Shown here in pieces: positions 1-43,629 of a stretch of DNA of 43,629 nt (within the stretch, counting starts at the first letter, position 1; the number at the start of each line of letters is the position of its first letter). A program made the position numbers and the translations under genes. Source of the DNA: Rubidibacter lacunae KORDI 51-2. GTDB taxonomy: Bacteria; Cyanobacteriota; Cyanobacteriia; Cyanobacteriales; Rubidibacteraceae. Under the pieces are notes generated by a model, which saw only the letters and a program-made list of their open reading frames with translations, did no database searches and had not been told where the DNA came from. The stretch lies in contig NZ_ASSJ01000005.1 of assembly GCF_000473895.1 (NCBI RefSeq), positions 1-43,629 on the forward strand, given 5' to 3'.

Positions 1-22
1 TGAGTTTTGCCAGCATCCGGAG

Positions 23-1594
23 TCACTGAACGACTTCGTATAGGAGGTATTTCCGATCGGAATAGATCGACTTAAGTTCGGCGCAGGGAGCTTGTCGATC
101 TTTCTGAACAACGACGTGAGAAACGCCGTATTCCTCGACGATACGGTTGAGTACATCGCACCGATCGCGATCGCCAGTGCGATTGACATTGTAGAACGCT
201 TCTGCGAGGCCGAGTCTCTTATCCCATTCAATCACTTCTGCATCTCTGTAAGGGTGAGTCTTGCGATTTACAAAGATGGGTGCCCCGGTGTACAAACGGA
301 ATTTCTGGAGTTTTTTTGTATCCGGGGGCACCAAGTAGATCGACCCGCTCTCTTTTGTTTGATTGATGTAGTTCAAGAGCGGGATCGCGTTGTCGCGTTC
401 GAGGAAAACTAGAACCTGTGCAACTGAGTTATAAATAACTAAGAGGGTTAGAATGGCAACACAACTTCTCAGAAAGAAACGGTATTTAGTGGCAGACGAG
501 ACATCCACAATCTCAAACAAGGCAGATTCAAGCTTGACAAGCAAGACGCAGCTGGAGAGTGGAACCAAGAAGACAGATATTCGCCAAGGTGCAACTAAGG
601 CTAGAAAACTACTGTTTGATACGATCTGTAGCAGCGTAAGACAGACTGCGAAGGCAAGTGAGCCTGCTACAATCGCACGCAATTTGCTGCGCTTGAGCGC
701 GATCGCAGCGCCAATAACCAGAGCCAGCTGTAAAGGAAAATCGGGTTTTGTTGCCCAGATGCTCGCATCAGCATGATGGGGAATTCTTTCATTGACAATA
801 ATATCTAAGGCAGAGTCTTGTAAAACAGCAATGCTAGGCTGTATCAAGGACAGTCCCATGTGAATAACGACGGGCATGACCAGTATTAAGGCAAAAACTC
901 CCATACTCAAGAGCTTCTTTGCCGACCGGCCGTCCCTGAGGTCTAAAAATATGTATATGGAAACTAAAGCCCCCATGCTGGGAATGTAGGCTGGGTGGAG
1001 GTTGCTTGCAAGCCCCAAGGCTAATATAGCTAAGAAGCGCCTTTCTATCAGGAAAAGGTAAACAGACATCAGAATGAACGCACCGAAGCAAGCTGGCTGA
1101 AAAACGTCCATCAAGATGGACTGCTTTGCCACTCCTTGATGCAGGAACTTGCCCGTATCCACATCGAAGAACTTGATGTGGACGGTATGGATAGCAATCA
1201 AGAGGATCAGAAATAATAGGTAGCGCAGTAGATTCTTTCTAACGTCGTAGAAAGATGAGACGATACCTACGATCGACCAAGCATATGCTCCAAAAAGCAG
1301 GAAATAGTAAAAGTAAAATAGGTATTCTACATGAATTGAATAGGTGATTTGTACCAGGAAGCTGAATACAGGTAGCGGGTCGGTCGTACTTGCGAACCAA
1401 TCTTGCGAGAGAAAGCCGCGACCTGCGTTGGCGAGTCCGTGCAGGAATTTCGTGTGTTGGTTGCCGGCCGAGCTGTAAATGGGATCTTGTGTATAACTCA
1501 GTCCAAAAACAACGGCTAAAAAGAAGAACTCCAAGACCTGGAATAGCCATTTTCTGGTTTTCAGTTGTGTAAAGCTGCGGTCGAGGAAGTCCAT
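23..1594 (-). CDS. Large polytopic membrane protein (DUF6798-like, function unknown)
   Basis: Encodes 523 residues. The frame stays open upstream to 2059, but the extra 155 residues are Arg/Ser/Pro-rich and unlike a membrane protein. The ATG at 1594 begins MDFLDRSFTQLK, directly before the first hydrophobic helix, so I chose it. About nine or more hydrophobic segments follow, with aromatic-rich stretches such as YLFYFYYFLLFGAYAW, and then a soluble C-terminal domain of about 130 residues that probably lies outside the membrane. The layout, many helices then a soluble tail, resembles GT-C-type glycosyltransferases and the cyanobacterial DUF6798 family; that assignment is from memory of the family, not a search. 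No catalytic motif was identified. The stop is TGA at 23-25. No operon partner is visible, because the window begins just downstream. Confidence 0.75.
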   Translation of the reverse strand: MDFLDRSFTQLKTRKWLFQVLEFFFLAVVFGLSYTQDPIYSSAGNQHTKFLHGLANAGRGFLSQDWFASTTDPLPVFSFLVQITYSIHVEYLFYFYYFLLFGAYAWSIVGIVSSFYDVRKNLLRYLLFLILLIAIHTVHIKFFDVDTGKFLHQGVAKQSILMDVFQPACFGAFILMSVYLFLIERRFLAILALGLASNLHPAYIPSMGALVSIYIFLDLRDGRSAKKLLSMGVFALILVMPVVIHMGLSLIQPSIAVLQDSALDIIVNERIPHHADASIWATKPDFPLQLALVIGAAIALKRSKLRAIVAGSLAFAVCLTLLQIVSNSSFLALVAPWRISVFLVPLSSCVLLVKLESALFEIVDVSSATKYRFFLRSCVAILTLLVIYNSVAQVLVFLERDNAIPLLNYINQTKESGSIYLVPPDTKKLQKFRLYTGAPIFVNRKTHPYRDAEVIEWDKRLGLAEAFYNVNRTGDRDRCDVLNRIVEEYGVSHVVVQKDRQAPCAELKSIYSDRKYLLYEVVQ

Positions 1595-2059
1595 GCCGAG
1601 AACAGTCTGTGTTGAGTTGTGGTGACTACGTTGGGTCGGAGCACGAGCTACATGCAGGAAAGCTAAGGCAATCCATCTTGCAGTGGGTCGCGATCGAGCA
1701 TTGGATAGTAAGATCCAGCGCGACGGAAAAGCCGATCGCTTCCGCAGAGGATAGCACTTTTGCGATGCCGAACGACACTGGAGAAGTTGCTTCGGATTCG
1801 AGTGTGGGGGATCGGGTGCAGACAGTGGGGCGATCTCCCAGTCAATTTCCGCATGCTGTTGCGAAATGCGCGACAAGCGCGCGTGCTCGACCTCGCCATC
1901 GTTGCTGCTGTTTGGGGAGGCGATCGCAAAGGCAATCGCCCTGCCCGAAAGCTCCAGTAGGGTGATTGGGTCTCGCGGTTTCGAAGGCGATCGCATCTCC
2001 CAAGGGCGCGATCGCCATCGTTTTCCCGTGTTTAGGTAGCCGCTTCCCAGTGAGTTCAC

Positions 2060-2432
2060 AAAAAACTTGACACCCTACAGCCTTTGCTAAGCCAGTGAGG
2101 TAAACATGTTTTTTAGATTGACTAAATAGTAGAGGTTTGAGAAATGATGGCGTACCTCACGAGACCAAGAAACGCTGTCGTGCTGCGTCAAGAATAATTT
2201 TTAGTGTTCTCATCCTTTCGAACCATTGTCAAAAGGAGTCCCTAGAGATCGCCAACCCTAAATCTTGGACTTGACAGAGCACAAGTCACAGCCAATTGAG
2301 TATGTGTTTGCCCTGCTACCTCGCCTGGGGAAGGTTAAGTTTTGGAGAAACCCCGAGAGGCACTCGCGTCAGTCTCGCTATCCTGAATTGATGCACCAAG
2401 CGTGCAACTACTGTCCGCAAAGGACATGTCAG
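2060..2432. other. Intergenic stretch between divergent genes
   Basis: No convincing gene. It separates the membrane protein on the minus strand from the hypothetical gene that starts at 2433. A frame open from 2265 runs into that gene, but its first 56 residues have basic, coding-unlike composition and lack a ribosome binding site. Promoters for both genes would be expected here, but I could not place them with confidence. Confidence 0.4.
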
Positions 2433-2981
2433 ATGACATCCAATCCTGCTGACGCAGAGCGCTCCAATACGCCAGAAGGCCCCCAACAGCAGTCCCAAGA
2501 CGATTTGGACGAGATGGAACTGCAGCGCGATAGTCTCAGGGGGCGAAAATTTACCCTTGCCGATGCGATCGGCCGCGAGGCCGGGTCTTTCCTGAAAGGT
2601 GAATCTCCAATTCCAAGGCTCGTGCAAGCAACAATCGCGATCGATACTTTTATCGGTCGCAATCTTGCAGATACGTCTGGAGTCGTGCAAGTCGTTCTGT
2701 GTCGTTGGGTTGACGAAAATACGGCACGCGTTAGTCGGCATCTTGACGTGCCACTGCAAGCGCTTCTGGAACTCCTGGAATCGATCGTCGAGAATCCGCC
2801 CATTCTGCACGAGTTCGTGTGGCAGGTTGACGTGCAGTGGGGAAAAGTTAATGCCGAGCGCCCTTTTTTCCAACGTCCCGGACAGAAACCGCACCCGGAG
2901 GACGAACATACCCACGAGTCGGTCCGTTACCAACTTGTCGAGCTGCGCGATCGCGTTCGTGAGGCGTTAATGCAGGGCTAG
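2433..2981 (+). CDS. Conserved cyanobacterial hypothetical protein
   Basis: Encodes 182 residues, starting MTSNPADAERSNT. The start is supported by AAAGGA about eight bases before the ATG at 2433; an earlier in-frame start at 2265 has no such site. The first 35 residues are Gln/Asp/Glu-rich and probably disordered. The rest, from about FTLADAIGREAGSFLKG onwards, is a compact alpha/beta-looking domain with conserved-looking hydrophobic positions (TFIGRNLADTSG, LLELLESIVENPP). It ends in a charged helix. No signal peptide or membrane segment is seen. I do not recognise a function. It stands alone and converges on sir, whose stop is about 40 bases away. Confidence 0.75.
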   Translation: MTSNPADAERSNTPEGPQQQSQDDLDEMELQRDSLRGRKFTLADAIGREAGSFLKGESPIPRLVQATIAIDTFIGRNLADTSGVVQVVLCRWVDENTARVSRHLDVPLQALLELLESIVENPPILHEFVWQVDVQWGKVNAERPFFQRPGQKPHPEDEHTHESVRYQLVELRDRVREALMQG

Positions 2982-3019
2982 CTGCGGGAAATTGGTCCGG
3001 TTAGGCAAACTAGTTGCAT

Positions 3020-4981
3020 CTACTCGTCCTTTGCCAAATATGCCTCAATGGCGTCGGCTGCCAACTGCGTCATGCTGATATTGTGTCCCTCTGCAGCTGC
3101 CTTCAGGCGATCGTGCAGGTCGTTGTAGATGCTAATGCGGTAGCGACGACCTTTACCGCGTCGCGATATCTGCGTCGATTCACGAGCATCAGCAGGGGTA
3201 GCGATAGCGGAGCCCGCGGCCGTCAGGGGTTCATAGCTATTCACAAATGCACGGATAGCGTCGAAGCCAACGCGATTGCAGAATTCGCCAAAGCTCTCAC
3301 TCGCACGGCGATCGCGTGCAAAGAACCCCAGGATCGGCTCCAGATGTTCCTCTAAGCAATCGGCGGGCAGGCGCTCCATATAAGGACGTGCCAAGTGCGT
3401 TTGATTGGGCGTGCCGCCGAGCCAGAGCTGATAAGCTCCCGGCGCGCTGCCGACAAAACCTAACTCGGCCATGTACGGACGCGCGCAGCCGTTCGGGCAG
3501 CCGGTCATGCGGACGACCGGATGCTCCTGCTCCAAGCCAAGCTTATCGAGCATTGCGCGGATGCGCTGCAGGATACCCGGAATCGCGCGCTCGGATTCGA
3601 CTATCGCCAAACCACACGTCGGCAGTGCCGGACAGGCCATGGCGTAGCGTACCAGTGGGTCGATTGCCTCGGGGTCGGTGACAACGCCGCGATCGCGCAG
3701 GATTTGCTCGATGTCGGCTTTCCATGCCGGCTCGACCTCGTAAAGGATAATGTTGTGGTTGGGCGTCAGGCGCATCGGCAACTCGTAACGCTCGACGATC
3801 GCCTGTAGCGCACTTTTAAGGCGGAAGTCACCCTCATCTTTGACGCGACCGTTTTCTACAGATAGTCCGAAGAACCACTTGCCGTCTCCTTGCTCGTGCC
3901 AGCCGAGGTAGTCTTCGTACTGGAAAGGCGGCAGCGGCCGGGCCGGCGCGATCGCCTTACCGAAAAATTGCTCCACGTGGCGGCGGAACGTCTCTATACC
4001 CCAGTCAGCCAAGAGGTACTTCATGCGGGCGTGGCGGCGTTCGACGCGATCGCCGTAGTCGCGCTGGGTTGCAACGATTGCCTTGATGAGATCGTAAATG
4101 TCGCTTTTATCGACATACCCGAGGGAGTCGGACAGGCGTGCGAACGTTTCTTCTTTGTTGTGGGTGCGTCCCATCCCGCCACCGACAAAGACGTTAAAGC
4201 CCTCGAGCTCGCCAGCAGCGTCGGTCATCACGACGAGGGTGACATCGTGGGTGTAGACATCGACGGAGTTGTCGCCGGGTACCGTAACGCAGCACTTGAA
4301 CTTACGCGGCATGTAATGAGTGCCATAGAGTGGTTCTTCACCGCTATGGACGAGCGTTCCGTTGCCATTGCGCTGACGAGCGGCTTTGACAGCTGGATCT
4401 TCTTCAGCGCTGATAGATTTCTCGCCGTCAAGCCAAATTTCGTAATATGAGCCGGTTTGCGGGGTCAGCAAGTCGGCAAGATTATCGGCATATTCCCAGG
4501 CGTAGCGATATTCGGGTCGATTTTTATAGGGGGCGGGCGGAGCCATCACGTTACGGTTGAGGTCGCCGCACGCCCCGAGGGTCGAGCCCATGCTCTGGAC
4601 GATTGTCGCGATTGTCTGTTTGAGATTGCGCTTGAGAATGCCGTGGAGCTGGAATCCTTGGCGGGTGGTGACGCGCATCGTGCCGTTGCCGTACTCGTCC
4701 GCCAGGCGATCGAGGGTGCGATACAGTTGCGGTGGGATAAAGCCGCCGGGGTTGCGGGTCCGAAGCATGAACTGATAGTCCTTCTCCTGCCCTTTGCGGC
4801 GATTGTCCCGGTTGTCCTGCTGGTAGGAGCCGTGGAACTTGAGGATCTGCACGCCCTCTTGGCTAAAGTGCGTAGTATCTTCAAGCAACTCGCTGGCCAG
4901 CGGCTCGCGCAAGAAGTTGCTGCGCTCCTTGATACCTTCGAGTCGGGAAGCGTTGCGGGATTTAGCAGGCGGGGTAACCAT
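3020..4981 (-). CDS. sir: Ferredoxin-sulfite reductase with C-terminal RHH-like tail
   Basis: Encodes 653 residues. Sulfite reductase carries out the six-electron reduction of sulfite to sulfide in assimilation, taking electrons from ferredoxin through a 4Fe-4S cluster coupled to siroheme. The cluster and heme cysteines are visible as CPALPTC (Cys450, Cys456) and GCPNGC (Cys495, Cys499). The basic patch [16 protein letters not shown]-like at 58-76 and [12 protein letters not shown] at 103-114 are typical siroheme and sulfite-side motifs. The family core ends near residue 585. After a linker, residues 612-651 ([20 protein letters not shown] onward) look like a ribbon-helix-helix DNA-binding fold: a short strand followed by two helices. 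Transcribed alone. A hairpin-forming inverted repeat lies 44-77 bases upstream of the ATG. Confidence 0.95.
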
Positions 4982-5024
4982 CGGCAGTTGCAGAGGCGCG
5001 GTATCGTCACACTTCGAAAAAGTG

Positions 5025-5058
5025 GATCTCCGGTAACCCGGTCGGGATTGCGGAGATC
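5025..5058. promoter_or_regulatory. Inverted repeat upstream of sir
   Basis: GATCTCCG at 5025-5032 and CGGAGATC at 5051-5058 are perfect 8-bp inverted arms around 18 bases. The outer GTG and CAC extend the symmetry with one extra base. It sits 44-77 bases upstream of the sir start, where an operator for a sulfur or nitrogen regulator, or a leader hairpin, could be. Which factor, if any, binds it cannot be told from the sequence. Confidence 0.35.
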
Positions 5059-5280
5059 ACTTCCATGGTAACGCTGCGAGGCATAGTCCACTTAACGGCG
5101 TGCTTTAGAAAATTGGCACTGTTTTTCGGAGGACTGTTTTTCGGAGGGATGTCTCGGGACGTTGACTACCCAGCCGCGTTCATTCCTGTTAAATCCCTCT
5201 GTACGAGTTCTAAGTTCGGTTGTTCAAGCCCTCTTGCTATATGTATTCCCTTACTTTGAGGATATTCTTCTTCCCCATAA

Positions 5281-5306
5281 GCCGAGGGAAACCCCAGTCC
5301 CTCGGC
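5281..5306 (-). terminator. Hairpin downstream of the phosphatase gene
   Basis: GCCGAGGGA (5281-5289) and TCCCTCGGC (5298-5306) form a perfect 9-bp stem with an 8-base loop, 43 bases past the stop of the gene ending at 5349. On the minus strand the stem is followed by TTATGGGG, so the U-tract is poor. The stem is identical to that of the stronger terminator at 9147-9176. Confidence 0.6.
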
Positions 5307-5348
5307 CCTATTGGCTTAAAGTGAGTTGTTCCAGCGAACGGTTGCGGT

Positions 5349-7685
5349 TTATAGCGCGACCGGACCTTCGAGGATTAGGAAGTTTCCTGCTTTTAGGTCG
5401 GCTCCCGGCACGCCCAATAGCGTTGCCAGTTGCACTCCGAGAGCAGAGATCGTCGCGTCGGTCTCACCGCCGATGCTTAGGTCGGAGAATTCGGTGATGC
5501 CATCGATGCCTGCAATACCGATAACGTCTTCGCCAATAGTGAAGTCTGTGAAGAGGTTCGTTGTCTCGGGGAGGATGGCACTCGCGACCCAGAACTGGTC
5601 GGCATCGCCACCACCAGTAATGATGTTGTTGCCACCGCCGTTCGGGAAAAAGAAGCGGTCTTCGCCTTCACCGCCGGATGCGCGATCGTTGCTGCCGAGG
5701 TTGAAGTCGTCATTATCGCCCAAACCATAGAGACGGTTGTCACCACCACCGACGACGCTGTCGAAGATGTCGGGGCCGTTGCCGCCGATCGCGCGATCGC
5801 CCGTACCCACCAAGATTTCGTTGACACCGGCACCAGCGTACAGACGGCTACCGCCACGGGTGGAGTTGTCGATGAGGTCACCGCCCGCACCGCCAAAGAC
5901 AACTGCGTTCTCACCGGCGAAGTCGCCGAGTGCAGAATCAAGTTGGTCCAGACCGATGGTGCCAAATGCCGGCAGCGGTCCCATGACAACTTCTGCTAAA
6001 ACAATGCCTCGATCGTCAACTTTTAAAGAAATCTCATCTCCATAAACCCGGCGTTCGGTATCGACGAGTTCGTAGTTGGAATCGAGAATCGGGAAACTGT
6101 AGACCGGAGTCAACGTGACTTGCGCGCCGCCAGCCTCGCCATTCAGGCGTTCGACGTTAACTTCCAGGTGACCGTAGTGCTTGCCGCCCGACACAAGTTG
6201 AGGAACTCCATCGACTTCTTGCCACAACTCAAGCTCGCCCTGGTCGGCGGTCCACTGGCTGAAGGGGTTGTATTTGAGCAGATTGCCGTCGGCATCTGTA
6301 CGTTCTCCGCGCATCCCATCGCCAGCAACGCCGACATCGTAGTAATGAACGCCAACACCGTCGTTGTCTTCGTCTACAAAACTACGCTCGAACATTTCGC
6401 TGTGTCCGGAGAACACGGCGGCAACGCTATACTCCTCAAACAACGGGTGATATTGGCGTAGCGGCGTTCCCCCTTGACCCGAAGAATTTTCGTGATTCAT
6501 CGGCAAGCCGTGGGTACCGCTGGAATAGGGAACGTGATGGAACTGAACGAAGATAATCCGACCCTGTTCCCGAGCATCTTCGAGTTGAGCGATCGCCCAG
6601 TTCCACTGAGCGCTCCCAGGATTGAAGTCGGCTAGATCGGTTCCCCCTTCTGCTTCGTACTGTTCGCGAGTGTAGTTTGCTTGCGTATCCGTTCCCGGCT
6701 CGGTAAAGTCCCGACCGCCGACTTGAGGAGGCTGTCCTTCCCCCCCATAATTGTCGCGACTGTCCTCCGGTTCGCCATTGGAGCTGTCGAGAGTCAGGAC
6801 CGTGACCGGACCGTAATCGACACGATAGTAGGTGTCTTGGTGCTCGGGCGTGCCGTTTTCTGGAGTGTCAAAATACACGCGGTATTTGCTACGACCGAAT
6901 AGAGGACCGAACCGTTCGTCTTCGTCAAAGCCATACCCACCATTGAGCGCGCCGAAGTTTTCCCAGTTCCCCAGAGCCGGCAAAATGGGATACTCCGACA
7001 AACCACTACCAAACTCGCCAGCATTGTGGCGGAAAAATTCGTCCCATCCAGGTTGGAATCCTCCCCCTTGGACGAGATCGCCAGGCATCATCATGAAGTC
7101 GGGTTCGCGATTGTTAATAATCTCGAGGTTTTCGCGATACCCGACAGTTTGAGTCAATGGATAGTTGAGGCGGGAGCCAGAAACACCGATATTTTCTGCC
7201 CAAAGGCTACCTTCTACTGAGGGACGAGGTAGAGATTCTGGTGCAAGAGCACCCTGCTGCCAATCGCGATTTTGGACGCGACCGCGCGGTTCGGTCTCGC
7301 TGTCTGCAAGAGCTACAAAGCGAACCCGATCCCAATCTTCAGCTGTGGGTGCAGTTGAGAAGCTAGCCTCATATACGCTGTCCCCAGCTGTCACAGAATA
7401 ACTATATGTACTGTTGGGTAAAAGCCCATCTATATCGACAGTATGTTTGTAATTCTCTTCGCCCAGTAACCACGATCCTTGTTCTAATCCTTCGACCTCC
7501 TGTGCGAGTTCGGCTGCAGTATAGTCGAGTAATGACTCGAGAGTTGGGTCGCTTGCAAAGCTAACCGGAGCATCCAATCCCGGTCCGTTGATGGTTATCT
7601 CTCCGGAAGCGCCATCTTCCGTGAACCAAGTTATGTTCATTCCATCACTAGATGGCTGTTGAAGATAGGGATTGATGCGAAACAT
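5349..7685 (-). CDS. Purple-acid-phosphatase-like metallophosphoesterase with RTX-like C-terminal module
   Basis: Encodes 778 residues. GGAGG about ten bases before the ATG supports the start. Residues 1-115 form a fibronectin-like N-terminal domain of the purple acid phosphatase type (ITWFTEDGASGEI). The catalytic metallophosphoesterase domain follows, with metal-ligand motifs ALADSE (Asp128), GDLVQ (202-206), GNWEN (239-243, a GNHE variant), FHHVPYSSG (His383/His384) and GHSEMFE (427-433). Residues 567-778 form a Gly/Asp-rich module (GGAGGDLIDNS, GGNGPDIFDS, GGEGEDRFFF), a calcium-binding type usually found at the end of proteins exported by type I secretion. There is no N-terminal signal peptide, which fits that route. 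It probably hydrolyses phosphate esters outside the cell. A Pho-box-like sequence upstream suggests induction by phosphate limitation. Confidence 0.85.
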   Translation of the reverse strand: MFRINPYLQQPSSDGMNITWFTEDGASGEITINGPGLDAPVSFASDPTLESLLDYTAAELAQEVEGLEQGSWLLGEENYKHTVDIDGLLPNSTYSYSVTAGDSVYEASFSTAPTAEDWDRVRFVALADSETEPRGRVQNRDWQQGALAPESLPRPSVEGSLWAENIGVSGSRLNYPLTQTVGYRENLEIINNREPDFMMMPGDLVQGGGFQPGWDEFFRHNAGEFGSGLSEYPILPALGNWENFGALNGGYGFDEDERFGPLFGRSKYRVYFDTPENGTPEHQDTYYRVDYGPVTVLTLDSSNGEPEDSRDNYGGEGQPPQVGGRDFTEPGTDTQANYTREQYEAEGGTDLADFNPGSAQWNWAIAQLEDAREQGRIIFVQFHHVPYSSGTHGLPMNHENSSGQGGTPLRQYHPLFEEYSVAAVFSGHSEMFERSFVDEDNDGVGVHYYDVGVAGDGMRGERTDADGNLLKYNPFSQWTADQGELELWQEVDGVPQLVSGGKHYGHLEVNVERLNGEAGGAQVTLTPVYSFPILDSNYELVDTERRVYGDEISLKVDDRGIVLAEVVMGPLPAFGTIGLDQLDSALGDFAGENAVVFGGAGGDLIDNSTRGGSRLYAGAGVNEILVGTGDRAIGGNGPDIFDSVVGGGDNRLYGLGDNDDFNLGSNDRASGGEGEDRFFFPNGGGNNIITGGGDADQFWVASAILPETTNLFTDFTIGEDVIGIAGIDGITEFSDLSIGGETDATISALGVQLATLLGVPGADLKAGNFLILEGPVAL
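5352..5990 (-). repeat. Duplicated C-terminal module, copy 1 (pairs with 9241-9870)
   Basis: The 3' end of the phosphatase gene matches the 3' end of the propeller pseudogene at 9238-9870 almost codon for codon: the proteins share GTGDRAIGGNGPDI, GGDNRLYGL, RASGGEGEDRFFFPNGGG and nearly everything after DVIGIAGIDGI. The match continues past both stop codons through a GTTCCAGC-containing leader and the GCCGAGGGA stem. This indicates duplication or gene conversion of a segment that included the terminator. Confidence 0.85.
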
Positions 7686-8415
7686 TATGATATGCCTCCG
7701 TAGGAATGGCGCAGGGAAATTGGTCTATCAACAGAGTACAAGTGTGAGATTAATTGGAGGATAAGGAGAATTTATTGATCGATAAGAAAAGGTTAAGACT
7801 TTGCGTCTCGATCGAATAGTTCGTGTTGCCTAGTTGGAGAAAAAGAACGCCTCCAAAGAGTTTTTGGGCTCAACGGCAATACACCCTATTAAACAAGCTA
7901 AAAAATATTAATTTCTTCCCACCTCATATCGGTGACCTATTTCCAAGTCGGAGATTGAAGATGGCTTTTATATCGAGCTTTAGGAATCTCTTGCTCCGGG
8001 TCAACGGCTAAAGTCTTCCGTCCCGGAACTACCTACGACATGAGTTCGATGGACCCGACTGCTGCAACCCTTACTACTGGGTTGGAATATCCAGTTGCCT
8101 GCAGATTATTCGCAACAAACCCCTTAATTGAGAACAGAGGCCTCATTGCGAAAGCCTTAGAAACCCTTGAGAACGATCCATTAAATTGCCATCCCGTAAG
8201 CGCTTTTCCAATCAGAATCTAGCTATCCCACATACTGTGAACTTACGTCCCTACTAGGTAGGGGTTGGTATTCTGGCAGACCTTATATGCAAGGCAGCTA
8301 TTCGGTTGGGTCGGTATCGAAGCTGCAGCTGTGTCCGGGCGATCGCGACACCTGGCACGACAAAATGGCTGGCATTCCTGTACAGTGATGGAGGTAGATC
8401 TTAACGAGTTGGAAC
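7686..8415. other. Intergenic stretch upstream of the phosphatase
   Basis: Holds the phosphatase promoter region and the Pho-box-like site at 7779-7797. Beyond that, short open frames at 7823-8011 and 8040-8222 lack ribosome binding sites and recognisable sequence. The end of this stretch borders the IS1-type remnant starting at 8416, and it may include the left end of that element, whose exact terminus I could not define. Confidence 0.4.
7779..7797 (-). promoter_or_regulatory. Candidate Pho box upstream of the phosphatase
   Basis: On the minus strand CTTAACCT (7797-7790), a perfect match to the cyanobacterial Pho-box repeat unit, is followed after three bases by the weaker CTTATCGA (7786-7779). 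Spacing of 8-mers by three bases is the known SphR/PhoB arrangement. It lies about 95-110 bases upstream of the phosphatase start. Only one unit is perfect. Confidence 0.45.
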
Positions 8416-8679
8416 ATGCAGTGCCCTGAGTGCGAAAGCAGCGAATACATCAAACATGGACGCACTCACTATGGCAAGCAACGTTATAAATGCAAAGCTT
8501 GCGGCCGTCAGTACGTCGAAGGCTCGGAATACCGCCACATTTCACCAGAGGACTGGGAGTTGGTCGACAAACTGATCCTTGAGAAGCTTCCACTAGCAGG
8601 TATCGCTCGGGTCATGGGCATCTCCGAGCGCCATCTACAGAGCTATGTGAATCGCAAGCAGGAGTCCCTCACCCGGTAG
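8416..8679 (+). pseudogene. IS1-family InsA-like zinc-ribbon protein (remnant)
   Basis: Encodes 87 residues: a zinc ribbon with Cys3, Cys6, Cys26 and Cys29 (CPEC and CKAC pairs), then a helix-turn-helix-like stretch (LAGIARVMGISERHLQSYV). This is the N-terminal DNA-binding half of the IS1-type transposases common in cyanobacteria. The frame ends at 8679 where the catalytic half should follow or be reached by frameshift; the following DNA is decayed. On its own the product cannot transpose. Confidence 0.75.
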
Positions 8680-9112
8680 GTAAAGTTGATGCAAAAAACG
8701 GTAGAAATTGACTCTAGGAATGGATGGGCTGCGGTCTTTCGTATGTTGATAGTGTGGAAAGCATTGAGTTTGGATTGCTTTTGACGCGGATACTTGGATG
8801 ATGGTTGTTCTATTCATAGAAGACTTCAAAGCCAGAGTCACGTGCCAGTTGTGAGAGTCTCGGCTCGGAGAGTACAGACAGTCTGCGGTCTGTTACACGG
8901 ACTAATGGGCAGCCAATAACGCTGTGGTTCCGAAGAAGCGGCATAAGTCGGTTGGTAAGAAATCTGGAAAAACCCATTACTTGCAAGGATTTAACAAATT
9001 TCTTTGCTAGCGAATTCCGTGTCTAGATCGTAAGACTTGGGAGTATACGAGGTAGCAAAGGTACTACCTCGGAGCAATCTAGTATTTCTTCCACCACTAC
9101 ATCAGTTGTTAC
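8416..9112 (+). mobile_element. Decayed IS1-type insertion sequence
   Basis: Downstream of the zinc-ribbon frame, conceptual translation of about 8885-9105 still reads as the catalytic half of a cyanobacterial IS1-type transposase, broken by stops: CYTD, then WAANN, then KKRHKSVGKKSGKTHYLQ, then GAI and YFFHHY close to the end. The order matches the family (TDxWAAY, RHRAVGKKSGxTxYxER, AIWYFIHHYN), but the middle from about 8690 to 8880 is scrambled. I could not define terminal inverted repeats, so both boundaries are approximate. Confidence 0.65.
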
Positions 9113-9146
9113 TGTGCCCCCCCCCATTTTCGCAGTGCATGACAAC

Positions 9147-9176
9147 AAAAAAGCCGAGGGAAGCAAGTCCCTCGGC
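9147..9176 (-). terminator. Intrinsic terminator of the propeller gene
   Basis: On the minus strand a perfect 9-bp stem (GCCGAGGGA at 9153-9161 with TCCCTCGGC at 9168-9176, six-base loop) is followed by TTTTTT at 9152-9147. This is a textbook rho-independent terminator about 62 bases past the stop at 9238. The same stem is found downstream of the phosphatase gene. Confidence 0.85.
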
Positions 9177-9240
9177 CGTATGTATTTGAAGTCAGTTGTT
9201 CCAGCTAACGGTTGTGGCTTTAGAGCGCAAAGGGGCCTTA

Positions 9241-9870
9241 GGCAATAACGAAGTCCGTTGCCGTCAGGTCGGCTCCCGGCACGCCCAAGAGCGTTGCCAG
9301 TTGCACGCCGAGAGCAGAGATCGTCGCGTCGGTCTCGCCGCCGATGCTCAGGTCGGAAAACTCGGTGATGCCATCGATGCCGGCAATGCCGATGACGTCT
9401 TGGCCCATAGTGAAGTCGGTGAAGATGTTTGATGCCTTGGGCAGGATGGCACTTGCGACCCAGAACTGGTCGGCGTCGCCGCCACCGGTAATTACGTTGT
9501 TGCCACCGCCATTCGGGAAGAAGAAACGGTCTTCGCCTTCACCGCCTGATGCACGGTTGTTCGCGCCCAGGAAGAAGTCATCGTTACCGCTCAGACCGTA
9601 CAGACGGTTGTCACCGCCGCCGGCGACGCTGTCGAGGATGTCGGGGCCGTTACCGCCGATCGCGCGATCGCCCGTGCCGACAAGGATTTCGTTAGCACCG
9701 GAACCACCGTACAGACGGCTGCCACCGCTGGTGGAATTGTCGATTAAGTCGTCGCCCGCACCGCCGAAGACAGCCGCTTTTTCACCGTCGAAATCGGTAA
9801 TCGCCGAGTCAAGCGGGTCCGGACCCATCGTGCCAAAGGCTGGAATCGGTCCCACTACTGCGGCTTTCAA
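9241..9870 (-). repeat. Duplicated C-terminal module, copy 2
   Basis: Partner of the segment at 5352-5990. Most differences are silent or conservative, and the similarity continues beyond the stop codon to the terminator stem. Confidence 0.85.
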
Positions 9871-11903
9871 CGGCTCGGAGATGTTGAACTGGAAGATCTG
9901 ACCGCCTTGGTCGGCCTGTCGCTCTGCGATGATGCCGCTAGATTCTCCGCGGTGCTGCACCACGCCGATGAACGTTTGCTCGCTCAAAGGCACGCTGCTG
10001 ATGATTTCTTGTGCGCCGGTGCCTGCAATGTCCTCCTGAGTATAGAACTCGCCGGTTTCGGGGTTCTTCTCCACGAGGTGCGTCACCGCCCAGCTGCCCG
10101 AGAACTCCGAGCTCGTCGCTCGCGTGAACGTTTCTGGAATGGCGGCGACTCCGGCAAGTCCCCGGGGATTGTCGCTGCCGCCCGCCGATGCCAAGAAATA
10201 ACCCGTGTTCGGCTCTACCAGTTCCAGCGAGTCGCCATTGATGGGGAGAACGTACTTCCGCTCGCCGGCATCGTTACCAGAGTCCTCGTCCACAATCAGG
10301 TAGTCGCCGTCAGCTGCCTTGACCCACTGCAGACCATCGGGTTGGTCCATCCGAGCTTCGCCGTCTTCGATATGAATCGCGTGGGTCAACGAGCCATCCG
10401 GATTCTCCTTACCAATGTGTCCGGCCCCTTTGCCACCCGTCTCCAGCGTCAGCGCGCCGTCTACACCAGCAAGGATCCGCGTAACGTCTGCCGATATGAA
10501 GTCCGGCAAGCCATTGCCATCGGCGTCGTTGTTCGCCAGTTCGTTAACGAGATCGGTTAACTCAACACCCAACTGAGCGCTGGGTACGGTCAGGTTTTGG
10601 ACGAAGCGGTGCTTGGTGGGGTCCGGATCGACAGCGGGGTGCTCGGTCTTGCTGTCGCCGTTGAAGTAGGTGAAACCGCCAGCTTCCACACCTCCACCGG
10701 GTTGCTGGTTCGACTCGGTGCTGCCATCTTCCAGCACGTCGCCATCCTGCTCCCACAGGAATATTTCCGTTTCGTTGGCATTCTCGGGGGTGTCGAAGCC
10801 GTCCCACCGATAGCTCGTTGGATAGTAGCGCGCACCAAAACTGTTGGGAGCGTCGGCATCCTTGACGTAGTCGTCCAGCATCTTGGTGTCAACATCGACA
10901 TCCTCAATGCCCAGAGACTCATAGGTCGCTCCATCGAGAGCCATGCCGTAGACTTGACCGTACAGCAAGCCGTTGCGACCCAAGAACGAATCCCGTTCGT
11001 TGGCGTCCTCGGCGAGAGGATTGCCTTGCGCGTCTACCCCCTTCTTACCGATGTAAATCGTCATCGGTTGAGGCTCGATTTCGAGGTTGTACCCAGCTAG
11101 GACGAAAACCACATAGTCTTCGCTGCCTGGGTTCATCGGCAGGATTTTTTCGAAGCCCCCCTGACCTAATGCGGGTACAGTGTAAGCGGTCTCGTTGGCG
11201 ACGTCGACCACCATCGAAGCCAAGCCCATGGTGGTGGTGAAGAAATCCTGCCCGGACCCGAGACGCGCGTTCTCTTCAGTGATACCCGCAGCAGCGGCGG
11301 CCTCTTCAAACAACTGCCCGATGTTCCACTCTTCACCCATCAAGTACACGTCATCTTCAAGACCGATGCCGTCACCGTACTTGTTAGCTTGCTCGTAATA
11401 AGCTCCGCAGAAGGAGTGGAAAAACCAGTCGCCCTGGGTGAGCCGCTGATCGCCCTGCGGGTTGATGTCCGATGGCTCGCCCGAGTCAAACTCAATGACC
11501 GTGCCATCCGCCAGGGTTTGGTTGCCCCACTTAGCGCTCAAATCGGTCGGATCGAAGTTTTTGCCATCGACGATCTCGCCGAAAACGTTGTAGACAGTAG
11601 AAAACAACTTGCCCGAGCCCTCGAAAATCTCGCTAGCAGGGCTGTCGTTGTTTAGGAAATCTGCAAACCCTTCACGGTTATAGTCGATCGTGTGGACGTG
11701 TGAGCCGGTGAAGGTCGCTCCACTGTCCATCACCCAGCCATAGGTCTCGGATTCAGAAGAGCTTAAGGTTGCGTAGGACTCGGACTGATACACGACGCGA
11801 ACGGTGTCCTCGTCCAGCAGATATGCCACTTGACCGTCCGGGTAGCCCGTTAGGGCTTCACCCGTGTTCGGATCGATCTCACCAACAGTTCCTAACGCCT
11901 TAA

Positions 11904-12035
11904 GAGGCCATTTGAAAAGGGTCTAGTCAGGTATCAAAGTACCCTGAGCGATCCGTAGAAAAGCCCCAAAAGTCCTATTCCCTCGTCGCGAGTCATGTGC
12001 CCGATTTCGCGCAACCCGACTTTTCAAATGGCCTC
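11904..12035. mobile_element. 132-bp MITE, IS5-family derived, with TAA target duplication
   Basis: Perfect 16-bp terminal inverted repeats: GAGGCCATTTGAAAAG at 11904-11919 and its complement at 12020-12035. TAA flanks both ends (11901-11903 and 12036-12038). A 3-bp target of the T-N-A type and ends beginning GAG fit the IS1031 group of the IS5 family. The left 37 or so bases, including GGTATCAAA, also match the IS5-type remnant at 42703, so the element looks like an internally deleted copy of such an IS. It encodes no transposase. With its duplication it adds 135 bases, a multiple of three, so the host frame is kept and only one stop codon (TAG, 11923-11925) interrupts it. Confidence 0.88.
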
Positions 12036-12150
12036 TAAAGTTGCCATACGGGAAATCGGTATCGCCGCTTCCCCCATCCTGCAAATCCTCGGGATTGTAG
12101 GAACTGCCTGCCTGCGGAATCAGTGCAGTCGTTTCTCCAATGTTCGGCAT

Positions 12151-12991
12151 CGTTCAAACCTGCTTAACAACCGTGCACATTTAGGAACCCTACGCTTCGC
12201 TGAAATCGCGCATGCCAAAAGAGCGAATGTCATACTCGACACCCAGCATTTGACAGCGATCGCGAAGCTGAGAATTCGCTTAAATCGCAGCTCTTCATAG
12301 GGTTGCGCGCTCAAGTTAACGGCAAGTTAAGAGACAGGCAAGATTTTTTTTAAATTCGACACGGCGTCATACAAATTCGCGCTGCGCAAAAAAGCTTTAC
12401 ATTCTGGATCTATAGTTAAAGAGTTGGGCGGATAAAAGAATGTTAAAAGTTCCTTTAAAGCTTGTGTATGAGTTTTTAAGGCATCGCTTTAATTCTTTCA
12501 ATCAAGGACAGATCCGCAAACCACAAGTCGGTTATATTTATTGAGATTATTCGGTTTTCACGAGCAGCAAAATGTCCCCCTAGCTCGCTGTACTTTCAGG
12601 TACTTGAAAAACTATTCTCAACACAAAAAACTTCGCACTTCAACGACCCATCAGCACACAAGAATGTGGGTTCGGACTTGGGAGGCTACGGTGAAGCCTC
12701 GCTCCAGGAGAAATCGAGACAGCTCGTAAGATGAAGCAGTTGGTCCAAACTAATAGGATCGCGATCGCGTCGGGAGCAGGCGCTGCCGGGAGGTCTTTGT
12801 CAACTAAAGGCTGCTCAGAAAGTCGACACTATCATTGGATGGATGCCTCAGATGGTTGGCTACGCAGCCGGAATCGTTGTAGGAGATGATTTCTGCCGGG
12901 AAGCGTTGACTCTGCTGGGAGATATTGCTCATCGGGCAAGGGTCAGCAAACCAAGACACCATCCGACTCAGTTAAATTGCTAATCCCGTCA
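12151..12991. other. Intergenic stretch with Pho box and a short gene fragment
   Basis: Contains the Pho box for the propeller gene near its left end, then AT-rich DNA with no gene. From about 12740 to 12980 on the plus strand there is a start-less open frame of about 80 codons, reading GWMPQMVGYAAGIVVGDD and ending at TAA. It may be the 3' end of a lost gene, but I do not recognise it. Confidence 0.35.
12313..12331 (-). promoter_or_regulatory. Pho box upstream of the propeller gene
   Basis: On the minus strand CTTAACTT, three bases (GCC), then GTTAACTT: two 8-mers in the tandem 8+3 layout of cyanobacterial SphR/PhoB sites. The first matches the PyTTAAPyPyT consensus fully and the second at seven of eight positions. 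It lies about 165-180 bases upstream of the ATG at 12150. Confidence 0.65.
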
Positions 12992-14296
12992 TTATGAAGA
13001 TCGGTTCTCGGTGTTGGATGTCAACACAGTTACGCCTTCGATCGCTCGACCCACGAGAATGCGTTCGTGGTTTTTTTGCGTCATCAAGCTGCCATTTCCA
13101 TCTGCTCTAATCGCGAACACGCCGCTGCCGTTGGTGTAAACTATCGTTCCGTCTTCAGCTAAGTCATAAGACAAAACACTCTTCGCCAAAATTTCCGGAA
13201 CTCCTTCCACGCCCTGACGGACCAATTGCCAACTGGGCGGTACCAAAGCAGGTGCATCGGTTTCGCCTCGATGCTTTTTGGGGAGGTTCTCTGGGAAAAA
13301 CGTACCACCTAACGTCCGCAATGGCTGACGCCCCACTTCTTGACGGGTCGTGGCATTTATTAGAGGCTGTCCTGTTGTCATTTGACTGAAGATATTGAAA
13401 AACTGAAAAATTGCGTAGAGCAATCGAACGGGCAACAAAAGCAAATCTTTGAGAAGCTGAGTGAGGCTGAATCCGCCGAGGGGTTTGTAGGGACGCCGAA
13501 TGTAATATAGCCAGCCATCAGCAGAACACTGCGGGCCTAAAAGGTCGGATTTTGGGTCTTCAGCAAGAGTGCGGACGTCTTGCTGCTCGAAATCCAGCTC
13601 CATGATGGCAAAAGGCGCGCGGTTGACCACGTATCCTTGGCTGTTGCGGCTGACCCCGGCGGATTGATACACGATCGCCTTGCGCGCGCGATCGCTCCAG
13701 TGTGGGGCGCAGTCAATTGAATCTCCTTCTGTGAGGTCGAGGGGACGGTGGTCGTTGAGTTCTAATGTTGCTAGGTTGCTGATGCCCGTGGGATAGTTTT
13801 TCGTGCAGGCCATGAGCTGGTGCTTTTTACTGAAGTCCAGAAAGCCGATTTGAAACTCCGTGCTGTGAAACAAACGCCGTTCGCTTTGCTGCGTCGGATT
13901 GTATTGAAACAGACCCCCTAATTCTGTGGATTCGAGCGTGTAGAGCAACTGGTCTTGCTCGATCCGACAAATACTGGTGATGTGCACGGGGACCGCCGCT
14001 TCGGTGTGGGTGTTTTGTCGATCGCCGGTCGGAGGTTGCAGCATTGCCCGGATGCTGCGATCGCGCAACGCCTGACGTCGCTCGTTTTGAAGCCGCCGCT
14101 CCTGAACCGACCGCCCGAACTCGCTTTCAATTTCGCGAACGGCTTGGTTGTCTGGCTTGAAGTACAGTTTGCCTTGGGATAGATAAGCAACACTCAAAGA
14201 CACCGTCGTTCCTTTCTCCTCGTTCCAATACGCCCCGTGCTTGAACTGATTATGCCAGAGAGCTGCCGAATACTTGGCTCGCAGCAGGGGGTTCAA
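12992..14296 (-). CDS. TolB/WD-like beta-propeller hypothetical protein
   Basis: Encodes up to 434 residues from a TTG at 14296 (NPLLRAKYSAALWHNQF). An alternative GTG at 14203 (residue 32) has a better purine-rich ribosome site (AGGAGAAAGGA) just upstream; the longer N-terminus has coding-like composition, so the start is open. Residues 55-90 form a charged helix (ERRLQNERRQALRDR). After it come repeated beta-strand blocks with motifs such as CAPHWSDRARKAIVYQSAG and GPQCSADGWLYYIRRP, which resemble TolB/WD40-type propeller blades. Residues 276-305 form a hydrophobic helix (LLKDLLLLPVRLLYAIF) between blades, possibly a membrane-associated loop. There is no signal peptide. Function unknown. 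Confidence 0.7.
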   Translation of the reverse strand: MNPLLRAKYSAALWHNQFKHGAYWNEEKGTTVSLSVAYLSQGKLYFKPDNQAVREIESEFGRSVQERRLQNERRQALRDRSIRAMLQPPTGDRQNTHTEAAVPVHITSICRIEQDQLLYTLESTELGGLFQYNPTQQSERRLFHSTEFQIGFLDFSKKHQLMACTKNYPTGISNLATLELNDHRPLDLTEGDSIDCAPHWSDRARKAIVYQSAGVSRNSQGYVVNRAPFAIMELDFEQQDVRTLAEDPKSDLLGPQCSADGWLYYIRRPYKPLGGFSLTQLLKDLLLLPVRLLYAIFQFFNIFSQMTTGQPLINATTRQEVGRQPLRTLGGTFFPENLPKKHRGETDAPALVPPSWQLVRQGVEGVPEILAKSVLSYDLAEDGTIVYTNGSGVFAIRADGNGSLMTQKNHERILVGRAIEGVTVLTSNTENRSS

Positions 14297-14791
14297 GTCT
14301 CCGGGTCAAGCCCTGGGCTTGCGGTCAGCCTTCGCACCGATTCAGGGACATTTCTACCCTCATCAGCGCAAACTGAGCGCTAGAGATATCGTGAGTTCAC
14401 GAGCAAAAATGGGAATGTTTGCGGGATTTGATAGTAATTAAGGCGGCAATTTACGCAGCTGCATAACCAACGGCTCGAGGCATCCCACGAAAAGGAAGGT
14501 GGATTTTCTGAAGCTCGCTGATAAATTGACAGTGCCCTTTTCTTGTACCCCGCGAATAGCCAGCACCCGCACCCCAATCCGAAGGGGTGGGGTGCGGAAT
14601 CAACTGTGTGGCTTCGTTAACCCGGGCGGATCTATTTGCCACTGTTCGAGTTTCGTCTTAAAAACGAGACCGGTTGCCGCGATCGCGCTCGGATGGCACC
14701 CTCAACAAGACGGAGAACTCGCACTAAGGCAGAGCCGAATCGCCGAATAGAACCCTGCCTTTAGCGCGCAACTAATGTGCATCAATGCAAC
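14297..14791. other. Intergenic stretch downstream of pepA
   Basis: No convincing gene. It holds the strong hairpin at 14567-14597. Short open frames on both strands lack ribosome binding sites and read as low-complexity products. Confidence 0.4.
14567..14597 (-). terminator. Strong hairpin downstream of pepA
   Basis: CCGCACCCCA (14567-14576) and TGGGGTGCGG (14588-14597) form a perfect 10-bp stem with an 11-base loop. It lies about 195 bases past the pepA stop. No T-tract follows on either strand, so termination is only one possibility. Confidence 0.4.
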
Positions 14792-16291
14792 TTAGGCGAG
14801 CACCCAATTCACCAGCGTCCGGACTGGGAAGCCTGTCGCGCCGGAGTTGTTGACGCCGCTTTCTTTATCTGCCCAAACCGGGCCGGCAATGTCGAGGTGT
14901 GCCCAGGGCGTATTCTCGATGTATTGCTTCAAGAACAACGCTGCTGTGATCGCGCCACCCGGACGCGGCCCGGTGTTTTTCATGTCCGCGATGTCCGACT
15001 TCATACCATCGAAATACTTATCTTCTAGAGGCATTTGCCAGAACTTTTCGCCCGCAGCTTCGGCAGCATTTTTGAGTTCGGTCGCGATCGTTTCATCCGT
15101 ACTCCACAGACCGCCGATTTCTTTGCCGAGCGCCACCATGCAGGCACCCGTGAGCGTTGCCAAATCGACGATCGCGTCAACCTCCAACTTCTCAGCAAAC
15201 ACCAACGCATCGGCCAGCGTCAGGCGACCTTCGGCATCGGTGTTGTTGACTTCAATGGTTTTCCCATTGGATGCGGTCAGAATGTCGCCGGGGTGCATTG
15301 CACGGCCGCCGATCATGTTCTCCGTCACCGCGCTGATGAAATGCACTTCCACGTCCGGCTTCAGTTGCGCGATCGCCTGCGCTGCCCCATACGTGGCAGC
15401 CGCACCGCCCATGTCCATTTTCATAGTTTCGATGCCGCTGCTCGCACTTTTGATGTTGAGGCCGCCTGAGTCGAAGGTCAGCCCTTTCCCCACAATCGCG
15501 ACTTTGCGGCGCGGCATGCCCGCGGGTTTATAAGTCATGTGCACTAACTTCGGCGGTAAGTCCGATGCCTGCGCGACGCCCAAAAACGCCCCCATACCCA
15601 GACGCTCGCAGTCTGCTTTTTCTAATATTTCGAGGGTTAAGCCGTACTCGGCGGCGAGTTGTTCGGCAGTTTCTGCCATCGTCAGCGGCGTCACCGTGTT
15701 AGCCGGGCCGTTAACTAACTCGCGAGCCAAAATTGTCCCGGCAGCGATCGCTTCGCCTTTGGCAATTGCATTGTCGCGATCGCCGACTCCCAGCAAGTCG
15801 ATGGTTTCTAGCTTGCGTCCCCTGGCGTTTTCCTCGGGATCGGATTTGAAACGTTTGTCTTCGTGCAGCCCGAGGATTGCACCTTCGGTCGCGATCTGCG
15901 CCACGATTGCAGGGTCGTAGTCCGCAATGGGCAAAGCCAGCCCGAGGGTTTGGCAGTGCTGGTTAGTAGCGATGCGGGCGCAGGCAGCGGCAGCGCGACG
16001 GAGCGTGTCGAGGGTCAGGGCATCGCGATCGCCCAAGCCGATCAAAATAATTTTGCGGACGGTACTGCCCCCACCAATGCGGGCGCAGGCACTTTTTCCA
16101 GGTTTGCCTTCAAACTGGGTTTCCTCGATCAGCTCCGCGATCGTGCCGGACAGTTTGGTGTCCAGTGCCGCGAGGTCGCCGGTCAACTCGGTGTCGGTGA
16201 AAAGCCCGAGCGCCAGCGCGTCTCCAGACCAGTCGAGTTGGGAGGTGCTGGTGCCGCGAACCAGGAGCTGCGGTTGCGTTTGGGTTGGCAT
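14792..16291 (-). CDS. pepA: Leucyl aminopeptidase (M17 family)
   Basis: Encodes 499 residues, the usual length. M17 aminopeptidases are cytoplasmic hexamers with two metal ions that remove N-terminal residues, leucine preferred, in peptide turnover. The metal and catalytic residues are present: Lys269 and Asp274 in [10 protein letters not shown], Lys281, Asp293 (KMDMGG), and Asp352, Glu354 and Arg356 in the signature NTDAEGRL (350-357). The N-terminal domain (1-160) is the variable macro-like domain. The C-terminus ends [13 protein letters not shown], as expected. It appears to be transcribed alone: its start is 214 bases from the amidase stop, with an inverted repeat in between. Confidence 0.96.
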
Positions 16292-16381
16292 GAGGTTTTG
16301 CGCTTACGTCTCTTTACGATTCACCTTACAATCTCTGGTGGATTGCCTGCATGCAGCAGGAACTGAGGCGATCGCCTGGGC

Positions 16382-16428
16382 TCGAATCTATATCATTCTG
16401 CTGACTTTATAGCTCGGCATAGATTCGA
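16382..16428. promoter_or_regulatory. Inverted repeat between the amidase and pepA
   Basis: TCGAATCTAT (16382-16391) and ATAGATTCGA (16419-16428) are perfect 10-bp inverted arms with 27 bases between. The site is 90-140 bases upstream of pepA and 78-124 bases past the amidase stop. It could be a terminator without a T-tract, or an operator for pepA. Confidence 0.35.
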
Positions 16429-16505
16429 TGTTCTCCACCCTTACGGTCGTCCTCGGCCAATTCCCTTGATTGTTCGAGCCTTACGCGCAGCGCGATCGGG
16501 AAATG

Positions 16506-17951
16506 CTATTCCGTCAGCAGAGGTGCGATCGCCGCTCGGACTATTCCCGCACGCTCCAGGTACGCGGCAACTCGCAATAACAGCCCGTCGTTGTGCGGTG
16601 CAGCCACCAACTGCACGCCCAGCGGCAACGCTCCCGACCGCCCATCTTCAGCTGCAACTGGCACCGACAGCGCGGGCAACCCGATAAACGACAGCGGCTG
16701 CGTAAAGCGCCCCAAATTCGGTCGAACCGCAACGGCTTCACCGGCAATCTCGACGATCGCTTGTCCGAGGGGCGGCGCTCTACACGGCGTCGTTGGCGTT
16801 AGTAACACGTCTACCTCGTCGAACAGCGCGCGAACGCGTTCTCCAAATATGCGTCGGAACCGCTGCGCGCGCAGATACCACTGACTCGGTACCAAAGCTC
16901 CAGCCAAAAAACGATCGCGTGTCGCCGGGTCAAAATCCTGCGGGCGATCGCGGAGATTGCTCAGATGTTGCTGCGCGCCTTCGGCAGCCGTAATTAGGTA
17001 CGCCGCACCGCGCGCGCGCTCGGCATCCGGAACGGTCACCCGCCGCGTCGCGCTCAGCGCTCGTGCCACCTGCTCGACCGCCGCGATCGCCTCGGGGTCG
17101 GCTCCAGACGCGAAGTAATCGTCAGCGATCGCGACCCGCACGCCAGTGAGGTCGAGCGGACCGGGCGTGTCCGGGTCTAGGTCCGCATTCAGACCCGTCT
17201 CGGGCGGCGGCGGGGTGCAAACCGGATCGCGCGGGTCTGCCCCTTCTAACACGCGGCAGGTGTAGGCCAGGTCGCGCGGCGAGCGAGCAAACGGGCCGAT
17301 GCAGTCCAAACTCGGCGCGAACAACACCGTCCCCGCACGCGACAGGCGTCCGTAGGTCGGTCGCAGTCCGAAAATGCCGCACAGCGCTGCCGGAACGCGG
17401 ATCGAACCGTTCGTATCCGAGCCCAGGGCCAGCGGTACGAGCCCGGCCGCCACTGCAGCAGCCGAACCGCCAGACGATCCGCCCGCGATCCGTGCGGGGT
17501 CGTGAGGGTTGGGCGTCGCGCCGTAATGAGCATTTTCGGTAACGAAACCGTAAGCGTACTCATCCATATTGGTTGCCCCAACGAGGATCGCCCCAGCTGC
17601 CTGCAGGCGCGCGATCGCCGTGGCATCGCGGCGAGCTGGCGGGTCGTCCCGGTTGATTTTTGCTCCCGCCAGTGTCGTCACGCCCGCGATATCGAACAGG
17701 TTTTTGACTGCAAACGGCACGCCGGCTAGCAGACCGGGTTCCTCCCCGCGCGATCGCCGCGCGTCCACCTGCCGGGCCGCCGCGATCGCCGCCGCGTCAG
17801 TGACGGTCGTAAAACAGTTGCGCTGGGGATTCTCCCGCGCGATCGCCGCTAGTGTCGCCCGCACCACTACTTCTGCCGTCACGGTGCCCGCACGCACGGC
17901 CGAGGCAATCGTCGTTGCGTCAGCCGTTCGCCAGTCGCGCTCACGGCTCAT
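16506..17951 (-). CDS. Amidase-signature hydrolase (AtzE-like)
   Basis: Encodes 481 residues. The amidase-signature Ser-cisSer-Lys triad is complete: Lys83 in [12 protein letters not shown], Ser159 in [15 protein letters not shown] and Ser183 in [11 protein letters not shown]. The overall pattern ([27 protein letters not shown]) resembles the AtzE group of amidohydrolases, whose characterised members act on carboxybiuret, but substrate range cannot be read from sequence in this superfamily. It is not a GatA in context, because no gatB or gatC lies nearby. The start ATG overlaps the stop of the upstream DUF3084 gene by four bases (ATGA at 17948-17951), so the two are translationally coupled. 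Confidence 0.85.
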
Positions 17952-19390
17952 TCGTCCCGCTCCGGGTTGGACCCGTCGATACCATCAGCATTGCGATCGG
18001 AGCTGTCCTCGTTCTCGGGATCGCTGTCGATCGCGGTCTCTCCGTTATACAGAGCCACGAGCTGCAACTCCAGCGGTCCTGCAGCGTAGGTGGTATCCGA
18101 CGCGATCGCGCGAATCTGCTCGACGGCGGCATCGGTATCCACAATGCGCTCGATGAAGCGCACCGTCCCGAGATCGTCCGCACCGACGCGAATTTTCCCC
18201 AGGAGCCCGGCCCGCTGCGCCTGAAACTGCGCTGCTACCAACAACAGCTCCAACCGAGCGGTAAAATCGTCTGTCGACTCAACCGACACCGACGCGATTA
18301 CATCTCCCGCCCCGAACACCTCGCGATTGGTTGCTACATTCAGAATCACGCGGATGTTCTCTTCGCCGAGCAGGTAATTACCAGCCGAGAGCACCTGTAT
18401 GACGTACTCATTGCCGTCGCCGATCGCCTCAACAAGTTGTTCTACCTGCTCGCGCGAAACCTCAATAATCTGCCGCTCGATTGTCGAGACGCCGGGCTGC
18501 GTCTGTGCGATCGCGAAGCGATTGGCTTCGCGCAACACCACGTCTACTACAGTTTTGCCAAAGGCCGGATCGTTAAGGCGGACGACGTTGATCGCCAGGG
18601 TTTGACCGCGGACAAGTGCCACGTCTCCTTGTCGCAGTGCTTGGTAATACTGGAAGTACTGTTCTAGCTTGGCAACTTCCTCGCGCAAATCAGCCGTTTT
18701 CTGTGTGAGGTCGCTCAACACTTCATCTCGCTGCGCGATCGCAGTATCGAGGTTGGCAATGCGGCGATCGCGCGCCTGAATTTCCGACTGTAACGTGCTG
18801 CGTTGAGCTTCGAGGTCTTTCAAGCGCACGGCACTGGCATCGAGGCGTTCTTCTTGGGCGGCGATTTCTTGCTCTTGGCGGGTCAGTTCGGTATCGCGTT
18901 CGGCAATTTGCTCCTGCAAGCGATCGCGCTCCGCAACTAATTCCTCGCGTTCGCCGCGCAACCCGGCAACTTCCTCGGTCACGGTGGCAAGCTGCGACTG
19001 TGCGGCTGTGAAGTCGGCGTTCGTGCGCTCTAAATTAACCAAGGCGCGCTCTTGTGCAAAGCTGACGGCTGCCAGCTCCTCGTCAACCCGTTCCTTTTCC
19101 TCCGAGACGCTTGCTAGTTCCTTCTCGATCTCGCGGCGTTTGGTTTGAATTTCGTCGAGACGAAACAGTCCGTCGCGTAACGACTCGCTCAGGGCCAGCA
19201 TAATGCCCAAGGTTGAGGCTGCGATTGCCGTTCCCGTCATCACCGTTACGACCACAGCAGTCTGACGCGGGCGCAACTTAAACAACCGCAAGCGCGCCTT
19301 GCCCACTTTCGAGCCGATGCGATCGCCTAGTGCTGCCAGGACCCCGCCCAAGAGCAGAATGGCAACAATCAAAATGTAGGCGCTGGTCAT
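17948..19390 (-). CDS. DUF3084 membrane-anchored coiled-coil protein
   Basis: Encodes 480 residues. Two membrane segments at about 5-22 and 44-66 enclose a basic loop (KARLRLFKLRPRQTA). A long coiled coil runs from about residue 78 to 250, rich in Glu, Gln, Arg and Ala heptads (TKRREIEKELASVSEEKE). A folded C-terminal domain extends to about 450, ending in an acidic Asp/Glu/Ser/Asn-rich tail. This architecture is the cyanobacterial DUF3084 family, of unknown function. The coiled coil probably lies on one face of the membrane and may form a scaffold. It is the first gene of a two-gene operon with the amidase, overlapping it by four bases. Confidence 0.88.
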   Translation of the reverse strand: MTSAYILIVAILLLGGVLAALGDRIGSKVGKARLRLFKLRPRQTAVVVTVMTGTAIAASTLGIMLALSESLRDGLFRLDEIQTKRREIEKELASVSEEKERVDEELAAVSFAQERALVNLERTNADFTAAQSQLATVTEEVAGLRGEREELVAERDRLQEQIAERDTELTRQEQEIAAQEERLDASAVRLKDLEAQRSTLQSEIQARDRRIANLDTAIAQRDEVLSDLTQKTADLREEVAKLEQYFQYYQALRQGDVALVRGQTLAINVVRLNDPAFGKTVVDVVLREANRFAIAQTQPGVSTIERQIIEVSREQVEQLVEAIGDGNEYVIQVLSAGNYLLGEENIRVILNVATNREVFGAGDVIASVSVESTDDFTARLELLLVAAQFQAQRAGLLGKIRVGADDLGTVRFIERIVDTDAAVEQIRAIASDTTYAAGPLELQLVALYNGETAIDSDPENEDSSDRNADGIDGSNPERDE

Positions 19391-19571
19391 TAGCAGAGAC
19401 TACTCGTGGCAGAAATTACTCAAGGACAGGCACGTGAAAGAGACCCATCGCCTACAGATTAGCCCATGAAACCCATCGGTTTCCGAGTAATTGAAACCCT
19501 GCGGCTTGGCTAACGGCAAGACTCTCGCGATCGCGCGGCAGCGGCACTGTGCAAAAAAACTAGATTTGTCC

Positions 19572-20255
19572 TTAGGAAAACTGCTGGCTGAGAGCAACGG
19601 GGTTGTGTACGGTAATTTTTTTCTTATGGATCGAAATCATTTCTTTCTCGCGCAGTTCGCCGAGCAGGCGCGTTACCGTCACCCGCGTCGAGCCGATTGC
19701 CTCGGCGATCGCCTGGTGGGACAGCTTGAGGTCGATGCGAATGCCCTCGGGAATCGGTTCGCCGAAATCGCGGCAGAGAATCAGTAAGAAGCTGACCAAG
19801 CGCGAACCCATATCGCGATGAGCGAGGGTCTCGATCATCATCTCGGTCTGCAAAATCCGCGACGACAATCCCTGCAGCATGAGGCGGGCGAGTTCGGGAT
19901 TCTCCACGAATGCTTGGTCGGCTTGTTCGATGGGTGCCGATAGCAATTCCACGGGCGTGAACGCGACAGAATGATAGAAGCGATCCGAACGCTGCCCGGC
20001 GACCAGCGACAGGACGCCGAAGACACTGTTCTCTCGCAGCAAGGCAACGGTTATTTCCTCGCCAGACTCGTAAACGCGCGAGAGCTTAACCGCCCCGCTG
20101 AGGAGGAAGTAAACGCGCTCGGCTGGATCGCCTGGAAAAAAAATCGTTTTGCCGCGTTCGTAGGTTTCCACCATCGGTGCGAGCATGCCGCCACCGATTT
20201 GGCGGAATAAGTCTTCTAGGCTGCGTTCGCGAGCGGTATGGGGAGTAACGTTCAT
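19572..20255 (-). CDS. ntcA: Global nitrogen regulator NtcA (CRP/FNR family)
   Basis: Encodes 227 residues. NtcA senses 2-oxoglutarate and, helped by PipX, activates or represses nitrogen-assimilation genes at GTA-N8-TAC sites. The effector-binding beta-roll covers residues 25-110 ([28 protein letters not shown]). A dimerisation helix follows at about 118-145 ([19 protein letters not shown]). The helix-turn-helix at about 179-201 ([19 protein letters not shown]) is nearly invariant in NtcA. It stands alone; the next gene in the same direction starts 180 bases downstream. NtcA is usually autoregulated, but I saw no perfect GTA-N8-TAC upstream. Confidence 0.97.
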
Positions 20256-20912
20256 AGGGCAGTTGCTACGGTCGGCAAAGCGGTCAGCAGCAAGAAAGGT
20301 CGAGCAATGGGGAGACTCGAGACAGCTGATACGACTGAGTTGCTGTCAGGATGTTGCCGAATCAGTCGATTGCTACTTCAAGCTTCGATCATAATGATAC
20401 ATTTGCTGCAAAAAAAATCTTGGCAGCGGGCACCGCAAGCTCTGCAGCTCCCGATTGCTGGTGCATGTTACACGCCCGAGTCTCTAGGTGGGACAAGCGC
20501 TGGTGTGACGTTTCGGCAACCGGGTTGACGTGGAACATCAACCGAGCAGTTGTGGGCGATCGCGCCTGTCGGGACTGCTAAGACTCGGTCGAGTGCAACG
20601 GCTGGCGCAGCCACCGTGCAGAGCCGGGACGTTTCCGAGTTGAATGTCCCGAGCTACAAGTCCTTGCATAACTGATTTCAATAAACGGATAGCGGCGACG
20701 CTATGAGCGTTTGCAAACGGCGACGATCTTGGGGTGTAAGGTAAGACAACCGCGCTGCATTTCACACCTACATGAACCGATGCTACAGTGCCCAAAGCGA
20801 GTGCTCGATTCTTCCTTACGAAACGTTTAACTTATAGCGATTTAACTTCAGGGGACGCGATCGCATCTCACATAATCGAAGATATGGAGTCTCATGACGA
20901 GGGCATGCACTT
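20256..20912. other. Intergenic stretch between ntcA and acs
   Basis: About 650 bases between divergent genes. No convincing frame; those present lack ribosome sites and recognisable products. It should contain the promoters of both ntcA and acs, but I could not assign them. No perfect NtcA site (GTA-N8-TAC) was found; GTATCATTATGATC near 20390-20403 on the minus strand has only one good half-site. Confidence 0.4.
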
Positions 20913-22883
20913 ATGTCGCAACCAACGATTGAATCAATTCTTAACGAAAACCGCTTGTTTGCACCGCCAACCGAACTGGCCGAGCAAGCTCATATCAAAA
21001 ATTTAGAAGAATATCGTCAATTGCAAGCCCGCGCCACGACCGATCCGGAAGGTTTTTGGGGAGAACTTGCCGCACGGGAATTAGAGTGGTTCGAACCGTG
21101 GACTCAAGTCCTCGACTGGCAGCCGCCGTTTGCAAAGTGGTTCGTGGACGGCAAGCTGAATATCACCCACAATTGTCTCGATCGCCACCTGAGCACGTGG
21201 CGGCGCAATAAAGCCGCGCTGATTTGGGAAGGCGAACCCGGCGACTCGCGGACCCTGACCTACGCGCAACTGCACCGCGAAGTTTGTCAGATGGCTAACG
21301 TTCTCAAGCAGCTAGGCGTGCAGAAAGGCGATCGCGTTGGCATTTATATGCCCATGATTCCCGAAGCCGCGATCGCGCTGCTGGCATGCGCTCGCATCGG
21401 CGCGCCCCATACGGTCGTTTTCGGCGGATTTAGCGCAGAAGCACTCCAAAATCGCTTGGTAGACGCCAAAGCCAAGCTCGTGATCGCGGCCGATGGGGGC
21501 TTTCGCAAAGATAAAACCGTTCCGCTGAAAGTTGCTGTTGACCGAGCTCTCGCTGACAATGGCGCGCCTACGGTCGAGCACGTGCTGGTCGTCAAGCGGA
21601 CGGGCGAGGCGGTCGAAATGGTGGAGGGACGCGATTACTGGTGGCACGACCTGCAGGCAGGGGCATCCGGTACTTGCCCGGCCGAACCGATGGATAGCGA
21701 GGACATGCTGTTTATCCTCTACACCAGCGGTACCACAGGCAAACCTAAGGGGGTCGTTCACACTACAGGCGGCTATAATCTTTATTCCCATGTCACGCTG
21801 AAGTGGGCCTTCGACCTCAAGGACACCGACGTATATTGGTGTACCGCTGATGTCGGCTGGATCACCGGGCACAGCTACATCGTTTACGGACCGCTTTCCA
21901 ACGGCGCGACAACCCTGATGTACGAGGGTGCACCGCGACCCTCGAATCCAGGGTGTTTGTGGGACGTGGTGGAAAAGTACGGCGTATCGATTTTCTATAC
22001 CGCACCAACGGCTATTCGCGCGCTCAGCAAGCTCGGCGATCGCTACCCGAACGCCCGCGATCTATCCTCCTTGCGGATCCTCGGCACCGTCGGCGAACCG
22101 ATCAACCCCGAAGCGTGGATGTGGTACCGGCGGGTTATCGGCGGCGATCGCTGCCCGATTGTCGATACTTGGTGGCAGACGGAAACGGGCGGCTTTATGA
22201 TTTCGCCGCTGCCGGGGGCGACACCAACGAAGCCCGGCTCGGCAACTTTTCCATTCCCGGGCATCCAAGCTGATGTTGTCGATATGGAAGGTAACCCGGT
22301 CACCGGCAATGAGGGCGGCTATTTGGTCGTCAAGCATCCCTGGCCGGGCATGATGCGCACCGTTTACGGCAATCCCGAACGATTCCGCCGCACGTATTGG
22401 GAACACATTCCGCCCAAAGACGGGCAATATCTGTACTTCGCCGGCGATGGCGCCCACAAAGATGAGGACGGATACTTCTGGATCATGGGTCGCGTGGACG
22501 ATGTCATCAACGTCGCCGGCCACCGCCTCGGCACGATGGAAGTGGAATCGGCGCTGGTCTCTCACCCCGCCGTCGCGGAAGCTGCTGTCGTCGGACGCAA
22601 CGACGAAATCAAAGGCGAGGATATCTTTGCCTTTGTCATTTTGGAAACCGATCGCGATCCGAGTGACGCGTTAGCCGCAGAGCTGAAGCAACATGTTGTG
22701 CGGGAAATCGGCGCGATCGCCCGTCCAGGAGGAATCCGTTTTACGGACGTCCTGCCGAAGACGAGATCGGGTAAGATCGTGCGCCGCGTGTTGCGCAGCC
22801 TCGCTTCCGGGGAAGAAGTTGCCGGCGACACCTCCACTCTGGAAGATCGCAGTGTCCTGGAAAAGTTGCGCGCGGGCGAATAA
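20913..22883 (+). CDS. acs: Acetyl-CoA synthetase (AMP-forming)
   Basis: Encodes 656 residues, typical length. It activates acetate with ATP to acetyl-AMP and then to acetyl-CoA. The adenylation P-loop [11 protein letters not shown] is at 270-280. The A5 and A8 regions are present ([32 protein letters not shown]). The A10 motif PKTRSGK near the C-terminus carries the catalytic Lys621, which is the residue acetylated in the control of this family. GAGGG about ten bases before the ATG supports the start. It is monocistronic, and a small hairpin follows the stop. Confidence 0.96.
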
Positions 22884-23198
22884 GTTAAAGCCTTTAGAGC
22901 GAAGGGATAAAGATATTTCTTCGCTCGGTGCCGGAGGAGTTGCCGCGCGTCATGCATCGGATGATAGTCCTGAAGTGTGATGCTCGTGTTGGTTAGGAGC
23001 ATGGCTACGTTCGGGTTCTGCACCTACGCCATCTTCACCGTGCAGGACTACCGAATTAGGAACAGCGATCTGAGGAAACTCTGATGAGTGGCGTCACCCA
23101 CGTTGAAATTCTCGAGAGTACACCAGAGGTTGTGGCTGCGCTCACGGGATATAATTTCATTCTCGACGCTCTATCTGTCGCGAAATTTATTTGATTTG
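22884..23198. other. Intergenic stretch downstream of acs
   Basis: Contains the hairpin at 22897-22926 and then DNA without a convincing gene. It grades into the ISAs1-type remnant that becomes recognisable from about 23199. Confidence 0.4.
22897..22926 (+). terminator. Hairpin downstream of acs
   Basis: GAGCGAAG (22897-22904) and CTTCGCTC (22919-22926) form a perfect 8-bp stem with a 14-base loop, starting 13 bases past the acs stop. No T-run follows, so it is a weak terminator candidate. Confidence 0.4.
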
Positions 23199-23580
23199 GC
23201 ATTACTACATCTGTTCCTTTTCCGAGACAGCAGCACAATTGGCGAAACGGATTCGAGGGTACTGGGGCGTTGAAAATAAGGTGCATTATGTGCGAGATAT
23301 CACTCAGGGCACCTCCAAGAAATGCTGGATTGTGGCGTACCGGCGGCTGAAATGCCCGTGCTGCCGTGCCGACCTTTGGTCTTGAGCGAATTAATCGAGG
23401 TGCCCCTCAAGGACGAAGATAAATTGCGGATTCGAAAGACACCTCTGGTACAGAATTTTGCATTAGGTCGTAAATTTTGCTTTGAATCTCTACCGCAATT
23501 TTGGAATTACCAACATGGCCCAAGCGCAGCGGCGTTGTGGGCAGAACCCAAACTCACTATAGGAGATTTTTGAATGAAAC
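23199..23580 (+). mobile_element. ISAs1-type transposase remnant split by a MITE
   Basis: Translation from 23199 gives YYICSFSETAAQLAKRIRG then YWGVENKVHYVRDITQG, the C-terminal part of ISAs1-type DDE transposases (YYISSL, ERLAxAIRGHWGIENxLHWVLDVT). At 23307 a 99-bp MITE interrupts it. The family pattern resumes after 23409 (DKLRIRKTPLVQNFAL) and, in another frame, as GITNMAQAQRRCGQNPNSL near 23510-23560. One extra base just after the MITE and further shifts show decay. The N-terminal two thirds of the transposase are missing. Confidence 0.7.
23307..23405. repeat. Small MITE, copy 1 (TSD CTCA)
   Basis: 99 bp with ends GGGCACCTC and GAGGTGCCC, flanked by CTCA on both sides (23303-23306, 23406-23409). 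It is inserted in the ISAs1-type remnant. The internal sequence (GGCGGCTGAAATGCCC, GGTCTTGAGCGAATTAATCG) matches the copies at 31857 and 42600. Confidence 0.85.
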
Positions 23581-23663
23581 AGTCCTGGGTTCACCTCAAG
23601 GACATTTGCCCTCGATCGCAAAAGTTGGTGTTCCCAAGACGGGTCCAGAAAGATTGCTGATAC

Positions 23664-24503
23664 TTAGCTCCAACTGATGCCAGCGAGTTGGTCTAGGCAA
23701 AGTAGAAATAGTTTGGCGTTGGAAATTCCACTATAGGTAAAGGAGAAGTTGCCTTTGCCCCACCAACCAGCGTCACGGTGGGAGAAGCGGAAATAGCCTG
23801 AGTGGAGGGTGATATTTTTCATGTCGGTCACGGCGATGCGATGAGGGTCGCCTTTGCGCATAACGAATTCCATAAAGCCCGGTCCGACGCGAACAAAGCG
23901 AGGGTTGCCGGAGGGTATGGTGAACTCTACATATCCTTGCCGGTCTAGTTGCTCATTAATTTGCTGGAGGCAGTAGTTGCTCCAGGAATTTTCGGCGGAG
24001 TTGAGGAAGTGCCAGAGGTTCTCGTCTTTGGGCTTTGCATGGCGGCGCATATGCCCACCAGAAATGACAAGCAGGTTTTTACCGTCGGGGCGCGTCCAGC
24101 GGTAGCTGTAGCTGGTGCCAATATAGATGAAATTGTAATGGGTATGAGTAACGGTAGTAAAGAGGTTTCGGGCATCCGCGAAGCGCAACTCACGGACGAT
24201 TTTAGGTCTATGAGTACGTGAACCAACTAGAGAATATTCGACGATCCCCTTCTCGCCAACGTAAGAGCAGCGATGGGAAAAGCGGGTCGCAAAAAAGGCG
24301 ATCGCACCACCACCAAGCCCCACAAAGATGGCAACTGCAGTAGGGACTGCCAGGGCTTGCAAAAGCAAGATGCAAGCAAGAACAATAACGCCAACAATTC
24401 CTATTCGATGCTCTTTCGGGAAGCCGTTTTGATTAGTTTTAAGATTGCTTTCAGCAGTAAGCACCGTGCCGATGCTAGTTGGAGGTGACTCGAAGAAGTC
24501 CAT
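23664..24503 (-). CDS. Membrane-associated hypothetical protein
   Basis: About 279 residues from the ATG at 24503 (MDFFESPPTSIGTV). The frame is open to an ATG at 24581, but the additional 26 residues are less protein-like, and neither start has a good ribosome site. Two adjacent hydrophobic segments at about residues 35-75 (IGIVGVIVLACILLLQALA, AIFVGLGGGAIAFFATRF) are followed by a mostly beta-looking cytoplasmic domain with many aromatic residues (YNFIYIGTSYSYRWTRPDG, GYFRFSHRDAGWWGKGNF). The pattern of two membrane segments then a beta domain is reminiscent of bacterial PH-type proteins, but that is inference. It lies in a decayed region and may be accessory. Confidence 0.65.
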   Translation of the reverse strand: MDFFESPPTSIGTVLTAESNLKTNQNGFPKEHRIGIVGVIVLACILLLQALAVPTAVAIFVGLGGGAIAFFATRFSHRCSYVGEKGIVEYSLVGSRTHRPKIVRELRFADARNLFTTVTHTHYNFIYIGTSYSYRWTRPDGKNLLVISGGHMRRHAKPKDENLWHFLNSAENSWSNYCLQQINEQLDRQGYVEFTIPSGNPRFVRVGPGFMEFVMRKGDPHRIAVTDMKNITLHSGYFRFSHRDAGWWGKGNFSFTYSGISNAKLFLLCLDQLAGISWS

Positions 24504-24725
24504 ATTGAGTTGAATGGTGCTACCCGAGTGGCGAGTGACATCTGCCCTCGGTCGCCATTTATAGGAACTGCCACGCATCACACCCAGACCTCACTCACGT
24601 TTGCCTAGAATTTACCATGCCCTGTGGCTGGAAAACCGGTTTCCTTACCTGCCAGAGGAGTATCAAAAGCGTCAAATTTATCTCATGTTGCCGCGATCGG
24701 CAAACGGGTGCGTTTCACCTTCTTG

Positions 24726-24822
24726 GGAGAAAACTCGGAAGCCGCCTGAGCTCGTGAATGGTCCACGTTCTCCGCACCAGCAAATTCCTAGCCCACTGCG
24801 AGGAGTCTTTCATGCCGATGCA
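24726..24822 (+). repeat. Inverted repeat pair, left copy
   Basis: Begins GAGAAAACTCGGAAGCCGCC and shares GCACCAGC and GCGAGGAGTCTTT, in the same order and spacing, with the complement of 26136-26229. Upstream it reads as the end of a protein (RVRFTFLGENSEAA, then stop); the other copy reads the same way with a stop inside. Both may be 3' ends of the same unidentified mobile gene. Confidence 0.6.
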
Positions 24823-25159
24823 GATTTATCTTTCTAGAAAGTGATACGCTCCCGACAGTTCTAGCCTGGGATTTTCGGCAAGATCGTATTTAAAGGTTTT
24901 GGGCGATCGTCAAAAACCTCATGCGAAGCGATCGTCACTCAATGTTTCCCAAGAATAAGGATATTCTGGGTAAAAAAAGTGTTCGCTGCGGTTTGAATTA
25001 TTACTTTCTTTAGGACTGCTTGTCTCCGTTAGGCTGTCCGGAGACTCGTCAACGCCCGCGATCGCGAAGAGAAAATACCTGCATACTTGAGTTTGCGCAC
25101 GCGAGATCGACAATTTTCTACCTGAGGGAGTTATCTAGTACGCGAATTTAAAATATATA

Positions 25160-25195
25160 TGTCAAACTGAATAGGGAGTTCTTTTCAATTTGACA
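25160..25195. repeat. Imperfect inverted repeat TGTCAAACTGAA/TTCAATTTGACA
   Basis: Two 12-base arms (25160-25171 and 25184-25195) match at 11 of 12 positions, with 12 bases between. It lies about 290 bases upstream of the PH-like pseudogene. It could be a terminator, an operator or a mobile-element end; nothing here decides. Confidence 0.4.
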
Positions 25196-25483
25196 GATTG
25201 TGTACAAAACTGTTGATACGGGTTGACCCCTACGGAGTTTAGGGCGCAGCATTCGTGAAGGGCGGCTATTGTAGTAAGTTTCATTGTTGCCCGAATGCAT
25301 CGTCCCCTATAGGGGGAGCTGAGGCTGTAAGGACCTATAATTAATCGATGGATTTTGGTCGACCCTCTTATGCCATAAAGATTCTTAAGCAGCGAATAAG
25401 TTTGTTATGTTCGGCAACTCAAAAATTCCAAAGGAACTCCGCAGAAAAATAGATGAATAACTTCAGCCAGGAGAGTTTATAAG

Positions 25484-25985
25484 ATGGGTCGAATAACCCA
25501 TACCACTGTTTACACAACAGCTTCCATCGGAAGGATTTTATTCGGAATTACTTGGACTAGTTTCGTCATATTTTGGCTATGTGCTGCATTGGGGTTTGAA
25601 CTTCCCGATCTAAGAGAAGGCTTGCAACCTCAACATCTTTTTGCCCTTTTTGGTGCACCGTTTGTTCTTATTGGCTTAGGAATGCTGTCTAGCCCAATCT
25701 GAGTATGGCAATCAGTACGAAATACAGTTTACTTGGTGACAGATAAACGAGCGATCTCTTTTCAAGGTAGTAGGTCTATTGCAACCAGAAGTTACTTACC
25801 CGATCGATGAAAAGATATATATCGATAAGAAAATGCCGATGGAACAGGTTATGTATTTTTTGAAACTCGGCGATGGAACGACAGTGATGGCGACAAAAGA
25901 AGTAAGGAGGTAGTATTTTTTGAGAGTTCTAAGACCACGAGAAGTTGCAAATCAAATATGTTGAGACAATTGGTTTGGAATATTG
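25484..25985 (+). pseudogene. Small membrane protein with PH-like domain, broken by stop codons
   Basis: Starts with ATG at 25484 after AGGAG. The first 72 residues contain two membrane segments (SIGRILFGITWTSFVIFWLC and HLFALFGAPFVLIGLGML). TGA at 25700-25702 stands where TGG (Trp) would fit SPI-W-VWQ. The same frame continues RNTVYLVTDKRAISFQG, then TGA at 25808, TAA at 25826, then ENADGTGYVFFETRRWND. A one-base shift near 25920 is needed to keep LRPREVANQI. The whole matches a type common in cyanobacteria: two membrane helices, a bacterial PH-like domain (VTDKRAI) and a DGTG-containing tail. It is a decayed gene; a 72-residue peptide could still be made. Confidence 0.7.
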
Positions 25986-26085
25986 CCAAACTAAAGGTGA
26001 TGCACGCCGACCGCCGAGAGTCGATAGGTTGTGAAACAAAGGTTATCTACAGTAGGTGATGACCTTTGTTATCCACCCACAGCAT

Positions 26086-26129
26086 ATGACCTTTCATGCA
26101 GGGTGCAAGTTACCTTCTTGAAAGGTCAT
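26086..26129. repeat. Inverted repeat ATGACCTTTCA/TGAAAGGTCAT
   Basis: Perfect 11-bp arms at 26086-26096 and 26119-26129, with 22 bases between. A third partial unit, ATGACCTTTG, lies just upstream. Role unknown; it may be the end of a degraded mobile element. Confidence 0.5.
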
Positions 26130-26135
26130 GCTCTA

Positions 26136-26229
26136 CCGGCGTGCAAAGACTCCTCGCACAGTACTCCAGGCTGGCTGGTGCTGAGACCTTAGACTGATTC
26201 CAGGGTCAGGCGGCTTCCGAGTTTTCTCT
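26136..26229 (-). repeat. Inverted repeat pair, right copy
   Basis: The complement starts GAGAAAACTCGGAAGCCGCC (26229 downwards) and includes GCACCAGC and GCGAGGAGTCTTT, matching 24726-24822 in opposite orientation. About 1.3 kb lies between the two copies. Confidence 0.6.
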
Positions 26230-26299
26230 CTAGAAGTTAACACGCATCCGGTTCAAAGAGATTATGGCTAAAAGTAGACCCAATTTACCCCAAGCGTTC

Positions 26300-27232
26300 T
26301 TAATAATTTTCGAAGTGTTTTAGGAGTTGGGCGCGATCGCCAGTCATAACCAGGCCCATCGTCTCGCCTAAGGGCAAAGCGAGCAGCGCCGGGATAATCC
26401 GAGCCAACTCGGGGTCGATGCCGCCGAAGCGAACGCGCAGAGCAGTCTCGATCGTCTCCCGGCGACCTGCCTGAAGACCTTCTAGGCGACCCTCTTGGCG
26501 TCCCTCTTGAAGACCTTCTTGGCGACCTTCCTGCAGGTGTGCCTCGCGCCAGCGCAAATAGGCAGGTGATAAGTTCATCAGCACTTCCTCCTCGTCCTCG
26601 CTTCTATTCTCTCTGAGCTGAATCGTGTAGCGCCAGTTCTCGAGCAAAGCCAGCACCCGCTCTATCGTCGGCGACCCCGGCAGCGATCGCACTTCCTCAA
26701 TCGCCGCCCGCTGCACCTGCCCGCGTCCCAGCACCCGCAGCATCAACGTCTCGGGCGTTGCCGGCAACTGGTGGATCGCCACCAAGTGGGCTCGGTAGCC
26801 ATCCGGGGTCGAGTAAACGCCCGGCAGCCAATCGGGGCGATCGCTCGCGGCAAACCGTTTCAAGAACGCTGGCGACAGTGTTGGCGACAGCACCCATAGT
26901 GGCGGCAGTGCGTTCTCGGAGAGCGGCTTGCGATCGCGCCGGGCACGCCGCAGCCCGCCCGCCCGCAGGGTATAAAGCTTGAGCAAACAGGTCTGGAACT
27001 CGACGATAGTCGGGGCATTCCGAAAAACTTCCAAGGCGCACGGCACGGAGGCAATGCGGGCGATCGTCCCTAGCAGCTCGGGGGCGGGAACCGGCGGGAA
27101 AGCCGGCTCGAAGAAAACATCGACTTGGCGCGGCTCGTCAGCAACATCCAGACTGGAAATACTGCGACCGAGGGGTTCGAGCAGATCGGCGAGGAACTGC
27201 TTGGCGAGGGCATCGTGAGCTTGGCGGGTCAT
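26300..27232 (-). CDS. Rpn-like (PD-(D/E)XK-type) hypothetical protein
   Basis: Encodes 310 residues. The N-terminal part (HDALAKQFLADLLEPLG, then QVDVFFEP, then VEFQTCLLKLYTLR) resembles the Rpn/YhgA-like transposase-related nuclease proteins that are expanded in cyanobacteria. The motif order Asp-X-Phe-Phe then Glu-X-Gln is in keeping with a PD-(D/E)XK fold, but I cannot confirm the catalytic set. Residues about 235-260 are a short tandem repeat (EGRQEGLQEGRQEGRLEG), which also shows in the DNA near 26480-26535 and is typical of the family's C-terminal linker. A helical tail (ETALRVRFGGIDPELARII) follows, like the DUF4351-type end. The neighbouring ferredoxin gene lies 66 bases upstream in the same direction. 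Confidence 0.75.
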   Translation of the reverse strand: MTRQAHDALAKQFLADLLEPLGRSISSLDVADEPRQVDVFFEPAFPPVPAPELLGTIARIASVPCALEVFRNAPTIVEFQTCLLKLYTLRAGGLRRARRDRKPLSENALPPLWVLSPTLSPAFLKRFAASDRPDWLPGVYSTPDGYRAHLVAIHQLPATPETLMLRVLGRGQVQRAAIEEVRSLPGSPTIERVLALLENWRYTIQLRENRSEDEEEVLMNLSPAYLRWREAHLQEGRQEGLQEGRQEGRLEGLQAGRRETIETALRVRFGGIDPELARIIPALLALPLGETMGLVMTGDRAQLLKHFENY

Positions 27233-27298
27233 AGCAGATAGCGAGCCTCGCCTTCGGGCAATCGGTCAACTGCGATCGTCTGCCAGCGTTCGGTGTGG

Positions 27299-27667
27299 TC
27301 AGTCCTCATCCAGCGGAATGCCAAAGAGAACGCGACCCTTGGCGAAGTAGCGACCGAACTGCTGTTCGTAGACCTCGTCTTCGTCTTGGGTTTCCACCTC
27401 GATATCCGATCGCGCGTAGCCCACGCACAGCAGCGCATAACCCTGGCGTTGCAGTTGCGGCGACAACCCCATTGCTTCCGGCTGGTAGATTTCGCCGGAG
27501 ACAATGCGCACCGCACACGTCGTGCAGGCCCCGTTGCGGCAGGAAAACGGTAGCTCGATACCCTGCTCCTCCAAACTTTGCAAAATATAACGATCGTCCG
27601 GGACGCGGGCTTCGAACGTCCGTCCGATCTGCCGGTAGCGGACGCGGATCGTGTGCCAAGTAGTCAT
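27299..27667 (-). CDS. [2Fe-2S] ferredoxin, FdC2-like, with C-terminal extension
   Basis: Encodes 122 residues from the ATG at 27667 (MTTWHTIRVRYRQIGR). The open frame extends upstream to 27820 but the extra 51 residues are Arg-rich and not ferredoxin-like. The cluster ligands are Cys43, Cys48, Cys51 and Cys81, in the plant-type C-X4-C-X2-C-X29-C pattern. Beyond the usual fold there is a C-terminal extension from about residue 95 (DEVYEQQFGRYFAKGRV). From memory of the family this QFGRYFAxG tail is characteristic of FdC2 proteins of cyanobacteria and plastids, whose partners are not settled. It probably shares transcription with the Rpn-like gene and is divergent from the CyRepA1-like gene. 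Confidence 0.88.
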   Translation of the reverse strand: MTTWHTIRVRYRQIGRTFEARVPDDRYILQSLEEQGIELPFSCRNGACTTCAVRIVSGEIYQPEAMGLSPQLQRQGYALLCVGYARSDIEVETQDEDEVYEQQFGRYFAKGRVLFGIPLDED

Positions 27668-27882
27668 GAGCGGACGCGCCTGCAATCGTGGCTCGACTCT
27701 CCTACAGACGCAACGAGCGAGCGCTTCGTATGGTAGCGCGATCGCTCGCAGGAACCGCTCGATTGGGATTGCACGAAAGGACCTCTGCAGACCACCCGCC
27801 GATCGCGTAGTGCTTGTCACGATCGGAAGACACCATGTATAGTGTTTTTATCTGCCAGAACGCCCCATGAGCACCACATCTA

Positions 27883-30800
27883 GTGTTAGCGCCTGTTTCT
27901 CTTGCCACCGATAACCTATCGCTGCGACTCGACCCCGCTGCTGCGCTGGCCGATTGGAAACCGTTCCAGCGCGTCCCCGAGGCCGAAGCGATCGCTGGCG
28001 GGCTAGGCGAGATCCCACTGCACTGGAACCTGACACCATTACGCGACAAGCGCCCCTATCGCCAAGGCTGGCAGACCGAACCGCCCCTCAAGCGCTCAGA
28101 GCTAGCAGCGCTGGTGCTGCACGGTCAGCGCTGCACCAGCAGGTCCACTGGCAAACCCTACACCGGCTTTACATCCGGCTACGGGTTGCGGTTGGGCGAT
28201 GCTTCGGGCGGGCTGGTGGCGATCGATGTGGACGGGGCGAGTGCCGAGCCACTCTTGCAACACCTCAGCGGCGGTAACCTACCTGCAACCACGAGCTGGA
28301 CCTCTGGGAAGCCGGGACGGCGGCAGCTGCTCTACCAGATCCCAGAGACGCTACAGATAGCGTTAAAAGAGTTCCGGCGTGCAACATTTACACAATACCG
28401 CGATCGCGAAGGGTGCGATCGCCACACCGCGCCCGGCGAGCTGTTGGAGATTCGTTACAACCGGCATCAATCCGCGCTACCGCCCTCGCGCCACCCCGAA
28501 ACCGGTGCATATCGCTGGTTGCGATCGCCTCAGGACGCGCCCGTTGCAGTCGCCCCCGAGTGGTTGTGCGATCTACTGCGGCGCGAGGTCGAAACAGCTG
28601 CGCTAGTCGTTGCGCTGCCCGCGCGCGATCGCCAACCGACGCCGATCCGCCGACGCGATGGATTGCTCGGCAGCACCAAGCCGGGAGGCTTGGAGGAACT
28701 GTTACAGACCTCGATCGCGCGCCTGAGCGTTGACGAAATATATTCGTGGCCCGGACATCAGTTTCGAGATTGTGGCAAGACTTTACGGGGTTTCTGCCCG
28801 CAGCACCAATCCCAGAGTGGCACGGCGTTCGCAGTCGATCCCGAGACGAAGGAATGGTACTGCTTTGGCTGTGAAGTCGGCGGCGGACCGGCTCAATATC
28901 GTCAGTTTCTGCGCGGCGATCGCGGTCCGCTCCAAGGCAGAGCGTTTGCCGACTCCGTCCGCGAACTAGCCGCAGAAGCAGGGTTGACCCAACCCCAAGG
29001 TAATGCGATCGGACTGCTTCCGGATCGCGCCGCCCAAACCTGGCAGCGGAGCCAGCAATTTACGCCCACGGCTACGATCGAACAGCCGTTTTTCGACTGG
29101 CCGGTGCCACCGTCAGGTGCGTTCGTGGCCGTGAAGTCGGGATTGGGGACGGGCAAAACCGCATGGCTGGGTCGCGTTGTCGATCGGTTGGGGGATGAAG
29201 GTTGGGTGGCGCTCGGGCACCGCAATTCCTTGCTGCTGCAGTCGTGCGAGCGCTGGGGATTCGAGCACTTGCACGTTGACGATGCCTTCGATCGCGTTGG
29301 CAAATCCACTAGCAAAATTGCCCTTTGCGTGGATAGTTTGCTGCATTTCCGGGCCGAGGATTTCGTCGATAAAAACGTCATCCTCGACGAAGCCATGGCG
29401 ATCGCACTACATCTCTTGGTCGGCGGTACGCTGAAGCGCAAACGCGAGGCCGTTTTGCGTCGCTTCGGTGCGGCATTGGCGCGGGCGCGACGAGTCTTCT
29501 GCCTCGACGGGATGCTGGCAGATTGGTGTGTCGACTATTTACATCGCATCGCCGGATCGACGCGGGAGCTGATCAAAATCGAGAACGGCCACCCCACCCC
29601 ACCGCTGACGGTAGATTTGCTCGCTGGCAATTGGGACGGCACTGGGTCGGGCGATCGCTCGGCGCTGCTGCAAAAGTTGTGGGCGTCGCCGCAACCCGTG
29701 GTTTGTACTGACAGCCAGCTGGAAGCCGAAGCCCTCGACCGCGTGTTGCAATCGGCTGGCAGCATCGGCTTACGCGTGGATTCCAAAACGATCTGCGAAC
29801 CGGACGTTCAGGAGTTCTTGCGCGACCCCGATCGCTTCATTGGCGAGCGCCAGCCAGAGTATTTGATTTACACCCCATCGGCAGAAGCAGGGATCGACAT
29901 CGACATCCGCGACTACTTTAGCGATCAGTTCTGTTTCTTCTTCGGCGTCCTGCAAACCAACGCTCAACTGCAAATGATCGGGCGCATCCGCGACCCACAA
30001 GTCAAGCGCTGGGTCTGGTGTCGCGGGTCGGGACTGCGCGAGGGGGATGGCGATCGCTCGCCGTTTCCGCAACAAATTGCCCGCAAACTCGAAGAGTTCG
30101 TGCTGCAAGAAGGGCTGAACTTGCTCGAAGATGCTACCGACCCTGACGCGATCGCCCGCCTCGTGCAACAGCTTGCCAGTGCTCGCGAAGATGCCCACCA
30201 TCAAGCGTTTTGCATCCTCAAGGCCATCGAAAACTACGAGCGCGCGCGCTTGCGTGACTGTTTGCAAGCAAGCCTCGCGGCAGCAGGGCACCGCGTGCGC
30301 GCGATTGTCCTCGATCCGGTTGCCTCCGTAAGCGAGAGCGAGCGGTCTGCCCGCGAGTGCATTAAAACGGCTAACGCCGAAGCGATCTTTAATGCGCCCT
30401 TGTTGTCGGCACCGCTCCCGCGCCAGCGCAGCAGCTTGCAGGTGCCGCCAGCCGAACGCAATAGCGCGGTAAAAACGCACTTGTTGCATTTATTGCCCGG
30501 CATCGAGCGATCGCCCCAGTGGACGCCGGGGTTCGTGCGGCGCGTGCAGTTCGACGATCGACAGTTCGTTTTGAGGCAGGAGCTGTTCTGGCTGGTGACG
30601 CATCCCGCGAGCGCCCGCGAATTGCTACAAGTCAACATCCCGGTGCCCGGCACCCTGGCATTCCTCGGCGACCTCCGCAGTCGTTGGTCCCAGGTGCGGG
30701 CGTTGACCGACCTGGGGGTTGACTCGCTCTTGGACCTCGAAGCCGAGTGGACGGCGAACTCGCCGCAGCTCAGACTCCTTGTCGCCCATTGCCGATCGCG

Positions 30801-31020
30801 CGAGCAGCGCTTGGCATTAGGACTCGGTCGCAGCGAATCCGACCCGATCCGCTGCCTGCGACGCTTGCTGCAGGTATTGGGCATCCGACTCGAACGCCGC
30901 CGGGTGAAACGCAATCGCGATCGTTTCGAGATCTATCGCATCGACCGCCATGCTTGGTACGACAGCGATCGCCTTGCGGTTCTTGACTGTCTAGACCGCC
31001 GTTGGCTCCACGACCCTTAA
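27883..31020 (+). CDS. Primase-helicase, CyRepA1-like replication protein
   Basis: Encodes 1045 residues from a GTG; a stop codon 15 bases upstream in frame limits the choice. Residues 15-235 resemble a primase-polymerase (prim-pol) domain, with Asp115 and Asp117 in LVAIDVDG. A zinc-binding CHC2-like element follows (CPQH at 305-308, CFGC at 327-330). The helicase part has Walker A KSGLGTGKT (418-426), Walker B-like ILDEA (500-504) and a motif VI-like QMIGRIRD (697-704), arranged as in superfamily 2. The C-terminal 250 residues are unassigned. The domain order matches what NCBI calls the CyRepA1 family of cyanobacterial plasmid replication proteins. Here it sits among housekeeping genes, with no partition or mobilisation genes. 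The codon usage and HIP1 content look native. Confidence 0.85.
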   Translation: MLAPVSLATDNLSLRLDPAAALADWKPFQRVPEAEAIAGGLGEIPLHWNLTPLRDKRPYRQGWQTEPPLKRSELAALVLHGQRCTSRSTGKPYTGFTSGYGLRLGDASGGLVAIDVDGASAEPLLQHLSGGNLPATTSWTSGKPGRRQLLYQIPETLQIALKEFRRATFTQYRDREGCDRHTAPGELLEIRYNRHQSALPPSRHPETGAYRWLRSPQDAPVAVAPEWLCDLLRREVETAALVVALPARDRQPTPIRRRDGLLGSTKPGGLEELLQTSIARLSVDEIYSWPGHQFRDCGKTLRGFCPQHQSQSGTAFAVDPETKEWYCFGCEVGGGPAQYRQFLRGDRGPLQGRAFADSVRELAAEAGLTQPQGNAIGLLPDRAAQTWQRSQQFTPTATIEQPFFDWPVPPSGAFVAVKSGLGTGKTAWLGRVVDRLGDEGWVALGHRNSLLLQSCERWGFEHLHVDDAFDRVGKSTSKIALCVDSLLHFRAEDFVDKNVILDEAMAIALHLLVGGTLKRKREAVLRRFGAALARARRVFCLDGMLADWCVDYLHRIAGSTRELIKIENGHPTPPLTVDLLAGNWDGTGSGDRSALLQKLWASPQPVVCTDSQLEAEALDRVLQSAGSIGLRVDSKTICEPDVQEFLRDPDRFIGERQPEYLIYTPSAEAGIDIDIRDYFSDQFCFFFGVLQTNAQLQMIGRIRDPQVKRWVWCRGSGLREGDGDRSPFPQQIARKLEEFVLQEGLNLLEDATDPDAIARLVQQLASAREDAHHQAFCILKAIENYERARLRDCLQASLAAAGHRVRAIVLDPVASVSESERSARECIKTANAEAIFNAPLLSAPLPRQRSSLQVPPAERNSAVKTHLLHLLPGIERSPQWTPGFVRRVQFDDRQFVLRQELFWLVTHPASARELLQVNIPVPGTLAFLGDLRSRWSQVRALTDLGVDSLLDLEAEWTANSPQLRLLVAHCRSREQRLALGLGRSESDPIRCLRRLLQVLGIRLERRRVKRNRDRFEIYRIDRHAWYDSDRLAVLDCLDRRWLHDP

Positions 31021-31382
31021 AGCCTCTGGGGTCAACCGATTCAGGAGTCTATGCAATCCTCAGCCAACTCGGACTACTCCGGGTGGCTTGGGGTTTTGCC
31101 GTGAAGTTTTTTTTGCGAGCGGTCTCGCTCTGCGGACTTCAATTCACGGATGTACGGGTTACGCAGCCCTATCGTTGCAGGGTGTGGTTGAGTTGGCCAC
31201 TCTGGCAGTGACTGCTGAGGGCAATAGCAGTAAGGGCTGGAGCGGATACTGCAGTTGCTCCTTCAGCCAGGGGTCAAGAAAATTGGCGGACGTGCTTGCA
31301 ATTAGTATATTTGTACTGTAATATGTATTCATCGATTCAAGGCACCGTCGCCACAGCCGAGCGCAACGAGGTTTCTGTCGTC
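31021..31382. other. Intergenic stretch after the primase-helicase gene
   Basis: No convincing gene. The last part, near 31298-31325, has an AT-rich promoter-like sequence (TTGCAATTAG, then TACTGTAATAT) just before the small gene. An in-frame earlier ATG at 31323 would add 20 residues to that gene. Confidence 0.4.
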
Positions 31383-31658
31383 ATGACCAAGCACTACGTT
31401 TTACGGGTAAATCCACAAGCTGAGTACGATTGGGACCGATACGTCCTGCTCGAGCCGTTTTCGGGCGTGCGTCCCGACCTATCCGCATTGATCGCCAATG
31501 CAATTGAAGACCGACCGGGTGCGTACTTAGTTGCCGTCAACCTAGAGGTACGGGTGCTAGAGCGATCGCTCGACCGCGCGATCGGCGACTCGTTCGCCAG
31601 CCATTGTGCCAAGCGCTTGCCAGGATTATCTGAAGAGCGCCAATCGCAAGCAGCTTAG
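31383..31658 (+). CDS. Small conserved hypothetical protein
   Basis: Encodes 91 residues from the ATG at 31383 (MTKHYVLRVNPQAEYDWDRY), with GAGG about 11 bases upstream. An ATG at 31323 in the same frame is possible. The sequence is mixed alpha/beta with no membrane segment (LSALIANAIEDRPGAYLVAV) and ends in a basic, disordered tail. It looks like a normal compact protein with neighbour-like codon use, but I do not know its function. A clear terminator follows. Confidence 0.65.
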   Translation: MTKHYVLRVNPQAEYDWDRYVLLEPFSGVRPDLSALIANAIEDRPGAYLVAVNLEVRVLERSLDRAIGDSFASHCAKRLPGLSEERQSQAA

Positions 31659-31730
31659 AGTTCCGCCCAAATCGAAACTGAACTATACAACTCCATCCAA
31701 TTTTCACTCCCAAGTTTGACTGACGAGGGT

Positions 31731-31763
31731 AGGGCAGCTGCGAGCTTCAGGCTGCCCTTTTTC
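31731..31763 (+). terminator. Intrinsic terminator
   Basis: AGGGCAGC (31731-31738) and GCTGCCCT (31751-31758) form an 8-bp GC-rich stem with a 12-base loop, followed by TTTTTCTT. It lies about 70 bases past the stop of the small gene at 31658. Confidence 0.8.
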
Positions 31764-31781
31764 TTGCGGTTTTCCTCAATG

Positions 31782-32063
31782 TCATAAGGAACGATGCCAA
31801 CTCAAAAAAGCGGAATTATGCTTCACGCACCGCAAACGAGTAGAGGTTTCAATCCAGGGCAAATCGAAATTTGCCAAAGTGTAGCGTACCAGCGGCTGAA
31901 ATGCCCTGCCGCCGTGCCAACCTTCGGTCTTGAGCGAATTAATCGAGGTGACCTCCAGAAGCGCGGGCTTCGACATAATCTCCCGAAGTTGGTATAGAAC
32001 CTCTGCGATGGAGCGTTTAAGGTCAGCCATCGAGCGGGACTCGGGAAAGAGCTTCAGCAACAT
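31782..32063 (-). other. Short open frame extended through MITE copy 2
   Basis: A frame starting MLLKLFPESRSMADLKRS runs for 38 codons and then enters the MITE, which adds about 55 codons of element sequence. Before insertion (removing the MITE and one TCCA) it would have ended at once, at KPALLD plus stop. It begins 21 bases past the stop of the redoxin gene and is in the same frame as that gene. There is no ribosome site. It may be a read-through relic or a chance frame. Confidence 0.3.
31857..31953. repeat. Small MITE, copy 2 (TSD TCCA)
   Basis: 97 bp, flanked by TCCA at 31853-31856 and 31954-31957. The left end is diverged (GGGCAAATCGAAATTTGCC) and the right end reads AATCGAGGTGACC. The core is the same as the copies at 23307 and 42600. 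Confidence 0.85.
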
Positions 32064-32084
32064 CGGTCGTTGACCGCGATCGCG

Positions 32085-32657
32085 TTACTGCATGGCTGCC
32101 AATGCTGCCAACAGGCGATCGACTCCGGCATTGGGATCTAAGAACGAGAATAGATGCTTGAAACGAATGCAACCCTCGCGATCGAGGACAAACTGTGCGG
32201 GGAGCGGAGCGCCCAAGGCTTGCCCGGTGCCATAACGGCGAAACACAGTGTTGGAGGAGTCGCTCAGGAGCGGCATTGGTAAGCTCAAATCGGCGGCGAT
32301 TTGCTGGCTTTGTCGCCCGTCGGTGCTAGTTACCAGCAGTACCTCTGCTCCCGTTGCTGTTAGCTCTGTGTAGCGATCGCGTAGTTCCACGATGTGGGGA
32401 TAGCACAGAGGGCAATACAGATTCTCATTAAATATGCGAGTGAAGGCGACGATAACCGGCTTGCTGTCGCGAAACGCTGCTAACCGGACCTCGCATTCTT
32501 GCGTCACGTCTGTCAGCGTGAACTTCGGTGCAAATTGCCCGACCTGCAGTGCACTCGTTGCCGGAATGGGAACGAAATTACGGCGAAAGCGCGGGTCCCT
32601 AGCGAGATCTTTGAAAGTCGCGATCGCCGTTGAAACCAGAGACGTTATGGTTGACAT
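32085..32657 (-). CDS. AhpC/TSA-type redoxin (peroxiredoxin-like)
   Basis: Encodes 190 residues. The thioredoxin-like fold is recognisable: GQFAPKFTLTDVTQ (40-53), a strand PVIVAFTR, then YCPLCYPHIVELRDRY with Cys82 and Cys85 in a CPLC arrangement, and later LGAPLPAQFVLDREG. These belong to the AhpC/TSA or redoxin superfamily. The two close cysteines suggest a PrxQ-like or thiol-disulfide exchange chemistry rather than a typical 2-Cys peroxiredoxin. It probably reduces peroxides or disulfides in the cytoplasm. The neighbouring gene upstream in the same direction is a typical 2-Cys peroxiredoxin, 211 bases away. Confidence 0.8.
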   Translation of the reverse strand: MSTITSLVSTAIATFKDLARDPRFRRNFVPIPATSALQVGQFAPKFTLTDVTQECEVRLAAFRDSKPVIVAFTRIFNENLYCPLCYPHIVELRDRYTELTATGAEVLLVTSTDGRQSQQIAADLSLPMPLLSDSSNTVFRRYGTGQALGAPLPAQFVLDREGCIRFKHLFSFLDPNAGVDRLLAALAAMQ

Positions 32658-32868
32658 CTGTGGCGAACCTTAGAGCGCGGTAGGAATGTCTTGCAAGCCG
32701 AACGGACAGCATCCGGCTGCGGACGCGGCGGATATGGTATTCGGCCGCGAACGAGCAGAGATCGAAAAAAGGGGGCACCTGCCCCCACACATTCGCACTG
32801 GGCTGCGGTTCGGACAACGCGACAATACACGATCGCCAATTGCCAGCGAACCGGAACCGACCTGCGAC

Positions 32869-33468
32869 TTACACGGTTGCGAAGTAAACCTTAGATTTAA
32901 CCGGGTCGGGAGTCATCGTTTTGTCGCCAGGCTTCCAACCCTCGGGGCATACTTCATCCGGGTTTGCTTGGACGTACTGGATTGCCTTAAGCGTCCGCAG
33001 TACTTCGTCCACATTGCGACCGAAAGAGAGGTTGTTGATCGTCGCGTGCTGGATGACCCCCTCTTTATCAATGATGAACAGGCCGCGCAGAGCTACTCCT
33101 GCTTCAGGATCCAGCACATTGTAAGCCGAGCTGATTTCCTTTTTGATGTCCGAAACCAGTGGATAGGCTAGGTCGCCAACACCGCCGTTCTTGCGGTCGG
33201 TTTGCACCCATGCCAGGTGCGAAAACTCGCTATCCACAGACACGCCCAGCACTTGTGCGCCTATCTCGGCAAACTCGCTGTTACGATCGCTAAAGGACAC
33301 AATTTCCGTCGGGCAGACAAAGGTGAAGTCCAGCGGATAGAAGAACAGGACGACGTACTGACCGCGAAAGTCAGACATTTTGAGAGTCTTGAACTCTTGG
33401 TCGACTACTGCCGTCGCCGTAAAATCAGGGGCAGTTTGACCGACGCGCAGGCATCCTTCTGCAGCCAT
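32869..33468 (-). CDS. Typical 2-Cys peroxiredoxin
   Basis: Encodes 199 residues from the ATG at 33468 ([16 protein letters not shown]), with AAGGAG about eight bases upstream. A frame open to 33525 has no such site. Peroxidatic Cys52 is in the motif DFTFVCPTE and resolving Cys174 in EVCPEGW, as in 2-Cys peroxiredoxins of cyanobacteria and chloroplasts, where thioredoxin is the reductant. The GGVGDLAYP motif (about 95-103) and the C-terminal tail after Cys174 correspond to features of sensitive-type enzymes, although the tail ends KSKVYFATV rather than YF at the very end. It is likely to detoxify hydrogen peroxide and alkyl peroxides. Confidence 0.95.
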
Positions 33469-33783
33469 GTGCTCGCTCCTTAGGGAAGTTTCTACGTCAA
33501 CTAATTGAACGTTACGGGATAACACGTGTCGTCATCGAGCCATGCTCGCCCAATACGCGATGAAACCCGGTACGACTCGGTTCCGTAAAGAACTATTGCA
33601 ACTATATCATAGTCATAACGATTTTGAGTTTCGTGCGATCCCCTGCCAGGAGCGTTACCCGACGACTAGGATGGGGAAGAATCAATTGCCCTTTGGGAAA
33701 GTACTTTGGGTATCTGCTTGACCCGGATCGGCAGTTGCTCGACGTACCATTGCACTCACCCACTCCCCAACCGACCGCCGGCG

Positions 33784-34851
33784 ATGACAGCTGCAACGCG
33801 TGCTACTACCGAAGTTTTGCTGGGTAAATCCCTGGCCGAGCTTACTGCCTGGGTCCAGCAACAGGGACAGCCAGCTTATCGTGGCAAGCAACTACACCAA
33901 TGGTTATACGACAAAGGTGCGCGATCGCTGTGCGATATTACAGTACTGCCGCAAACATGGCGTGCGGCGGTAGCCAGCGTGCCGGTGGGGCGATCGCGGA
34001 TTCACCTCAAGACCCTTGCACCAGACGGCACGCGCAAATTCCTTCTGCAGCTGGCAGATGGGCTAACCGTCGAGACCGTTGGCATTCCGACTGAGAGACG
34101 CCTAACGGTCTGCGTTTCGTCGCAGGTGGGGTGCCCGATGGCGTGTGATTTCTGTGCGACCGGCAAGGGCGGCTTTACGCGTAATTTGCAGGTTCACGAA
34201 ATTGTCGATCAGGTGTTGACTGTAGCCGAAGATTTTCAGCAACGTGTCAGCAACGTCGTGTTTATGGGCATGGGCGAGCCGCTGCTCAACCTCCACGCCG
34301 TGGTGGCGGCCGTACGATCGCTCAACAGCGACGTTGGTATCGGCCAGCGATCGCTAACGATCTCCACCGTAGGGTTGCCCGGCCGCATCAACGAACTAGC
34401 TACGCATCGATTGCAAGTTACCTTTGCCGTTAGCTTACACGCCTCCAATCAATACTTGCGCGAGCAGTTGATCCCGAGCGCGCGACACTATCCGCTTGCA
34501 GCTTTGCTAGATGAATGTCGCGATTACGTAAGAAAAACCGGGCGTCGCGTGTCCTTCGAGTACATCTTGTTGTCAGGCACGAATGACCTACCGGAGCATG
34601 CTAGCGAACTTGCTGATCGACTGCGCGGCTTTCAATCTCACGTCAACTTAATTCCCTACAATCCGATTGCGGAAGTAGATTATCAACGTCCGAGTAAAAA
34701 ACGCGTGCGTGCCTTTAAAGCGATTTTGGAGCAAGCTAACATCGCCGTTAGCATTAGAGCTTCGCGCGGGCTCGATACCGATGCTGCCTGCGGACAGCTG
34801 CGCGCGGCGCGCGATCGCACCCTTGGATTGGATGCTCGACCGACCCGCTAG
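33784..34851 (+). CDS. rlmN: 23S rRNA/tRNA adenine-C2 methyltransferase RlmN
   Basis: Encodes 355 residues from the ATG at 33784 ([16 protein letters not shown]). The frame is open from 33706, but the extra 26 residues are unlike the family. It is a radical SAM enzyme that methylates C2 of A2503 in 23S rRNA and A37 in some tRNAs. The cluster motif is C-X3-C-X2-C (Cys117, Cys121, Cys124, [15 protein letters not shown]). Cys336 in DTDAACGQL is the methyl-carrying cysteine. [10 protein letters not shown] and SLHASN complete the family signature. It is a single gene, divergent from the 2-Cys peroxiredoxin. Confidence 0.96.
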
Positions 34852-35174
34852 CCACTGACCGTTTGGGTCGTTGGCAGCCGGGAATCGCGTTCGGTTCGAG
34901 CATCGTGCTTGGAGAAAGTTTGTTATCTTGTTGGGATTATCTGCTAAGCCGCGAAGAGCCAAAGCGATCGGCAAGGTGACATTGTTGCTTTGTATGCTGA
35001 CGTTTATTTTTTGGGATCCTCCGCTGAACCGTCAACGGCAGGAGGTGAGGGTGCCTGCTACATTAGCGGTCTATTGGCACCTCAAAGGGTTTTAGACATA
35101 GCGGCTTGCGGCTCGGCACCCCAGGCTTTTCTCCCGTCACGAACGACCATCGGTTTCGAGACAACCTATCGACG
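34852..35174. other. Intergenic stretch between rlmN and the transglutaminase gene
   Basis: No convincing gene. It contains an inverted repeat GGTGCC/GGCACC near 35050-35082, with about 20 bases between the arms, of unknown role. Confidence 0.35.
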
Positions 35175-36851
35175 ATGCTGCACCTGACCTCTCCGGTTTC
35201 CACTTCATCCTCACAGACAATCCGTCCGTTCGCAGCGGCATCTCTCTACGGCATCGCTCAGCGTGGTCGACATCTCTTAGCGATCGACGCGCGCACGGGC
35301 TACCTATTCGAAATCGATCCCATCGACGGCAGCATGCGCGTGCTCAATACCCACAACGCGACCGACTTCCTCGACACAACGGGCATTGCGATCGCGGGGA
35401 ATACCCTGTGGTTTACTCAGCATGAATCGGTGTGTTTTTGTTCGCTTGAGGGCGACCTGAAACCGCAGCTCTTCACCACGCTGCCCTACGCTGCTGACGG
35501 CATCACCGTATGGGAGACGGCTATTTATGTTTCCTGCAACGGAACGGACAGCATTCACGTTTTCAGCAGCAATACCCGGAAAGAAATTACGCGCCTGCTT
35601 GCACCGGGGATCGGGCGCGAACATCTGACGATTCGCGGCGAAGAGCTGTGGGTCAGCGATCGCACCGAGCAAACCGTGTTTTGCCTCGACCGAGCCACGG
35701 GCGAGATCGATTTCAGCGTGCTGACGCCGTTTCCATGCCCGACCGGACTGGCATTCTTTACCGACCCAAATACCGGTCGCGAACAGCTTTACGTTGCCTA
35801 CACCTTTGAGGAACCCTTCATTCGCGATAACCCCAACGCCACGCCAAATCACGAAATTCAATATCGCGATGCTGCATTCATCCATCCGCTTTACGTTTGC
35901 TACGAACCCGAGCGGCGCTACACCCGCTCCAATGGTTTTCTGGTCGAAATGAGCTATGTCGAGGAAATTGCCCCACTCGATGCGATCGACCTGACCGATC
36001 TGGAATGGCGGATTGCACTGCCTGCCGAAACTCACCGTCAAAAGCTCCACAGCGTGGAGCCAATCGGCATTCCGTTCGCAGAAGAAATCATCGACGGTCA
36101 GCGCGTGGCGGTGTTTAATATCGAGCGCCTCACTACCAACGATCGGTTCGTCTTCGGCTGGAAGGCCCTGCTGGAGGTTTGGAGTATCAAGTACCAATTC
36201 GAGCCGCGCGATGGCGATCGCGTGCCGGAATTGGACCCAGAACTCCGCAATCGTTACACGCTCGACGATGACGAACTGGCCATGGATACCGACATCATTC
36301 GCCGTGCGGCGGTCGATGCACCGGGCGACGAAACGAACTTACTGCGGCGCATGTACAACATCCGCAACTTCGTCTACGACAAACTTGCCTACGGGATCAA
36401 GCCACAAATCGATCCCCCCGATGTGGTAATAAGACGGGGGGTGGCATCCTGCGGCGAATATCTCGGGTTGCTGTTGGCGATTGCGCGCCTCAACGGAATT
36501 GCCAGCCGCACGGTTGGGCGTTACAAATGCCCTCAGCAACCACACGCGCGCAACGTACCGCTGGAGCCGGATTTCAACCACGTGTGGATGGAGTTTTACT
36601 TGCCGGGATGGGGCTGGCTGCCGATGGAGTCCAATCCCGACGACATCAATGAAGGCGGTCCTTATCCGACCCGATTTTTTATGGGTTTGGCATGGTATCA
36701 CGCCGAGATGGCCAAGGGCATTCCCTTTGAGACCATTTGCAGTCGCGGCGAGCGCTTAACCAAGGAAGTCGTAGCGATTGGCGAATTGGCAATCAACCAC
36801 GTCCGCTTTGTCGTCCTTGACGAGCTCATTCCCAATCCGGAACCCAAGTAG
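35175..36851 (+). CDS. Beta-propeller/transglutaminase-like fusion protein
   Basis: Encodes 558 residues from the ATG at 35175 (MLHLTSPVSTSSSQT). A frame open from 35106 is possible, but with a less likely start. Residues 15-240 contain repeated blade-like segments (YGIAQRGRHLLAIDARTGYL, EHLTIRGEELWVSDRTEQT), suggesting a beta-propeller of the SMP-30/NHL kind. From about residue 320 there is a transglutaminase-like domain with Cys426 in GVASCGEYLG, His469 in NHVWMEFYLP and Asp489/490 in ESNPDD, the Cys-His-Asp order of the papain-like fold. There is no signal peptide, so a cytoplasmic protease or amide-transfer role is possible; the substrate is unknown. It is convergent with argG. Confidence 0.82.
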   Translation: MLHLTSPVSTSSSQTIRPFAAASLYGIAQRGRHLLAIDARTGYLFEIDPIDGSMRVLNTHNATDFLDTTGIAIAGNTLWFTQHESVCFCSLEGDLKPQLFTTLPYAADGITVWETAIYVSCNGTDSIHVFSSNTRKEITRLLAPGIGREHLTIRGEELWVSDRTEQTVFCLDRATGEIDFSVLTPFPCPTGLAFFTDPNTGREQLYVAYTFEEPFIRDNPNATPNHEIQYRDAAFIHPLYVCYEPERRYTRSNGFLVEMSYVEEIAPLDAIDLTDLEWRIALPAETHRQKLHSVEPIGIPFAEEIIDGQRVAVFNIERLTTNDRFVFGWKALLEVWSIKYQFEPRDGDRVPELDPELRNRYTLDDDELAMDTDIIRRAAVDAPGDETNLLRRMYNIRNFVYDKLAYGIKPQIDPPDVVIRRGVASCGEYLGLLLAIARLNGIASRTVGRYKCPQQPHARNVPLEPDFNHVWMEFYLPGWGWLPMESNPDDINEGGPYPTRFFMGLAWYHAEMAKGIPFETICSRGERLTKEVVAIGELAINHVRFVVLDELIPNPEPK

Positions 36852-36943
36852 GTAAGGGGTGCCGCTAGTGCGGAATCTCGACCGACCGCAGGAAAAATAG
36901 TTTGCACGCGGAGTGGTCTCTCGGAAACGTCATTTAGACGGAC

Positions 36944-38146
36944 TTACCCGCGTGATTTCTGCGACCAAACCCGCGTCGGCAAGCCCCAAATATAAATGAA
37001 GCCTTCTGCGGCCGCATGATCGAACTGGTCGTCCGCACCATAGGTTGCCAGATCGGGCGCATAGAGGGAGTTTTCGGAGCGACGACCGACGATGGCGATG
37101 CTACCCTTGAACAACTTGACGCGAACGATTCCCGTGACGCGCGCCTGGGTTTGTTGGATAAAGGCATGGAGTGCCTGCCGCAGCGGACTGAACCAAAGCC
37201 CTTCGTAGATCATCTCGCCGAAAGTTTGCTCGATGCCGCGCTTGTATCGAGTGACGTCGGCGGTTAGCGTCAGCCGTTCGAGGTCGCGGTGGGCATAGAT
37301 CAGCACCAGCAATGCCGGCGTCTCGTAGATTTCGCGCGATTTGATGCCGACCACGCGGTTTTCGATCGTGTCGATGCGGCCGATCCCGTGGGTGCCCGCC
37401 CGAACGTTTAGTCGCTCGATCAGTGCGATCGGGTCGAGAGCCTGCCCGTCCAGGGTCGTGGGAACGCCGCGTTCGAAACCGATCTCCACATAATCCGGCT
37501 CGTTCGGCGTATCGGCGATCGCGCGGGTCATCGCGTAGATTTCTTCCAAAGGCTCGGTCATCGGATCTTCGAGCGGACCGGCCTCGATGCTGCGCCCGAG
37601 CAGGTTGCGATCGATGCTGTAGGGCGAAGACTTCTTCACTGGCGCCGGAATCCCGAAGCGTTCGCCGTAGGCAATGGTCTCCTCCCGGCTCATGCCCCAT
37701 TCGCGGGCCGGAGCCAGGACGGTTAAGTTCGGATTGAGGGCCGCGATCGCCAGATCGAAGCGCACCTGATCGTTCCCCTTTGCCGTGCAACCGTGGGCAA
37801 CGGCATCGGCTCCGTACTTCGCCGCCGCTTCGACGAGGAGTTTAGCAATGAGCGGTCGTGCTAGCGCTGTCGACAGAGGATAGCAATCTTCGTAAAGAGC
37901 ATTAGCTTGGATGGCTGGAAACGCATAGTCCGTCACGAATTCTGCTCGCGCGTCCTCGACCAAGGATACCAATGCTCCAGACTTGAGAGCCTTCTCCTTA
38001 ACCGGACCCAGTTCTTCGCCCTGACCGAGATCGGCCGCAAGCGTAATGACTTCTTTGATACCCCATTCCGCTTTCAGATAGGGAATACAGACGGACGTAT
38101 CCACGCCGCCAGAATAGGCAAGTACGACTTTTTCTGCGCGACCCAT
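36944..38146 (-). CDS. argG: Argininosuccinate synthase
   Basis: Encodes 400 residues, the usual length. It joins citrulline and aspartate with ATP in arginine synthesis. The N-terminal PP-loop [10 protein letters not shown] is at 10-19. Other family motifs include [28 protein letters not shown] and [12 protein letters not shown]. The C-terminus ends [13 protein letters not shown]. It is a single gene; the next gene in the same direction, the repeat-rich membrane protein, ends 105 bases upstream. Confidence 0.97.
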
Positions 38147-38250
38147 GCTCGCTCGACCCTATACAACACGTGCAAAACATCAAGTCGCTATTGTACCGGC
38201 TCGCGCGCGTCGGGCAGCGATCGCGGCGAACGCGTTTGCTCGTTGTTCTC

Positions 38251-40380
38251 TCAGAACAGCGGAGCTGAATTGGTGAATGGCGCACTGTCGGCAGGAGGCA
38301 GAACTTCGGCTTCGATCGCCGCCGAACCATCACCATTCGATGCGCCTTCATTTGCAGGAAGAGCTGGCTCGGGTATTGAGGTATCGACGCGATCGGCGGA
38401 CGGTGCAGCAGCATCCACGGCGCTATCCCTGGCATCCGGTTCGGATACCAGCGGTTCTGGGCGCAGGCGGGTTTGCCACTCAGCGATGCGTACTTGGGCG
38501 GCACTGCCTAGGCGACTATTTGCCGGAATCAACTCGGCAATTCGAATCGCACCAGCCGGATCCCGATCGGCAGTCCGCGTGGCAATGCCCAACAAGCGCT
38601 CGCTCCAGCGCGCGATCGCGCGATCGCCTGCCCTGCGGGAGCTGGAAACGGTTGGGATTCGATCGGCCGTCTGGATGGCCGCTGCCAGCGCTTCTGGGCT
38701 GCCCGGCTCGGCTGTGCGGTAGGCGCGTTGGAGCAACTCTGCACCGCGCAATTGCGCGCGCCAGAGCGCGATCTTATTTTGTGCATCTGGGTAAAGCACG
38801 CGCCCGCGCCCGATCCGCTCGGCCGTCGCGACCGCCTCTTGGAGGCGCCCAGTGCTGGCAAGTGAGGTGGCGCGCGAGAGGATCGGCCGGTCTTCAGCTC
38901 GCTGGATGTTCGCCCGCCATTGCCGGACCCGCGTTTGGGCGTCGTCGTAGAGCGCGCGCTGGGCTCCAATCCGATTGGCAATAGCAATTGCCTCTTGCCA
39001 AGCTGGGATCGAGTTGCCTTGGGCGGCAAGGACGGCGCGGTTGAGCGTTGGCTGGTCTTGGATCGTTTGGATGTCGCGCGTCCAGTCGCCGATCGCTGCA
39101 CGCGCTTCCCGGTAGCGGGGATTGCGGCTGGGAATTTTATCGGCTTCGGCGATCGCACCCTGCAAGTCGGCGAGCGTCCCCGGTTCTGCCAGCTTGCGCG
39201 CGCGATTGAGGTGGCGGACGTCGACAATTTCCAGCTCCCAACGATCGATCAGTTGCTGGGCTTTGTAGTAGAGGGGGCGGTCTTCCCCGAGCAGTTGCGC
39301 GCGGGAGATCGCGACTTCGATGCCGGCGATCGTCCCGGTTGCGGCTTGCGTTCCGGCACGGGTTAGATCCAGCAAATCGCGAACTTGCTCGTCTAGGTCT
39401 AAGCTGTTTGGTACGGCAATGGTAATCTCGCGGACGACGGCCCAGTTACCCGCATCCATTTCCTGGCGGGCGAGTGCAAGCATGTTGTCGCCGATCCGCG
39501 CGATCAAAACCTGCGCTGCCTCGTAGCCAAAGCTGCCGGATTCTACCTCTTCGGCAAGGGCTAGCGCGGTTTTCAAGTCATCGAAATTGCCGCGCTCGAA
39601 CGCCGCCCGAGCTTTCTGGAGCTGTCGCGTCTCCAACCGCGCGCGCTGTATTTCCTTAACGAGCGCTTCATAGCGACGCCCGGACCAATAATCGTTGTCG
39701 ACTGACGCCAGCTTGACGACAGCGCCAAAAGCCCCGCTCCAGTCGAGCTCGAGTATGCGTTCTTGCACAATCTCTTGCAACGCTTCGCCTTCAGCCCAGA
39801 CCTCGCGCCAGCGATCGATCCGTTCGTCGGCGAGGTGTGCGGCGTCGAGGTCGTCAGGAATTGCCTGTGCTAACGCGATCGCCTCATCAAGCTTGCCGGT
39901 CTGGAACTTCGCTTCGCCGAGAACCAACAACTCCTCAGTCCACTCGGTAATGAACCGCTCGCCCTCGGCATGCATGGGGTGGTCGGCCGGCAGCCCGTTA
40001 ACAAGCGCAATGGCTTCTAATAAACCGTCCCGCGTGCGCGTTTCTGCCTTAGCCTGCGCGCAGTACAACCGCCGCGAGGCCGAAGCCAGCGGCCAGTAAA
40101 CTGAGGCGCAACTCTTGGACAGAGCTGGCAGATTCAGCAACATCGACGTCGCCGTGTAGCCGAGCCCACCAAAAACCAATACGAGTGCGACCATCCAAAA
40201 CTGCCAGCCCACCCAGCGTCCCCAGCCCCGACGCGGCGTGCCGCCGGGACGGTCGATTTCCGACGTAGCAGCCACCTCTGACGTGCCGATCGCTCCGCCC
40301 CGCTCGGCACCCAGCGACTCGTTCGATGCGACCGATCCGATCTGCGACTCGTCGTTCTTACCAACGCGATGTTCGGGCAC
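38251..40380 (-). CDS. Repeat-rich single-pass membrane protein of unknown function
   Basis: Encodes 709 residues. A disordered N-terminus (1-55) is followed by one membrane helix at about 58-82 (WQFWMVALVLVFGGLGYTA). The rest, about 90-640, is built from helical repeats of about 60-70 residues with a recurring pattern: Leu-X2-Ala at the start of each, a run like AIAIANRIGAQRALYDDAQT, then RVRQWRANIQ and a spacer. Examples are IPSRNPRYREARAAIGDW, RIGRGRVLYPDAQNKIALW and QLLGEDRPLYYKAQQLIDRW, so at least five repeats are clear. This looks like a TPR-like solenoid anchored in the membrane. A Pro/Glu/Ala/Ser-rich tail of about 70 residues ends the protein. The family is cyanobacterial, with no known role that I recognise. 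Confidence 0.8.
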   Translation of the reverse strand: MPEHRVGKNDESQIGSVASNESLGAERGGAIGTSEVAATSEIDRPGGTPRRGWGRWVGWQFWMVALVLVFGGLGYTATSMLLNLPALSKSCASVYWPLASASRRLYCAQAKAETRTRDGLLEAIALVNGLPADHPMHAEGERFITEWTEELLVLGEAKFQTGKLDEAIALAQAIPDDLDAAHLADERIDRWREVWAEGEALQEIVQERILELDWSGAFGAVVKLASVDNDYWSGRRYEALVKEIQRARLETRQLQKARAAFERGNFDDLKTALALAEEVESGSFGYEAAQVLIARIGDNMLALARQEMDAGNWAVVREITIAVPNSLDLDEQVRDLLDLTRAGTQAATGTIAGIEVAISRAQLLGEDRPLYYKAQQLIDRWELEIVDVRHLNRARKLAEPGTLADLQGAIAEADKIPSRNPRYREARAAIGDWTRDIQTIQDQPTLNRAVLAAQGNSIPAWQEAIAIANRIGAQRALYDDAQTRVRQWRANIQRAEDRPILSRATSLASTGRLQEAVATAERIGRGRVLYPDAQNKIALWRAQLRGAELLQRAYRTAEPGSPEALAAAIQTADRIPTVSSSRRAGDRAIARWSERLLGIATRTADRDPAGAIRIAELIPANSRLGSAAQVRIAEWQTRLRPEPLVSEPDARDSAVDAAAPSADRVDTSIPEPALPANEGASNGDGSAAIEAEVLPPADSAPFTNSAPLF

Positions 40381-40524
40381 GACTACCTCCTCCCACTGCT
40401 AGGCGCAATCGCCGCTCGCTCCACCGAGACGCGCGTCACGCATATTTCGCTCCCTGACGGTTTCCTTATCTCCTGGGTACAAGCATTGAAATCCTGCCAG
40501 AGCCCTAAGGCTATTTATCTGATG

Positions 40525-40569
40525 CTGTCAGTAGAACCTTTATCTTAATTAAGGCTGTCAGAAGAACCT
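40525..40569. repeat. Direct repeat CTGTCAGTAGAACCT / CTGTCAGAAGAACCT
   Basis: Two 15-base copies differ at one base and start 30 bases apart (40525 and 40555). The palindrome CTTAATTAAG lies between them. They are in the space between hslO and the repeat-rich membrane protein, about 145-190 bases upstream of the latter's ATG. A spacing near three helical turns fits a regulator binding on one face, but this is inference. Confidence 0.4.
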
Positions 40570-40647
40570 CGCTGCCGTCTGAACTTAGAAACGCCGCGAG
40601 ACTGTTCGATCGAAGAATCAACCAGCAGAATCATCGGCCGACAGCAA

Positions 40648-41544
40648 TTATAAGGATTTAGTTTGTATTTCCTCAACGAGCTGTGTCAGTTCGTCGGAAC
40701 TAGCACGGTAAACACTCGCGCAAAAGTGGCAAGTTGCCTCCGCTCCTTCATCTTGCTCGATCATGTCCTGGAGTTCGTCAACTCCAAGCAAGCGCAATGC
40801 ACCTAACATGCGATCGTGCGTGCAGCCGCAGTGGAAACGCACCATCTGCACGTCGGGGAAGATGTTTAGCCCCATGTCTCCGAGCAGTTCTTCGAAAATC
40901 TCATGCAGTGATTTCCCCGCACGCATCAGCGGCGTGAATCCCGTCAAGGCAGCCACCCGCCCTTCCAAGGTCTGGACTAAGTGCTCGTCGCTCGAGGCTT
41001 TAGGCAAGACCTGCAGTAGGATACCGCCGGATGCACTGACGCCCTCGGCACTGACAAATACACCGACAAGCAATGCCGAAGGCGTCTGCTCTGAGGTCGC
41101 CAAATAATTCGCCACGTCGTCGCCGATCTCCCCCGAGACTAGCTCGACCGTGCTGGAATACGGGTAGCCGTAACCCACGTCGCGGACAACGTAAAGGAAA
41201 CCTTCGCCGATTGCGCCGCCTACATCGAGCTTGCCGAGAGCATTGGGGGGCAATTCTACCGTGGGATTATCGACGTAGCCGCGAACTGTACCGTCGGCAC
41301 CCGCATCGACAAGCAATCCGCCTAGCGCACCCGAACCGCGAATGCGGAGATTGACCCGTGCCTGAGATTGCTTCATGTTAGAAGCCAGCAACAACCCGGC
41401 TGTCATTGCTCGCCCAAGCGCTGCCGTGGCAACGTAGGACAGCCTGTGAAGTTGACGTGCGGTTTCGGTCAAGTTCGTCGTTGTTGCTGCAACCGCGCGG
41501 ATACCGCCATCCGCTGCCGTCGCGCGTAGGAGCCGATCGCTCAT
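40648..41544 (-). CDS. hslO: Hsp33 redox-regulated chaperone
   Basis: Encodes 298 residues from the ATG at 41544 (MSDRLLRATAADGGIRA), the family-typical start; the frame is open to 41658 but the extra 38 residues are not Hsp33-like. Hsp33 is a cytoplasmic holdase turned on by oxidation. The zinc-binding redox switch is complete: Cys239 and Cys241 (HCGC) and Cys272 and Cys275 (CHFC), in the C-X-C...C-X2-C pattern. The core includes GYVDNPTVELPP and GEIGDDVANYLATSEQTPSA. It stands alone. Confidence 0.96.
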   Translation of the reverse strand: MSDRLLRATAADGGIRAVAATTTNLTETARQLHRLSYVATAALGRAMTAGLLLASNMKQSQARVNLRIRGSGALGGLLVDAGADGTVRGYVDNPTVELPPNALGKLDVGGAIGEGFLYVVRDVGYGYPYSSTVELVSGEIGDDVANYLATSEQTPSALLVGVFVSAEGVSASGGILLQVLPKASSDEHLVQTLEGRVAALTGFTPLMRAGKSLHEIFEELLGDMGLNIFPDVQMVRFHCGCTHDRMLGALRLLGVDELQDMIEQDEGAEATCHFCASVYRASSDELTQLVEEIQTKSL

Positions 41545-41872
41545 GAATGAATCCCTTACATTTCTTAACGCGCCTTCCCACTTGCCTATTGTAAGAGGGA
41601 CGACAAACCCGCTAGATCCCGGTGGTAACGGATTGCCAGTTATCCACCCTGTAGACAAACGTCAGGACGATCGCGAATTTGCGGCGGCGATCGCGCAACT
41701 ATGGTTCGCGCTTGAAATCGCAGCGGCACGTCGACAAAGCTCGATCCAGATGCGGAGCTGGGGCGGATCGCCAGCACAAGGCTCGGTGGGAGAGATCCGA
41801 ATCGACTTGCCAGCAAAAATTTCAGAAAATCGGATAATTTAGAAGGCACAATCTAGTCGATATGGCACATCG
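41545..41872. other. Intergenic stretch between hslO and ureG
   Basis: Holds the promoters for the divergent genes hslO and ureG. A plus-strand frame over 41543-41842 has no recognisable product and overlaps the hslO start region. No site was assigned. Confidence 0.35.
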
Positions 41873-42469
41873 ATGAGCGCACTGCGAGTTGGAATTGCAG
41901 GTCCAGTTGGTTCGGGAAAGACGGCGCTAGTCGAAGCGCTTTGCAAACGCCTCCGGGATCGCTACGAAATTGCCGTCGTCACGAACGACATTTATACCCA
42001 GGAAGACGCGCAGTTCCTAACGCGGGCCCGTGCTTTGGAACAAGGGCGCATTCGCGGTGTCGAAACCGGCGGCTGCCCCCACACGGCGATTCGCGAAGAT
42101 GCGTCTCTGAACCTGGGGGCGATCGCCGAACTGGAAGCAACATTTCCCTCGCTGGATCTGGTTTTACTCGAGAGCGGCGGCGACAATCTCGCGGCGACGT
42201 TTAGTCCAGAGTTGGTAGACCTCACGATTTACGCGATCGACGTGTCTGCTGGCGACAAAATTCCGCGCAAAGGCGGCCCTGGTATCACTAAATCCGATTT
42301 ACTCGTCATCAATAAGATCGATCTCGCTCCCTACGTCGGTGCCGACTTACAGGTGATGGAGCGCGATGCCAAGCGGATGCGCGGTGATAAGCCCTTCGTG
42401 TTTGCGAATCTCAAGACGCAGGAAGGGCTGGAGCCAATCATTGCCACGATCCTTCCACATTTGGACTGA
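41873..42469 (+). CDS. ureG: Urease accessory GTPase UreG
   Basis: Encodes 198 residues, typical length. UreG is the GTPase that, with UreE, UreF and UreH/D, delivers nickel to apo-urease. The P-loop GPVGSGKT is at 10-17, the conserved metal-binding Cys-Pro-His motif ([12 protein letters not shown]) has Cys68 and His70, and [15 protein letters not shown] and NKIDLAP complete the family signature. No other urease gene is in the window, so it is separated from ureABCDEF here, which is common in cyanobacteria. The start is just upstream of [10 protein letters not shown]. Confidence 0.96.
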
Positions 42470-42599
42470 CGTTAATCAGGAAGCGCATCGTTTCCGACGA
42501 CGTGCGGTCCTTGACGTCATCCACGGTTGCCCTTCATTGTTGATATTGAGTGTGGCGGAGAAGTCGATTGCTCTTGTCTTATTGGGTATCAGAATTTAA

Positions 42600-42699
42600 T
42601 GGTACCTCGACAAATTGCGGGACTTTAGCGTATTGGCAGCTGAAATGCCCATGCTGCCCTGCCGACCTTCGGTCTTGAGCGAATTAATCGAGGAGCCCC
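42600..42699. repeat. Small MITE, copy 3 (diverged ends)
   Basis: About 100 bp: the left end reads TGGTACCTCGACAAATT and the right end AATTAATCGAGGAGCCC, with the same core as copies 1 and 2 (GCAGCTGAAATGCCC, GGTCTTGAGCGAATTAATCG). The right end lies three bases from the start of the IS5-type fragment. No target duplication remains, so its right flank was probably lost in a rearrangement. Confidence 0.8.
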
Positions 42700-42702
42700 C
42701 TT

Positions 42703-42807
42703 GAGGCTGTTTGAAAAGTTCAGAGCGGTATCAAAATACGCCAGCCATCTGACCATCAGGTGTACCATCGCAATCTGAATCATTGCCTCCGATGACTCCG
42801 GCAGAGG
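42703..42807 (-). mobile_element. IS5-family terminal remnant with transposase C-terminus
   Basis: Begins with the inverted-repeat end GAGGCTGTTTGAAAAGT. On the minus strand it translates LPESSEAMIQIAMVHLMVRW, then LAYFDTALNFSNSL, the C-terminal end of IS5-family (DDE) transposases. The rest of the element is gone; the match ends near 42807, within 65 bases of the start of the PPOX gene. The 16 end bases differ at two positions from the ends of the 132-bp MITE at 11904. Confidence 0.8.
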
Positions 42808-42871
42808 GGTGGACCCCAGTACAAGCGAGCAGCTGGCACGATGGAAACGCGGTGCATTCAGCTACAGTTCT

Positions 42872-43459
42872 ATGGCCCTAGCTCCTTGGCGATCTCCGAT
42901 CGCTCGCGCGCTGCATCGCAATCGTAGCGATGCCCACGCACGTTTTTTTCAACTCGCCACTGTCATGCCCGACGGTCGTCCGGCCAATCGGACAGTGGTA
43001 TTCCGCGGCTTCTTCCCAAATACCGACACGTTAGAGGTGGTTACGGACGCTCGCAGCGAGAAAGTCGCACAGATCGATCGGCAACCATGGGGGGAAGTGT
43101 GTTGGTATTTCACGAAGACGCGCGAGCAATTTCGGATTGCCGGGCGCTTGAAGTTCGTCAGCGCTGACGCTACAGACGCCGATCTTCAACGAGAACGCCA
43201 AGAACGCTGGTACGATCTCTCGGATAGCGCGCGCCTGCAGTTTATCTGGCCGCAACCAAAGGCAAGCCGAGACAGCGATCGCAACGCATTTTTCGTTAAG
43301 GCACCAGCAGCAAATACCAAACCGGCAAGCACATTCAACCTATTGCTCGTCGAACCCGTTGCGGTCGATTGGTTAGAGCTACGCGGAGACCCCCAAAATC
43401 GCACCTTGTTCCTACAGACGGACGACGGCAAGTGGTCTGTCAGGTCTGTCAATCCATAG
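42872..43459 (+). CDS. PPOX-type FMN-dependent flavoprotein (Npun_F5749-like)
   Basis: Encodes 195 residues from the ATG at 42872 (MALAPWRSPIARALHRNRSD). The frame is open further upstream to 42809, but that part overlaps the IS debris. It matches the pyridoxamine-phosphate-oxidase-like split-barrel fold: RFFQLATVMPDGRPANRTVV (strand plus FMN-contact region), SEKVAQIDRQPWGEVCWYF and the C-terminal half with VEPVAVDWLELRG. It resembles the cyanobacterial PPOX_FMN group. Substrate unknown; the fold suggests FMN binding and a redox reaction. It lies next to IS-derived DNA. Confidence 0.85.
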   Translation: MALAPWRSPIARALHRNRSDAHARFFQLATVMPDGRPANRTVVFRGFFPNTDTLEVVTDARSEKVAQIDRQPWGEVCWYFTKTREQFRIAGRLKFVSADATDADLQRERQERWYDLSDSARLQFIWPQPKASRDSDRNAFFVKAPAANTKPASTFNLLLVEPVAVDWLELRGDPQNRTLFLQTDDGKWSVRSVNP

Positions 43460-43629
43460 CAAAACCCCGCCTGCAAATCGCTACGACTCGGACGGATGGC
43501 ATCGGTAAAACTTTCGCAAGCTGCTCGGCAATTCCGACACGCTCGGCCCCGCCAAAGTGAGTGGATGAGTGCTGTTCTGTCTGCTTGCAGCCAGAGCTTG
43601 TTCAGACGGGAGCCACCGACTATTTGGGG

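Follow-up and report, generated by a model that had tools for sequence, protein, structure and literature searches.

Introduction

The contig 5 sequence of the cyanobacterium Rubidibacter lacunae KORDI 51-2 contains a short MITE and the remnant of an IS5-family insertion sequence (IS), and the ends of the two are nearly the same. This locus raises the question of whether the MITE is a shortened copy of a resident IS, as its ends suggest, or a different element that a resident IS can move. As a rule, a bacterial MITE is taken to be what is left of an IS of its own genome. A preliminary description, made from the letters of this stretch of DNA, proposed that the MITE probably arose within this IS family by internal deletion and that a full-length relative elsewhere in the genome could mobilise it. 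We refer to the whole stretch that was analysed, 43,629 nucleotides of contig 5, as the window; the genome searched comprises 4,153,658 bases in 99 contigs. Based on the results below, we suggest, with a probability of roughly 0.7, that the MITE belongs to an old non-autonomous lineage of IS1031-type ancestry, which is probably cross-mobilised in R. lacunae by the resident IS.

Results

The remnant and the MITE share their ends

The features of the two elements are collected in Table 1. Judged by its sequence, the remnant derives from an IS5-family element of the IS1031 type, of which it is the right end in decayed form. It is identical at 87/102 positions (85%) to the full-length element on contig 66 described below (genome-wide E 2.3e-26) and contains the 3' end of the transposase gene, with the stop codon TAA changed to TAT, as well as the right terminus. 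If completeness is taken as two ends plus an intact transposase gene, the remnant, which covers positions 810-911 only, is a fragment. The homology stops at 42804 and not at 42807, the boundary initially given. Similarly, the stretch reading YFDT, which had been placed in the transposase frame, is in this frame in the remnant but, given that the TAT of the remnant corresponds to the TAA stop of the intact element, it lies just after the gene in the latter.

Table 1. Coordinates of the features in the window and loci of the related MITEs in genome G239
Feature	Position	Strand	Remark
MITE, 132 bp	11904..12035	+	copy compared with the remnant
MITE left terminal repeat	11904..11919	+	GAGGCCATTTGAAAAG
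MITE right terminal repeat	12020..12035	-	GAGGCCATTTGAAAAG
Target duplication, left	11901..11903	+	TAA
Target duplication, right	12036..12038	+	TAA
Inner stretch of the MITE	11930..11938	+	GGTATCAAA, 26 bases from the end
Interior core of the MITE	11965..11989	+	CCCAAAAGTCCTATTCCCTCGTCGC, also present in MITEs from other genera of cyanobacteria
Gene with the MITE inserted near its 5' end	9238..12150	-	continuous in two same-family genomes
IS5-family remnant	42703..42804	-	corresponds to 810-911 (right end) of the 911-bp element
Terminal inverted repeat of the remnant	42703..42718	+	GAGGCTGTTTGAAAAG
Subterminal stretch of the IS right end	42727..42735	+	GGTATCAAA, 24 bases in
143-bp MITEs of G239			L169, L177, L180, L183, L185, L187, L189, L191

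The neighbours of the remnant are ureG (41873-42469) and an Npun_F5749-type flavoprotein gene (42809-43459). The PPOX-type flavoprotein frame has its mechanical GTG start four bases after the end of the remnant (window 42804-42809); the match to the flavoprotein family starts at residue 24, and the true start may therefore be further in.

The observation on which the preliminary description was built is confirmed: in the window sequence, the 16-bp termini of the remnant and the MITE are identical at 14/16 positions, and the two elements then reach the same inner stretch, GGTATCAAA, at nearly the same distance. This stretch is identical in five of the seven right ends compared in the genome, the other two reading GGTTTCAAA and GGCATCAAA. 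With up to two mismatches allowed, the terminus pattern occurs three times in the window (at the two MITE ends and in the remnant) versus 0.31 times expected, a count reached by 1/100 shuffles. Without constraint on position, an inner match as good as that of the window MITE was found in 1/2000 shuffles, and one as good as that of the MITE-family consensus in 55/2000. With the position constrained, the value for the MITE consensus versus the consensus of the seven right ends is 0.0046 (0.46% of shuffles), which is the best of four end pairings tested, the other three being at 70% or more. In 21/24 MITE copies the best inner match has the same two-base offset.

The genome contains an intact IS with the termini of the MITE

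A search for complete elements with these ends, as proposed in the preliminary description, identified two full-length relatives of the remnant genome-wide: (i) a 911-bp element at C66:64029-64939 with an intact gene for a transposase of 263 amino acids, and (ii) a 912-bp element at C77:7344-8255 in which the gene is broken by one TGA and one TAG. Among the ten transposase-like matches in the genome only the one in C66 gives the whole protein without stops. This protein passes the NCBIfam model NF033580 for IS5 transposases (209.7 bits versus a cut-off of 110) and is above the cut-off for Pfam DDE_Tnp_1 and DUF4096. The C66 copy is flanked by TAA on both sides whereas the flanks of the C77 copy, TCA and TAA, are unequal. 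A 193-bp left-end fragment at G000:C92:2118-2310 (L066, L141) is 99% identical to the intact IS and stops within the contig; its sequence reads as that of a recent copy that has since been cut.

The ends of IS1031 start with GAG, as do the ends of the 911-bp element. On features of this kind, which set the group here in place of a tree, we classify the element as IS5-type with IS1031-like features. It resembles the IS1031 group in its length of 911 bp, in its single IS5 transposase and in a TNA duplication (TAA at C66), and PMC12016507 gives a 3-bp TNA target duplication for this group. The element described there has two overlapping reading frames whereas the R. lacunae element has one.

At either end of the window MITE the terminus equals that of the C66 element (16/16), making mobilisation in trans plausible; this part of the original proposal stands. 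Among the MITE copies listed for the genome, only that in the window has both ends exactly like the terminus of the intact IS. In principle, the similarity of the ends could be due to chance or be widespread among IS5 elements and carry no mechanistic meaning, given that such termini are common in the IS group and that the MITE consensus has only a modest inner match. We consider this highly improbable in the light of the E-value of the remnant match, the 16-base identity at both MITE ends, and the TNA flanks found in both the MITE and the IS. The preferred reading, in which a resident IS drives an old MITE lineage, takes these shared ends as the basis for mobilisation.

The MITE forms a family in R. 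lacunae and interrupts a gene

The element is a MITE in that it is 132 bp long, has no transposase gene, ends in perfect 16-bp inverted termini and has 34 matches in the genome. The window copy used as query gave 29 genome matches, two of which are the right ends of the full-length IS copies; the near-full-length copies other than that in the window are 71-95% identical to it. The figure of 34 was obtained at E ≤0.01, with rough E-values, using a profile of 24 copies (27 MITE rows minus the partial L051, L057, L058 and L060, plus L020), to which copies surfacing only in the later profile search were not added. Equal 3-bp flanks, all TNA, are present in 9/24 aligned copies and in the intact C66 IS, and the flanks are unequal in 15/24. 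At E 0.001 the MITE is absent from eight genomes of the same family (G001-G008), and it has therefore either spread horizontally or been lost frequently. The R. lacunae consensus found nothing in plasmids at E 1.

In the window, a single in-frame TAG inside the MITE breaks the reading frame extending on the minus strand between 12150 and 9238. The corresponding protein is uninterrupted in G006 and G004, with 78% and 74% identity over 129 residues across the site, and the site was therefore most likely empty earlier. The N-terminal part of the interrupted gene has close homologues in two same-family genomes. The 863-amino-acid part has no match in Pfam, and its RTX-repeat matches are weak and far below the cut-off. 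The possibility of an in-frame insertion of the type of the Rickettsia palindromic element was also considered and rejected: the window copy is 132 bp and in frame, yet carries a stop. In a check of stop-free stretches, only the window copy among the 24 had a long open frame on one side of the element that was taken up again on the other; L053, a candidate for a second in-frame case, by eye sits between two reading frames and was set aside.

Three of four single-strand folds were better than nearly all shuffles, with an outer stem formed by the two termini. For the 24 R. lacunae copies only four consensus pairs were predicted, and in the wide family of 30 members described below all 14 consensus pairs are within the termini. 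Because consensus folding pairs only the termini, a conserved RNA structure is not indicated. A comparison of four loci with Rfam gave one match, a glutamine riboswitch in L204, outside the element.

Beyond its termini, the MITE matches the 911-bp IS at one end only

If the MITE were an internal-deletion derivative of the 911-bp IS or of a close sibling in the same genome, both of its subterminal regions would be expected to match that element. The left one does: bases 1-39 of the MITE are 82% identical to the IS right end (E 0.003), and this match argues for such an origin, as do the 16/16 termini of the intact copy and the fact that only 1/2000 shuffles equalled the window copy in its inner match. 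The right one does not: beyond the terminus, the right end of the MITE has no match in the IS left end (p 0.70; 1989/2000 shuffles as good). In profile searches of the IS loci, the interior of the MITE found nothing better than E 0.9, the better matches being at the element ends, and no IS copy compared contains a convincing match to it. Thus, the test of the inner sequence against both ends of a complete element, as originally proposed, succeeded at one end only, and with one matching end and no convincing match in the interior a simple internal deletion of the 911-bp IS is inadequate as an explanation. The resemblance of the left end to an IS right end is what stands of the original claim of parentage; the right end and the middle speak against it. 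A motif near the IS left end resembles bases 52-61 of the MITE (GTAGAAAAGC) but is in the wrong place and on the wrong strand, and was set aside.

The core and architecture of the MITE are, in addition, common to MITEs of other genera (see below), which argues against this origin as well because the lineage must then be older than the R. lacunae IS copies. We infer that the MITE is not a recent deletion product of the resident IS; this explanation is largely refuted and, in our view, quite unlikely. Descent of the MITE lineage from some older member of the IS group is possible on sequence comparison, and the polarity of the ends fits it weakly.

Relatives of the MITE are present in other cyanobacterial genera

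Compared with 388 genomes, the MITE consensus matched, outside R. lacunae, three genomes by short stretches of its ends and G249 once by its interior. The core pattern was derived from this interior; with up to two mismatches it is present in 11/388 genomes including R. lacunae, versus five genomes, once each, for the reversed control. Outside R. lacunae only G239 (nine places, one of them unrelated) and G249 (three) have several core matches; the single matches in other genomes were treated as chance. The exact core pattern was absent from viral contigs.

G239 contains eight identical 143-bp MITEs with the termini GAGGATGTTTGAAAAG and, in 7/8, equal TNA flanks; from their sequences, these MITEs look recently active. 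Counted from the left end, their core lies as far in as that of the R. lacunae MITE, and the interior local score between the two elements was reached by 1/2000 shuffles, with the reservation that the core was picked by a pattern search over 388 genomes and that its own shuffle significance is therefore inflated. The choice of the core had no bearing on the termini and flanks of the G239 elements, which lend separate support to the kinship.

With the G239 element as query, matches at E 0.0005 were found in 22/388 same-class genomes and 15/160 genera, G132 being counted among the 22 on a match by its first 24-30 bases, i.e. an end, only. R. lacunae itself falls short of E 0.0005 in this search and is linked to the family by the profile described below. 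Scoring was confined to the two best candidates per genome, so that copy numbers from this survey are lower bounds. Five Nostoc plasmids also match the G239 element, three of them over most of the element with 73-90% identity, and 20/27 elements from other genomes and plasmids have equal 3-bp flanks.

When 24 elements of other origin than R. lacunae were combined into a profile, this matched the window MITE over its full length, with an E-value of 1.2e-8 in the window, and the next match in the window is the terminus of the remnant at E 0.16. Without termini, the same profile finds the core at E 0.0064. The wide alignment of 30 members combines these 24 outside elements with six of the 24 R. 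lacunae copies; nine of 33 elements were left out, either as near duplicates (L195, L215, L218) or as partial (L202, L207-L210, L214).

Transposases related to that of the 911-bp IS, at most 72% identical to it, are present in other cyanobacteria (25 loci, Nodosilinea and others), and 85/388 same-class genomes, R. lacunae included, have a match at E 1e-60. At E 1e-60 or better, a match is present in 12/22 genomes with the MITE versus 72/365 others (Fisher 0.0005, a value that ignores relatedness and IS-rich genomes).

The polarity of the MITE ends weakly fits that of the IS ends

Within the wider IS group, the element ends compared take the form GAGG..GTTTGAAAAG with few exceptions. Of 40 left ends, 29 were retained, and of 44 right ends, 32, after a demand on length and the merging of identical inner stretches. 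Among these distinct ends, 14/32 right ends continue with GG and 17/29 left ends with TC or CC. In the MITEs, GG follows the terminus in 24/30 left ends, compared with 14/32 IS right ends and 0/29 IS left ends, and TC follows it in 24/30 right ends, compared with 10/29 IS left ends and 5/32 IS right ends.

In scores based on 500 shuffles each, the MITE consensus gave p 0.032 both for MITE-left with IS-right and for MITE-right with IS-left, versus 0.326 and 0.146 with the ends swapped; for the window copy the values were 0.002 and 0.024 versus 0.096 and 0.088. All of these p-values are as computed, i.e. uncorrected for the several tests and for the relatedness of the ends. In a second run, on 17 of the left ends, the signal of the MITE right end over 16, 24 and 44 bases was 0.015, 0.077 and 0.107, respectively. 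The best profile matches at element ends had the expected polarity and paired MITE-right to the L150 left end (E 0.026) and MITE-left to the L151 right end (E 0.13). The opposite polarity, MITE-right joined to IS-right, was also seen (L147, E 0.22; L084, E 0.38). Taken as sequence signals, the profile and polarity data give weak support for descent of the MITE from the IS group.

Polarity also bears on a further explanation, in which the core is unrelated to the IS group and the MITE acquired its termini by recombination with, or by selection for, the resident transposase. This would account for an interior without counterpart in the IS copies compared and for termini that are the best shared part. 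Moreover, as read by eye, the MITE terminus is equal to the IS left terminus in G239 and differs from those of the IS copies in G201, G346 and G321, i.e. in 3/4 other genomes. Against it, the two bases after the terminus keep the polarity of the IS (GG left, TC right), and we regard capture of the termini as unlikely, and descent from the IS group followed by cross-mobilisation as the better account.

Discussion

The shared ends suggest that the MITE is a leftover of the resident IS; its middle shows instead an older lineage that extends over several genera. Combining these data, we suggest that, long ago, an IS of this group lost its transposase gene and gave rise to the lineage, in which case MITE-left would derive from IS-right and MITE-right from IS-left. 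The lineage would then have spread among cyanobacteria with a distinctive core that it acquired or kept. In R. lacunae, the transposase of the intact IS would bind the MITE termini and insert the MITE into TNA sites in the way it inserts its own element, and amplification in this genome was probably due to this resident IS.

In a wider version of this scheme, the MITE would be a long-lived element of cyanobacteria as a whole, with a core kept by selection, e.g. as a site for the transposase or a host factor, carried between genera partly on plasmids and driven by any resident transposase of the IS1031 type. Based on the sequences compared, we hold this version to be speculative and, on balance, doubtful. 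If the core is functional, the family offers a simple test of how an element that lacks a transposase outlasts its lost parent. If it is not, the shared ends still point to the likely motor of the MITE, which is not necessarily its parent.

The pairing of a MITE with a resident IS is of a known kind. For the cyanobacterial MITE Nezha, the proposed mover is an ISNpu3-like IS with similar termini, according to PMC3049150; as described, this arrangement of MITE and IS resembles that in R. lacunae. The MITEs of Anabaena sp. 90 are also short repeats, some of them within disrupted genes as in R. lacunae. According to PMC3542288, they do not obviously resemble the inverted repeats of any IS in that genome; in R. 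lacunae such a resemblance is present. A literature search by words and short end sequences gave no description of the family and only an unrelated sequence match; most subscription papers were outside its scope, and an earlier description of the family is possible. The unexpected part is the core shared across genera.

The same ends may also occur on other elements: in G270, L143 contains, from position 1501 and as read by eye, a longer repeat-like element of which the first 20 bases equal the MITE consensus. By these bases it may represent another MITE family that has its ends in common with the one described here.
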